This document shows positions 1 to 47,347 of a stretch of DNA of 47,347 bases, one piece after another; position 1 is the first letter of the stretch; each line of letters opens with the position of its first letter. Position numbers and translations under genes: made by a program. Source of the stretch: an uncultured Ruminiclostridium sp. (GTDB lineage Bacteria > Bacillota > Clostridia > Oscillospirales > Ruminococcaceae); the NCBI GenBank assembly GCA_947624435.1, contig CANQKE010000017.1, positions 1-47,347 of the forward strand, given 5' to 3'. The notes under the pieces were generated by a model. It ran no database searches. It was not told where the DNA came from and was given only the letters and a program-made list of their open reading frames with translations.

Positions 1-243
1 CCCGCACCGCCGGAAACTACACCGCCGGCACCGGGTACTTCACCCGCACCGCCGGAAACTACACCTCCGGCAACGATACCGCCGGCAACGATACCTCCCC
101 AGACTCCTGTCACACCCGAGGATCCGTCGGATAATCCCGATACCGGCGTTAATGTCAACGGTACGGCGGCGCTCATCATGATGATGGCTTGTATGGGTTA
201 TGTATTCGACAGACTCATCAAAAACAAAAACAAAAAGAAATAA
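1..243 (+). CDS. C-terminal end of a cell-surface protein with sorting-like signal (partial)
   Basis: Frame 1 is open from the window edge to a TAA at 241-243, giving the last 80 residues; the start lies outside. About 40 residues of Pro/Thr-rich repeats (units like APPETTPPA) come first and look like a wall-spanning linker. Then come NPDTG, a hydrophobic stretch rich in Ala, Met and Ile, and a basic tail ending KNKNKKK. Motif, hydrophobic segment and charged tail is the order of a sortase signal, with NPDTG as a non-canonical LPxTG variant. The protein is therefore inferred to be exported and wall- or membrane-anchored. The N-terminal function cannot be seen. The DNA repeats here simply encode the linker. 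Confidence 0.7.
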   Translation, partial: PAPPETTPPAPGTSPAPPETTPPATIPPATIPPQTPVTPEDPSDNPDTGVNVNGTAALIMMMACMGYVFDRLIKNKNKKK

Positions 244-257
244 CTTACCGAAAGGAA

Positions 258-282
258 CCAAAGGGAGCATTGCTCCCTTTGG
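258..282 (+). terminator. Perfect 12-bp inverted repeat after the surface-protein gene
   Basis: Arms ccaaagggagca (258-269) and tgctccctttgg (271-282) are exact complements, so the real loop is about 3 nt. Only a weak T stretch (ATTTTG) follows, and the next start codon is 14 bases downstream. It may be a weak terminator or a partial read-through hairpin that sets expression of the next gene. Confidence 0.55.
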
Positions 283-295
283 CATTTTGTAGAGA

Positions 296-1669
296 ATGAA
301 AAAAGCGGAAGAAAAAAACTTAATATCGGCGGCGATACTGCTTGTGTTCTCGTCAGTGCTGCTTATAATTTCACTTATCGTGCTCAGTGCCGATAACGGC
401 GGGGGAGAACGCACGGTGCTGCGCGGCGACAGCTCAAAGGTGCTCAGCGACCGCCCGGACACGCTTATAATAGGCACGCAGTCTCAGGTAAGGGATATCC
501 ACCCGTATAAATACGACGACGACGTAGGGACGTATCTTAAAAAGCTGGTATTTACTCCGCTGCTGGAAATAAACAAAGAGGGCGGGACAGCCTACCGCGC
601 CGCTAAGGAGATAATTTTCTCCGACGGCGGAAGAAAGGCGAACGTTACCCTTGATACCGGCAGAAAATTCTCAAACGGGGATAATATCACGGCGGAAAAC
701 GTAAAAGCCTCTTACGAATGGTTTATCGGGCAGGAGACCTCATATTCCTCTTTGCTGGCGAATATCGAGGATATCAGCGTTTTAAGCGGGTCGGAGCTTG
801 CATTTTCCTTTAAGCTGCCGGATATAAAGAATATAGAGGTGTTCGATATCCCGCTGGTATACGATCCTATCGGCGACGGCAGCGATCGCACTTTTATCGG
901 CAGCGGAGATTACGTTATGACCTCTATGGCTTTGTACAGCGATATAACGCTTACGGCGGCCGCTCCTGACGCAAAATATAAAGAGGTGCTGCTGCAAAAG
1001 CTGAACTACGGCAGCTTTGAGGAGGAAACCAAAAAGCAGCAGGCGGATATTTTTGCCGCGAATAAGGGAGAGCATTTTGATATGCTTAAAAACTCCGGCG
1101 CGTATGACGTGATAGAAAGCGAGGAGGATTACGGCTATTATCTGCTGCTGAATATCCCCGACGAACAGCAAAGGGCGGCGATATGCAAAGCGGTAAGTAC
1201 CAAAAAGTTTTTCGACGACAGCTTTGACCAGGGGGTATATCCCGCGGGGATAGTGTCGGCTTATATAAAAGCGCCGAACTTCCGCTCTATCGTTTCCGGC
1301 GGCAGCTTTAAGGACGCGGACGGCTTTACGGTGCTATGCGGATATGACGCGCTGTCACTCAGCGTATTTGAAAAGCTCAGCGAGGTAATGGCGAAAAACG
1401 GTGTAACGGTCACCCGTATCCTCGGTGATAACGACGGAGTCAGCGAATACGAAGAGGATATGATGGTATATTACGGCAGCTATAAGCAGCTGATAACGTC
1501 GTCGGACGCGTCGGGCTTTTTCAATACCGAGCCTAACCTTGACGCAAAGGATTATTATCCCGCGCTGGAAAAATATCTCAGCGAACGAACGGATATAATC
1601 CCGCTCCAGAGGGATACCGGTTACACCGCAGTATTAGCGGGCACTAAGACCGATGACATTTTAGATTAA
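296..1669 (+). CDS. Extracellular solute-binding protein, family 5 (peptide/nickel type)
   Basis: A 457-residue protein with a short basic N-terminus and one hydrophobic segment (about residues 9-31) and no cysteine lipobox, so it is probably held by an uncleaved signal anchor. The segment FSNGDNITAENVKASYEW (about residues 123-140) matches the family 5 binding-protein hallmark (F-x-DG-x-x-[IV]-TA-x-DV). Such proteins bind peptides or metal chelates for ABC importers. At 457 residues it is shorter than typical DppA/OppA (500-550), and no permease or ATPase gene lies nearby, so the substrate is unknown and a sensory role is possible. The start is ATG with only a weak ribosome site (GTAGAG). 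A strong terminator follows. Confidence 0.65.
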   Translation: MKKAEEKNLISAAILLVFSSVLLIISLIVLSADNGGGERTVLRGDSSKVLSDRPDTLIIGTQSQVRDIHPYKYDDDVGTYLKKLVFTPLLEINKEGGTAYRAAKEIIFSDGGRKANVTLDTGRKFSNGDNITAENVKASYEWFIGQETSYSSLLANIEDISVLSGSELAFSFKLPDIKNIEVFDIPLVYDPIGDGSDRTFIGSGDYVMTSMALYSDITLTAAAPDAKYKEVLLQKLNYGSFEEETKKQQADIFAANKGEHFDMLKNSGAYDVIESEEDYGYYLLLNIPDEQQRAAICKAVSTKKFFDDSFDQGVYPAGIVSAYIKAPNFRSIVSGGSFKDADGFTVLCGYDALSLSVFEKLSEVMAKNGVTVTRILGDNDGVSEYEEDMMVYYGSYKQLITSSDASGFFNTEPNLDAKDYYPALEKYLSERTDIIPLQRDTGYTAVLAGTKTDDILD

Positions 1670-1674
1670 CAAAC

Positions 1675-1725
1675 AGGCGGTAATTTTACAGGATAATTCT
1701 TGTAAAATTTACCGCCTTATTTTTT
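1675..1725 (+). terminator. Intrinsic terminator of the solute-binding protein gene
   Basis: A long stem joins aggcggtaattttaca (1675-1690) to its complement at 1701-1717 with one bulged base. A T-rich run (TTATTTTTTC) follows. It isolates the upstream gene from the Nudix/folC operon. Confidence 0.85.
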
Positions 1726-1751
1726 CTTTGCTTAAAACTTTTCTTATGTTA

Positions 1752-1780
1752 TGGACAAACGCGAAAAAAAGTGTTATACT
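1752..1780 (+). promoter_or_regulatory. Sigma-A promoter of Nudix-folC operon
   Basis: TGGACA (1752-1757), 17-base spacer, TATACT (1775-1780), with an extended -10 TG at 1772-1773. The small palindrome actaa-aag-ttagt (1778-1790) overlaps the expected transcription start and could be an operator. Confidence 0.75.
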
Positions 1781-1825
1781 AAAAGTTAGTATAAATTTTT
1801 CGCAAGCGGAAAGGAGGGCGGCCGA

Positions 1826-2239
1826 ATGCAGGAGAAGTCATGCGGCGGGATAGTATACAGAAAATCCCACGGGAATACCGAAATACTGCTGATACGCCAT
1901 CAAAGAGCCGGATACTGGTCTTTTCCCAAAGGTCATGTCGAAGAGGGCGAGAGCGAGGAAGAGACCGCCGTGCGTGAGATAAAGGAAGAAACCAACATAG
2001 ACGTTGTTATCGATCCCGGCTTTCGTGAAGAGGTCATGTATTCGCCGCGCAGGGATTCCCGCAAGAAGGTGGTATATTTTGTCGCAAAGGCGAAAAACAA
2101 CGACGCCGTCCCGCAGGAGGGAGAGATCGCCGAGCTGCGCTGGGTGGAGATAGGGCAGGCGCAAAATTTCTTATTTTACGACAATGACAAGATAACCGCG
2201 ATCAAGGCAAGGAGCTTTCTTGCGCACTTTGATCTTTAA
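1826..2239 (+). CDS. Nudix hydrolase (MutT / Ap4A hydrolase-like)
   Basis: A 137-residue protein of usual Nudix length. The Nudix box is complete at about residues 37-59: G, five residues, E, seven residues, then REIKEE. It holds the glutamates that bind Mg. These enzymes split nucleoside diphosphates linked to another group; the N-terminal pattern (CGGIVYR, then LLIRH and WSFPKGH) resembles asymmetrical bis(5'-nucleosyl)-tetraphosphatases, but the substrate cannot be fixed from sequence. A strong AAGGAGGG site precedes the ATG. It is first in a two-gene operon with folC (20-base gap). Confidence 0.85.
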   Translation: MQEKSCGGIVYRKSHGNTEILLIRHQRAGYWSFPKGHVEEGESEEETAVREIKEETNIDVVIDPGFREEVMYSPRRDSRKKVVYFVAKAKNNDAVPQEGEIAELRWVEIGQAQNFLFYDNDKITAIKARSFLAHFDL

Positions 2240-2259
2240 TGCGTTGAAAGGCGGTCAGA

Positions 2260-3498
2260 ATGACTTACGATGAAGCGTTAGAATATATCGGGGGATTTAC
2301 CCGTTCCGGCTCGCCGATGAACGGGCTGGTACGGTTCGTTATCCTAATGAAAGAACTCGGCGACCCTCAGAATAATTTCAAGACGGTGCATGTAGCCGGC
2401 ACTAACGGAAAAGGCAGCGTCTGCGAGTATGTCTGCTGCGCTTTGCGGGAAAGCGGGAAAAGAGTGGGGCGCTTTACCTCTCCGTACATATCCTGCATAG
2501 AAGAACGCATACAGATAAACGGAAAGAACATTTCACGCGAGGCGTTCGCGTTACTTTGCGAAAAGGTAAAGGCGGCGGCGGACAGAACGGGCTTCGACGG
2601 GTATTCGCAGTTTGAAATGCTCTGCGCGATAGGTATGCTGTATTTTTCCATGGAGGAGACCGAGTACGTCGTGCTGGAGGTCGGCATAGGCGGAGCTTTG
2701 GACTGCACCAACATAGTTACTCCCGAAATATCGGTGATAACCTCGATAGGGCTTGACCACACCGATCTTTTAGGAAAGACCGTGGAGGAAATAGCCGCTC
2801 ACAAGGCGGGCATAATAAAACCCGGAGTGCCCTGCGTCTGCTCCTACGGTCAGCCGGAGGGTGCGCTGAAGGTGATAAACGACAAATGCAGGGAATACGG
2901 CACAACGCCGATATTGCCGTCGGAGAAAAGACTTGCCGTATTGCATATGGATATAAGCGACGTATTTTTCACATATAAGGGGCATAATTATCACGGGGTG
3001 ATGTCCGGAGAGCATCAGCTTAAAAATCTCACCTGCGCGATAGAGGTATGCGAGGCGCTCGGATTAAAGTACGGCGATATTTTCAGCGGCATAGAAAAAG
3101 CAAAGCTTGCCGCGCGGCTGGAGCATATCAATGCCGACGGCGCGGAATATATCCTAGACGGCGCGCATAATCCCCCCGCTATAGACGCGTGCGTTGAGCT
3201 TATAAAAATGTCCGGTAAGAAAAAGCACGCCGTTATCGGTATGCTTTCCCGCAAAAACTGGCAGGATTGCCTTGAAAAGCTGCTGCCGAACGTCGATTTT
3301 GTGACGTTTACCGACGATTTCGCGCCGGACGCGGTGACGGTGGGTACTTTGGTAAAATACGCCGAAAAATACGGTGTCAAGGCGCAGACCGCCGATACTC
3401 TTGCCGACGCGCTAGGCACGGTAAAAAACGACGAGCTCGGCGTTGTTACCGGCTCGCTTTATCTTGCGGGAAAAGCAAGAAAATTACTTTTATCGTAA
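2260..3498 (+). CDS. folC: Bifunctional folylpolyglutamate synthase / dihydrofolate synthase
   Basis: A 412-residue Mur-ligase-family enzyme that adds glutamate to (dihydro)folates with ATP in the cytoplasm. The P-loop GTNGKGSV is at about residues 47-54. The domain-2 motifs EVGIGG, ARLEHI and LDGAHNP are all present, and the length is normal for FolC. The ATG follows AAAGGCGG at a good distance. It is co-transcribed with the Nudix gene upstream, with no other folate gene alongside. Its stop codon touches a stem-loop (3498-3522) that probably ends the transcript and is also the first hairpin of a dispersed repeat. Confidence 0.93.
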   Translation: MTYDEALEYIGGFTRSGSPMNGLVRFVILMKELGDPQNNFKTVHVAGTNGKGSVCEYVCCALRESGKRVGRFTSPYISCIEERIQINGKNISREAFALLCEKVKAAADRTGFDGYSQFEMLCAIGMLYFSMEETEYVVLEVGIGGALDCTNIVTPEISVITSIGLDHTDLLGKTVEEIAAHKAGIIKPGVPCVCSYGQPEGALKVINDKCREYGTTPILPSEKRLAVLHMDISDVFFTYKGHNYHGVMSGEHQLKNLTCAIEVCEALGLKYGDIFSGIEKAKLAARLEHINADGAEYILDGAHNPPAIDACVELIKMSGKKKHAVIGMLSRKNWQDCLEKLLPNVDFVTFTDDFAPDAVTVGTLVKYAEKYGVKAQTADTLADALGTVKNDELGVVTGSLYLAGKARKLLLS

Positions 3499-3613
3499 GT
3501 CTGAAAATAAAATTTTCAGACTGTGAATTTTGTGCTTTGCTGAGTACGGTCAGCAATTTTGCTTCGCAAAACCTCACAAAATTCAAAAGTAGAAATGCTT
3601 GCTTTGCAAGCAT
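3498..3613 (+). repeat. Structured dispersed repeat, copy 1
   Basis: A 116-bp element starting at the end of folC. Hairpin I is agtctgaaaat/attttcagact (3498-3522). Then comes an outer stem gaattttgtg/cacaaaattc enclosing gctga/tcagc and ttttgc/gcaaaa hairpins, and finally atgcttgc/gcaagcat (3595-3613). A second copy lies on the minus strand at 14911-15027, with 12 mismatches over the 91 aligned bases after hairpin I. Several mismatches are paired and keep the stems. Hairpin I may also terminate folC. Confidence 0.85.
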
Positions 3614-3617
3614 GGTC

Positions 3618-3653
3618 AAAAAAATGACCGTCCGCAATTAAATTACGGACGGT
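3618..3653 (-). terminator. Intrinsic terminator of rnpB
   Basis: On the minus strand, accgtccg and cggacggt pair (plus positions 3627-3634 and 3646-3653). A run of seven T follows almost at once (plus-strand A run 3618-3624). It lies directly downstream of the RNase P RNA. Confidence 0.85.
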
Positions 3654-3656
3654 ATC

Positions 3657-3992
3657 GCAACTTTATCTGTAAGCCGGGTTCTGTCGGGTGCGGTCATCTA
3701 TCTAGGCCTTTCGTCGCCGAAAGGCTCAAGCCGCCTTAATCCGGGACCGCCGAGCAAGCGGTTTATCCCCGGAACCAATCGGCGTTGCATCGGATAGGGT
3801 TTACAGGCGGCAACGGTCTCCCGTCCCGCGGTGAGCTCTTACCTCGCCTTTCCACCCTTACACCAAAAGGTGCGGTATATTTCTGTTGCACTAGCCCTAG
3901 AGTCGCCTCCGGCTGCCGTTAGCAGCTATCCTGCTCTGTGATGCCCGGACTTTCCTCACGGATCACTCCCCGCGACCGCACAATAGAGTTGC
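3657..3992 (-). ncRNA. rnpB: RNase P RNA (bacterial type A)
   Basis: The catalytic RNA that removes 5' leaders from tRNA precursors. Read on the minus strand it contains the P4-region signature GAGGAAAGTCCGGGC (about 3940-3955), the GTAAACCC loop near 3800 that pairs with tRNA CCA, and the 3' signature ACAGAACCCGGCTTACAG. The end helix P1 pairs agttgc (3987-3992) with gcaact (3657-3662), which sets the boundaries to within a few bases. Its length (about 336 nt) and layout fit type A rather than the Bacillus type B. A promoter sits at the right distance upstream and a terminator directly downstream, so it is an independent unit. Confidence 0.95.
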
Positions 3993-3998
3993 TTTATT

Positions 3999-4027
3999 AT
4001 TTTATCACATTCCGGCGAAGATGTCAA
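3999..4027 (-). promoter_or_regulatory. Promoter of rnpB
   Basis: On the minus strand TTGACA (plus 4022-4027), 17-base spacer, TAAAAT (plus 3999-4004). The predicted start, 7 bases past the -10, is at 3992, exactly where the P1 helix begins. Confidence 0.88.
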
Positions 4028-4052
4028 CGCCGCTTAGAAAGGAGCATATACC

Positions 4053-5408
4053 CTGGCTTTTAAGAAAATGGATCGGGAACAAGTTCAGAAGATATGGCTC
4101 GCGCTGTACGGAGCGGGTCTTATCGCTGTGGGCATAACCATATTGGTACAGGGGCAGTTTTTATTGTTTCCCGCCGCGCAGATAGGCGGAGCGGTCATAA
4201 TGTTCAACGGCCTGCACCAGATAATAAGGGCGTATGTAAAAAAGCAGCGCATACCTTTGATAAGCGGTCTGGGCTTTCTTTTGCTGGGCGCGGTGACGGT
4301 GTTTGTACCGGGTATGACGCTAGGGCTGCTGACGCTCGCTTTGTCGCTTTACGTATTGTTAAACGCCGCGGTAAAGCTGATAGATTTTATTTCCGCGCTG
4401 AGAAATAAGATAGCTCCGGACGATATTTTTGCGGACTTTTTCGCGTTCATTTCGTTTTTGACTTTCGGTGTTATCATGCTGTTCGGCTCGTTTTACAGCC
4501 AGAGGATGCTGCTGCTGATAAGCGGCATTTACTGCGTATTGTACGGACTTACCGAGCTGACGGATTTTGTGCGGGAGGTGATACCCAACAGGGCGAAGAC
4601 CGCTATGCGCCGCAAGATACGGGTATCGCTGCCGCTGTTCATCTCGACGTTTTTCCCGCTGGGCGTGCTTAAAAATTATCAGAAGCGTTTAGATTCCCGT
4701 GAGATAGATATAGAAAAGCTGCTTGCCGAGGAAAAGGCGAACGACGACGACGCAAAGCCGAATATCCATGTGCTGATCCATGTTTCCGGCGACGGAGTGG
4801 GGATAATGGGGCACTGCGATCTGTACGTCGACGGCGAGGTGCTGTCCTACGGCAATTACGACGAAAGCTCCGCTCGGCTCTTCAATGCGCTGGGCGATGG
4901 CGTTATGTTCGTTTCGGAATTTGACAAGTACATAAATTTCAGCGTTTACAGCGATAAACAGATGGTGTTCGATTACGGACTTAAGCTTTCGGACGAACAG
5001 ATAGCGCGGGTGCGCGAGGAGATAAAACGGATAAAAAACTCTGTCTATCGCTGGAAGCCGCCGTATCAGCGCGCATTAGAGCGCGGGGAGGAAGCAAAGC
5101 CGGAGGATTTCACCGATTACTGTTCCGGACTGTGGCACGGCACCGACGCGAAGTTCTATAAATTCCGCAGCGGCAAATTCCGCTCCTACTGCGTAATGAG
5201 TACCAACTGCGTGCTGCTTGCCGACAGCATACTAAGCAAGGCGGGCACAGATATAATAAAGATCGTCGGCATAATCAGCCCCGGTGCGTATTACGACTAC
5301 CTCCAGCGGGAATATCTGCTGGAAAACGGTCTGGTGGTAAGCCGGGATATTTACAGCAAGTATAATGTCGCGGAGAGTACCCCGCAGGCTTTACCAGCGT
5401 CCGATTGA
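4053..5408 (+). CDS. DUF308/HdeD-like membrane protein with possible papain-like C-terminal domain
   Basis: About 451 residues. The N-terminal 175 residues hold some six hydrophobic helices in the paired pattern of DUF308/HdeD proteins. A basic cytoplasmic-like stretch (about 175-235) and a soluble C-terminal domain follow. That domain has a histidine in a MGHCDLYVDG segment and a later NC in STNCVLLADS, which resembles permuted NlpC/P60 or DUF4105-type folds; this is inference. Start choice: the first ATG (4068) has no ribosome site, but an in-frame CTG at 4053 lies 8 bases after AAAGGAG, so CTG is preferred. No recognised partner; it is divergent from rnpB. Confidence 0.6.
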   Translation: MAFKKMDREQVQKIWLALYGAGLIAVGITILVQGQFLLFPAAQIGGAVIMFNGLHQIIRAYVKKQRIPLISGLGFLLLGAVTVFVPGMTLGLLTLALSLYVLLNAAVKLIDFISALRNKIAPDDIFADFFAFISFLTFGVIMLFGSFYSQRMLLLISGIYCVLYGLTELTDFVREVIPNRAKTAMRRKIRVSLPLFISTFFPLGVLKNYQKRLDSREIDIEKLLAEEKANDDDAKPNIHVLIHVSGDGVGIMGHCDLYVDGEVLSYGNYDESSARLFNALGDGVMFVSEFDKYINFSVYSDKQMVFDYGLKLSDEQIARVREEIKRIKNSVYRWKPPYQRALERGEEAKPEDFTDYCSGLWHGTDAKFYKFRSGKFRSYCVMSTNCVLLADSILSKAGTDIIKIVGIISPGAYYDYLQREYLLENGLVVSRDIYSKYNVAESTPQALPASD

Positions 5409-5446
5409 GGTTTTTGTGTAAATTTGGTGTAATTTGTCTGTTTAGC

Positions 5447-5475
5447 TTGTTTTTTGTAAAGCGGTGTGGTATACT
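5447..5475 (+). promoter_or_regulatory. Promoter of the DHHW-FkbH-ACP operon
   Basis: TTGTTT (5447-5452), 17-base spacer, TATACT (5470-5475). The start codon of the first lipoprotein is 57 bases downstream of the -10. No terminator was seen between the preceding gene and this promoter. Confidence 0.7.
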
Positions 5476-5532
5476 TATATTTATTCGATGATGAATGAAT
5501 ATGTTTCCGATTTTGAAAGGAGTATATATTAT

Positions 5533-6711
5533 ATGAAAAAGAGAAAACATGTTATTATTCCGGCATTGATGCTTTCCGCCGTTATGCTTTCGGGCTGCGG
5601 TCAGCAGGGGACTTCCTCAGTTGAAAGCAGCGCAGCGCCGGAAAGCTCTGCCGCCTCTTCATCCGATGATGAAAGTATAGTGATATCTTTCCCCAACTCG
5701 TCCGATGAGGAAAGCTCCGGGAAGGAAAGCTCGGTACAGGAAAGCTCGGCAGAAGAAAGCTCCGTGGTAGAAAGCACCGGCGGCAATAATCTCACCCAGG
5801 GCGCGGAGGGCGTAATGACCAACGGTCTGCTCAAGATGACCGATTCTACCGGACATGTATGGGGGATATCCCTTTACGGCGGCGGCAGCGGCGATAACTA
5901 TGCGTCGTATCTTAATCAGTTCAAGAAAAAGGTCGGCGATACCGTAAATGTGTTCAATATGGTAGTACCTACCCAAAGCGCGTTTTACACTCCGGAGGAG
6001 TTCGCCGATTACAACGCCAGCCACTTAAATTCCATAAACAGCATAGCAAATCAGCTTGACGGGGTAATAAACGTGGACGCGTACAGCGCGCTCGAGGCGC
6101 ACACCGACGAATATATCTATACCCGCACCGATCACCACTGGATGCCGCTCGGCGCATATTATGCAGCAAAGGCGTTCTGTGAAACGGCGCAGGTGGATAT
6201 AAAGCCGCTGGACACCTATAAAAAATACGAGGTAGAGGGCTTTGTAGGCTCGATGTACAGATTTTCCGACTACGATCCGGATATAGCAAACGACCCGGAG
6301 GTATTCACCTATTACGTGCCGTCTACCGACCACACCGCGACCTATTACACCACCTCCTTTGAAGAGGATTATGATTCCAGATTTATCAAGAGCATATTTG
6401 TAGACCAGCCCGTAAGCGGCAGCTATTCTATATTCATGGGCGGCGATGAAAAGATAGTAAAGGCCGAGACCGACAACAAAAACGGCAGAAAGCTCTGCGT
6501 GTTCAAGGACAGCTACGGCAACGCCGAGATACCGTTTTATATAGACGGATTCGAGGAAATATATATCTGTGACATCAGATATTTCGATAACCTTAAGGGC
6601 TCGGAATTTGTCAAGGAAAACGGCATAACCGACGTATTGTTTACCATGTGTACCTTCTCCGCAGTCGGTGAAAATGCCGAGTGCATAAAGACAAACCATA
6701 TCTGTGAATAA
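5533..6711 (+). CDS. DHHW-family lipoprotein (AlgJ/AlgX-like SGNH), first copy
   Basis: A 392-residue exported lipoprotein. A basic N-terminus and hydrophobic helix end in the lipobox LSGC (Cys22). A Ser/Glu-rich linker with repeated ESS units (about 25-85) follows, as in proteins that span the wall. The globular part carries TDHHW (DHHW at 200-203) and a later KDSYGN (Ser327). These match the Asp-His pair and nucleophilic serine of the SGNH-like acyltransferase/esterase fold of AlgJ and AlgX, which O-acetylate exopolysaccharide. The start is ATG 5533, after AAAGGAG. It is paralogous to the next gene and heads the operon. The acceptor substrate is unknown. Confidence 0.82.
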   Translation: MKKRKHVIIPALMLSAVMLSGCGQQGTSSVESSAAPESSAASSSDDESIVISFPNSSDEESSGKESSVQESSAEESSVVESTGGNNLTQGAEGVMTNGLLKMTDSTGHVWGISLYGGGSGDNYASYLNQFKKKVGDTVNVFNMVVPTQSAFYTPEEFADYNASHLNSINSIANQLDGVINVDAYSALEAHTDEYIYTRTDHHWMPLGAYYAAKAFCETAQVDIKPLDTYKKYEVEGFVGSMYRFSDYDPDIANDPEVFTYYVPSTDHTATYYTTSFEEDYDSRFIKSIFVDQPVSGSYSIFMGGDEKIVKAETDNKNGRKLCVFKDSYGNAEIPFYIDGFEEIYICDIRYFDNLKGSEFVKENGITDVLFTMCTFSAVGENAECIKTNHICE

Positions 6712-6723
6712 ACGGTGAGATAT

Positions 6724-7980
6724 ATGAAGAAGATCAGAATGGCGGCAGCGATACTTACAGCGGCGCTGCTGTGCGGCTGCAACACCTACGACCCGATGGA
6801 CGTTACGCCGGATACTACCGCTTCCTTAACGGAGAGCACTCCGGCGGTAACAACGCCCGCCCCGAAAACCGACGGCACGCCTGCTCAGTCGCCTGACAGC
6901 ACACCCGCGCCGGAACCCAACAATGAGGAAACCACGGTGCAGACCACGTCGGAGCAGACAAAGCAGACCACCACCGTCCCTCCGATAGCGGTGGCTACTA
7001 CCACTAAAGCGCCCGCTACCAAGCCTCCCGCTACCGACCCGCCCGCTACCACCGTAAAGCAGGACAGCAAGATAAACAGCTACCGTAAGATAGGCGGGAG
7101 CGGTATATTAGTCGCGGGGATAAATAATCACTACTGGGGGATAATGTTCTTCGGCGGGACGTACGGCTACTGCGATATGTATGTAAACAGCGTAAAGCAG
7201 TTCCAGGCGGCGCTGCCGGAGGTGAACGTATGCTCGATGGTGATACCCACCTCGGTGGATTTTTACAATCCGGAGGATTACCGCGGCTACAGCGAGCTGC
7301 AAAAGGATAAGATAGAATACATAGAGGATAAGCTGGAAAATACCGGCGTTACCAACATAAAGGTGTACGACGTACTGTCGCGCCATACCGACGAGCCGAT
7401 ATACGCGCGCACCGACCATCACTGGATGCCGCTCGGCGCGTATTATGCCGCGCAGAAATTCTGCACCGACTTAAACCTCCCAATATCAAAGCTGGATAAA
7501 TACAAGGCGGTCACCTGTCCGGGGTATGTCGGCTCGATGTATTATTATTCCGAGGACGAAAAGCTGACCACCGATCCGGAGGATTACACAGTGTACTATT
7601 CTCCCAACGCCGATAAGCTGGAAACGACCTATTACGACGTTTATTATTCAAACGGCTACGACAGCGATCTGTTCATCGTGGACGACGCGAGCAGTTATTA
7701 TCTGACCTTTTTGGGCGGTGACGACAAGATGACCCACGTTAAGACTAACGTCAAAAACGGGCGTAATCTTGTTGTGATAAAGGAAAGCTACGGTAACGCG
7801 CTGATACCGTTTTTGACCGAGGCGTTCGAGAATATCTACGTTATCGACCTTAGGTATTGCGAGATAAACGCGGTGAACTTCTGCAAAAAGGTAAAGGCTA
7901 CCGACCTGCTGTTCGCTAACTGCGCGTATACCACGGCGGGCGGCAACTGTGAATATTTCGACTATATAAGGACTTTGTGA
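6724..7980 (+). CDS. DHHW-family lipoprotein (AlgJ/AlgX-like SGNH), second copy
   Basis: A 418-residue lipoprotein: hydrophobic leader, lipobox LCGC (Cys19), then a long Thr/Pro-rich linker (about 22-120) with PATKPPATDPPAT-type repeats. The catalytic part is clearly related to the upstream gene: TDHHW (DHHW at 231-234), the following MPLGAYYAA, and KESYGN (Ser355; Glu replaces the Asp before Ser). A duplication followed by linker replacement explains the pair. The ATG at 6724 follows GGTGAG closely. It sits 12 bases after the first copy and overlaps the FkbH gene by 4 bases, so the genes are surely co-transcribed. Confidence 0.82.
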   Translation: MKKIRMAAAILTAALLCGCNTYDPMDVTPDTTASLTESTPAVTTPAPKTDGTPAQSPDSTPAPEPNNEETTVQTTSEQTKQTTTVPPIAVATTTKAPATKPPATDPPATTVKQDSKINSYRKIGGSGILVAGINNHYWGIMFFGGTYGYCDMYVNSVKQFQAALPEVNVCSMVIPTSVDFYNPEDYRGYSELQKDKIEYIEDKLENTGVTNIKVYDVLSRHTDEPIYARTDHHWMPLGAYYAAQKFCTDLNLPISKLDKYKAVTCPGYVGSMYYYSEDEKLTTDPEDYTVYYSPNADKLETTYYDVYYSNGYDSDLFIVDDASSYYLTFLGGDDKMTHVKTNVKNGRNLVVIKESYGNALIPFLTEAFENIYVIDLRYCEINAVNFCKKVKATDLLFANCAYTTAGGNCEYFDYIRTL

Positions 7981-9767
7981 GCATGAAAGAGCTGGAATAC
8001 CCGTTTGATGCGGGATATATATTAAAGAAAAAGCGTTCGATAAAGCGCGCGCTGCTCAGCGACGGGCGGCCCCGCACCGAAAAGCGCATAGCGGTGCTGG
8101 CGGGTTCTACCGCTAACGAGATAGTGGACATGCTGGAGCTGTTCTTGCTGGACATAGGAATAGCGCCGGTGTTCTATCTGTCGGAATATAACCGCTGGTG
8201 GCAGGACGCGGTATTCGGCGAGCCGGAGCTGGACAGCTTCGCGCCGGACGTGGTGTTTATCCATACTTCGCTGCGCAATATCACCGCTTTTCCCAAAATA
8301 GACGAGGATAAAGCGGCGGCTGACGCATTGCTTGACGCGGAGATGGAAAAATTCTCCGCCGCATGGGACGGGATAAAGAGCCGGTACAAATGCCCGATAA
8401 TACAGAACAATTTCGAGCTGCCGTTTTTCCGCATAATGGGCAACCGCGACGCTTACGACTATCGCGGCAGGGTGAACTTTGTGACAAGGCTGAACGCCGC
8501 GTTTGCAAAGCGCGCGGAGGAAAGCGACGGCTTTTATATCAACGATATAAACTACCTTTCCGCCTGCAAGGGGCTCGATAAGTGGAGCGATCCAGCCTGC
8601 TGGCACATGTATAAATACGCTATGAGCATACCGGAGATACCGGAGTTTTCCTATAATCTTGCGGCGATAATAAAATCACTGTTCGGCAAGAATAAAAAGG
8701 CGCTGGTGCTGGACCTTGACAATACGCTGTGGGGCGGAGTTGTCGGGGACGACGGCGTGGACGGTATAGAAATAGGACCGGAAACGCACATGGGGCAGGT
8801 CTACGCCGAATTTCAGCGGTATCTGAAACTTGTACGGGACAGCGGCGTAATGCTGACCGTATGCTCTAAAAACGACGTAGAAAACGCGATGGCGGGACTT
8901 AATCACCCCTCCGGCATTTTACGTCCGGACGATTTTGTGATGATAACCGCCAACTGGGAAAATAAGGACGCAAACGTCGCGGCGACCGCTGCCGGACTCA
9001 ACATAGGGGAGGACGCGCTGGTATTCGTGGACGATAATCCGGCGGAGCGGGCGATAGTGGCTTCCCAGCTGCCGGACGTGGCGGTGCCGAACATCGGCGC
9101 TCCGGAGGAATATATACGGGTGCTCGACCGCTCGCGGTTTTTTGAGATGACCTCTTTTTCCGGCGACGACTTAAAACGAAACGAGATGTACCGTCAGAAC
9201 GCGGCGCGTGCTGCTCAGCAGTCGAAATTTGCCGATTACGGCGAATATTTAGACAGCTTGGAGATGACCGCTGTGATAGACGATTTTCTTCCGGTGTATC
9301 TGCCGAGGATAACCCAGCTTACCAACAAGAGCAACCAGTTTAATCTTACCACCCGACGGTTCACCGAGGATGAAATGCGCGCCGTGTACTCCGACCCCGG
9401 ATATATCCGATTGTACGGCAGTCTTAAGGATAAATTCGGCGATAACGGCATCGTGTCGGTGGTGATAGGTAAAATAGACGGTGACAGCGTGGATATTATA
9501 CTGTGGCTGATGTCCTGCCGCGTGCTCAAGCGCGAAATGGAATATGCGATGCTGGACAGCCTTGCCGAGAGGGCAAAGGCGGCGGGCGCAAAAGAGCTTA
9601 TCGGGCATTATTATCCCACTCGCAAGAACGGAATGGTAAAAGAGCTTTACCGCGATTTCGGCTTTGAACAGGTAAGCTGCGACGAAGAGGGAAATACCTG
9701 CTGGCGGCTTGCATTAGACGGTTATACGCCGCGCACGGTCCATATAAAGATAGAAAGGAATGAATGA
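7977..9767 (+). CDS. FkbH-like HAD-IIIC protein (glyceryl-ACP loading type)
   Basis: A 596-residue cytoplasmic protein. Residues 38-200 form an SGNH-like N-terminal domain. The HAD phosphatase core follows, with LVLDLDNTLWGG (catalytic Asp246/248), CSKND and FVDDNPAER. A C-terminal GNAT-like domain (about 430-590) is last. This architecture is that of FkbH proteins, which take 1,3-bisphosphoglycerate and load glycerate on an acyl carrier protein as a thioester. The adjacent ACP gene, overlapping by 4 bases, is the obvious partner. The start is GTG 7977 (overlapping the previous stop), or ATG 7983; AAGGA at 7967 suits either. Product fate is inferred to be envelope acylation through the DHHW proteins. 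Confidence 0.87.
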   Translation: MSMKELEYPFDAGYILKKKRSIKRALLSDGRPRTEKRIAVLAGSTANEIVDMLELFLLDIGIAPVFYLSEYNRWWQDAVFGEPELDSFAPDVVFIHTSLRNITAFPKIDEDKAAADALLDAEMEKFSAAWDGIKSRYKCPIIQNNFELPFFRIMGNRDAYDYRGRVNFVTRLNAAFAKRAEESDGFYINDINYLSACKGLDKWSDPACWHMYKYAMSIPEIPEFSYNLAAIIKSLFGKNKKALVLDLDNTLWGGVVGDDGVDGIEIGPETHMGQVYAEFQRYLKLVRDSGVMLTVCSKNDVENAMAGLNHPSGILRPDDFVMITANWENKDANVAATAAGLNIGEDALVFVDDNPAERAIVASQLPDVAVPNIGAPEEYIRVLDRSRFFEMTSFSGDDLKRNEMYRQNAARAAQQSKFADYGEYLDSLEMTAVIDDFLPVYLPRITQLTNKSNQFNLTTRRFTEDEMRAVYSDPGYIRLYGSLKDKFGDNGIVSVVIGKIDGDSVDIILWLMSCRVLKREMEYAMLDSLAERAKAAGAKELIGHYYPTRKNGMVKELYRDFGFEQVSCDEEGNTCWRLALDGYTPRTVHIKIERNE

Positions 9768-10012
9768 CGATGGAAGAAAAAGAGGTATATGAGCGCCTAA
9801 ACGAGGTGTTCAGGGACGTATTCGACGACGACGAGCTGGAGGTAAACGCCGAAACCACAGCCGACGATATCGACGACTGGGACAGCTTGTCACATATCAC
9901 ACTTGTGAGCGCGGTGGAGGACGAATTCGGCATACGCTTCAAAATGGGCGAGGTCTCCGGCATGAAAAACGTCGGCGAAATGGTGGATATAATAATATCA
10001 AGAGCACAATAA
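9764..10012 (+). CDS. Acyl carrier protein paired with FkbH
   Basis: An 82-residue acidic protein with the carrier-protein fold. The phosphopantetheine serine lies in DDWDSLSHI at about residue 44. It differs from the housekeeping AcpP (12786-13019), which has GADSLDVV, so the two carriers are probably kept separate by their partners. Its ATG overlaps the FkbH stop (ATGA); a second in-frame ATG two codons later is an alternative. It is the last gene of the operon; no clear terminator was seen in 10013-10133. Confidence 0.88.
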   Translation: MTMEEKEVYERLNEVFRDVFDDDELEVNAETTADDIDDWDSLSHITLVSAVEDEFGIRFKMGEVSGMKNVGEMVDIIISRAQ

Positions 10013-10133
10013 AATATCATCGCTAGAAAACATATAAACAGTATGCAAAAACGTTCAAACCAATAGCAGGAAATTAGTGTAAAATCAGCTAAACTGCCCA
10101 AATAAAATACGGTTTTTTTGTCTATAATGCTCA

Positions 10134-10162
10134 TTGCTTTTATCCGATTATAATGGTATACT
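10134..10162 (+). promoter_or_regulatory. Promoter of surface protein gene at 10214
   Basis: TTGCTT (10134-10139), 17-base spacer, TATACT (10157-10162). GGAGG lies upstream of the ATG. The rest of the 10013-10213 spacer is AT-rich and shows no gene. Confidence 0.72.
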
Positions 10163-10213
10163 ATCTAATAGGCACTAGTGTGTCCAATGAAAATTTTTGG
10201 AGGATAAAAGACA

Positions 10214-11077
10214 ATGAAGCTTAGAAAAATCATGGCAGGCGTAGTTGCTTCTGCTATAGCAGTAAGCGCACTTGCCGTAAGCACTTTCGCTTACCCCGAT
10301 GATACCGATTTCAAGGCAGGCAAGACCGATGCAGGTCTGTCGATCCAGGGCAACAACTGGCTGGTACAGCTTTACAACACCGGCAACCCCGATGAGAATA
10401 AGCCCGCTGTTGATTACGGCGTAGACCTTTCCAAGGTTACCGGCGTTAGAGTTACCTGGCATGTTGCAGATGACGGTATGTCCCGTGAGTCGTGGGACGG
10501 TTCGGTAGGCGGCGCGCTCGTATTTTCTGTTAACGGCGGCGACATCGCAACCGGCACCGACCTGTACACCAAGTACAACTGGCCCGGCACCGCAGATTTC
10601 TGGGGCGTAACCGATGAAGAGCTGGGAATTGACACCACAGCACCGGAAAAGGCTTTGACCACAAAGACCCTTGGCGATTACACCTATAGTGTAGAGATGA
10701 ACAACGTACTTCCCAACCCGTTTGTAGAAGACGGCGTTAAGGAAGTAGGATGCTTCCAGATCTGCTTACAAGAATGGGGTTCTGCTCTGGTTGCTCAGCA
10801 CGTAGACAAGATGGAAGTTCTTGATACCGACGGCAACGTTCTTATCGCGTTTGATGAGCTCGGCAAGAAGATCGAAGACACAGCAACTGAAGAGCCCGAA
10901 GAGCCCGCTCAGTCTGAAGAGCCCGCAGAGTCCGAGACTCCCGCAGAGCCCGAAGCTCCTACCACCGGCGACTCCAGCAAGCCCAGCACCAACACCGGTG
11001 CAGAAGGCATTGCAGTTGTAGCAGGCGTAGCAGTTCTCGCAGCAGGTGCAGCAGTTATAGCTAAGAAGAGAAAGTAA
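10214..11077 (+). CDS. Exported surface protein with sorting-like C-terminus, paralog 1
   Basis: A 287-residue protein with a clear signal peptide (MKLRK..., cleavage probably after STFA, residue 26). A globular domain of about 190 residues follows, then a Glu/Pro/Ser-rich linker (EEPAQSEEPAESE-type) and the tail TGDSSKPSTNTGAEG plus a hydrophobic Ala/Val segment and KKRK. The tail mimics a sortase signal without LPxTG. The globular domain is shared with the minus-strand gene at 34396-35262: GVDLSK, DDGMSRESWDG, FWGVTD and NPF plus WGS segments align in order. I do not recognise the domain; a beta-rich ligand- or carbohydrate-binding module is a guess. It is a single-gene unit with its own promoter and terminator. 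Its third-position bases differ from its GC-ending neighbours, as in highly expressed genes. Confidence 0.75.
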   Translation: MKLRKIMAGVVASAIAVSALAVSTFAYPDDTDFKAGKTDAGLSIQGNNWLVQLYNTGNPDENKPAVDYGVDLSKVTGVRVTWHVADDGMSRESWDGSVGGALVFSVNGGDIATGTDLYTKYNWPGTADFWGVTDEELGIDTTAPEKALTTKTLGDYTYSVEMNNVLPNPFVEDGVKEVGCFQICLQEWGSALVAQHVDKMEVLDTDGNVLIAFDELGKKIEDTATEEPEEPAQSEEPAESETPAEPEAPTTGDSSKPSTNTGAEGIAVVAGVAVLAAGAAVIAKKRK

Positions 11078-11097
11078 TTTTCCCGAATAATTAAAAC

Positions 11098-11136
11098 AAA
11101 GCAGAGTCGGCAATAGTCGGCTCTGTTTTGATTTTT
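11098..11136 (+). terminator. Terminator of surface protein gene
   Basis: cagagtcgg (11102-11110) pairs with tcggctctg (11117-11125) with two G-T pairs, extended by A/T pairs. It is followed by TTTTGATTTTT. Confidence 0.75.
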
Positions 11137-11205
11137 GGGGCTCTGCCCCCATACCTCTTTTTTGGGGCTCCGCCCCAAGCCCCCTTTTATGGGGGCTCCG
11201 CCCCC
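11137..11205 (+). repeat. Cluster of GC-rich short palindromes
   Basis: Three small hairpins in 70 bases: ggggctctgcccc (11137-11149), ggggctccgcccc (11164-11176) and gggggctccgccccc (11191-11205). The same family recurs near 11776, 12050, 38540, 38817 and 38842, always in the two long non-coding spacers. They look like REP-type palindromes. Confidence 0.75.
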
Positions 11206-11280
11206 CCCTCAGACCCCCTGCCAGAGGGCAGGTTGCCCTCTGGACTCCCCGATTTTGGGTATTATCTATACGTATATAGT

Positions 11281-11340
11281 ACACGGGATTATCCTTATCC
11301 CGTTGCTTAACCTCCGCTGATTCCTCCGACAGGACACCGC
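11281..11340 (+). repeat. Short repeat unit (first of three related copies)
   Basis: Contains gggattatccttatccc, then acctccgctg and ctccgacaggacaccgcg. The same block is found at 11390-11449 and 38074-38133 inside the long repeat copies. The spacer 11206-11280 between palindromes and this unit shows nothing else. Confidence 0.7.
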
Positions 11341-11376
11341 GTCCGTCACTTGATCTTTTTCTTTTTCAGATATACC

Positions 11377-12071
11377 GGTGCATACGAAATACAAGGGATA
11401 ATCCTTATCCGAATTTATTCACCTCCGCTGGCCTCTCCGACAGGACACCCAGGATAGGGGAAAGGCGACCTACGGTTCCTTTCCCCTACCCTCGGTTTCC
11501 TTTCGGACTTTTCTTCCTCACCCGACCCCTATCCGTCCCTTTATTCACGTCGCAGGCTCTTCCTATCCGCCGCATATTATAAATTTCTGTTACGGCTACG
11601 GTTTTTCTTTTTTCTTCCTATGGAGGGCGCTTGATAACTCCGAAATACAGTACGTCGGTTGAGTTGTACAGACTCATTTGGCTGCTTGGCTTAGGCATTA
11701 TAAAGTTCTTTTATTATCATATTGTTCTTTTGACCATGCGTTTTTTCCCGCCCACCCACCCTTTTTGTGTGGGGCTGTCGCCCCACGCCCCGATTTTTTA
11801 TTTTGTGATACCGATATACTCATGTTTGCGGACAGTTTACAAACCCGTGCTTTTTTTGGGCGGAGCCAAATCCTGATCAATTGGGCATGCCCTTACTTCC
11901 TTTTTGAGTTATGTCCTTAATCCTCGCCGAGTGCATGTTATTCTCAGAATCTTATATATTTATACAAAATTCTCCCTCCCCTTTATGGGGAGGGAGAATT
12001 TTGTAGTCACATAAGGGGCCTGGGGAGCAATCTGCTCCCCAGCGGGGGTTGGGGGGCAGAGCCCCCATAAA
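11377..12071 (+). repeat. Long dispersed repeat, copy A (about 0.7 kb, non-coding)
   Basis: Matches 38061-38836 in the same orientation through a series of conserved blocks: 11377-11449, 11493-11520, 11615-11745, 11775-11860 and 11905-12071. Between blocks the sequence differs or has indels. No reading frame is conserved across the copies. It fills the spacer between two convergent genes. It ends in three stacked hairpins: the 18-bp one at 11964-12004, ggggagca/tgctcccc, and a ggggggcagagccccc palindrome. Confidence 0.8.
11964..12004. terminator. Bidirectional terminator hairpin inside repeat copy A
   Basis: An 18-bp perfect stem, acaaaattctccctcccc/ggggagggagaattttgt, loop TTTAT. The A-tract on one arm and T-tract on the other suit termination from both sides, as needed between convergent genes. 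In copy B (38732-38769) one C-G pair is replaced by A-T. Confidence 0.7.
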
Positions 12072-12076
12072 AAGTC

Positions 12077-12577
12077 TTAAATAGCAACACCCATTAACAT
12101 CTCATAAATATTTATTATCTCTATACCCTTTTCTCTCGCCATTCTGACAGTCTGCGAAGTGCCGCTGCGTACGGTTACGCCGTCAAAATAACACACGCAG
12201 CAATCTCCGTACTCCACCAGCCTCGCGTTGCGCTTTTTCATGCAGTCGGAGGTGTAAGTATCGCTCACTATCTCGGTGGAATCGGCGCTTTCCATTATCG
12301 AATAATACATGCGCTTGTCTTCGTCGTTCCATTTCAGCGTTTGCTGCTCAGGCGGGCAGGGAAGAACTAAGTGCAGCTTTACCTGCGGGGCTTTGCGCTT
12401 CTTTTGGTAGAGTATCATGTTAGCGCAAAGAGTGTCCCAGCCGAGCGCGCCGCCGCAGTAAAAGTCCTGCGCGCCCTTTCGTATAAGCTCGTCTATCACC
12501 CCGTCAAGCAACTCATGCACCTGCGCTGTATTGTCGCCTTTAAGCCTGCGATGACCGGTGAAACATACGTTTTTCAA
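12077..12577 (-). CDS. SLOG-family protein (YpsA/DUF1273-like)
   Basis: A 166-residue Rossmann-like protein. The N-terminal TGHRR motif, the nucleotide-binding GGALGWDTLCA (about residues 43-53), LVLPCPPEQQ and a later KKRNARLVEYGD are those of SLOG proteins, thought to bind nucleotides or nucleotide derivatives; the biological role is unsettled. Start choice: ATG codons at 12634 and 12592 have no ribosome site and lie in or before a terminator. TTG at 12577 is 8 bases after GGAGG and gives the family-typical beginning MKNVCFTGHRR. It stands alone and converges with the surface-protein gene across repeat copy A. Confidence 0.8.
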   Translation of the reverse strand: MKNVCFTGHRRLKGDNTAQVHELLDGVIDELIRKGAQDFYCGGALGWDTLCANMILYQKKRKAPQVKLHLVLPCPPEQQTLKWNDEDKRMYYSIMESADSTEIVSDTYTSDCMKKRNARLVEYGDCCVCYFDGVTVRSGTSQTVRMAREKGIEIINIYEMLMGVAI

Positions 12578-12590
12578 TATATTTTCCTCC

Positions 12591-12630
12591 ATAAAATAAA
12601 AGCCAGCCGTATCAAGAATCAATACGGCTG
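12591..12630 (-). terminator. Terminator just upstream of the SLOG gene
   Basis: On the minus strand cagccgtat/atacggctg (plus 12604-12612 and 12622-12630) is followed by GCTTTTATTTTAT. It would stop transcripts coming from acpP. Because it ends only 13 bases before the SLOG start, it could also attenuate that gene. Confidence 0.7.
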
Positions 12631-12737
12631 ACACAGGTTGACCAGTGATCCGCGATATTCTCTTTCAGGTCTGAATAAACCGCGATACGATAAAACCGTT
12701 CGTTACGCCAAAAGCCTATCAAACTTAATTTTATCGT

Positions 12738-12770
12738 CAAGAGCCGCCGACGTTTATGCTGCGGCTCTTG
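12738..12770 (-). terminator. Hairpin after acpP
   Basis: caagagccgc (12738-12747) pairs exactly with gcggctcttg (12761-12770), 15 bases after the acpP stop. The following minus-strand bases are only moderately T-rich, so it may be a partial terminator or a 3' stability hairpin. The rest of 12631-12785 shows nothing. Confidence 0.65.
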
Positions 12771-12785
12771 CGGGCGTCGTTAAAA

Positions 12786-13019
12786 TCAGTTGTCGGTGTT
12801 TGCTTCGATATAGTTTACAATATCGCCGACAGTCTTTATCTTAGCTACCTGATCGTCGGGTATCTCAATATCAAATTCTTCCTCAAAGCTCATGACCAGA
12901 TCCACCACGTCCAGCGAATCAGCGCCGAGATCGTCGGTAATGGACGCAGACTGCGTAACCTTATCCTCATCAACATCAAGCTGATCTACAATGATAGATT
13001 TAACTTTCTCAAATATCAT
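12786..13019 (-). CDS. acpP: Acyl carrier protein (fatty-acid synthesis)
   Basis: A 77-residue acidic carrier protein. The serine that receives 4'-phosphopantetheine lies in the canonical [15 protein letters not shown] (Ser at about residue 35). It carries growing acyl chains for the Fab enzymes encoded upstream. A perfect GGAGG sits before the ATG and a consensus-like promoter 57 bases further up, so it can be expressed apart from, and more strongly than, the acc/fab genes. In many Firmicutes acpP lies next to fabH or fabK; here it closes the cluster. Confidence 0.95.
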
Positions 13020-13075
13020 TATGTTTTCTCCTCCGTTTCTTAAAAAATCCCCAATTAGGAATCTTTCCGCTATTT

Positions 13076-13104
13076 ATTATAAGGCATAAACGAAAAATAA
13101 TCAA
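13076..13104 (-). promoter_or_regulatory. Promoter of acpP
   Basis: Minus strand TTGATT (plus 13099-13104), 17-base spacer, TATAAT (plus 13076-13081). It lies in the 192-base accA-acpP gap, which otherwise shows no gene and no clear accA terminator. Confidence 0.82.
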
Positions 13105-13211
13105 GACTGTTTGGGATAAAAATTACAAAAAAGTTGTATAAAAAATCAGGCGGTATTTCGTCAGTTTATACAATTATTACAAATTTCATCAAAATCGCCC
13201 AAAAACCCGTA

Positions 13212-14015
13212 TTATTCGTCAAATTCGCCTATCCTGCGGAACTTCTTGTAGCGGTTGTCCAACAGAGTGGGAATATCCACCTCAGACAGCCTTGTCACCG
13301 CGTCCATAAGATATTCCGAAATATTGTCGGCGGTAAGATTCGGGTCGTTGTGCGCGCCGCCCGCCGGCTCCGGTATGATCTTATCGCATACGCCGAAGCG
13401 TACAAGATCCTCCGCCGTTATCTTCATCAGCTCCGCCGCCTCTTTCTCGCGGGAGGGGTCTTTCCACAGTATCGAGGCAAAGCCGCGCGGCGAGATCACC
13501 GAGTACAGCGCGTTTTCCAGCATGGCAAGCTCGTCGCATACCGCTAATGCCAAAGCGCCGCCGCTGCCGCCCTCTCCGAGCACCACCGAGATGACCGGAG
13601 TTTTAAGCGTCATAAATTCCGCAATATTTTCCGCGATAGCCTCGCCCTGTCCGCGCTTTTCCGCGTCTACTCCGCAAAATGCGCCGGGAGTGTCCACCAG
13701 GCATATTACCGGCCGGTGGAATTTCTCCGCCTGCTTTGCCAGCCTTAACGCTTTGCGGTAGCCCTCCGGGTGGGGCATTGAAAAGTTGCTCTTCTTGTTT
13801 TCGTCAAGATCGCGCCCCTTTACCTGCGCTATCACCGTGACCGGCACGCTGTTCAGCGTCGCTATCCCCGCAAGGATAGCCGCGTCGTCGCCGAAACGCC
13901 TGTCCCCGTGAAATTCCGTAAAGTGATGGAATATCGCGGGTATATAGTCGTTGACGGTAGGACGGTTCTTCTGACGTATTATTTCAAGCCGCTGCGTTGC
14001 GGTCAGATTAGACAT
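13212..14015 (-). CDS. accA: Acetyl-CoA carboxylase carboxyltransferase, alpha subunit
   Basis: 267 residues of the crotonase-like carboxyltransferase alpha chain, which with AccD transfers CO2 from biotin to acetyl-CoA to form malonyl-CoA. Typical segments are FHGDRRFGDD, GHPEGY-like MPHPEGYRKALRLA, LVDTPGAFCG and GEGGSGGALAL (oxyanion-forming glycines). It lacks the roughly 50-residue N-terminal extension of E. coli AccA, as is common in Clostridia. It begins 4 bases after accD, so the two subunits are probably translated in a coupled way. It is the last gene of the main transcript before the acpP promoter. Confidence 0.95.
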   Translation of the reverse strand: MSNLTATQRLEIIRQKNRPTVNDYIPAIFHHFTEFHGDRRFGDDAAILAGIATLNSVPVTVIAQVKGRDLDENKKSNFSMPHPEGYRKALRLAKQAEKFHRPVICLVDTPGAFCGVDAEKRGQGEAIAENIAEFMTLKTPVISVVLGEGGSGGALALAVCDELAMLENALYSVISPRGFASILWKDPSREKEAAELMKITAEDLVRFGVCDKIIPEPAGGAHNDPNLTADNISEYLMDAVTRLSEVDIPTLLDNRYKKFRRIGEFDE

Positions 14016-14019
14016 AATA

Positions 14020-14898
14020 TCACCCCTTAGGCTGCTCTTTTTTGAAATTGTGCAGTCTTAATATGTTCGACAGTGCCTTTCTCATCGACTTTCTGTCCAC
14101 TATAGCGTCTACAAAGCCGCTCTCCAGCAAAAATTCCGCCGTCTGAAAGTCGTCCGGCAGCCGCTGACGTATGGTGTCCTGTATAACTCTGCGCCCCGCA
14201 AAGCCGATAAGCACTTTCGGTTCAGCTAAGATTATATCCCCCAGACTTGCAAACGACGCGGTAACTCCGCCGGTGGTGGGGTCGGTCAGCACCGTTATAT
14301 ACAGTCCGCCCGCGTCGGAATGACGCTTTACCGCACCCGCGGTCTTTGCCATCTGCATAAGGGAGATTATCCCCTCCTGCATACGTGCTCCGCCGGAAGC
14401 GGTAAACATTATCACCGGCAAATGCTGCTCGGTCGCGTACTCGAACGCGCGGGCTATCTTTTCACCTACCACGCTGCCCATGCTCGCCATCATGAAGTTG
14501 GAATCCATTATGCCGATGACCGCGCGGTAGTTGCGTATCCTGCACTCTCCGGTGATTATCGCGTCGTTTATCCCGTTAGTCTCCTGCAAGGAGCGTATCT
14601 TCTTTTCATAATCGGGGAAACCTATCGGATTTTTCGAGCGCATGTTTTCGTCGAACGGGATAAAGCTGTCGGGGTCCGTCGTTATCTCCAGCCTTTCCCG
14701 CCAGGTAAGCCGGGCGTGATAGCTGCATACCGGACAGGTCTTGCGCAGCGATATGAATTCGTCCATGTAAAACACGCTTTGGCAGCGCGGACACTTGAAC
14801 ATCAGATCCTTAGGTATCTCCGGCGCAGGCTCCGCGTTCTGTTCGCTCTTTTCCTCGTTAAAACGGTCCTTGACCATTTTGAACAGATCTTCGATCAT
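14020..14898 (-). CDS. accD: Acetyl-CoA carboxylase carboxyltransferase, beta subunit
   Basis: 292 residues. An N-terminal zinc ribbon (CPRC at about 38-41 and CPVC at about 57-60) precedes the crotonase-like core with FTASGGARMQEG and PTTGGVTASFA. It pairs with AccA. The only in-frame start is ATG 14898; the codons above it run quickly into a TGA. No ribosome site lies just upstream. Instead a perfect AAAGGAGG is at 14931-14938, separated from the ATG by the last hairpin of a structured repeat (14911-14929). Folding of that hairpin would bring site and start within about 13 bases, so expression may depend on RNA structure. Confidence 0.95.
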   Translation of the reverse strand: MIEDLFKMVKDRFNEEKSEQNAEPAPEIPKDLMFKCPRCQSVFYMDEFISLRKTCPVCSYHARLTWRERLEITTDPDSFIPFDENMRSKNPIGFPDYEKKIRSLQETNGINDAIITGECRIRNYRAVIGIMDSNFMMASMGSVVGEKIARAFEYATEQHLPVIMFTASGGARMQEGIISLMQMAKTAGAVKRHSDAGGLYITVLTDPTTGGVTASFASLGDIILAEPKVLIGFAGRRVIQDTIRQRLPDDFQTAEFLLESGFVDAIVDRKSMRKALSNILRLHNFKKEQPKG

Positions 14899-14910
14899 AT
14901 ACTTATAACC

Positions 14911-15027
14911 ATGCTTTCAAAGAAAGCATTCCTCCTTTCGAGTTTTGTGCGGTTTTGCGAAGCAAAATTGCCGACCGTATTCGGCAAAGCGCAAAACTCA
15001 CAGTCTTAAAAATTTATTTTTAAGACT
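14911..15027 (-). repeat. Structured dispersed repeat, copy 2 (between accC and accD)
   Basis: Minus-strand copy of the element at 3498-3613, lying in the sense direction inside the acc transcript. Stems read agtcttaaaaat/atttttaagact, gagttttg/caaaactc, gccga/tcggc, ttttgc/gcaaaa and atgctttc/gaaagcat. Relative to copy 1, changed bases in at least four stems are matched by changes in their partners. Two further changes create the AAAGGAGG ribosome site of accD, absent from copy 1. The element makes the accC-accD gap (148 bases) far longer than any other in the cluster. Confidence 0.87.
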
Positions 15028-15047
15028 TATCTTCCCTAAATCGCCGA

Positions 15048-16391
15048 TCAGCCGAAATGCTTGCGTCCGAGAAAACCGATATCGAAATCGCCTTTTTCCA
15101 CGTCCTCATCTCTCAGCAGCTCAAGCTGGAAATCTATGTTGGTGATTATTCCCTCAATGAGAAATTCACCCAGCGCTACTTTCATTTTCTGGATAGCCTC
15201 TTTGCGGTCTCTGCCCTTGACTAAGACTTTGGCTATCATGCTGTCGTAATAAGGCGGTATCTCGTACCCCTGATACACCGCGGTATCTATCCTTACGCCG
15301 AATCCCCCCGGCATATGGATGGATTCTATCTTACCCGGGCAGGGACGGAAGCCGTGTCTGGGGTCCTCCGCGTTTATGCGGCATTCTATCACATGGCCGC
15401 TCAGCTCTATATCCGACTGCTTGTATTCTAGAGGAAGTCCCGCCGCTATTTTTATCTGAGCTTTCAGCAGGTCGACGCCTGTCACCATTTCGGTAACGGG
15501 ATGCTCCACCTGTATGCGGGCGTTCATCTCCATAAAGTAGAAATTAAGCTGCTTATCCACCAGAAATTCCACCGTGCCGGCGTTTGCGTAGCCGCACGCC
15601 TTTGCCGCACGAACGGCAGCCTCTCCCATTTTTTGGCGAAGCTCCGGCGTCATTATCGGGCTGGGGCTTTCCTCCAGCACCTTTTGATTTCTCCTTTGAA
15701 GTGAACAGTCGCGTTCTCCTAAGTAAATTATATCACCCTGCTCGTCGGCGAGTATCTGTATCTCGACGTGGCGCGGGTCAACTATGAATTTTTCGATATA
15801 AATGTCGTCGTTGCCAAAGCAGCTCATCGCCTCCTGCTTAGCGGCTGTAATGGCGGCTTCCAGCTCGGAATGGTCGTTTACCAGCCGTATGCCGCGGCCG
15901 CCGCCGCCCGCGCTCGCTTTCACCATTACGGGATAGCCTATGCGCTCGGCTATCACTTCGGCCTGCTCATAGCTTTCCACCACGCCGTCTGAGCCCGGTA
16001 CTACCGGAACTCCGGCTTTTATCATGGTCTGCTTGGCGTTCGCTTTGTCGCCCATAGCGTCCATCGCCTCCGCCGACGGGCCTATGAATTTTATCCCGCA
16101 CTTATCGCACAATCTGACAAATGCGCTGTTTTCCGACAAAAATCCAAAGCCGGGGTGTATCGCCTGAGCGCCTGTCACCTCACAGGCGGCAAGCAGAGCT
16201 TTAGTATTAAGATAGCTGTCCTTGCTCGGAGCGGGGCCGATGCAGACCGCCTCGTCCGCTATCTGGGCGTGCAGAGCCGTCCTGTCCGCCTCGGAATATA
16301 CCGCGACGGTGCTTATCCCGAGCTCCCGACAGGCGCGTATTATCCGCACCGCTATCTCGCCCCTGTTGGCGATGAGAATTTTACTAAACAT
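15048..16391 (-). CDS. accC: Biotin carboxylase subunit of acetyl-CoA carboxylase
   Basis: A 447-residue ATP-grasp enzyme, the normal length. It carboxylates biotin on AccB using ATP and bicarbonate. N-terminal ANRGEIAVRIIRACRELGI, the glycine-rich ATP loop KASAGGGGRGI (about 159-169) and the substrate-site segment EMNARIQVEHPVTE are intact. The start ATG follows AGAGGAAC. It is 19 bases from fabZ upstream, and is separated from accD downstream by the structured repeat. Confidence 0.96.
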   Translation of the reverse strand: MFSKILIANRGEIAVRIIRACRELGISTVAVYSEADRTALHAQIADEAVCIGPAPSKDSYLNTKALLAACEVTGAQAIHPGFGFLSENSAFVRLCDKCGIKFIGPSAEAMDAMGDKANAKQTMIKAGVPVVPGSDGVVESYEQAEVIAERIGYPVMVKASAGGGGRGIRLVNDHSELEAAITAAKQEAMSCFGNDDIYIEKFIVDPRHVEIQILADEQGDIIYLGERDCSLQRRNQKVLEESPSPIMTPELRQKMGEAAVRAAKACGYANAGTVEFLVDKQLNFYFMEMNARIQVEHPVTEMVTGVDLLKAQIKIAAGLPLEYKQSDIELSGHVIECRINAEDPRHGFRPCPGKIESIHMPGGFGVRIDTAVYQGYEIPPYYDSMIAKVLVKGRDRKEAIQKMKVALGEFLIEGIITNIDFQLELLRDEDVEKGDFDIGFLGRKHFG

Positions 16392-16410
16392 CAGCAGTTC
16401 CTCTTTATGC

Positions 16411-16839
16411 TTATTTAATGGCGAAGGATATCTCGGCGGATACCGCCTTTTCGCCGTTTACCGTAGCGATACCTTTTCCTATGCCGACCGGTCCTTTTAC
16501 CTTGATTATCTCGACTTCAAGCCGCAGCAGGTCGCCGGGTACTACCTGACGGCGGAATTTTGCCTCTTTTACGCCGCCGAAAAAGCCTATCTTGCCCTTG
16601 TTCTCCGGCAGGGCGAGCATAGCCACCGCGCCCGCCTGAGCAAGCATTTCCAGCATAAGCACTCCCGGCACTACCGGATATTCGGGGAAATGCCCCTTGA
16701 ACCAGAACTCGTCCTCGTTCATGTATTTTGTGGCGACCACCCGCTGACCCGGCTCCATCTCCTCGATGGTGTCTATCAGCAAAAACGGGTCGCGGTGCGG
16801 GATTATCTCTTTTATCTGTTCCTTATCCATTAAAGGCAT
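16411..16839 (-). CDS. fabZ: 3-hydroxyacyl-ACP dehydratase
   Basis: A 142-residue hotdog-fold enzyme that removes water from 3-hydroxyacyl-ACP. The catalytic histidine is in IPHRDPFLLID (about 14-24), and the glutamate lies in the helix after KGHFPEYPVVPGV (MLEMLAQAG). FabA is not seen here, so how double bonds are introduced cannot be told. It sits between accB and accC, the usual Firmicutes order. Confidence 0.95.
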   Translation of the reverse strand: MPLMDKEQIKEIIPHRDPFLLIDTIEEMEPGQRVVATKYMNEDEFWFKGHFPEYPVVPGVLMLEMLAQAGAVAMLALPENKGKIGFFGGVKEAKFRRQVVPGDLLRLEVEIIKVKGPVGIGKGIATVNGEKAVSAEISFAIK

Positions 16840-16853
16840 GACTTTATCCGTCC

Positions 16854-17330
16854 TTATTTAAGTATTATAAGCGGCTGGCCGTACTCCACAGCCTCGCCGT
16901 CCTTTGCCTCGATACGCTCTACAACGCCGGAGCAGTCCGCCTGTATCTCGTTCATGACCTTCATGCTCTCGATTATGCAGACCACGTCCCCCTCGTTCAC
17001 CGTGTCGCCGACCTTTACAAAAGCAGGCTTGCCGGGCGCGGGCGCGCTGTAAAATGTTCCTACTATCGGGCTTTTTATCGCCTTGCCGTCACACTTCGAT
17101 ACGGTCTGTACCGGCGCTTCCGTTCCGGCGGCCGCGTTTACGGTAACGCTCTGCGCTCCGGCAACGGGTATAGGCATAGGCATAGCTACAGGCGGAGGAT
17201 CCTTCGGCTTGCAGCCGAGCTCCGCCTCAAAGCCGTCGTTTTTGACCTTGAGGTATTCAAGCCCGCTTTCTTTCATTATATCTATAAGCTCTTTTACCTT
17301 GTCGATAAGCTCGTCTTTCTCGTATTGCAT
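16854..17330 (-). CDS. accB: Biotin carboxyl carrier protein
   Basis: 158 residues. An N-terminal helical segment, a Pro/Ala-rich linker (about 45-80, with [14 protein letters not shown]) and a C-terminal biotinyl domain. The biotin lysine is in [11 protein letters not shown] (about Lys123); the usual EAMKM is here ESMKV, a mild variation. It carries carboxybiotin between AccC and AccDA. It lies 14 bases upstream of fabZ in the same transcript. Confidence 0.95.
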
Positions 17331-17347
17331 GTCTTTTCTCCTTATGT

Positions 17348-18583
17348 TTATTCCGCCGGGGCAAACGCTATGCAGGCGTTATGTCCGCCGAATCCCAGCG
17401 AATTGCTGAGCGCCGCCGTTATCTTAAGGTCGCGGCTATGGTTTTCGGTAACATAGTCAAGGTCACATTCCGGATCGGGAACTTTATAGCCGAGCGTGCG
17501 GTGTACCTTGCCGTTTTTTATCTGAAGCGCCGTAGCTACCGCCTCTACACCTCCTGCTGCGCCGAGCAGATGTCCGGTCATGGACTTAGTGGAGTTTATC
17601 GCGATATCCTTTGCATGTTCGCCGAATACCAGCTTTATCGCCGCCGTTTCGGTGCGGTCGTTTATCGCGGTGGAGGTGCCGTGCGCGTTGATATAATTGA
17701 ACTTCTCCGGTGCTATGCCGGATTCCTTTACGGCAAGCTCCATCGCCTTTGCTCCGCCCAGTCCCTCAGGATCGGGGCTGGTCTCGTGATATGCGTCGCA
17801 GGTAGCGCCGTAGCCTACCACCTCGGCGTATATCTTAGCGCCGCGCGCCTTTGCGTGTTCATATTCCTCCAGTACGACGATACCGCAGCCGTCGCCGAGT
17901 ACAAAACCGCTGCGCTCCGCGTCGAACGGTATGCTCGCGCGGTCGGGGTCGGCGGACTTTGTGATAGCGTGCATATTATTGAATCCCGCATAAGCAAAGC
18001 CTATCGAGCATTTTTCGGTGCCGCCCGCTATCGCCATATCTATATAGCCGTTCTTTATCGCGTGGAACGCCTCTCCTATCGCGTGAGTGCCGCTCGCGCA
18101 GGCACTGACCGTGCAGTAATTGACGCCCTTGAAGCCGGTGCGTATAGCTACCGTACCCGCCGCCATATTTCCTATCATCATGGGTATTGTGAATACCGAT
18201 ACGCGGCCGTTGCCCTTATTATGATAAGTCAGCATCTGCTCCTGGGTCGTTTCCATGCCGCCGATACCGGAGCCGATTATCACGCCGCAGCGGTAGGGGT
18301 CCATATCCTTGAAATCCGTGCCCGCGTCCGCTAAAGCCTTCATAGCCGCATACACCGCGTACTGTGTGATTATATCGGTGCGGCGCAGCTCTTTTTTGTC
18401 GAAATATTCCGACGGGTCGAAATCCTTTACCGACGCTTTTATATTAAGCTCCTCGCTCTGTCCGGGGAACCACTGCTCTAATGTGAAGCCGTGCTTTCCG
18501 TTGTCCAGACTGCTCCAGAACTCCTCCACGGTGTTTCCTATCGGGCTTACCACCCCGAGGCCGGAGATAACTACTCTGCTCAT
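17348..18583 (-). CDS. fabF: 3-oxoacyl-ACP synthase II
   Basis: A 411-residue thiolase-fold condensing enzyme that elongates acyl-ACP with malonyl-ACP. The catalytic triad is visible: cysteine in [10 protein letters not shown] (about 163), histidine in NAHGTST (about 300) and histidine in [13 protein letters not shown] (about 337). Normal length. An AAAGGAAAGGAA site precedes the ATG. Confidence 0.96.
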
Positions 18584-18602
18584 GTTTATTCCTTTCCTTT
18601 CG

Positions 18603-19337
18603 TCACATTGACAGTCCGCCGCTTATCTCAATGACCTGTCCGGTCACATAGCTTGCATCGGGTGAGGCAAGGAAAGAAACGACGCCCGCTATCTCCTCCA
18701 CCTGTCCGTATCTTTTCAGCGCTATCTGTCCGAGTATCGCCGCTTTCATCTCGTCGGAAAGCTGCGCGGTCATCGGCGTATCGATAAATCCCGGAGCTAC
18801 CGCGTTGCAGGTTATCCCACGCGAGCCGAGCTCCTTGGCGGTGGTCTTTGTCATGCCGATTATCGCCGCTTTGGACGCGGAATAGTTCATCTGCCCCGCG
18901 TTGCCGTAAACGCCCGCCACCGACGACAGGTTTATTATCCTGCCGCTGCGCTGCTTCATCATCACCGAGCCGGCGAATTTCGTCATATTGAAAACGCTTT
19001 TCTGATTTACCGAGATGACAAGGTCGTAGTTTTCTTCGCTCATTCTCGCTAAAAGTCCGTCGCGGGTGATACCGGCGTTGTTTACCAGCACGTCTATCGT
19101 GTTAAAGCGCGCCTTTATCTTTTTCACCATATCCTCGCATTGATCGTGCTTTGATACGTCGGCGATAAATATCTCACATTCCACGCCGAGCGCCTTTATC
19201 CTGTCGGCTATATCGTTGCCCTCAAAGCAGCTTTGAGAAATATCGTTCAGCGCTATGTTATAGCCGTCCTTTGCGAGTCTTTCGGCTATCGCCGCGCCTA
19301 TGCCGCGAGCCGAGCCTGTAATTACAGCGGTTGCCAT
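18603..19337 (-). CDS. fabG: 3-oxoacyl-ACP reductase
   Basis: A 244-residue short-chain dehydrogenase/reductase that reduces 3-oxoacyl-ACP with NADPH. The cofactor loop TGSARGIG (about 7-14), NNAG (about 87-90), the catalytic Ser in LSSVAGVYG and YSASK (Tyr152, Lys156) are intact, followed by the typical PGFIDTPM. Cluster context between fabK and fabF supports FabG over other SDR enzymes. Confidence 0.95.
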   Translation of the reverse strand: MATAVITGSARGIGAAIAERLAKDGYNIALNDISQSCFEGNDIADRIKALGVECEIFIADVSKHDQCEDMVKKIKARFNTIDVLVNNAGITRDGLLARMSEENYDLVISVNQKSVFNMTKFAGSVMMKQRSGRIINLSSVAGVYGNAGQMNYSASKAAIIGMTKTTAKELGSRGITCNAVAPGFIDTPMTAQLSDEMKAAILGQIALKRYGQVEEIAGVVSFLASPDASYVTGQVIEISGGLSM

Positions 19338-19353
19338 TTTTTCCGTCCTTTCG

Positions 19354-20286
19354 TCAGTCGCGAGCGCCGAGCAGCTTTTCGGCTCCGTCGAACATCTCTT
19401 CTATTATCTCTTTTGCGGGTTGGATCTTTTTTACCATTCCGGCGATAGCTCCGCACAAGAACGAGCCCTCTTCAAGATTGCCGTCCTGCACCGCTTTTCT
19501 AAGCGAACCTACCGTCAGCTCTTCAAACTCCTCCGGAGTTATCGAACCGGAGTTTTCACCGTTCGCAAGCTTTTTGGAAAACTTTGTCTTAAGATTGCGG
19601 CAGGGATGACCGGTATATCTTCCGGTAACTATGCTGTCGGTGTCCTTTGCGTCCACTACCAGCTGTTTATAAGTGGGATGTATCTGACATTCCTCAGCGG
19701 CAAGAAAACGCGTGCCTACCTGAACGCCCTCTGCTCCGAGCATAAAGCTTGCGGCAATACCTCTGCCGTCCGCGATACCGCCCGCTGCGATGACGGGTAT
19801 CTCCACCGCGTCGACTACCTGCGGAACAAGGCACATGGTGGTATTTTCACCGATATGGCCGCCGGACTCTGTACCCTCGGCTATCACCGCCGCCGCGCCG
19901 GAACGCTCCATGCGCTTTGCGAGTGCCACGCTCGGCACTACCGGTATCACTTTTATCCCCGCGTCGTTCCATGCGGACATATACTGTCCGGGATTGCCCG
20001 CTCCGGTGGTTATCACCGGGACTTTTTCGTCTATAACGAGCTGTGCAAGCTCCGCCGCGTTAGGGGACATAAGCATAACGTTCACCCCGAAAGGATTGTC
20101 GGTAAGGCTTTTTGCGCGGCGTATCTGCTCTCTTAAATAATCTATCGGAGCGGAGCCGCCCGCGATAAGTCCCACGCCGCCGGCGTTCGATACCGCGGCG
20201 GCAAGCGTGCTTTCCGCTACCCATGCCATACCGCCCTGCAATATCGGGTATTTTACATTCAGCAATTCGGTTATCCTTGTTTTCAT
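19354..20286 (-). CDS. fabK: Enoyl-ACP reductase II (flavoprotein)
   Basis: A 310-residue FMN-dependent TIM-barrel protein of the nitronate monooxygenase-like family. It begins with KYPILQGGMAWVA, followed by NAGGVGLIAGG, AEGTESGGHIG, VIAAGGIADGRG and GAEGVQVGTRF. It catalyses the last reduction in each fatty-acid cycle with NAD(P)H. Location between fabH and fabG marks it as FabK rather than a nitronate enzyme. FabI-type reductase is not seen in the window. Confidence 0.93.
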   Translation of the reverse strand: MKTRITELLNVKYPILQGGMAWVAESTLAAAVSNAGGVGLIAGGSAPIDYLREQIRRAKSLTDNPFGVNVMLMSPNAAELAQLVIDEKVPVITTGAGNPGQYMSAWNDAGIKVIPVVPSVALAKRMERSGAAAVIAEGTESGGHIGENTTMCLVPQVVDAVEIPVIAAGGIADGRGIAASFMLGAEGVQVGTRFLAAEECQIHPTYKQLVVDAKDTDSIVTGRYTGHPCRNLKTKFSKKLANGENSGSITPEEFEELTVGSLRKAVQDGNLEEGSFLCGAIAGMVKKIQPAKEIIEEMFDGAEKLLGARD

Positions 20287-20301
20287 CTTCCTTTTCCTTT
20301 C

Positions 20302-21297
20302 TCAGTATTCGAAAATGCAGGCTCCGTAGGTAAGCCCCGCGCCGAAGCCTACAAGGCATATATTCATTCCTCTTTTCAGCCGTCCCGCCGCGTCGAGCTC
20401 CGCAAGACACATAGGTATGCAGGAGCTGGAGGTGTTGCCGTGTGTTTCAAGGTTGGTATATACCTTGCTTTCGTCCACGTTCATCTTTTTGAGCGCCGAC
20501 TGGATTATCCTTATATTCGCCTGATGAGGTATCACCAGATCAAGGTCGTTTATATCAAAGCCGGACTGCGCGCATACCTTGTCCACCGCGTCCGCCATAG
20601 CGTCCACCGCGAATTTGTAAACCGCCTTGCCGTCCATCTGTAAATAACGTTCTTTCTGCGGGGTGTTTATGATGTCCTTAAGCACGTCGTCGCCCTTGAA
20701 AAAGGGGTTGTTGCGGTTATATTCCACCTTGCAGTAAAGGTCGCGCAGCATATCGCCCTTAGCGCCCATAGTGCTGTAATAAATTCCGCTGCCCTTTTGA
20801 ACTACCGCAGCGCCCGCTCCGTCGCCGAACAGTATGCAGCTTGCCCTGTCCTCGTAGTCTATCTGACTGGTGAGCCGCTCGCTTGCCACTACCAGTATCG
20901 TCTTATAAATATCCGCCGCGAGGTAATTTCTCGCTATATCCAAAGCGGTTATAAATCCGGTGCAGGCGGTGTTTATATCTATCGCGGCACAGCCGTCAGC
21001 GCCGATTATGTTCTGGATAAGGCAGGCGGTATTCGGGTAGAAAAAATCCGGCGAGCAGGTGGACACTATTATAGCGTCGATATCCTTTCCCGTAACGCCC
21101 GCATTAGACAGAGCTTTTTTGCAAGCCTCCGCCCCCATAATAAAATTCGGCTTGTCCGGACTTATCCGGCGCTCGGATATGCCGGTGCGGGTGGTTATCC
21201 ACTCGTCGGTAGTTTCTATAAATTTTGTAAACATTTCGTTGGTGGCGATAAATTCGGGCAGATAAGCGCCCGTGCCGATTATACTGATACCGCTCAT
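20302..21297 (-). CDS. fabH: 3-oxoacyl-ACP synthase III
   Basis: A 331-residue initiating condensing enzyme joining acetyl- (or branched acyl-) CoA with malonyl-ACP. The triad is present: Cys in NTACTGF (about 112), His in IPHQAN (about 258) and Asn in ETHGNTSSS (about 288). First gene of the minus-strand fatty-acid transcript. Its promoter overlaps the fabD promoter on the other strand, and an inverted repeat lies just after its transcription start. Confidence 0.95.
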   Translation of the reverse strand: MSGISIIGTGAYLPEFIATNEMFTKFIETTDEWITTRTGISERRISPDKPNFIMGAEACKKALSNAGVTGKDIDAIIVSTCSPDFFYPNTACLIQNIIGADGCAAIDINTACTGFITALDIARNYLAADIYKTILVVASERLTSQIDYEDRASCILFGDGAGAAVVQKGSGIYYSTMGAKGDMLRDLYCKVEYNRNNPFFKGDDVLKDIINTPQKERYLQMDGKAVYKFAVDAMADAVDKVCAQSGFDINDLDLVIPHQANIRIIQSALKKMNVDESKVYTNLETHGNTSSSCIPMCLAELDAAGRLKRGMNICLVGFGAGLTYGACIFEY

Positions 21298-21337
21298 TGT
21301 TTTCCGTCCTTTCGGCTGACAGAGTTATTTTGCTTTA

Positions 21338-21366
21338 GCGGATAATTTACAGTTGATTTTATCCGC
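21338..21366. promoter_or_regulatory. Inverted repeat, candidate operator shared by fabH and fabD
   Basis: gcggataa (21338-21345) and ttatccgc (21359-21366) are exact complements separated by 13 bases. They overlap the -35 and spacer of the fabD promoter and begin a few bases after the expected fabH transcription start. One protein bound here could affect both strands. It matches neither the FapR nor the FabT consensus as I know them. It could instead be an RNA hairpin in the fabH leader. Confidence 0.5.
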
Positions 21367-21381
21367 CGTATAGTGTATAAT
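21353..21381 (+). promoter_or_regulatory. Promoter of fabD operon
   Basis: TTGATT (21353-21358), 17-base spacer, TATAAT (21376-21381). The -10 overlaps that of the opposite fabH promoter. The leader to fabD is about 158 bases and contains a long-range pair tgacaaag/ctttgtca and a stem near 21475-21524; nothing else is recognised in it. Confidence 0.8.
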
Positions 21382-21405
21382 AAAATCAGATGATGACAAA
21401 GTAAA
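21377..21405 (-). promoter_or_regulatory. Promoter of fabH operon
   Basis: Minus strand TTTACT (plus 21400-21405), 17-base spacer, TATTAT (plus 21377-21382). Five of the six -10 bases are the same base pairs used by the fabD -10. Confidence 0.72.
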
Positions 21406-21545
21406 GACCAAAATACTCCACTATCTATTTTAACCTATTTATGGGTGCTTTGTCAACCTTATTTTCATTGTTTTGTCGCAAAACGGAGAAAAAACCGATA
21501 TATGACATGCCGCCGTCTTTGCGAAGAGGAAAGGAAAGATACATA

Positions 21546-22478
21546 ATGTTTGAAAAGAACACCACCGCGTTTATTTTTTCGGGACAGGGTTCTCAGTACC
21601 CCGGAATGGGAAAAGCGCTGTACGACAGCATACCCGCCTGCCGCGAGATACTGGATACCGCCGAGGACGTACTCGGCTTTAGATTGTCCGAGCTTATGTT
21701 TTCCGGCACGCCGGAGGAATTGGCGCAGACCACCGTTTCCCAGCCCGCGATAATGGCGGTATCTCTTATGGCACTTGCCGCGGTGAGGGAAAAAGGTATA
21801 GACTGTGCGGCGGTCGCGGGTCATTCTCTCGGAGAATACGCGGCGCTTACGGCAGCGGGAAGTATTACCGTCGAGCAGGCGTTCAGGCTGATAAAGCTGC
21901 GCAGCGAGGCTATGGACAAAGCGGCAAAGGCCGCTCCCGGCTGCATGAGCGCGGTCTTAGGTCTGCCCGCGGATATAGTGACAGAGGAATGTGACAGGAT
22001 AGCGGCCGAGGGTAAATACGTCTGCGCGGTAAATTACAATTCCAAAGTACAGACGGTCATCGCCGGAACGCCGGAGGGCGTAGAAGAGGCGGAGGCGGCA
22101 CTTAAGGCAAAAGGCGCTAAGCGCGCGGTCAGATTAGCGGTAAGCGCGGCGTTCCACTCAAAGCTGATGGAGTCGGCGGCTGAGGAATTTCAAAGCGGCA
22201 TAGCTGGCTTTGCTTTCGCCGAGCCGGACAGGGCGTTTTACAGCAATCTTTACGGCAAAAAGCTGACCGACTTTTCCGATATGCCGGACAAGCTGGCAAG
22301 GCATATCTGCTCGCCCGTCAGATTTACCGACGAGCTTGCCGCGATGCAGGCGGAGGGGATAAATACGTTTATCGAGCTCGGCCCCGGCAAGGTGCTTACC
22401 GGACTGGTAAAGAAGACTTTAGACGACGTTACCGCCGTGAACGTTGAGGATACAGACACACTGGAAAGCATACTGTAA
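21546..22478 (+). CDS. fabD: Malonyl-CoA:ACP transacylase
   Basis: A 310-residue enzyme that moves malonyl from CoA to AcpP. FSGQGSQYPGMG near the N-terminus and the nucleophile elbow AGHSLGEYAAL (Ser about 91) are intact; a later histidine sits in AAFHSKLM. The open frame extends 35 codons upstream, but ATG 21546 follows AGGAAAGG at the right distance and matches FabD ends. In most Clostridia fabD is inside the fab cluster; here it is on the opposite strand, heading an operon with PAP2, shikimate and other genes. Confidence 0.94.
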   Translation: MFEKNTTAFIFSGQGSQYPGMGKALYDSIPACREILDTAEDVLGFRLSELMFSGTPEELAQTTVSQPAIMAVSLMALAAVREKGIDCAAVAGHSLGEYAALTAAGSITVEQAFRLIKLRSEAMDKAAKAAPGCMSAVLGLPADIVTEECDRIAAEGKYVCAVNYNSKVQTVIAGTPEGVEEAEAALKAKGAKRAVRLAVSAAFHSKLMESAAEEFQSGIAGFAFAEPDRAFYSNLYGKKLTDFSDMPDKLARHICSPVRFTDELAAMQAEGINTFIELGPGKVLTGLVKKTLDDVTAVNVEDTDTLESIL

Positions 22479-23059
22479 TGGACATAGTAGCACTGGATTT
22501 TTCGATACTGGACGCGATACGAAATATCGCAAACCCGATACTTGACGCTATAATGAGCACGGTGAGCATGACCGGAGAAATGGGCTGGATATTCCTGCTT
22601 GCGGCGGCGGTCTGCATTTGCTTCAAATCTACCCGCAAGGCGGGAGTTTGCATGGTGATAGCGTTAGCGCTCGGCGTTATAATAGGGAACGGGCTTATCA
22701 AGAACATAGTCGACCGACCGCGCCCGTTTGAACTGCACGAGTGGATAACGCTGATAGTGCCGCCGCCGGACGATCCGTCTTTCCCGTCGGGGCATACGTT
22801 GGCGGCGTTCAACGCGGCGATAGCGTTATTTATCTACCATAAGCGGCTGGGCATAGTCGCTTTGGTATACGCGGCGGTAATGGCGTTTTCAAGGCTGTAT
22901 CTTTATGTGCATTATCCCACCGACGTTTTGGGAGGGATAATACTCGCCGTTATTTGTTCGCTGATTGCGGCATATATAGTAAATAAATTTTACGACCGCG
23001 CGGAAAAGGCTGTAATAAGCAGGTTTTCCCGCGCAAAGCAGGAAAGGAACGACTTATGA
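22478..23059 (+). CDS. PAP2-family membrane phosphatase
   Basis: A 193-residue protein with about five hydrophobic helices. All three PAP2 phosphatase motifs are present: K-x6-RP (KNIVDRPRP), PSGH (FPSGHTLAAF) and SR-x5-H-x3-D (SRLYLYVHYPTD). Likely substrates are undecaprenyl diphosphate or phosphatidyl phosphates at the outer face. The start overlaps the fabD stop by one base (TAATG), so translation is coupled; a lipid-related role fits its place after fabD. Confidence 0.85.
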   Translation: MDIVALDFSILDAIRNIANPILDAIMSTVSMTGEMGWIFLLAAAVCICFKSTRKAGVCMVIALALGVIIGNGLIKNIVDRPRPFELHEWITLIVPPPDDPSFPSGHTLAAFNAAIALFIYHKRLGIVALVYAAVMAFSRLYLYVHYPTDVLGGIILAVICSLIAAYIVNKFYDRAEKAVISRFSRAKQERNDL

Positions 23060-23883
23060 AACGTTACGCGATAATAGGACACCCGATAGGACACACGCTT
23101 TCTCCCCCGATACATAAGCGGCTGTTCGAGCTTGCGGGGATAAGCGATTTTGAATATTCGATAATGGATATACCGCCGGAGGAGCTGACGGATAAATTCC
23201 CCGTGCTGAAAGAACTTGCCGGCTTTAATATCACGATACCGCATAAGATAAACATAATAAAAATGTGCGATGAGCTGGACGAGAGCGCTAAGCGCTACAA
23301 CAGCGTCAACTGCATATCGGTCGGCGATAAGGTCGTCGGCTATAACACCGACTGCGTGGGATTTAATCTTACAGTCAAAATGCTGGGAGCAAATAACGCC
23401 GAAAGGGTAATGCTGCTCGGCTGCGGCGGAGTCGGGAGAATGGCGGCGATAGAAACGGTGCTCGGCGGCGCAAAGCTTACTATATCGGTGCGCCCGGATG
23501 ATATTCCGGTGGCAAAGGCGCTGTGCGAGGAATTAAACGCGCTTGAACCCGACAGCGCGGAATACTGCCTGCTTTGCGACGCGAAAGGCGAATACGACCT
23601 TATCGTGAACGCGACTCCGGTAGGCATGAGCCCGAATATAAACGCCTCTCCGCTGGGAGAAGAGGCGCTCGGACGGCTCAATACAAAATGCTTTTTCGAC
23701 CTTATCTACAATCCCGGCGAAACGCTGCTTATGAAGCTGATGAAGCAAAAGGGCGCAAAGGTGTGCGGCGGCATGAATATGCTGGTATGGCAGGCGGTGG
23801 CGGCTCATGAGATATGGGACGGCTCGTCTTACGATAAAAAGGATATAGAACTGCTGGTGCGCGACATGGAGGCGCTGGTCTGA
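23056..23883 (+). CDS. aroE: Shikimate dehydrogenase
   Basis: A 275-residue NADP-dependent enzyme that reduces 3-dehydroshikimate. The N-terminal GHPIGHTLSPPIHKRLF, the catalytic NITIPHK (Lys) and NSVNCI, the cofactor loop GCGGVGRMA, NATPVGM and the C-terminal GMNMLVWQA are typical. Start overlaps the PAP2 stop (ATGA). Followed directly by shikimate kinase, the next but one step of the chorismate pathway. Confidence 0.93.
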   Translation: MKRYAIIGHPIGHTLSPPIHKRLFELAGISDFEYSIMDIPPEELTDKFPVLKELAGFNITIPHKINIIKMCDELDESAKRYNSVNCISVGDKVVGYNTDCVGFNLTVKMLGANNAERVMLLGCGGVGRMAAIETVLGGAKLTISVRPDDIPVAKALCEELNALEPDSAEYCLLCDAKGEYDLIVNATPVGMSPNINASPLGEEALGRLNTKCFFDLIYNPGETLLMKLMKQKGAKVCGGMNMLVWQAVAAHEIWDGSSYDKKDIELLVRDMEALV

Positions 23884-24404
23884 TGAGGACGGTGTACCTG
23901 TGCGGATTCATGGGCTGCGGGAAAAGTCATATCGGCAGAATGCTTTCAAAGGTGTGCGGCGCTAAGTTTGTAGACCTTGACCGTTATATCGTGACCTGCG
24001 AGGGTATGACTATACCGGAAATTTTCGACAAATACGGCGAGCCGTATTTCAGGGAGTTAGAGGTAAAATATATACGCTCCTTTGGCGGGAATACGGTGGT
24101 GGCGACCGGCGGCGGAGCTATGCTGCGGGACGAGACTGCGGCGTTTGCGAGAGAAAACGGCACAGTGTTTTTCTTAAACGCGGCTTTTGATACCTGCTAC
24201 ATGAGGATAAAGGACGATACCAACCGACCTTTGGTACAGCAAAACAGCAAGGAGCAGCTTAAAGAATTGTACCTTAAGCGTTTTCCGATATACAGGAAAA
24301 ACTGCACCTATGAGATAAACTCCAACACCGAGGATAAAAACATCGTCGAGGAGATAATGAAGTTTATCAGAATGGAAAACAAACAGACGGAGAATTTATG
24401 CTGA
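23883..24404 (+). CDS. aroK: Shikimate kinase
   Basis: 173 residues. P-loop GFMGCGKS (about 8-15), the DxD-like VDLDRYI binding shikimate, TGGGAML (about 77-83) and a lid region with NRPL are present. It phosphorylates shikimate with ATP. Overlaps aroE by one base (TGATG) and the next gene by seven, showing a polycistronic message. Confidence 0.92.
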   Translation: MRTVYLCGFMGCGKSHIGRMLSKVCGAKFVDLDRYIVTCEGMTIPEIFDKYGEPYFRELEVKYIRSFGGNTVVATGGGAMLRDETAAFARENGTVFFLNAAFDTCYMRIKDDTNRPLVQQNSKEQLKELYLKRFPIYRKNCTYEINSNTEDKNIVEEIMKFIRMENKQTENLC

Positions 24405-25567
24405 TATACAATGTTAGAATTTTCACCGCCGCGGGAGAAACTATACCGCGCGGATATATACGTATACAGGACGATAAGATAACCGAGGTCGCGGCTATGC
24501 CGGAAAGCCTTGAAACCTCCGACGGCGATATAAACGGCGAGGGACTTACCGCTTACCCCGGCTTTATCGACATACATTCCCATATCGGAGTATGGGAGGA
24601 CGGGCTCGGCTTTGAGGGCGACGACGGCAACGAAAGCACCGACCCCGCCACGCCGAACCTGCGCGCGATAGATATGGTAAATCCTATGGATCGCTGCTTT
24701 GTTGAGGCGGTCAGCGCGGGCGTTACTTCGGTGGTATGCGGAATGGGCAGCGCAAATCCCGTCGGCGGCAGCTTTATGGCGATAAAGACCTACGGCGGCA
24801 GGCGATTGGACGACCGGGTGATAAAAGAGCCGGCGGCGATAAAATTCGCGCTGGGCGAAAATCCCAAAACGGTATACAAGGACCGGGACAACGCGCCGAT
24901 GACCCGCATGGCGACCGCCGCGATAATCCGCGAGCAGCTATATAAGGCTAAACGCTACGCAGAGGACATGGACGCTTATTTTGAGAGCATAGGCGGCGAG
25001 GACGAGCTGGACAGGCCGGACTACGACGCAAAGTGCGAGGCGCTGCTGCCGCTGCTGAGAAAAGAGATACCCGCGCATATCCACGCCCACCGCGCGGACG
25101 ATATTTTCACCGCGATAAGGATATGTAAGGAGTTCGGGCTGGACTATGTCATTATCCACGGCACGGAGGGACATCTTATCTCAGGCGAGCTTGCCGAAGA
25201 GGGCTGTCCGGTCGCGGTAGGGCCGATACTTTGCGACCGCAGCAAGCCGGAGCTTAAAAATCACACGATAGAAAACGCGGCGGCTTTGTCAAAGGCCGGG
25301 GTAAAGATAGCGATATGTACCGACCACCCGGTAGTGCCGCAGCAGTATCTTCCGCTCAGCGCGGCGCTTGCGGTGAGGGGCGGATTGGAGCATGACGAGG
25401 CTATTTGTGCGATAACATGTTATCCCGCCGAGATAGCGGGGATCTCCGACAGGGTAGGAAGTATAGAGGCGGGAAAGGACGCGGATATTCTGCTGTTTGA
25501 GGGCGATCCGCTGGACGTGCAGACGCTCCCCGCAAAAATAATTGCAGGCGGCAAGCTGATAAAGTGA
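24398..25567 (+). CDS. Amidohydrolase-family protein (imidazolonepropionase-like)
   Basis: A 389-residue metal-dependent hydrolase. Metal ligands are visible as HSHIG (HxH, about 61-63), HIHAHRADD (about 227-235), HGTEGH (about 253-258) and the catalytic CTDHP (about 308-312). The beta-sandwich ends (LIYNVRIFTAAG and ADILLFEGDPL) fit imidazolonepropionase/dipeptidase-like members. The substrate is not predictable. Why it lies in a shikimate/fatty-acid transcript is unclear; the seven-base overlap with aroK shows it belongs to that transcript. Confidence 0.82.
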   Translation: MLIYNVRIFTAAGETIPRGYIRIQDDKITEVAAMPESLETSDGDINGEGLTAYPGFIDIHSHIGVWEDGLGFEGDDGNESTDPATPNLRAIDMVNPMDRCFVEAVSAGVTSVVCGMGSANPVGGSFMAIKTYGGRRLDDRVIKEPAAIKFALGENPKTVYKDRDNAPMTRMATAAIIREQLYKAKRYAEDMDAYFESIGGEDELDRPDYDAKCEALLPLLRKEIPAHIHAHRADDIFTAIRICKEFGLDYVIIHGTEGHLISGELAEEGCPVAVGPILCDRSKPELKNHTIENAAALSKAGVKIAICTDHPVVPQQYLPLSAALAVRGGLEHDEAICAITCYPAEIAGISDRVGSIEAGKDADILLFEGDPLDVQTLPAKIIAGGKLIK

Positions 25568-25577
25568 GGTAAATGTA

Positions 25578-26420
25578 ATGCGTGAGATAGACGTCAGCGT
25601 GATAAAGGAAACGATAAGCAGGCTTTGCGTAAACGCGAACCTTTATCTTCCGAACGGAATGAAAGAAAAAATACAGTCCTGCGCCGAGTGTGAGGAAAGC
25701 GGACTGTGCAAAGGCGTGCTGGGCGATATCGTCAGGAATATCGACTGCGCCGCAGAAATGGGTGTGCCGGTATGTCAGGATACCGGAATGGCGATAGTTT
25801 TCCTTGAAATAGGGCAGGAGGTGCATTTCACCGGCGGCAGTCTTACCGACGCGGTGAACGAGGGCGTTGCAGACGGCTATATCGGCGGAAAGCTGCGGCT
25901 GTCGGTGGTAGGCGACCCGTTAGAGCGTAAGAACACTGACAGCAACACCCCCGCGATAATCTACACGAATATCACCGAGGGCGACAAGGTAAAGATAACG
26001 GTCGCGCCGAAAGGCTTCGGCAGTGAGAACATGAGCGCGCTGAAAATGTTCACCCCGTCCGCCTCAAAAAAGGATATTGTGGATTTTGTGGTAGACGTCG
26101 TTTCCCGCGCGGGCAGCAACCCGTGTCCGCCTATCGTGGTGGGAGTAGGGATAGGCGGCGATTTTGAATACAGCGCGATGCTTGCTAAAAAGGCGCTTTG
26201 CCGCGACCTTTCCGTGAGAAATCCCGATCCGGTATACGCCGAGATGGAACAGCAGATGTTAGACGGCATAAATGCTTTGGGTATAGGAAGTCAGGGGTTT
26301 GGCGGCGCGGTGACCGCGCTGTACGTCAATATCGAAAAGTACGCCACCCATATCGCCGGACTTCCGGTAGCGGTAAATATAGGCTGCCATGTTACAAGGC
26401 ACGCCGAAGAAGTAATATAA
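25578..26420 (+). CDS. Class I fumarate hydratase, alpha subunit
   Basis: 280 residues, the usual alpha-subunit length. The [4Fe-4S]-binding family patterns are seen: PVCQDTGM (about 60-67), SNPCPPIVVGVGIGG (about 182-196) and GCHVTRHAEE at the end. With a beta subunit it interconverts fumarate and malate, or tartrate in related enzymes. The beta gene, normally adjacent, is absent: the next feature is a terminator and a minus-strand gene. It must pair with a subunit encoded elsewhere, or be a remnant. Last gene of the fabD operon. Confidence 0.88.
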   Translation: MREIDVSVIKETISRLCVNANLYLPNGMKEKIQSCAECEESGLCKGVLGDIVRNIDCAAEMGVPVCQDTGMAIVFLEIGQEVHFTGGSLTDAVNEGVADGYIGGKLRLSVVGDPLERKNTDSNTPAIIYTNITEGDKVKITVAPKGFGSENMSALKMFTPSASKKDIVDFVVDVVSRAGSNPCPPIVVGVGIGGDFEYSAMLAKKALCRDLSVRNPDPVYAEMEQQMLDGINALGIGSQGFGGAVTALYVNIEKYATHIAGLPVAVNIGCHVTRHAEEVI

Positions 26421-26424
26421 AAAC

Positions 26425-26458
26425 AAAGGAGCAGACTTGACAGCCTGCTCCTTTTATT
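26425..26458. terminator. Bidirectional terminator between fumarase alpha and tcdA
   Basis: aaaggagcag (26425-26434) pairs with ctgctccttt (26445-26454). T-rich sequence follows on both strands (TTTTATTTT one way, GTTTTT the other). It overlaps the tcdA stop codon. Confidence 0.85.
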
Positions 26459-27170
26459 TTATCTCGCATATATCCTTTATAACTTCTCCGGCGATTATCA
26501 GCCCCGCGACGGAGGGGACGAAAGACACGCTGCCGGGAACGCGCACATTATCCGGCGGGATAACGGGCGGCTCTTTTGAATATACGACCTTAAGCCGTTC
26601 TATCCCGAGCTTTCTCAGTTCGTGCCGCATCACCCTTGCCAGCGGGCAGACGGAGGTATCGTAAATATCCGCCACTTCAAACATGGTGGGATCGAGCTTG
26701 TTCCCCGCGCCCATCGAGCTTATCAAAGGCACGCCCGCCGCTTTGGCGTTTACCGCTAAAAGAAGCTTTGAGGATACGGTATCTATCGCGTCGATTATAT
26801 AATCGTATTTTGAAAAGTCGAAGCTGTCGGCGGTATCCTTTGTGTAAAAGACGTTGTATGTGTTTACCTTGGCGTTCGGGTTTATATCGGCTATCCGCTC
26901 TGCGGCGGCCTCGGTCTTGTATCGCCCTATCGTTTTATGAGTGGCGATTATCTGGCGGTTAAGATTGGATAAGGTAACTTTGTCGCTGTCGATAAGGTCG
27001 AGCGTTCCTATACCTATACGCGCAAGTGCCTCCGCCGCGTAGCCGCCCACGCCGCCTATACCGAATATAGCTACTCTTGATCCGGCAAGCTTATCGATCG
27101 CCGATTTTCCGAGCAGCAATTCGGTGCGGGAAAATTGCTCATCTATATATGCTTTTGAAGAGTCCGTCAC
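26454..27170 (-). CDS. tcdA: tRNA threonylcarbamoyladenosine dehydratase (ThiF/E1-like)
   Basis: A 238-residue E1-like enzyme. The nucleotide loop FGIGGVGGYAAEAL (about 35-48), DSDKVTLSNLNRQI, the catalytic region DAIDTVSSK and a late CPLARVMRHELRKLGI are those of TcdA (YgdL/CsdL), which cyclises t6A37 to ct6A in tRNAs with ATP. Start is GTG 27170. It stands alone with its own promoter, divergent from ilvB. Confidence 0.9.
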   Translation of the reverse strand: MTDSSKAYIDEQFSRTELLLGKSAIDKLAGSRVAIFGIGGVGGYAAEALARIGIGTLDLIDSDKVTLSNLNRQIIATHKTIGRYKTEAAAERIADINPNAKVNTYNVFYTKDTADSFDFSKYDYIIDAIDTVSSKLLLAVNAKAAGVPLISSMGAGNKLDPTMFEVADIYDTSVCPLARVMRHELRKLGIERLKVVYSKEPPVIPPDNVRVPGSVSFVPSVAGLIIAGEVIKDICEIK

Positions 27171-27204
27171 GGCTTATCATCCCTATCTGTAAGACTTTTC
27201 CCTT

Positions 27205-27233
27205 ATCATAGCATACCGCGCACGGGCTGTCAA
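27205..27233 (-). promoter_or_regulatory. Promoter of tcdA
   Basis: Minus strand TTGACA (plus 27228-27233), 17-base spacer, TATGAT (plus 27205-27210). Confidence 0.78.
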
Positions 27234-27241
27234 GTGCGGTG

Positions 27242-27270
27242 TTGACAAATCCGCTTATTAGTGATAAAAT
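27242..27270 (+). promoter_or_regulatory. Promoter of the ilv-cim-leu operon
   Basis: TTGACA (27242-27247), 17-base spacer, TAAAAT (27265-27270). The leader to ilvB is only about 55 bases, too short for a T-box, so leucine or isoleucine control must act some other way. Confidence 0.85.
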
Positions 27271-27330
27271 TATATAGATATAGTGTAAAACGTAAAGATA
27301 CAAGATACATAAAGGAAAGGATTGATAGCT

Positions 27331-29022
27331 TTGAGCTTACTTACGGGTGCGGATATAATCTGCGAATGTCTTATAGAACAGGGGGTAGACACCGTATTCG
27401 GCTATCCGGGCGGAGCGGTGCTGAACATTTACGACAGTCTGTACAAATACAGCGATAGGATAAAGCATATACTTACCGCCCATGAACAAGGAGCGAGCCA
27501 CGCGGCGGACGGCTACGCGAGAGCCTCCGGCAAGACCGGCGTGGTGATAGCTACCTCCGGCCCCGGCGCTACGAACCTTGTTACCGGTATCGCCACGGCG
27601 TACATGGACAGCGTGCCTGTTGTCGCGATAACCGGAAACGTCGCCTGCGCGCAGCTCGGACTGGACAGCTTTCAGGAAGTGGACATAACCGGCATAACCA
27701 TGCCGATAACCAAGCATAATTTTATCGTCAAGGACGTAAACAAGCTTGCGGACACGCTGAGGGAAGCGTTCTACATAGCGAACGAGGGCAGAAAAGGCCC
27801 GGTGCTGGTGGACGTGCCGAAGGACGTCACCGCGTTGAAAGCGGAGTTTGTTAATAAGCCGATAAAGCCGATAGTATCACCGGCGACGCTGCATCGGGAC
27901 GACTGCATACAAAAGGCCGCCGAGATGATACAGGAAAGCGAAAGACCTTACATCTACTGCGGCGGCGGAATAAACAATCCGCGCGGCGCTAAGGCGTTAA
28001 AGACCTTTGTCGGACTTGTAAACGCTCCGGTTTCCGCGTCGCTTATGGCGCAGGGCGTATATGACCAGACCGACGATAAGTATATAGGAATGCTCGGAAT
28101 GCACGGGACTAAGGCGGCGGCGAGGGCGCTTGCCGACTGCGACCTGTTTATCGCGATAGGCACGAGATTTTCCGATAGAGTTATAGGCGACCCCAATACC
28201 TTTGCGAAAAGGGCAAAGGTGCTCCATATAGACATAGACCCCGCCGAGATAAATAAGAACATACCCGCTTTTCATAAGGTGATAGGCGACAGCGCGGAGA
28301 TACTTGAAAAGCTTAACCGCCTGTTAAAGCCGCAGCAGCACGACGAGTGGCTGAAAACGATCTGTAACGGCGAGCCGCTGAATCTCCCGCAAATAGGAAC
28401 TGCCGAGCTGGATATTACCCCGCAGCAGATAATGGAAACTCTGGATGAGCTTACAAACGGCGACGCGGTGATATGTACAGAGGTAGGACAGGCGCAGATG
28501 TGGGCGGCGCAGTATTACAGATATAAGCACCCGCGCCAGTTAGTCAGCAGCGGCGGGCTCGGCACGATGGGCTTCGGGCTGGGCGCGTCGATAGGCGCGA
28601 AATGTGCTTTACCGGATAGAACGGTAATAAATATCGCGGGCGACGGCAGCTTTCACATGAACTTAAACGAGCTTGTCACGCTGTCAAAGCATAATATACC
28701 GGTGATAGAACTGGTAATTAACAATAACGTGCTGGGCATGGTGCGCCAGTGGCAAAGACTGTTTTACGACAAGCATTTTTCCCAGACGACATTAGACCGA
28801 CCGACCGATTATATAAAGCTCGGCGAGGCGTTCGGCATAAAGACGTTTTCGCTCACCAAGGCGGCGGACTGCGAAAAGGTACTGCGCGAAGCGCTGGAGA
28901 TATCAAAGAGCGCTCCGGTGCTTATCGAGGTGCAGATAGACCGCGATCTTAACGTATTGCCGATGGTGCCGGCGGGCAAGTCGGTGACCGAGCCGATAAC
29001 CGAAATAATAATAGACGACTGA
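27331..29022 (+). CDS. ilvB: Acetolactate synthase, large (catalytic) subunit
   Basis: A 563-residue TPP enzyme that condenses two pyruvates, or pyruvate and 2-oxobutyrate, in valine/leucine and isoleucine synthesis. FGYPGGAVL, the catalytic Glu in HEQGASHAADGYARASG, and the TPP-binding GDGSFHMNLNE-to-NNN motif (about 438-466) are present. Start choice: TTG 27322 abuts the ribosome site AAGGAAAGG, so TTG 27331, 10 bases past it, is preferred and gives MSLLTGADI. First gene of a seven-gene operon. Confidence 0.95.
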   Translation: MSLLTGADIICECLIEQGVDTVFGYPGGAVLNIYDSLYKYSDRIKHILTAHEQGASHAADGYARASGKTGVVIATSGPGATNLVTGIATAYMDSVPVVAITGNVACAQLGLDSFQEVDITGITMPITKHNFIVKDVNKLADTLREAFYIANEGRKGPVLVDVPKDVTALKAEFVNKPIKPIVSPATLHRDDCIQKAAEMIQESERPYIYCGGGINNPRGAKALKTFVGLVNAPVSASLMAQGVYDQTDDKYIGMLGMHGTKAAARALADCDLFIAIGTRFSDRVIGDPNTFAKRAKVLHIDIDPAEINKNIPAFHKVIGDSAEILEKLNRLLKPQQHDEWLKTICNGEPLNLPQIGTAELDITPQQIMETLDELTNGDAVICTEVGQAQMWAAQYYRYKHPRQLVSSGGLGTMGFGLGASIGAKCALPDRTVINIAGDGSFHMNLNELVTLSKHNIPVIELVINNNVLGMVRQWQRLFYDKHFSQTTLDRPTDYIKLGEAFGIKTFSLTKAADCEKVLREALEISKSAPVLIEVQIDRDLNVLPMVPAGKSVTEPITEIIIDD

Positions 29023-29051
29023 ACAAAACCTGAAAGGAGAAAGCCATAAAT

Positions 29052-29525
29052 ATGTCACAGCAATATGTTTTATCGGTGCTGGTGGATAACAGCATAGGCG
29101 TGCTCGGACGGGTGACGGGACTGTTCAGCCGCAGAGGATATAATATAAAGAGCCTTAACGTCGCGGAGACCGAGAACCCCGAATTTTCCCGCATGACGAT
29201 AGTCACCGAGGGTGACAGCGCGACTATAGAGCAGATAGAAAAGCAGCTGCTCAAATTATATGACGTTACCGAGGTAAAACGGCTTGAGGACGCGGTGTGC
29301 AGGGAGCATATACTTATCCGCGCGGGAAACTCTCCCTCCTCACGCCAGCCTATCATCGAGATAGCGAACCTGTTCCGCGCTAAGGTGGTAAACGTCGGAG
29401 AGGACAGCCTTATGTTAGAGCTTACCGGAGAGCCGGAAAAGATAAGCTCGTTTATCGGGCTGCTGCGGCCGTTTAAGATAGACAAAATGGTACGCACCGG
29501 TATCTGCGCACTGGAAAGAGACTAG
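29052..29525 (+). CDS. ilvN: Acetolactate synthase, small (regulatory) subunit
   Basis: A 157-residue ACT-domain protein. The N-terminal ACT domain (YVLSVLVDNSIGVLGRVTGLF, split here as two halves of one motif) contains the glycines that form the valine site, and the C-terminal half follows HILIRAG. It activates IlvB and gives feedback inhibition by valine. The ribosome site GAAAGGAG lies before the ATG. It is 29 bases after ilvB. Confidence 0.93.
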   Translation: MSQQYVLSVLVDNSIGVLGRVTGLFSRRGYNIKSLNVAETENPEFSRMTIVTEGDSATIEQIEKQLLKLYDVTEVKRLEDAVCREHILIRAGNSPSSRQPIIEIANLFRAKVVNVGEDSLMLELTGEPEKISSFIGLLRPFKIDKMVRTGICALERD

Positions 29526-29526
29526 T

Positions 29527-31083
29527 ATGGCTAAAAAGACAGTCGAGCTGTACGATTCAACGCTGAGAGACGGCGCGCAGGGCGAGGGGATAAGCTTTTC
29601 CACCGACGATAAGCTGAAGATATTCTCGGCGCTGGACAGCTTCGGGATAGATTATATCGAGGCGGGCAACCCGTTTTCAAACCCCAAGGATCTGGAGTTT
29701 TTCAAGGCGATAAAAGCGCGCCGCGGGGCAAAGGCGGTAGCGTTCGGTTCTACCGCGAGAAAAGGCGTAAAGGCGTGCGACGACGAGAATATCGCGGCGC
29801 TGCTTAAGGCGCAGACCTCACACGTTGCCATTTTCGGCAAGGCGTGGGATATGCAGGCGACCGAGATAATAGGCGTGTCGCTCGAAGAAAATCTTGCCAT
29901 GATAGCGGACAGTATCGCTTATCTGAAAGAGCGCGGCAGGACGGTCATATTTGACGCGGAGCATTTTTTTGACGGATATAAGGAAAACGCCGAGTATTCT
30001 CTTGAGGTGCTTAAAACCGCTCAGAAAGCGGGAGCGTCGGTGATATGCCTGTGTGACACCCGCGGAGGGAGCATGCCGGAGGAGATATCTTCAGCAGTCA
30101 AGGCGGCGGCAAAGGTCATAGACGTAAAGCTCGGTATCCATTGCCATGACGACTGCGGCTGCGCGGTGGCGGGTACGCTTGCGGCATACCGGTCGGGAGC
30201 GGAGCATATACAAGGCACCTTTATCGGGATAGGCGAGCGCTGCGGAAACGCGAATCTTTCGACAATAATCGCCGATCTTCAGCTTAAATATAACGTGTCC
30301 GCGGTAAGTCCGGCGCAGCTCAAAACGCTGACCGACACCGCGCGGTATATAGCGGATGTCGCTAATATCCGCATGCCGGGTACTATGCCGTATATCGGAG
30401 GTTCGGCGTTTGCGCATAAGGCGGGAATGCACGCGGACGGCGTGGTGAAAAATCCGGTATCATTCGAGCATATTTCACCTCAAAGCGTCGGCAACGAGCG
30501 CAGGCTGCCGCTTTCGGAGGTGTCGGGCAGGGCGGCGATACTTGCCGCGATAAAGCGGTTCGACCCGACGCTCAGTAAAAACAGCCCCCAGACCAGAGCG
30601 ATAGCGGCAAAGCTCAAGGAGCTTGAGCAGGTGGGCTTTCAGTTCGAGGCGGCGTCCGCAAGCTTTGACATGATGGTGTTAAGAGAGCTCGGACGGTTCA
30701 CCCCGCATTTTGAGATAGACCATTATAAGGTGATATCCTCGCAGGGGAAAGACGGCGCGGAAAAGGCGAACGCCGTTATAAAAATAAAGGTGGGCGACCG
30801 CTACGAGATAACCGCCGACGAGGGCGACGGTCCGGTAAACGCGATAGATAAAGCGCTCAGAAAGGCGCTGGAGGTGTTTTATCCGCAGCTTTCCAAAATG
30901 CACCTTATCGACTATAAGGTAAGGGTAATAGCGGGAAAGGACACCGCCGCGGTGACAAGGGTGCTTATCGACAGCAGCGACGGCAGCGACGAATGGACGA
31001 CCGTCGGCGCGTCGGAGGATATAATCAGCGCGAGCGTATCGGCGCTTACCGATTCACTGGAATATATGCTGCTTAAAGAATAA
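29527..31083 (+). CDS. cimA: (R)-citramalate synthase
   Basis: A 518-residue DRE-TIM enzyme. The N-terminal [17 protein letters not shown] is the CimA form of the motif (LeuA has a DTTLRDGEQ-type sequence). HCHDDCGCA binds the metal. A C-terminal LeuA-type dimer/allosteric domain (about 400-515) is present. It joins pyruvate and acetyl-CoA to citramalate, the entry to 2-oxobutyrate without threonine. LeuCDB encoded after it can carry out the next steps. The gene starts two bases after the ilvN stop. Confidence 0.92.
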
Positions 31084-31108
31084 ATTACAGAGAAAGGAAG
31101 GCATTTCT

Positions 31109-32365
31109 ATGGGAATGACTATGAGCCAGAAAATACTGGCAAAGCACGCCGGACTTGACAGCGTGAGAGAGGGACAGCTGATAAGGGCAAAGCTGGATAT
31201 GGTGTTAGGCAACGACATCACCAGCCCGGTGGCTATCAACGAATTTTGCAAGGCGGGCTTTGACGGAGTATTCGACAACAAGAAGATATCTCTTGTAATG
31301 GATCACTTCACCCCCAACAAGGACATCAAGGCGGCGACTCAGTGCAAGCAGTGCAGAGATTTCGCCGGAAAATACGACATCAAGAATTATTATGACGTCG
31401 GCGATATGGGAATAGAGCATGCTCTGCTGCCGGAAAAAGGACTTATCGCACCCGGCGAGCTTTGCATAGGCGCGGACAGCCACACCTGCACCTACGGAGC
31501 GCTCGGCGCGTTTTCCACCGGAGTCGGCTCTACCGATATGGCGGCGGGCATGGCTACCGGAGAGGCATGGTTCAAGGTACCGGCGGCGATAAAATTCAAT
31601 CTTACCGGAAAGCTGAACAAATACGTTTCCGGCAAGGACGTGATACTTCATATTATCGGCATGATAGGCGTGGACGGCGCGCTGTACCGCTCGATGGAGT
31701 TTACCGGCGAGGGGCTTAAGTCCCTTTCGATGGACGACAGGCTGTGTATTGCTAATATGGCTATCGAGGCCGGCGCTAAGAACGGTATATTCGAGGCGGA
31801 CGAGATAACCGAGGAATATGTAAAGGAAAGAGTTGACCGTCCGTACCAAACTTATAAGGCGGATCCCGACGCGGTATACGCCGAGACCTACGATATAGAC
31901 CTTAGCACGATAAAGCAGACGGTATCTTTCCCGCATCTGCCGGAAAACGCAAGAGTGGTAGACGAGCTTACCGAGGAAGTAAAGATAGACCAGGCGGTCA
32001 TAGGCTCCTGCACTAACGGAAGAATAAGCGATATGAGAGCTGCCGCCGAAATATTAAACGGAAAGCATATAGCAAAGGGCGTGCGCTGCATAGTTATCCC
32101 CGCGACGCAAAAGGTATATATGCAGTGCATAAAAGAGGGACTTGCCGAGATATTCATAAACGCCGGCTGCGTGTTCTCCACCCCGACCTGCGGGCCGTGT
32201 CTGGGCGGACATATGGGCATACTTGCCGCGGGCGAGCGCGCGATATCCACCACTAACCGCAACTTTGTCGGAAGAATGGGTCACGTTGACAGCGAGGTAT
32301 ACCTTGCAAGCCCCGTTGTCGCAGCGGCAAGCGCGATAGCCGGAAAGATAACGGGTATAAGCTGA
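31109..32365 (+). CDS. leuC: 3-isopropylmalate / citramalate dehydratase, large subunit
   Basis: A 418-residue aconitase-family protein of the short (archaeal/Clostridia) type. [4Fe-4S] ligands are in GSCTNGR (about 299) and [10 protein letters not shown] (two cysteines, about 359 and 362). [13 protein letters not shown] is intact. With LeuD it isomerises isopropylmalate, and in the citramalate route converts citramalate to methylmalate. GAAAGGAAGG precedes the ATG at 31109. Confidence 0.93.
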
Positions 32366-32670
32366 TGGTAAGACACGTTATTATCTGGGACCTTAAAGAG
32401 GAGCTTTCAATTGAGGAAAAAACTCAGCGCAAGCTGCTTATCAAGCAGGGGCTGGAATCGCTTAAAGATAAGATAGACGGGATAATTTCGATACGGGTGG
32501 AGACCAAGCTTTTGGACTCGTCAAACGGCAGTCTTATGCTGGACAGCACCTTTGAAAACGAACAGGCGCTGAAAGCGTACAGCGTTCACCCGGAACATCT
32601 TAAGGTCGCAAACAACATCGTCCGCCCTTATGTTTCACAGCGTAAATGCGCGGATTTTGAAATAAAGTAA
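32365..32670 (+). CDS. Dabb-family (stress-responsive A/B barrel) protein
   Basis: A 101-residue protein. The opening [12 protein letters not shown] and the closing [20 protein letters not shown] match the Dabb ferredoxin-like barrel: conserved His near the start and H-P-x-H near the end. These small dimeric proteins have varied or unknown roles. It overlaps leuC by one base (TGATG) and is 17 bases before leuD, so it is made together with two subunits of one enzyme. The family gives no known leucine function; a regulatory or Fe-S protective role would be a guess. Confidence 0.8.
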
Positions 32671-32687
32671 AGAAAGGAAGCACAGAT

Positions 32688-33170
32688 ATGAAAGCACAAG
32701 GCACGGTACATAAGTATAAAGACAACGTGGACACCGACGTTATAATCCCCGCGAGATACCTCAACACCTCCGACCATAAGGAACTTGCGAGCCACTGCAT
32801 GGAGGATATAGACAAGGATTTTGTAGGCAGAGTAAAGCCGGGCGATATAATGGTAGCGGGACCGAATTTCGGCTGCGGCAGCTCAAGAGAACACGCGCCT
32901 ATCGCTATCAAGGCGAGCGGCATTTCCTGCGTCATAGCAAGCACCTTTGCGCGTATCTTCTACAGAAACGCGATAAACATCGGACTTGCGATACTGGAAT
33001 GTGACGAAGCGGCAAAAGACATCGACGCGGGTGACGAGGTATCGGTAGATTTCGACACCGGTATCATCACCGACATCACAAAGGGACGCAGCTATCAGGC
33101 GGAGCCGTTCCCGGAATTTATAAAGGAAATAATCAGTGCGGGCGGACTGCTCAATTCGCTGAAGAAGTAA
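32688..33170 (+). CDS. leuD: 3-isopropylmalate / citramalate dehydratase, small subunit
   Basis: 160 residues of the swivelling domain. [14 protein letters not shown] and the substrate-binding [11 protein letters not shown] (about 64-74) are intact. It forms the active site with LeuC. A GAAAGGAAG site precedes the ATG. Separated from leuC only by the Dabb gene. Confidence 0.94.
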
Positions 33171-33183
33171 AGGAGATAAGACA

Positions 33184-34266
33184 ATGACAAAGAATATAGC
33201 GGTCATCAAGGGCGACGGCATAGGCCCGGAGATAATCACCGAGGCGATGAAGGTACTCGACGCCGTTGCGAAAAAGTACGGTCACACTTTTAATTATACC
33301 CAGCTGCTGATGGGCGGCTGTTCCATCGACGCGAACGGCGAGCCGCTTACTAAGGAAACTATAGACGCGTGCAAGGCGTCCGACGCGGTGCTGATGGGTT
33401 CTATCGGCGGAGATACCACCACATCCCCGTGGTATAAGCTGCCTCCGAATTTAAGGCCGGAGGCGGGACTGCTCGGTATAAGAAAGGCGCTCGGACTGTT
33501 TGCGAATCTGCGCCCCTGCGTGCTTTATCCGCAGCTTTCCGGAGCTTGCCCGCTGAAAAAGGAGATAAGCGACCGCGGCTTTGATATGCTTATCATGAGA
33601 GAGCTTACCGGCGGACTGTACTTCGGCGAGAAAAAGACCGAAACGGTGGACGGTATGCAGGTAGCTGTCGATACTCTGGTATACAGCGAAAGTGAGATAC
33701 GCCGCATAGCGATAAAGGCATTCGATGTGGCGATGAAGCGCCGCAAAAAAGTCACCAGCGTGGATAAGGCTAACGTGTTGGAATCTTCCCGCCTTTGGAG
33801 AAAGGTGATAACCGAGGTCGCAAAGGATTATCCGGAGGTGACGCTGGAGCATATGCTGGTGGATAACAGCGCTATGCAGCTGGTAAGAGACCCCGCGCAG
33901 TTTGACGTAATGGTGACCGAAAACATGTTCGGCGATATCCTGTCCGACGAGGCTAGCATGATAACCGGCTCTATCGGTATGTTAGCGTCCGCAAGCATGA
34001 ACGAAACAAAGTTCGGACTTTACGAGCCGAGCGGAGGTTCCGCGCCGGACATTGCCGGACAGAACAAGGCAAACCCGATAGCGACGATACTTTCCGCCGC
34101 TATGATGCTGCGGTACAGCTTTGATATGATCGATGAGGCGGACGCCGTTGAAGCGGCGGTAAGTAAGGCGCTGAACGACGGCTACCGCACCGGCGACATC
34201 ATGAGCGAGGGAATGACAAAGGTGTCCTGCTCCGAAATGGGCGACATCATCGCAAAAGCGGTTTGA
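33184..34266 (+). CDS. leuB: 3-isopropylmalate dehydrogenase
   Basis: A 360-residue NAD-dependent decarboxylating dehydrogenase. GDGIGPEI at the start, the substrate loop [11 protein letters not shown], the metal-site DNSAMQLV and DILSDEASM, and the cofactor loop [12 protein letters not shown] are present. It oxidises isopropylmalate (leucine) and can act on methylmalate in the citramalate route. Last gene of the operon, followed by a strong terminator. Confidence 0.95.
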
Positions 34267-34283
34267 TTTTTCGGATATATACA

Positions 34284-34314
34284 AAACAGCAGGTTTTTTA
34301 GCCTGCTGTTTTTA
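34284..34314 (+). terminator. Terminator of the ilv-cim-leu operon
   Basis: aaacagcagg (34284-34293) pairs with cctgctgttt (34302-34311), followed by TTT. Confidence 0.85.
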
Positions 34315-34344
34315 AGTTTATTCAAAAAAGGTTTATTTTAGCAA

Positions 34345-34375
34345 CAAAAATCTCCCGCACGTTTGTACGGGAGAT
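34345..34375 (-). terminator. Terminator of the minus-strand surface protein gene
   Basis: On the minus strand atctcccg/cgggagat (plus 34350-34357 and 34368-34375) runs into TTTTTG (plus 34345-34350). Located 20 bases after the stop codon. Confidence 0.82.
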
Positions 34376-34395
34376 CATGTTTTAAGAAAATTTAA

Positions 34396-35262
34396 TTACT
34401 TTCTTTTCTTAGCAACGATTGCTGCGCCGGTAGCCAGAATTGCTACGCCTGCTGCAACTGCAATGCCTTCTGCACCAGTGTTGGTGTTAGGCTTGCTTGA
34501 GTCGCCGGTAGTAGGAGCTTCGGACTCAGCCGGAGCCTCGGACTGTTCGGGCTCTTCGGACTCTGCGGGCTCTTCGGAACCGCCGCCGATCTCATTGCCG
34601 AGCGTATCAAATGTTGCGATAGTGCTGCCGTCTGCTGCAAGCAGTTCGCAGGTCTGAACGTCGTAGAGAGAAAGGGAGCTGCCCCAATCGGAGAGAGCTA
34701 CCTGATAGTAACCTACGTCAGAAATGCCTTCGGTAGTGAAGGGGTTCTGGAAGCCGAGAGCTTCGAGAGTGTAGGTGTAGTCGCCGGTCTTGGTGGTTAC
34801 AACTGCGGTCTCAGTGTCGTCGCTGGGATCGTCATTGCCGTTTACGTCGGTGTAAAGCTCCAGCTCGGGATCGGTAACGCCCCAGAAAGATGCGTGATTC
34901 TGAGCGCCTGACCAGTTGTAATCATAGTCGTTGGTGGGAGTAACGCCGTCAAGGTCGCCGCCGCCGCAGGAAATGATTATCGCGCCGCCGATCATGCCGT
35001 CCCAAGATTCACGGGACATACCGTCATCGGTAACGGATATGGTGAATCTTACACCGTCGATCTTAGAAAGATCAACACCGCGGTCAATGGTAGTATCGCC
35101 GGTAACCTTAAGCTGGATCATCCACATTGCGTTGGTAACGCTGGTGCCTCCTACCATGTCGCCGTCTACAACGTTATTGATGCATCCGGCGCTTGCGCTG
35201 ATGGCCATTGCTGCGGCTACTGATAAAGCTGCAGCGCCTGCCACAATTTTTTTGATTTTCAT
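34396..35262 (-). CDS. Exported surface protein with sorting-like C-terminus, paralog 2
   Basis: A 288-residue protein. Signal peptide MKIKKIVAGAAALS..., cleaved probably after ASA (about residue 25). The unrecognised globular domain shares with the gene at 10214-11077 the ordered segments RGVDLSK, DDGMSRESWDG, GGA-I-I-S-GGGD, FWGVTD and NPF...VGYYQV plus WGSSL. A Glu/Ser/Pro-rich linker follows, then TGDSSKPNTNTGAEG, a hydrophobic Ala/Val helix and KKRK. The last 35 residues are nearly identical between the paralogs. A new feature is an acidic loop with DVNGNDDPSDD that could bind calcium. It is a single-gene unit with strong signals, so probably abundant. Confidence 0.75.
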   Translation of the reverse strand: MKIKKIVAGAAALSVAAAMAISASAGCINNVVDGDMVGGTSVTNAMWMIQLKVTGDTTIDRGVDLSKIDGVRFTISVTDDGMSRESWDGMIGGAIIISCGGGDLDGVTPTNDYDYNWSGAQNHASFWGVTDPELELYTDVNGNDDPSDDTETAVVTTKTGDYTYTLEALGFQNPFTTEGISDVGYYQVALSDWGSSLSLYDVQTCELLAADGSTIATFDTLGNEIGGGSEEPAESEEPEQSEAPAESEAPTTGDSSKPNTNTGAEGIAVAAGVAILATGAAIVAKKRK

Positions 35263-35319
35263 TGCTGTTTTTCCTCCGAATAATTATTATAAGCATGACA
35301 GAACGCCTGCCTAATAAAT

Positions 35320-35348
35320 AGTATATCACCGCATTTTAATAAAATCAA
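35320..35348 (-). promoter_or_regulatory. Promoter of surface protein paralog 2
   Basis: Minus strand TTGATT (plus 35343-35348), 17-base spacer, TATACT (plus 35320-35325). GGAGG lies before the ATG. The rest of 35349-35467 is AT-rich and shows nothing. Confidence 0.78.
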
Positions 35349-35467
35349 TAAACATATTATCCAAAAAATTCTACTTAAATTTAGACTTTTTACATAATAT
35401 TTTCATGGATATATTTGATTATTTACTTAAAAAATGAGATTTTAGTTTAAGCGTGTGAAAATTCGCC

Positions 35468-35496
35468 TTGACATCATGGGAAAAAGCGTGTATAAT
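35468..35496 (+). promoter_or_regulatory. Consensus promoter of leuS
   Basis: TTGACA (35468-35473), 17-base spacer, TATAAT (35491-35496): both boxes match the consensus exactly. Confidence 0.9.
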
Positions 35497-35538
35497 ATGT
35501 CTGTAAGCCGATTCGCATGTTCTCAGGCGGCACGGCAG

Positions 35539-35571
35539 GTCCGTCTTATGTAAGGGCGGGCGTTTATTTTT
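35539..35571 (+). promoter_or_regulatory. Leader hairpin before leuS, candidate attenuator
   Basis: gtccgtctt (35539-35547) can pair with aagggcgggc (35552-35561) through six Watson-Crick and three G-T pairs. It is followed by GTTTATTTTT and then the leuS ribosome site. Hairpin plus U-rich run in a leader of about 85 bases suggests conditional termination. It is not a T-box: the specifier stem and conserved antiterminator bases are absent. Confidence 0.4.
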
Positions 35572-35587
35572 GGAAAGGATCTTTAGC

Positions 35588-37993
35588 ATGAGCGAGAACA
35601 AATATGATTTTTCCGCCATTGAGAAGAAGTGGCAGACCTACTGGGAGGAACACGGCACTTTCCGCGCGGAAAATAACAGCAGCAAGCCGAAATTCTACGC
35701 GCTGGTGGAATTTCCTTATCCGTCCGGAGCGGGTATGCATATCGGTCATATCAAGGCGTATTCCGGCCTTGAGGTAGTAAGCCGCAAGAGAAGATTACAG
35801 GGGTATAACGTGCTGTTCCCGATAGGCTTTGACGCATACGGTCTGCCCACCGAGAACACCGCGATAAAGACCGGCGTACATCCGCGGCAGGTCACCGACC
35901 GCAATATAATAAAATTCACCGATCAGTTAAAGCGCGCGGGCTTTTCGTTCGACTGGTCGCGCACGATAGATACTACCGAGGAAAGCTACTACAAGTGGAC
36001 GCAGTGGATATTCCTCAAAATGTTCGAGCACGGGCTGGTATTCCGCGATAAGACCTTGGTAAATTACTGCCCGAGCTGCAAGGTCGTGCTGTCCAACGAG
36101 GATTCGCAGGGCGGACACTGCGATATCTGCCACAGTGAGATAGTGCAAAAGACCAAAGAGGTTTGGTATCTCAGGATAACCGAGTACGCCGAAAAGCTGC
36201 TCCAAGGGCTGGAAAAGGTGGATTATCTGCCGAACGTGAAGCTCCAGCAGCAAAACTGGATAGGAAAATCCGTCGGCGCGTTCGTTGAGTTCAAGCTGGC
36301 TCAGGCGGAAGAAAAGCTGCGTATCTACACCACCAGACCGGATACGCTGTACGGCGTTACCTTCATGGTTATCGCTCCCGAGCATCCTATCATAGATAAG
36401 TATAAGGACAGCCTTGCAAATTATGACGAGCTCGCGGCATACCGCAAAGAGTGCGCGAAAAAGAGCGAGTTTGAGCGCACCCAGCTTGTCAAGGACAAGA
36501 CCGGCGTTAAGATAGACGGACTTTCCGCGATAAATCCCGTAAACGGCAAGGAGATACCGATATACATTTCCGACTATGTAATGATGGGATACGGCACGGG
36601 CGCTATTATGGCGGTTCCCGCGCACGATACCCGCGACTATGAGTTTGCAAAGAAATTCGGCATAGATATAATCGAGGTAATAAAGGGCGGCGACATTTCA
36701 AAGGAGGCGTACACCGGCGACGGCGAAATGGTAAATTCCGGCGTGCTGAACGGTATCGCCACCAAGAAAGAGGCCATCGAAAAAATGCTTTCCGAGCTTG
36801 AAAAGCTGGGCTGCGGCGAAAAGGGCGTGCAGTACAAGATGAAAGACTGGGCGTTCAACCGTCAGAGGTACTGGGGAGAGCCTATTCCTATCGTTCACTG
36901 CCCGCATTGCGGAATGGTGCCCGTGCCTTATGAGGAGCTGCCGCTTAAATTACCGCCGGTGGAGAATTTTGCGCCCGGCTCGGACGGGGAAAGCCCGCTT
37001 GCAAAGATAGATTCGTTTGTAAACTGCAAGTGCCCCAAGTGCGGCGGCGACGCAAAGCGCGAGACCGACACCATGCCTCAGTGGGCGGGTTCTAGCTGGT
37101 ATTTCCTGCGCTACTGCGATCCGCACAACGACGAATGCTTCGCCTCCAAAGAGGCGCTTAAATACTGGCTGCCGGTAGACTGGTACAACGGCGGCATGGA
37201 GCACGTTACCCGCCACATGATATATTCGAGGTTCTGGCACAGATTCTTATATGATATCGGGGAAGTGCCGACCGACGAGCCTTACGCAAAGCGTACCGCG
37301 CAGGGCATGGTATTAGGCCCGGACGGAGAGAAGATGAGCAAGTCCAAGGGCAACGTGGTAGACCCCAACGACGTTGTAGATGAGTACGGCGCGGACGTGC
37401 TGAGGGTCTATGTGCTGTTCATGGGCGATTATGAGCAGGCGGCTCCCTGGAGCGAAAGCAGCGTAAAGGGCTGCAAGAGGTTCTTGGATCGTATCTGGGC
37501 TTTGCAGGATATACTGGTCGACGGCGATGAATATTCCCCCGAGCTTACCGCAAGCATGCACCGCACGATAAAGAAGGTCAGCGAGGACATCGAGGCGATG
37601 AAGTTCAATACCGCCGTTGCCGCGATGATGACGCTTATCAATGAGATAAACGCGGTCGGCAGGATAAACAAGGCGGAGCTTAAGAGCCTGCTTACGATAT
37701 TGTACCCGTTCGCTCCTCATATTTCCGAGGAAATGTACAGCACGCTCGGCTTCGGCATACTCAGCGAATCCGAGTGGGTAAGCTATGACGAATCGCTTTG
37801 CGTACAGCAGACCGTTGAGATAGCCGTTCAGATCTGCGGCAAGATAAAAGCAAGGATAAACGTCCCCAGCTCCGCCGAAAAGGACGAGCTGCTTGCCTTG
37901 GCAAAAGAGGCCGTAGCAGACTTGCTTAACGGAAAGACGATCAAAAAAGAGATCGTAGTACCGGGCAAGCTTGTGAATATAGTTGCTGTTTGA
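35588..37993 (+). CDS. leuS: Leucyl-tRNA synthetase
   Basis: An 801-residue class I synthetase that charges tRNA-Leu. FPYPSGAGMHIGHIKAYSG carries the HIGH motif (about 43-46) and GEKMSKSKGN the KMSKS motif (about 581-585). The editing insert (CP1; about 220-410, with TTRPDTLYGVTF and MAVPAHDTRDYEF) is complete. A zinc-like cluster CPHCG/CPKCG lies in the middle. ATG 35588 follows GGAAAGG; an ATG six codons up has no ribosome site. Single-gene unit. Confidence 0.96.
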   Translation: MSENKYDFSAIEKKWQTYWEEHGTFRAENNSSKPKFYALVEFPYPSGAGMHIGHIKAYSGLEVVSRKRRLQGYNVLFPIGFDAYGLPTENTAIKTGVHPRQVTDRNIIKFTDQLKRAGFSFDWSRTIDTTEESYYKWTQWIFLKMFEHGLVFRDKTLVNYCPSCKVVLSNEDSQGGHCDICHSEIVQKTKEVWYLRITEYAEKLLQGLEKVDYLPNVKLQQQNWIGKSVGAFVEFKLAQAEEKLRIYTTRPDTLYGVTFMVIAPEHPIIDKYKDSLANYDELAAYRKECAKKSEFERTQLVKDKTGVKIDGLSAINPVNGKEIPIYISDYVMMGYGTGAIMAVPAHDTRDYEFAKKFGIDIIEVIKGGDISKEAYTGDGEMVNSGVLNGIATKKEAIEKMLSELEKLGCGEKGVQYKMKDWAFNRQRYWGEPIPIVHCPHCGMVPVPYEELPLKLPPVENFAPGSDGESPLAKIDSFVNCKCPKCGGDAKRETDTMPQWAGSSWYFLRYCDPHNDECFASKEALKYWLPVDWYNGGMEHVTRHMIYSRFWHRFLYDIGEVPTDEPYAKRTAQGMVLGPDGEKMSKSKGNVVDPNDVVDEYGADVLRVYVLFMGDYEQAAPWSESSVKGCKRFLDRIWALQDILVDGDEYSPELTASMHRTIKKVSEDIEAMKFNTAVAAMMTLINEINAVGRINKAELKSLLTILYPFAPHISEEMYSTLGFGILSESEWVSYDESLCVQQTVEIAVQICGKIKARINVPSSAEKDELLALAKEAVADLLNGKTIKKEIVVPGKLVNIVAV

Positions 37994-38010
37994 CTTTTTT
38001 CTGTAACAAA

Positions 38011-38041
38011 AATGCACCGTTTTATAGCGGTGCGTTTTTTT
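38011..38041 (+). terminator. Terminator of leuS
   Basis: gcaccg (38014-38019) pairs with cggtgc (38028-38033), followed by GTTTTTTT. Confidence 0.85.
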
Positions 38042-38060
38042 CGTTTTCTTAAGATTACCG

Positions 38061-38836
38061 TTGCATACGAAATACAAGGGATAATCCTTATCCGAATTTA
38101 TCCACCTCCGCTGGCCTCTCCGACAGGACACCGCGTCGTCACAAACTCCGCTCCACTCCATTCGACCGTAAAGGTCGAATATCCGTTCCTCTCCGTTGCT
38201 CCTCCTTTTCCCAAAAAGTCAAAGACTTTTTGGGAACCCTTATAAATGGGAAGCAATCCCTACGGGTTTTCTTCCCCTCCCCACGGTTTCCTTTCGGTCT
38301 TTTCTTCCCGCCCCCACCCTATCTTTCCCCTTTACGCTTCCTATGAAGGGCACTTGATGACTCCGAAATACAGTACGTCGGTTAAGTTGTACAGACTCAT
38401 TTGGCTGCTTGGCGGAGGCATTATAAAGTTCTTTTATTGAGTTGTTGTTCTTTTGACCATGCGTTTTTACCCACCCTTTGATTTCGGAGAAATCAAAACA
38501 ACTATCCGCGCCAGCGGATAGTATGCCCGCCCCATTTGTTTGGGGCTCCGCCCCAAGCCCCGATTTTTTATTTTGGGCTACCGGTATATTCATGTTTGCG
38601 GACAGTTTAGAAACTCGTGCTTTTTGAGGCGGAGCAAAGCCCTGATTAATTGAGTGCTGCCCCACACCCTTTTGAGTTATGTCCTTAAACCCCACCGCGT
38701 GCATGTTGTTCTTAAACTCTTATATATTTATACAAAATTATCCCTCCCGTATGGGAGGGATAATTTTGTGAACACATAAGGGGTTCGGGGAGCAATCTGC
38801 TCCCCGACGGGGGTCTGGGGGCAGAGCCCCCATAAA
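38061..38836 (+). repeat. Long dispersed repeat, copy B (about 0.78 kb, non-coding)
   Basis: Same orientation and block order as 11377-12071. The first 70 bases and the block around 38338-38468 are the best kept. Unique inserts include a caaaaagtc/gactttttg hairpin near 38215 and a gatttc/gaaatc stretch near 38480. It fills the spacer between the 3' ends of leuS and the GGDEF/EAL gene. A 154-codon minus-strand frame here (38240-38704) is broken in copy A and is not counted as a gene. Confidence 0.8.
38732..38769. terminator. Bidirectional terminator hairpin inside repeat copy B
   Basis: acaaaattatccctccc (38732-38748) pairs with gggagggataattttgt (38753-38769). Compared with copy A the stem has an A-T where copy A has C-G, so pairing is kept. 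Confidence 0.7.
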
Positions 38837-38867
38837 CGGGGTTTGGGGCGGAGCCCCAAAATCACCC

Positions 38868-41800
38868 TCAAGTAGTCTTCGTACTCTCTAAATACTTCTC
38901 CGCTTCCTCCACCGGCATCGGGCGGGCGTATAAAAATCCCTGCGCGGTGTCGCAGCCGCACATCTCCAAAAAGTCCGCCTGCTCAGCAGTTTCCACACCC
39001 TCGGCGATAAGCCCTAAGCCTATATCCTTTGACATTGATATAGTATGCGAGATTATCTTCTTGCCGTGGTCGGATATCATGAAGCTGGACAAAAATTCGC
39101 GGTCTATCTTCAGCACGTCGAAATTCGTGCTTTTGAGCGTATTGAGCGAGGAATATCCCGCGCCGAAATCGTCCATCAACAGAGTGTAGCCGTGATTTTT
39201 AAGCTCCTGCATCATTAGATTTGTATTTATATTTTCTATGCTCTCGGTTATCTCCACTTCTAGCAGATATTTCGGCAACCGGTATTTTGCTATCAGCGCG
39301 TCAAGAGAATTAATAAAGCTGTCGTCCTTGAGGTGTACCCTCGATACGTTTATAGAAACCGGCAGCGGTCTAAGCCCTCTGTCTACCCAGTCGCGCAGGA
39401 CCTTGCAGGCGCACTCCCATACGTAAAGATCCAGCCTTACGATAAAGCCGTTTTCCTCAAACAGCGGAATAAATTCTCCCGGCTGTATCATGCCGCGGGT
39501 AGGATGCTGCCATCTTACCAGCGCCTCAAATCCCAGCACCTTTTTGCTGGAAATGCTGAATTTCGGCTGCAAGTAGATAAGAAACTCCTTGTTCTCCAGC
39601 GCGGTGACCATGTTTTCTTCTATGAACTTTCTCACCTTGCCGACCTGAAGAAGCTTGTTATCGTAAAACGCAATATTTTCTATCGCGCTGTGCTTTACTA
39701 TATTGCGCGCCTGCGACGCACGGTCGCCCATTACGCGCGGCGGTAATGTCTTGTCGTCTATCAGGAAAACGCCGAAAGAAAACTCATACCGTATATCGCG
39801 GAAGCCCGAAAGCCGCTGCTCTACCGTCCTTATCTCGGCGGTCAAGGATTCGATCGTATCGTAAGGGGTAAGCAGCATGAACAGGTCTGCGCTGAGCCTT
39901 GCGCTGAGCTGCTCCTTGCCGCAATATGCCTTCAGCCTGCGGGCGATGTAGTACAGCAGCTCGGTGCCGACCTCCTCGCCGTAGGTCTCGTTTATGAATT
40001 TGAAACGCTTGATGTCCAGATGTACCAGCGCCATCTTCTTATCGCCCGCCTTGTTTATCATATCGGAGATAAGATTATTTATCATAAGCGGGTTGTCGGT
40101 AGTGGTGTAGTAGTTGAATATCTCAATGTGCATTTCCTCATCGGGAGAGGACCTGTGTATATATCCCGCAAGCTCGTTCATGCGTTCGTCCGTGCCGGTA
40201 AGCCATACGCTTACCGAGTACCACTGCGGCTGTCCGTTTTCGACAAGCCGGATATTCACACCAAGCTTGCTTGTCTCTATTTTATTTTCAAACGAGCGGC
40301 GTATTTTCTCGATAAATTCCGAATATACACCCTCGTCGTCTTTATATACGCAGCCGCTGCGCAGTATAGCCCTCAGCGGGTTGACCGAGGAGGATACCAT
40401 ACACTGCGGCGTGTTCTCGTTCTCGGAAATGTACCATTTGAAATGGATATAATCTATATAGAAGTAGGTGGAGGAGGTGTCCATGCGCAGTATCTCGTGT
40501 ATCCTCATAGAGAAACTGCCCAGCGTGGTCTTGCCTATCTCGTTTGCGGCACTCAGCGAAGCGTCGCCGCGCTTTTGCTCCTTTTGCGCGTACATCTGCC
40601 AGTCGGAACGCTTGATAAGGTCTTTTATATCCTCTATCGTACTCGCCTTATCCACCGATACGCCCATGCTTATCGAAACCTCATACGGCTTGCCGGAGGT
40701 GCTGTTGAAGTGATCCAGATGATCCTGAATACCCTCTCCTATATTTACCGCCTTGCGTTTGGGGTCGTCGTCAAAGCCCAGCAGTATAAATTCGTCCCCG
40801 CCGAACCTTGCGCAGATCGTCCACTCCCCGCATACCGAGGACAAAGCGTCGGCGGTCTCCTTTATCGCTATGTCTCCGTTTGAATGGCCGTGCTTGTCGT
40901 TTATCTGTTTGAGCTTATCCATATCCGCCGATATGATGAAAGCCGACTTACTGCCGCAGCGCGTCAGCATTTCCTCCGCCGCGCTGATAAAACCGCGCCG
41001 GTTATATACGCCGGTCAGCGGGTCGCGGAAGTGCAGCATCTCAAGATCGTTGTACGCTATCTTAAGGTCATAGCTGTGCTTGAAGTTTTCCAGTATCTGA
41101 TTGGTGATATTAACAAAGCGTCTGGCGTTGTGGAACTGGTATTCCCTCATGCCCAGAGCCAGACAGTAAAAGCCCAGCACCTGCGATTGATAATGCAGCG
41201 GCACGAACATCAGCCAGTCAAAAAGCTCGATATTCTTATCAAAATCAGGTATGATATCCTTGGCCTTGAAAGAGAGTATGCTGGACGGCTCTCTGTCGGC
41301 GCTGCGGTGCAGTGCGGTCATATCCGCGGTGTAGACGCTGTGGTACGCCTTGGGTATCACGCTGCATTCCTTAGTGAGAAAATCGTCGTTCAGGCAAAGC
41401 CAGGAGAACCGTTCGATATATCTCATCAGCGTTTCCGCCAGCTTGTCAAACGTCTGATCGCTTATCGCGGCGGCGTAATAGTCTATCATGGTATTTTCAT
41501 GCGCCTGCGCATGAAAATTATAGTCGCTTATCTCAAGCAGCTGCTCTTCGGTCAGCTTCTGATAGCTTTCCGGCACGCAGCCGCAGGACTCCGACGGTAC
41601 AAGCCGAAATTCCAGCTTGACGTCCCGCGCCCCGCTCTTTTCACAGAGCAGCCTGTCGCACTCCGTCAATACCTGATTTGCGAGTAACTCCGCGTCAAGG
41701 ATAGAGGTGGTTATATGCGTAACTAATACCTTATGCTCGTGATATACCGCGTCAAATCCGGTAATTATCACGTCCTGCGGTATTTTATACCCGCGCTCGC

Positions 41801-42455
41801 ACAGATAGCGCACCGCGGTGGCTGCCATGGTGTCGTTAGCGCAGATTATCGCCTCCGGCATTTCCTGTCCGGACGCAAGGAATTCGTCTAATACACGCTT
41901 GGTAGGCTCCGACCAGAAATCTCCGTAGCCTATCCTGCTTTCCTCTACCGGAAGACCATGCTCCGCCATGACGCGGCGGAAAGCGTCCAGCCTTTCATCA
42001 GAAAAGCGATTGTCTTTCAGTCCGGCGATGAAGTTTATCCTTTTGCAGCCGTGCTCCTCCACGACGTGACGCACCATTCTCTCAAAAGACGCGGCATAGT
42101 CGAAATCTATGTTTGTACAGCCGTCTATATACCCGTTCACCGTGACGACGGGACAGCGGTTCTGACCGGCGTACCTTACCAGCGCGTCGGTTATCCACTT
42201 GTTTTTTATCGTTTCGGGGAATAATATCAATACGTCGGTTATATCGAAATTCACCAGATGATATATGCTGGCCTCGCCCTTTGTAAAGGGGGTGTCGTAA
42301 TAAAAGTCGGAGAATGAGTTATACAAAAGCACCTTATACCCACCCTCTATAAGAGACTGGGATATAGCGGTAATTATGTGATCGATGTGTTCGTCCTGAA
42401 CTCCGGCGACACAGATCGACGCTATTTTATAGGTTTTATCACCGTTTTTGAACAC
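38868..42455 (-). CDS. LacI-type sensor / GGDEF / degenerate GGDEF / EAL cyclic-di-GMP protein
   Basis: A 1195-residue protein without signal peptide or membrane helix. Order: periplasmic-binding-protein-like ligand domain of LacI type (1-290, but no DNA-binding helix-turn-helix); a GAF-like region (310-460); an intact diguanylate cyclase with FGGDEF (551-556) and no RxxD inhibitory site; a PAS-like region (655-790); a second GGDEF domain with SADLF in place of GGDEF (855-859), so inactive; and an intact EAL phosphodiesterase with EALVRW (977-982), DDFGAGYSS and AEGVE. It should both make and break c-di-GMP in response to a small cytoplasmic ligand. The GTG start follows GGAGG by 8 bases. Single-gene unit. 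Confidence 0.9.
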   Translation of the reverse strand: MFKNGDKTYKIASICVAGVQDEHIDHIITAISQSLIEGGYKVLLYNSFSDFYYDTPFTKGEASIYHLVNFDITDVLILFPETIKNKWITDALVRYAGQNRCPVVTVNGYIDGCTNIDFDYAASFERMVRHVVEEHGCKRINFIAGLKDNRFSDERLDAFRRVMAEHGLPVEESRIGYGDFWSEPTKRVLDEFLASGQEMPEAIICANDTMAATAVRYLCERGYKIPQDVIITGFDAVYHEHKVLVTHITTSILDAELLANQVLTECDRLLCEKSGARDVKLEFRLVPSESCGCVPESYQKLTEEQLLEISDYNFHAQAHENTMIDYYAAAISDQTFDKLAETLMRYIERFSWLCLNDDFLTKECSVIPKAYHSVYTADMTALHRSADREPSSILSFKAKDIIPDFDKNIELFDWLMFVPLHYQSQVLGFYCLALGMREYQFHNARRFVNITNQILENFKHSYDLKIAYNDLEMLHFRDPLTGVYNRRGFISAAEEMLTRCGSKSAFIISADMDKLKQINDKHGHSNGDIAIKETADALSSVCGEWTICARFGGDEFILLGFDDDPKRKAVNIGEGIQDHLDHFNSTSGKPYEVSISMGVSVDKASTIEDIKDLIKRSDWQMYAQKEQKRGDASLSAANEIGKTTLGSFSMRIHEILRMDTSSTYFYIDYIHFKWYISENENTPQCMVSSSVNPLRAILRSGCVYKDDEGVYSEFIEKIRRSFENKIETSKLGVNIRLVENGQPQWYSVSVWLTGTDERMNELAGYIHRSSPDEEMHIEIFNYYTTTDNPLMINNLISDMINKAGDKKMALVHLDIKRFKFINETYGEEVGTELLYYIARRLKAYCGKEQLSARLSADLFMLLTPYDTIESLTAEIRTVEQRLSGFRDIRYEFSFGVFLIDDKTLPPRVMGDRASQARNIVKHSAIENIAFYDNKLLQVGKVRKFIEENMVTALENKEFLIYLQPKFSISSKKVLGFEALVRWQHPTRGMIQPGEFIPLFEENGFIVRLDLYVWECACKVLRDWVDRGLRPLPVSINVSRVHLKDDSFINSLDALIAKYRLPKYLLEVEITESIENINTNLMMQELKNHGYTLLMDDFGAGYSSLNTLKSTNFDVLKIDREFLSSFMISDHGKKIISHTISMSKDIGLGLIAEGVETAEQADFLEMCGCDTAQGFLYARPMPVEEAEKYLESTKTT

Positions 42456-42494
42456 TCAACTCACCTCCGGGGCAAACTTTCACGTATATATGAT

Positions 42495-42523
42495 ATTTTA
42501 ACACATCTTCGCCGAATAGTCAA
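42495..42523 (-). promoter_or_regulatory. Promoter of the GGDEF/EAL gene
   Basis: Minus strand TTGACT (plus 42518-42523), 17-base spacer, TAAAAT (plus 42495-42500). Confidence 0.75.
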
Positions 42524-42728
42524 TAAATTCCGTACAAAATACACAAAATGCACAATAAAACAAGCCGTGTATTAGGGATTATGACTATCTCGTGTGGTAG
42601 AATTTTCACATTACGCAAAGCGGAGGTGTAATTTATACAGTAGGCGCATTTTCAGACAAAAAAGCCGCTTTTTTACTTTTTGCACAAAGGCACGGTGAGT
42701 TTTCAAAAAAAATTCATGTAAAAAAAGA
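42524..42728. other. AT-rich spacer with a small terminator-like hairpin
   Basis: No gene is visible on either strand. aaaaaag (42659-42665) pairs with ctttttt (42669-42675), loop CCG, usable as a terminator on either strand. A GCGGAGGTG ribosome-like site near 42620 is followed at once by stop codons. Confidence 0.4.
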
Positions 42729-42758
42729 TTGACACAAACGGCGCTGTACTGATATAAT
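42729..42758 (+). promoter_or_regulatory. Promoter of adhE
   Basis: TTGACA (42729-42734), 18-base spacer, TATAAT (42753-42758). The Rex-like operator lies immediately downstream. Confidence 0.85.
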
Positions 42759-42770
42759 AGCCTTGAAGAA

Positions 42771-42788
42771 TTGTTAAAAAATTAACCG
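42771..42788. promoter_or_regulatory. Rex-like operator (NADH-sensing repressor site)
   Basis: TTGTTAA, four A, then TTAACCG. The Rex consensus is TTGTTAA-N4-TTAACAA, so 16 of 18 positions fit. It starts about 6 bases after the expected transcription start of adhE, a place where bound Rex would block transcription until NADH rises. Confidence 0.75.
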
Positions 42789-42834
42789 CGGCGCTATCGC
42801 TGAAAGAGCGGGCGTATTTATGCCATTGCCGCGG
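42786..42834 (+). promoter_or_regulatory. Structured leader of adhE
   Basis: ccgcggc (42786-42792) pairs with gccgcgg (42828-42834) and encloses two small hairpins: cgct/agcg (42798-42810, loop GAAAG) and ggcg/tgcc (42811-42824). The result is a three-way junction in a 127-base leader. Not a riboswitch class I recognise. Confidence 0.45.
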
Positions 42835-42891
42835 GTAAAATAACAAGCGGGAGCAAAACGACCCGAAAAGGGAAAGGGAGATAGACGCATA

Positions 42892-45549
42892 ATGGCTAAA
42901 AAACAGATAGTCAGCAGGAAAAAGGCGACATCGGCGGTAGTAAGTCCGGTAATAGTTGACAGCGTTGACGCGCTCAAGCTGCGCATGGCGGAGGTAAGAG
43001 AGGCACAGAAGGAATTCGCTGGCTTTTCACAGGAAAAGGTGGACGAGATATTCTTTGCGGCAGCGTCCGCGGCAAACAAGATGAGGATACCTCTGGCGAA
43101 AATGGCGGTAGAGGAGACCGGCATGGGAGTCGTTGAGGACAAGGTCATCAAGAACAATTACGCGAGCGAGCATATCTACAACGCTTACCGTAAAACAAAG
43201 ACCTGCGGTATAATCGAGCGGGACGAGGCTTACGGCACTATGAAGATAGCCGAGCCTATCGGAGTGGTTGCGGCGGTAATACCTACCACTAACCCGACCT
43301 CCACCGCGATATTCAAAACGCTTATCTGCTTAAAGACCAGAAACGGAATTATAATCAGCCCTCACCCCAGGGCAAAGAACTGCACCATCGCGGCGGCAAA
43401 GGTAGTGCTTGACGCGGCGGTAAAAGCGGGCGCGCCCAAGGGGATAATCGCATGGATAGATGTGCCGTCGCTGGACCTTACCAATGAGGTGATGCGTTCT
43501 TCCGACATTATACTTGCGACCGGCGGCCCCGGCATGGTAAAGGCGGCGTACTCCTCCGGAAAACCGGCGGTGGGCGTCGGCGCGGGCAACACTCCCGCGG
43601 TGATAGATTCCAGCGCGGATATCAAGCTTGCAACAAGCTCTATCGTACATTCCAAGACCTTTGATAACGGCATGATCTGCGCGTCGGAGCAGTCGGTGAT
43701 AGTCCTTGATAAGATATATGACAAGGTAAAGAAAGAGTTTGAGGCGCTGGGCTGCTACTTCCTCTCCGCCGAGGAAACAGAAAAGGTGCGCAAAACGATA
43801 TTGATAAACGGCGCATTAAACGCCAAGATAGTAGGTCAGCGGGCGGCGACCATCGCAAAGCTTGCCGGAGTCGAGGTAGACCCTAAGACTAAAGTGCTTA
43901 TCGGCGAGGTGGAGAGCGTAGAGCTTGAGGAAGAATTTGCACATGAAAAGCTCTCTCCGGTGCTGGCTATGTATCATGCCAAGGATTTTGACGAGGCTAT
44001 GGCTAAGGCGGACAGACTGATAGCGGACGGCGGATACGGACACACCGCGTCGCTGTACTGCAACGCCGTTACCGAGCGGGAAAAGATAGAGAGATTCGGC
44101 GAGAGAATGAAGACCTGCCGTATACTGGTAAACACCCCCTCCTCCCACGGCGGAATAGGCGACCTTTACAATTTCAAGCTTACCCCGTCGCTGACGCTGG
44201 GCTGCGGCTCATGGGGCGGAAATTCCGTTTCCGAGAACGTTGGAGTAAAGCACCTGCTTAATATCAAGACCGTTGCCGAGAGGAGAGAGAATATGCTGTG
44301 GCTCAGACTGCCCGAAAAGGTTTATTTCAAGAAAGGCTGTATGCCGGTCGCTTTAGACGAACTCGGCACGATAATGGGCAAGAAGCGCGCGTTCATCGTC
44401 ACCGACTCGTTCTTGTTCCATAACGGCAACACCAAGCCGATAACCGATAAGCTGGACAGCATGGGTATAGTCCATTCGACGTTCTTCAACGTTGAGCCCG
44501 ACCCGACGCTTGCTTGTGCAAAAGAGGGCGCGGCATTGCTCACTCAGTTCCAACCGGACGTGATAATCGCGCTGGGCGGCGGCTCGGCAATGGACGCCGC
44601 AAAGATAATGTGGGTACTGTACGAGCATCCCGAGGCTGACTTTATGGATATGGCGATGAGATTTATCGACATACGCAAGAGGGTATATACTTTCCCGAAG
44701 ATGGGAGAAAAGGCGTATTTCGTGGCTATTCCTACCTCCTCCGGTACAGGTTCGGAGTGTACGCCGTTCGCGGTCATCACCGATGAAAAGACCGGCGTAA
44801 AATACCCGCTGGCGGATTACGCTCTTCTTCCGAATATGGCTATAATAGACACCGACAACATGATGACTCAGCCCAAGGGACTTACCAGCGCGTCCGGTAT
44901 CGACGCACTTACTCACGCGTTGGAGGCATACGCGTCGGTAATGGCTACCGATTACACCGACGGACTTGCGCTCAAAGCCGCTAAGCTGATATTTGAATAT
45001 CTCCCTGCCGCTTATGAAAACGGTGCTACCGACGTGGTGGCAAGAGAGAAGATGGCAAACGCCTCCACCATCGCGGGTATCGCGTTTGCAAACGCGTTCC
45101 TCGGAGTATGCCATTCCATGGCGCATAAGCTCGGCGCGTTCCATCATCTGCCGCACGGCGTAGCAAACGCGCTGCTGATAACTCAGGTAATGCGTTACAA
45201 TGCGGAGCCGAATCCCCAGAAGATGGGTACGTTCTCCCAGTACGATCACCCGCACACGCTGGAAAGATACTGCGAGGTAGCGGATTACGTCGGCGCGGGC
45301 GGACGCACTAAGGAAGAGAAGTTTGAAAAGCTCATCGCTAAGATAGAGGAGCTTAAGGAAACTATAGGAATCAAAAAGACCATACGCGATTACGGTATCG
45401 ACGAGAAAGACTTCCTCGACAGGCTGGACGAAATGGTAGAGCAGGCGTTCGACGATCAATGCACCGGAGCAAATCCGAGATACCCGCTGATGAGCGAGAT
45501 AAAGCAGATGTATCTGAACGCTTATTACGGCACAAACGAAAAGGTTTAA
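42892..45549 (+). CDS. adhE: Bifunctional acetaldehyde/alcohol dehydrogenase
   Basis: 885 residues, the usual AdhE length. The N-terminal CoA-acylating aldehyde dehydrogenase (1-440) has its catalytic Cys in FDNGMICASEQS (about 262). The C-terminal iron alcohol dehydrogenase (about 460-870) has the NAD loop GGGSAMDAAK, PTSSGTGSE and metal histidines in CHSMAHKLGAFHHLPHG. It turns acetyl-CoA into ethanol using two NADH, and such proteins form spirosomes. A GGGAAAGGGAG site precedes the ATG. Own promoter, Rex-like site and terminator. Confidence 0.96.
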   Translation: MAKKQIVSRKKATSAVVSPVIVDSVDALKLRMAEVREAQKEFAGFSQEKVDEIFFAAASAANKMRIPLAKMAVEETGMGVVEDKVIKNNYASEHIYNAYRKTKTCGIIERDEAYGTMKIAEPIGVVAAVIPTTNPTSTAIFKTLICLKTRNGIIISPHPRAKNCTIAAAKVVLDAAVKAGAPKGIIAWIDVPSLDLTNEVMRSSDIILATGGPGMVKAAYSSGKPAVGVGAGNTPAVIDSSADIKLATSSIVHSKTFDNGMICASEQSVIVLDKIYDKVKKEFEALGCYFLSAEETEKVRKTILINGALNAKIVGQRAATIAKLAGVEVDPKTKVLIGEVESVELEEEFAHEKLSPVLAMYHAKDFDEAMAKADRLIADGGYGHTASLYCNAVTEREKIERFGERMKTCRILVNTPSSHGGIGDLYNFKLTPSLTLGCGSWGGNSVSENVGVKHLLNIKTVAERRENMLWLRLPEKVYFKKGCMPVALDELGTIMGKKRAFIVTDSFLFHNGNTKPITDKLDSMGIVHSTFFNVEPDPTLACAKEGAALLTQFQPDVIIALGGGSAMDAAKIMWVLYEHPEADFMDMAMRFIDIRKRVYTFPKMGEKAYFVAIPTSSGTGSECTPFAVITDEKTGVKYPLADYALLPNMAIIDTDNMMTQPKGLTSASGIDALTHALEAYASVMATDYTDGLALKAAKLIFEYLPAAYENGATDVVAREKMANASTIAGIAFANAFLGVCHSMAHKLGAFHHLPHGVANALLITQVMRYNAEPNPQKMGTFSQYDHPHTLERYCEVADYVGAGGRTKEEKFEKLIAKIEELKETIGIKKTIRDYGIDEKDFLDRLDEMVEQAFDDQCTGANPRYPLMSEIKQMYLNAYYGTNEKV

Positions 45550-45565
45550 TAAGGCATGCTTAAAG

Positions 45566-45597
45566 ATCCCTGCGCGGCTTTCGTGCAGGGATTTTTG
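45566..45597 (+). terminator. Terminator of adhE
   Basis: atccctgc (45566-45573) pairs with gcagggat (45585-45592), followed by TTTTG. The next gene's ribosome site (ATAGGAG) starts right after it, so some read-through may express ogt-alkD, for which no promoter was found. Confidence 0.82.
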
Positions 45598-45608
45598 ATA
45601 GGAGAAAA

Positions 45609-46067
45609 ATGTACGGTTTAACTATTGAAATGCCGAATACCAAGCATATTATCACGGTATATTCCGACGGGAAAGAGCTTACTTCGCTTGCGTTCGACAC
45701 TATAGAGCCGGACCGTCCGGATATGATATGCAGGGAAGCGGCAAGACAGCTTTCGGAGTATTTTGATAAAAAGCGCAGGGAATTTTCGCTGCCGTATAAA
45801 TTACACGGCGGCGAGTTCTTTTGCTCGGTGATGGAAGCGGTAAGAGGTATTCCCTACGGAAAGACGCTGAATTACGGTCAGCTTGCCTTTTCGGCGGGCT
45901 ATCCGAGAGCGGCAAGGGCGGCGGGAACGGCGCTTTCCAAAAATCCGCTGCCGATAATCATACCCTGCCACCGAATATTGCCGGCAAGCGGCGGGGTGGG
46001 GAATTACTTCGGCGGCAGGCTGAACGACGTCAAGGAATATCTATTAAAGCTGGAGGACATTATATGA
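45609..46067 (+). CDS. ogt: Methylated-DNA-protein cysteine methyltransferase
   Basis: 152 residues. An N-terminal Ogt-like domain, then the DNA-binding region IPYGKTLNYGQLA with an RAA-x-A-like segment, and the acceptor cysteine in IIIPCHRIL (about Cys119). It removes O6-alkyl from guanine by irreversible self-alkylation. It overlaps alkD by 4 bases, giving a two-gene alkylation repair unit. Confidence 0.92.
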   Translation: MYGLTIEMPNTKHIITVYSDGKELTSLAFDTIEPDRPDMICREAARQLSEYFDKKRREFSLPYKLHGGEFFCSVMEAVRGIPYGKTLNYGQLAFSAGYPRAARAAGTALSKNPLPIIIPCHRILPASGGVGNYFGGRLNDVKEYLLKLEDII

Positions 46068-46750
46068 TAAACGAAAAACAGCTGCGCGAACGGCTTATAT
46101 CACTCGCCGATGAAAAATACCGCGATTTTAACGGCAGCATAGTACATACCTGCAAATTGCAGTATATAGGGGTGCGCACACCGGAGCTTAAAAGGATAGC
46201 AAAGGAGCTTGCGCCGGAATACGCCGCGCTTTTCGAGCTGCCCGCAAACAGCTATGAGGAGGTCGTGCTGAAAGGGCTTGCTATCGGCATGGCAAAAGCG
46301 CCGCTTTTAGAAAAGCTGCCGTACATACGCCGCTATGCGGATATCGCGGACAACTGGGCGGAATGCGACCTTTTCTGCTCCGCGCTTAAAATAAAGGAGA
46401 GCGAGCGGGAGCAGCTTTCGGAATTCATCGACAGCATTATATTTTCCCAGAAAGAATACGTCAGCCGTATCGGGATAGTGCTGCTTTTCTCGAATTTTAA
46501 GACCGAGCAGGACGCGCGCCGTGCGTTTGCGATGTATGAAAAGATAACGCCGGGTCGGTATTACGTCGATATGGCGATAGCGTGGGGAATTTCGGTGTAC
46601 TGCGTGTATTTTCCCACCCTCACAGCCGAGTATCTCGAAACCGGCACGCTTTGCATGGACATAAAGAAAAAAGCCGCGCAGAAAATACGCGACAGCAGAC
46701 GTATATCACAAGAGGTAAAGGAGAGGGTGACGGAGAGTTTAGGAAAATAA
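46064..46750 (+). CDS. DNA alkylation repair protein (AlkD-like, HEAT-repeat)
   Basis: 228 residues, mostly alpha-helical. The opening (YIGVRTPELKRIAKEL) and the central DNWAECDLFCSALK fit the AlkD/DNA alkylation repair family (PF08713), whose HEAT-like solenoid glycosylases remove bulky cationic lesions such as 3- and 7-methylpurines. ATG 46064 overlaps the ogt stop and follows GGAGG. Pairing with ogt supports the function. Substrate range is not predictable. Confidence 0.85.
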   Translation: MINEKQLRERLISLADEKYRDFNGSIVHTCKLQYIGVRTPELKRIAKELAPEYAALFELPANSYEEVVLKGLAIGMAKAPLLEKLPYIRRYADIADNWAECDLFCSALKIKESEREQLSEFIDSIIFSQKEYVSRIGIVLLFSNFKTEQDARRAFAMYEKITPGRYYVDMAIAWGISVYCVYFPTLTAEYLETGTLCMDIKKKAAQKIRDSRRISQEVKERVTESLGK

Positions 46751-46791
46751 AATTTTTGTATTGTTTGTATTGTCTAACTAAAAATTAAATG

Positions 46792-46829
46792 GCCCGACAT
46801 GGTACGCATAATTTAGAGGCGTGTCGGGC
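46792..46829. terminator. Bidirectional terminator between alkD and the zinc-ribbon gene
   Basis: gcccgaca (46792-46799) pairs with tgtcgggc (46822-46829), with T-rich flanks on both strands (TCTGTTATTTAT and ATTTAATTTTTAG). Long loop of 22 bases. Confidence 0.65.
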
Positions 46830-46892
46830 TCTGTTATTTATATTATATCCTTTTTTTATAAAAGTGTCAATGAAATTTTAATATTATTGTAA

Positions 46893-47267
46893 TTATTGAA
46901 GTTTGAAACTTTTGCCGCATTTAGAGCAGAAGCTGCTGTTGGCATCGTTTACCGCGTCGCAATAGTCACAACGCTTAGTTGCTTTAACGCTATCGGATGA
47001 TTTCGGAGTTTCCGACGAAATATTTTTAAGCTTTGTCAACATTGAGTCTTGAAATTGTGCATCCTGCGGGTCTTTTTTCAATTCCGCTATTATTTCGTAA
47101 TAATAGCTTATCTCATACGGTCTGCACGCAACTATTACTATTCCGAGAATCCCCAAAAAGAATCCCCATTGAAAACCGCCGCTATATCCCTTTGATTCGT
47201 TTATGCGGAGTGTAATGCCGCCTAAAACACAACATAAAACCAATGAGATAAATACAGATAACCACAA
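46893..47267 (-). CDS. Small membrane protein with C-terminal zinc ribbon
   Basis: A 124-residue protein. Two hydrophobic helices (about 3-20 and 31-49) are joined by a short polar loop. A charged stretch and a C-terminal zinc ribbon CDYC...CSKC (about 100-118) follow. The ribbon suggests a cytoplasmic metal-stabilised binding module. Start is TTG 47267, about 13 bases after GGGGAG, so the spacing is long; no ATG is available. Function unknown. Codon use is more AT-rich than its neighbours, which together with flanking short inverted repeats could mean recent acquisition. Confidence 0.6.
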   Translation of the reverse strand: MWLSVFISLVLCCVLGGITLRINESKGYSGGFQWGFFLGILGIVIVACRPYEISYYYEIIAELKKDPQDAQFQDSMLTKLKNISSETPKSSDSVKATKRCDYCDAVNDANSSFCSKCGKSFKLQ

Positions 47268-47280
47268 AACTTTGAACTGC

Positions 47281-47345
47281 TCCCCTTTTGTTAGACAATA
47301 TGGTATAATAGAGATACACCAAAATAAAAGTCTAACGAAAGGGGG
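47281..47345. repeat. Inverted repeat at the window end
   Basis: tccccttttgttagac (47281-47296) and gtctaacgaaaggggg (47330-47345) are complementary at 14 of 16 positions. The arms include AAAGGGG-type ribosome sites for both directions, so this may be a symmetric divergent promoter region for the zinc-ribbon gene and a gene beyond the window. TATAAT at 47304-47309 lies between the arms. Confidence 0.55.
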
Positions 47346-47347
47346 CA

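Follow-up and report, generated by a model that had tools for sequence, protein, structure and literature searches.

bcr1 of Bacillus cereus and BOX of pneumococcus are dispersed structured repeats, as is the element described here, and we know of no tie of either to the gap between SD and start codon or to an IS110 guide.

The IS110 family, for which a bridge RNA or seekRNA has been described in IS621 and ISEc21, is like this element in its ends and in the lack of a longer target duplication, as far as the available parts of those reports go (PMC11208160, PMC11187229). For IS900, an IS110-family element of Mycobacterium avium subsp. paratuberculosis, the target given in the available text is CATGNNNNNNTCTCCTT (PMC8141618). 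On the other strand this target is AAGGAGANNNNNNCATG, which we read as an SD plus a start codon, the same type of site as that of our element. Because the SD..ATG target of IS900 is in print, start-site targeting by the family is already known and is not new here. Among miniature elements, MITECca01 is moved by its parental IS982 element (PMC9769881) and MITEPye1 is thought to be moved by IS1182 (PMC11578231), according to excerpts of the two papers; the MITEs in the excerpted text of two further reports are tied to IS other than IS110 (PMC3718332, PMC2817692). Among the matches listed in a search of the open-access literature, there was neither a miniature IS110 element nor a guide read as an SD.

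The window analysed here is a stretch of 47,347 nucleotides from an uncultured Ruminiclostridium sp. (genome G000 below). It contains two copies of what is very probably a non-autonomous element of the IS110-family type, ~125 nt long, moved in trans and aimed at SD and ATG by the bridge RNA of a relative.

Results

Two structured copies in the window

The two copies form an inverted pair, each ~125 nt long, and are 86% alike over 118 nt. In the predicted fold of each, hairpin I comes first at the 5′ side, followed by a three-way junction that bears two inner hairpins, then by an open linker and finally by hairpin II. Folding was far better than that of shuffled sequences for both strands of both copies (z −4.8 to −7.3). 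The features are as follows.

3497..3621, + strand: copy 1, whole element; left end AAGTCTG, right end GGTCAAAA
3498..3522, + strand: hairpin I of copy 1; its 5′ arm is the left terminal sequence AAGTYTGAAA, common to IS110-family relatives
3525..3584, + strand: three-way junction of copy 1; outer stem 3525-3534/3575-3584
3537-3556, + strand: inner hairpin A of copy 1, within the three-way junction
3557-3571, + strand: inner hairpin B of copy 1, within the three-way junction
3584..3592, + strand: linker of copy 1 with the element's own SD, degenerate here (AAAAGTAG), AAAGGAG in most copies
3595..3613, + strand: hairpin II of copy 1, between the SD and the right end
14903..15028, − strand: copy 2, whole element, between SD-like GGGAAG and the accD start codon
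15031..15036, − strand: native SD-like GGGAAG left of copy 2, identified by eye; it fails the SD 4-mer rule used below
15002..15027, − strand: hairpin I of copy 2 (predicted fold)
14931..14938, − strand: the SD that copy 2 carries, AAAGGAGG, predicted to be unpaired
14911..14929, − strand: hairpin II of copy 2 (predicted fold)
14896..14898, − strand: start codon of the accD ORF (14020-14898), 4 nt past the right end of copy 2

An earlier note on this DNA had described two structured copies with compensatory changes. Both are present where it placed them and the changes that it named in the stems are real. It located the copies correctly, but the element runs some bases beyond the right end given there, to ..GGTNATAA in most copies. 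ORF translations bear out that copy 1 follows folC and that copy 2 lies in sense between accC and accD; the gene names used throughout (folC, accD, serS, tyrS, thrC, murG, rsmD etc.) are readings of translations. Copy 1 sits at the stop of the ORF read as folC (2260-3498) and has the right flank aaATG with no gene there; its site is an off-target insertion. The RNase P class A RNA gene (rnpB) lies at 3654-3991 on the − strand, opposite to copy 1, and its terminator-like hairpin (3627-3653, − strand) adjoins the copy. In the relative G031, accD is without the element and the site reads GGAAGGAAGAAAGTATATG.

The window contains other repeats as well. Positions 11373-12071 and 38056-38836 are a dispersed direct repeat pair, with blocks 82-97% alike and G+C-rich GGGGCTCCGCCCC-like hairpins, and positions 10896-11079 and 34394-34577 are a long inverted repeat, 86% complementary, repetitive and rich in GAAGAGCCCG-like units.

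Copy number, fold and covariation

A search of the genome (2.35 Mb in 62 contigs) returned 49 family matches at E≤0.01, including one self-palindrome of 19 nt and one fragment of 48 nt from the end of a contig. Tandem arrays occur on contigs C21, C9 and C36, and array periods are ~123, 122 and 91 nt. Hairpin II is missing from several relatives and from at least two copies of this genome (L031 and the last copy of the C21 array). Three contigs of G000 end inside the element (C36:1-328, C8:1-104 and C16:47867-47962). Since contigs end within it, the assembly appears to break on the element and the number of copies is probably an underestimate.

Alignment A1 comprises 45 distinct copies, taken from this genome and from close relatives; truncated copies and array duplicates were excluded. 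Under the fold, 95.5% of cells pair. Two-sided changes were found at 14 base pairs, in 50 cells, compared with 12.6 ± 2.9 in shuffled alignments, and 0 of 500 shuffles reached the observed value. When the structure was slid along the alignment, only 2-4 pairs had two-sided changes, a control in which a structure derived from the copies themselves favours itself. The earlier note had proposed selection on the fold and had set many copies with an excess of compensatory pairs as a test beforehand; with 49 matches and this covariation in 45 copies the outcome was positive, and selection acts on the fold or on something dependent on it. The note also knew of no named family of this layout, and Rfam has no matching one: searches with the window at the gathering score and with eight loci at E≤1 returned nothing relevant.

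The structure of A1 was named by hand, since the RNAalifold consensus picked an alternative stem. That stem has two-sided changes at 12 pairs, in 44 cells, with 45 of 500 shuffles matching its number of pair types, and it is nearly equal to the named fold on four of five measures. The copies in A1 fall into GTGAG..CTC and TTGCG..CTT types that prefer different partners for one 5′ strand, a split read from alignment columns 33-35, 82-84 and 92-94 with both window copies included. The outer stem with two inner hairpins that the earlier note drew holds for copies of the GTGAG..CTC type. One outer pair is broken in 24 of the 45 copies.

Strong covariation and two competing folds would also fit a cis-regulatory RNA of riboswitch or leader type. 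Such an RNA would control a regulon from the 5′ UTRs of its genes and might do so by alternating between the two stems. The following sections bear on this possibility.

Placement at translation starts

The right end of the element (..GCATGGTCATAA) mostly lies directly before a start codon, and the left end often lies right after an SD. We scored 39 sites in G000, counting each array once and leaving out the C36 array (L043, which has no right flank at its contig end) and two covariance-only hits (C12:29255-29381 and C10:1012-1147). Within 15 nt of the right end, 33 of the 39 sites had the start codon of an ORF with ≥60 codons. At 30 sites the ORF ATG was 2-4 nt past the right end, compared with 1.5% of random points in the same loci, and at 24 it was exactly 2 nt past. 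L036 is not among the 30: its coordinate runs past the first ATG and gives 9 nt, though an ATG directly follows ATAAca. An SD-like 4-mer was present within 22 nt upstream of the element at 21 of 37 sites versus 23.5% of random points; the other 16 left flanks had none.

Six sites failed the ORF rule, namely copy 1 of the window, L026, L012, L025, L029 and L040. L026 follows an apparent stop codon with no gene after it and L040 is truncated, while at L012, L025 and L029 an ATG is 1-2 nt away and its frame is short. The layout of insertion is thus SD, element, ATG, in sense. This placement relative to start codons had gone unnoticed in the earlier note. We read the element as a mobile insertion and not as a regulatory RNA of the ordinary sort. 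The constant position ahead of start codons would suit a cis-regulatory RNA, whereas the genes downstream (serS, tyrS, thrC, accD, murG, rsmD and others) look unrelated, which argues against a regulon.

Occupied and element-free loci

Seven loci (murG, ald, serS, accD, rsmD, tyrS and thrC) were compared with their counterparts in relatives, and each of the seven had at least one element-free relative. A further 29 sites were looked up in two relatives. For 23 of them, the locus of at least one relative contained no element that we could recognise; orthology at these sites was judged by eye, and L015 and L031 have differing upstream flanks. For L029, L032 and L033 the relatives were all occupied or decayed, and no relative was found for L007, L027 and L042.

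The two clearest pairs define the junctions. In the first, the empty locus L216 reads taggagaatAAtaATG and the occupied locus L036 reads taggagaat/AAGTCTG..CATAA/caATG; in the second, the empty locus L251 reads ggtgataaatATG and the occupied locus L017 reads ggtgat/AAGTCTT..GATAA/atATG. In both pairs only AA is found on both sides of the element, and the remaining pairs are less clean. The element has no terminal inverted repeats, and in these two pairs there is no target duplication beyond the putative 2-nt core.

Because relatives are without the element at the same genes, the comparison indicates that the copies are insertions of a mobile element. In the sister species, some copies (L121, L125, L224, L232, L244 and L249) look decayed by eye; single copies are not always maintained, whereas the fold of the family is. 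Element-free relatives of the same genes, decayed copies and the tandem arrays all speak against a cis-regulatory RNA.

Distribution of the family

The covariance model matched 27 of the 71 genus genomes and 19 of the 295 genomes sampled from the order, a patchy distribution whose tallies overstate the family, since part of the weak matches are another repeat. The weak hits that we viewed in G001, G008, G016, G033, G079, G092, G312, G101, G005 and G029 look like this different repeat, sharing the inner double hairpin only, and were rejected. The different repeat, found in the genus and family (L053, L054, L055, L066, L067, L075, L155, L163 and L189), has the inner double hairpin (TTTTGCTTCGCAAAA and its neighbour) in common with the element, and not the ends or the site. 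By eye, several of its copies have GTCCAACA-like ends and some are near tRNA-like sequences.

Diverged members of the family proper also occur in other families of the order. Hairpin I alone as a query led to seven viral contigs, and the layout before an ATG was found in all seven; carriage by viral contigs is a further point against a cis-regulatory RNA. One viral copy compared with phages and plasmids by BLAST gave no match. Diverged and viral copies consist of hairpin I (AAGTTTGAAAGATAAATCTTTCAAAC), a variable middle, usually GAAAGGA, an optional hairpin II, ATGGTNATAA or a close variant, and ATG. At diverged loci, ORF starts were near hairpin I in 36 of 51 instances, versus a high control of 53%, and we did not use this count as evidence. 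The right end alone, searched as AAAGGAATGGTNATAANNATG, had 36 occurrences, spread over 17 of the 245 genomes of the order, and none when the pattern was reversed.

IS110-family relatives with the same ends and site

Both ends of the element (AAGTYTGAAA and GAAAGG..ATGGTNATAA) are common to IS110-family IS of the same order and of viral contigs, the stretches in common being short. Upstream of the right end AAAGGAATGGTNATAANNATG, an open frame on the opposite strand encodes an IS110-family transposase; that of L259 matches PF01548, PF02371 and NF033542. A transposase search of the order gave matches in 17 of 394 genomes. The full elements begin with AAGTYTGAAA or, in a second group, with ..GTGAAA, and in most cases the flank before them is SD-like. 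All 16 IS110 copies with a recognisable right end adjoin an ATG; 13 of them came from the transposase search alone and three (L259, L263 and L320) from a pattern that contains ATG. In 13 of the 16, a frame of at least 60 codons starts at the adjacent ATG, the others being L324 at a contig end, L325 with 23 codons and L312 with 19. A 37%-identical homologue, L334, is without these ends and without the loop described below.

Target and orientation are the same in miniature and full-length elements, and the miniature has, in ~125 nt, no transposase gene and no recognisable guides or bridge RNA. Genome G175 contains four miniatures whose right end is of the IS type, and in three of these the left end resembles hairpin I. 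The right end of one of these (L291) is identical to that of IS L259 at 35 of 38 positions, and at 19 of 22 outside the searched motif. As judged from such ends, the G175 miniatures link the miniature and full-length forms.

No IS110 transposase was found in the assemblies of G000 and G031, the two genomes richest in copies, and the ends common to the G000 copies and the IS elements are short. Among the individual genomes that we viewed, none was seen with both this IS110 clade and miniatures. The IS110-type genes in G030, G017, G281 and G122 belong to other clades or could not be assigned to this one, and were set aside. Multi-copy IS can drop out of metagenome assemblies, and a miniature element can persist after its parent is gone. 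The IS110 partner of the G000 and G031 copies is so missing, lost or unassembled, and we infer it from the ends and the site in common.

The ends in common with IS110 elements argue against a cis-regulatory RNA, and they also bear on the idea of a REP-like element whose hairpins are recognised by a Y1 (IS200/RAYT) transposase. The repeat is rich in hairpins and one Y1 transposase is present in the genome; however, this sole Y1 transposase looks IS200-like and its flanking hairpins differ from those of the element, the insertions lie in an SD..ATG context and not at a fixed short target, and the ends match IS110 relatives. No Y1 element bounded by AAGTYTGAAA and GGTNATAA was seen in this analysis.

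Predicted guides of the full-length relatives

In the non-coding region of 17 IS copies we predicted a loop of the target type whose 5′ side contains SD-like GTGGAGGTGAGT or a variant of it. The reverse complement of a segment on the 3′ side equals eight bases of the copy's own right junction (ATAANNAT or a variant), exactly in 13 of the 17 copies, which are related and not independent; an exact match was absent in the other four. The flank of L322 was read from sister contigs, and without it the count is 12 of 16. When guides were re-paired with flanks at random, the mean was 1.2 and the maximum 8 in 20,000 trials. The order of the guides fits that given for IS110-type RNAs in the available parts of the published reports (PMC11208160; PMC11187229). 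These IS110 elements appear to be programmed to the translation start.

The right end of L259, L263 and L269 folds into a hairpin, and the loop of this hairpin, GTTTCATTCC when read in sense, could base-pair with GGAATGG next to it. The loop of the IS110 end hairpin may be a donor guide, or a mask for the carried SD.

Predicted exposure of the carried SD

The predicted unpaired probability of the carried SD averaged 0.65, compared with 0.45 when the upstream part of the element was shuffled, and was higher in 23 of 26 sites; 27 of the 39 sites had entered the test and L006 was dropped because its SD pattern was not found. This effect was modest, with 21% of shuffles doing as well on average.

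Discussion

In the mechanism that we propose, a full-length IS110 relative would supply the DEDD recombinase and the bridge RNA, and the miniature would supply two ends. The left guide of the predicted bridge RNA would be SD-like and the right guide would be the complement of the segment that runs into the start codon; guides of that kind would aim insertion at the translation starts of unrelated genes. The recombinase would join donor and target at a dinucleotide core, putatively AA here, and a circular junction of the miniature would read ..GGTNATAAGTYTGAAA.. The miniature would then sit in sense after the native SD and before the ATG, with no longer target duplication. With a bridge RNA programmed to SD plus start codon, nearly every gene would be a possible target.

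The fold would keep the element's own SD (AAAGGAG) in an exposed linker before the start codon, and the gene downstream of an inserted element probably stays translated. An exposed carried SD with the gene still translated would explain why selection keeps the fold. We infer that the conserved fold would be a device that frees the carried SD and makes insertion mild for the host gene.

A cis-regulatory RNA accounts for covariation, competing folds and position, and in view of the unrelated genes, empty and decayed loci, arrays, viral carriage and IS110 ends we consider it improbable. A REP-like element moved by a Y1 transposase is more doubtful still. Insertion at the RNA level, by reverse splicing or retro-insertion into single-stranded mRNA leaders, would likewise give sense orientation and unstructured sites, and the sites read are in sense and in mRNA spacers (two after stop codons), but the autonomous relatives that share the element's ends code for an IS110 recombinase and also have matching guides, so that this too is very unlikely.

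We thus favour a trans-mobilised IS110-type element. That these are the first described non-autonomous RNA-guided IS110 elements, parasites of a start-site-programmed bridge RNA with an evolved portable leader of insulated hairpins and exposed SD, seems to us slightly better than an even bet. If this is right, miniature trans-mobilised elements are added to the RNA-guided IS110 family, and natural guides use the translation start as a genome-wide site, with 39 insertion sites examined in a single small genome. The selected RNA fold would then look like a device for keeping the genes of the host functional. The natural guide/target pairs could be used for testing bridge-RNA rules, and the many paired occupied and empty 5′ leaders are material on how an inserted leader affects translation.

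Compared with known systems, the full-length relatives are like IS621 and ISEc21, as far as the accessible sections of those papers describe them, in having a DEDD transposase and an upstream non-coding loop that matches both target strands. The element itself differs from IS621 and ISEc21, as described there, in having no transposase gene or recognisable guides, in its length of ~125 nt and in its conserved hairpins. It is like MITECca01 and MITEPye1, in the excerpts of their descriptions, in being short, non-coding and dispersed with ends common to full-length IS, and differs from them in having no terminal inverted repeats, an IS110-type parent, placement at start codons and a conserved internal fold. 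The pair of features that classically defines a MITE, terminal inverted repeats plus target duplication, is absent, as the two ends are not inverted repeats of each other. IS900, in the available part of its description, is a full-length IS of mycobacteria, whereas the elements described here are miniature and non-coding, carry their own SD, and are found in an order of Clostridia and in viral contigs.
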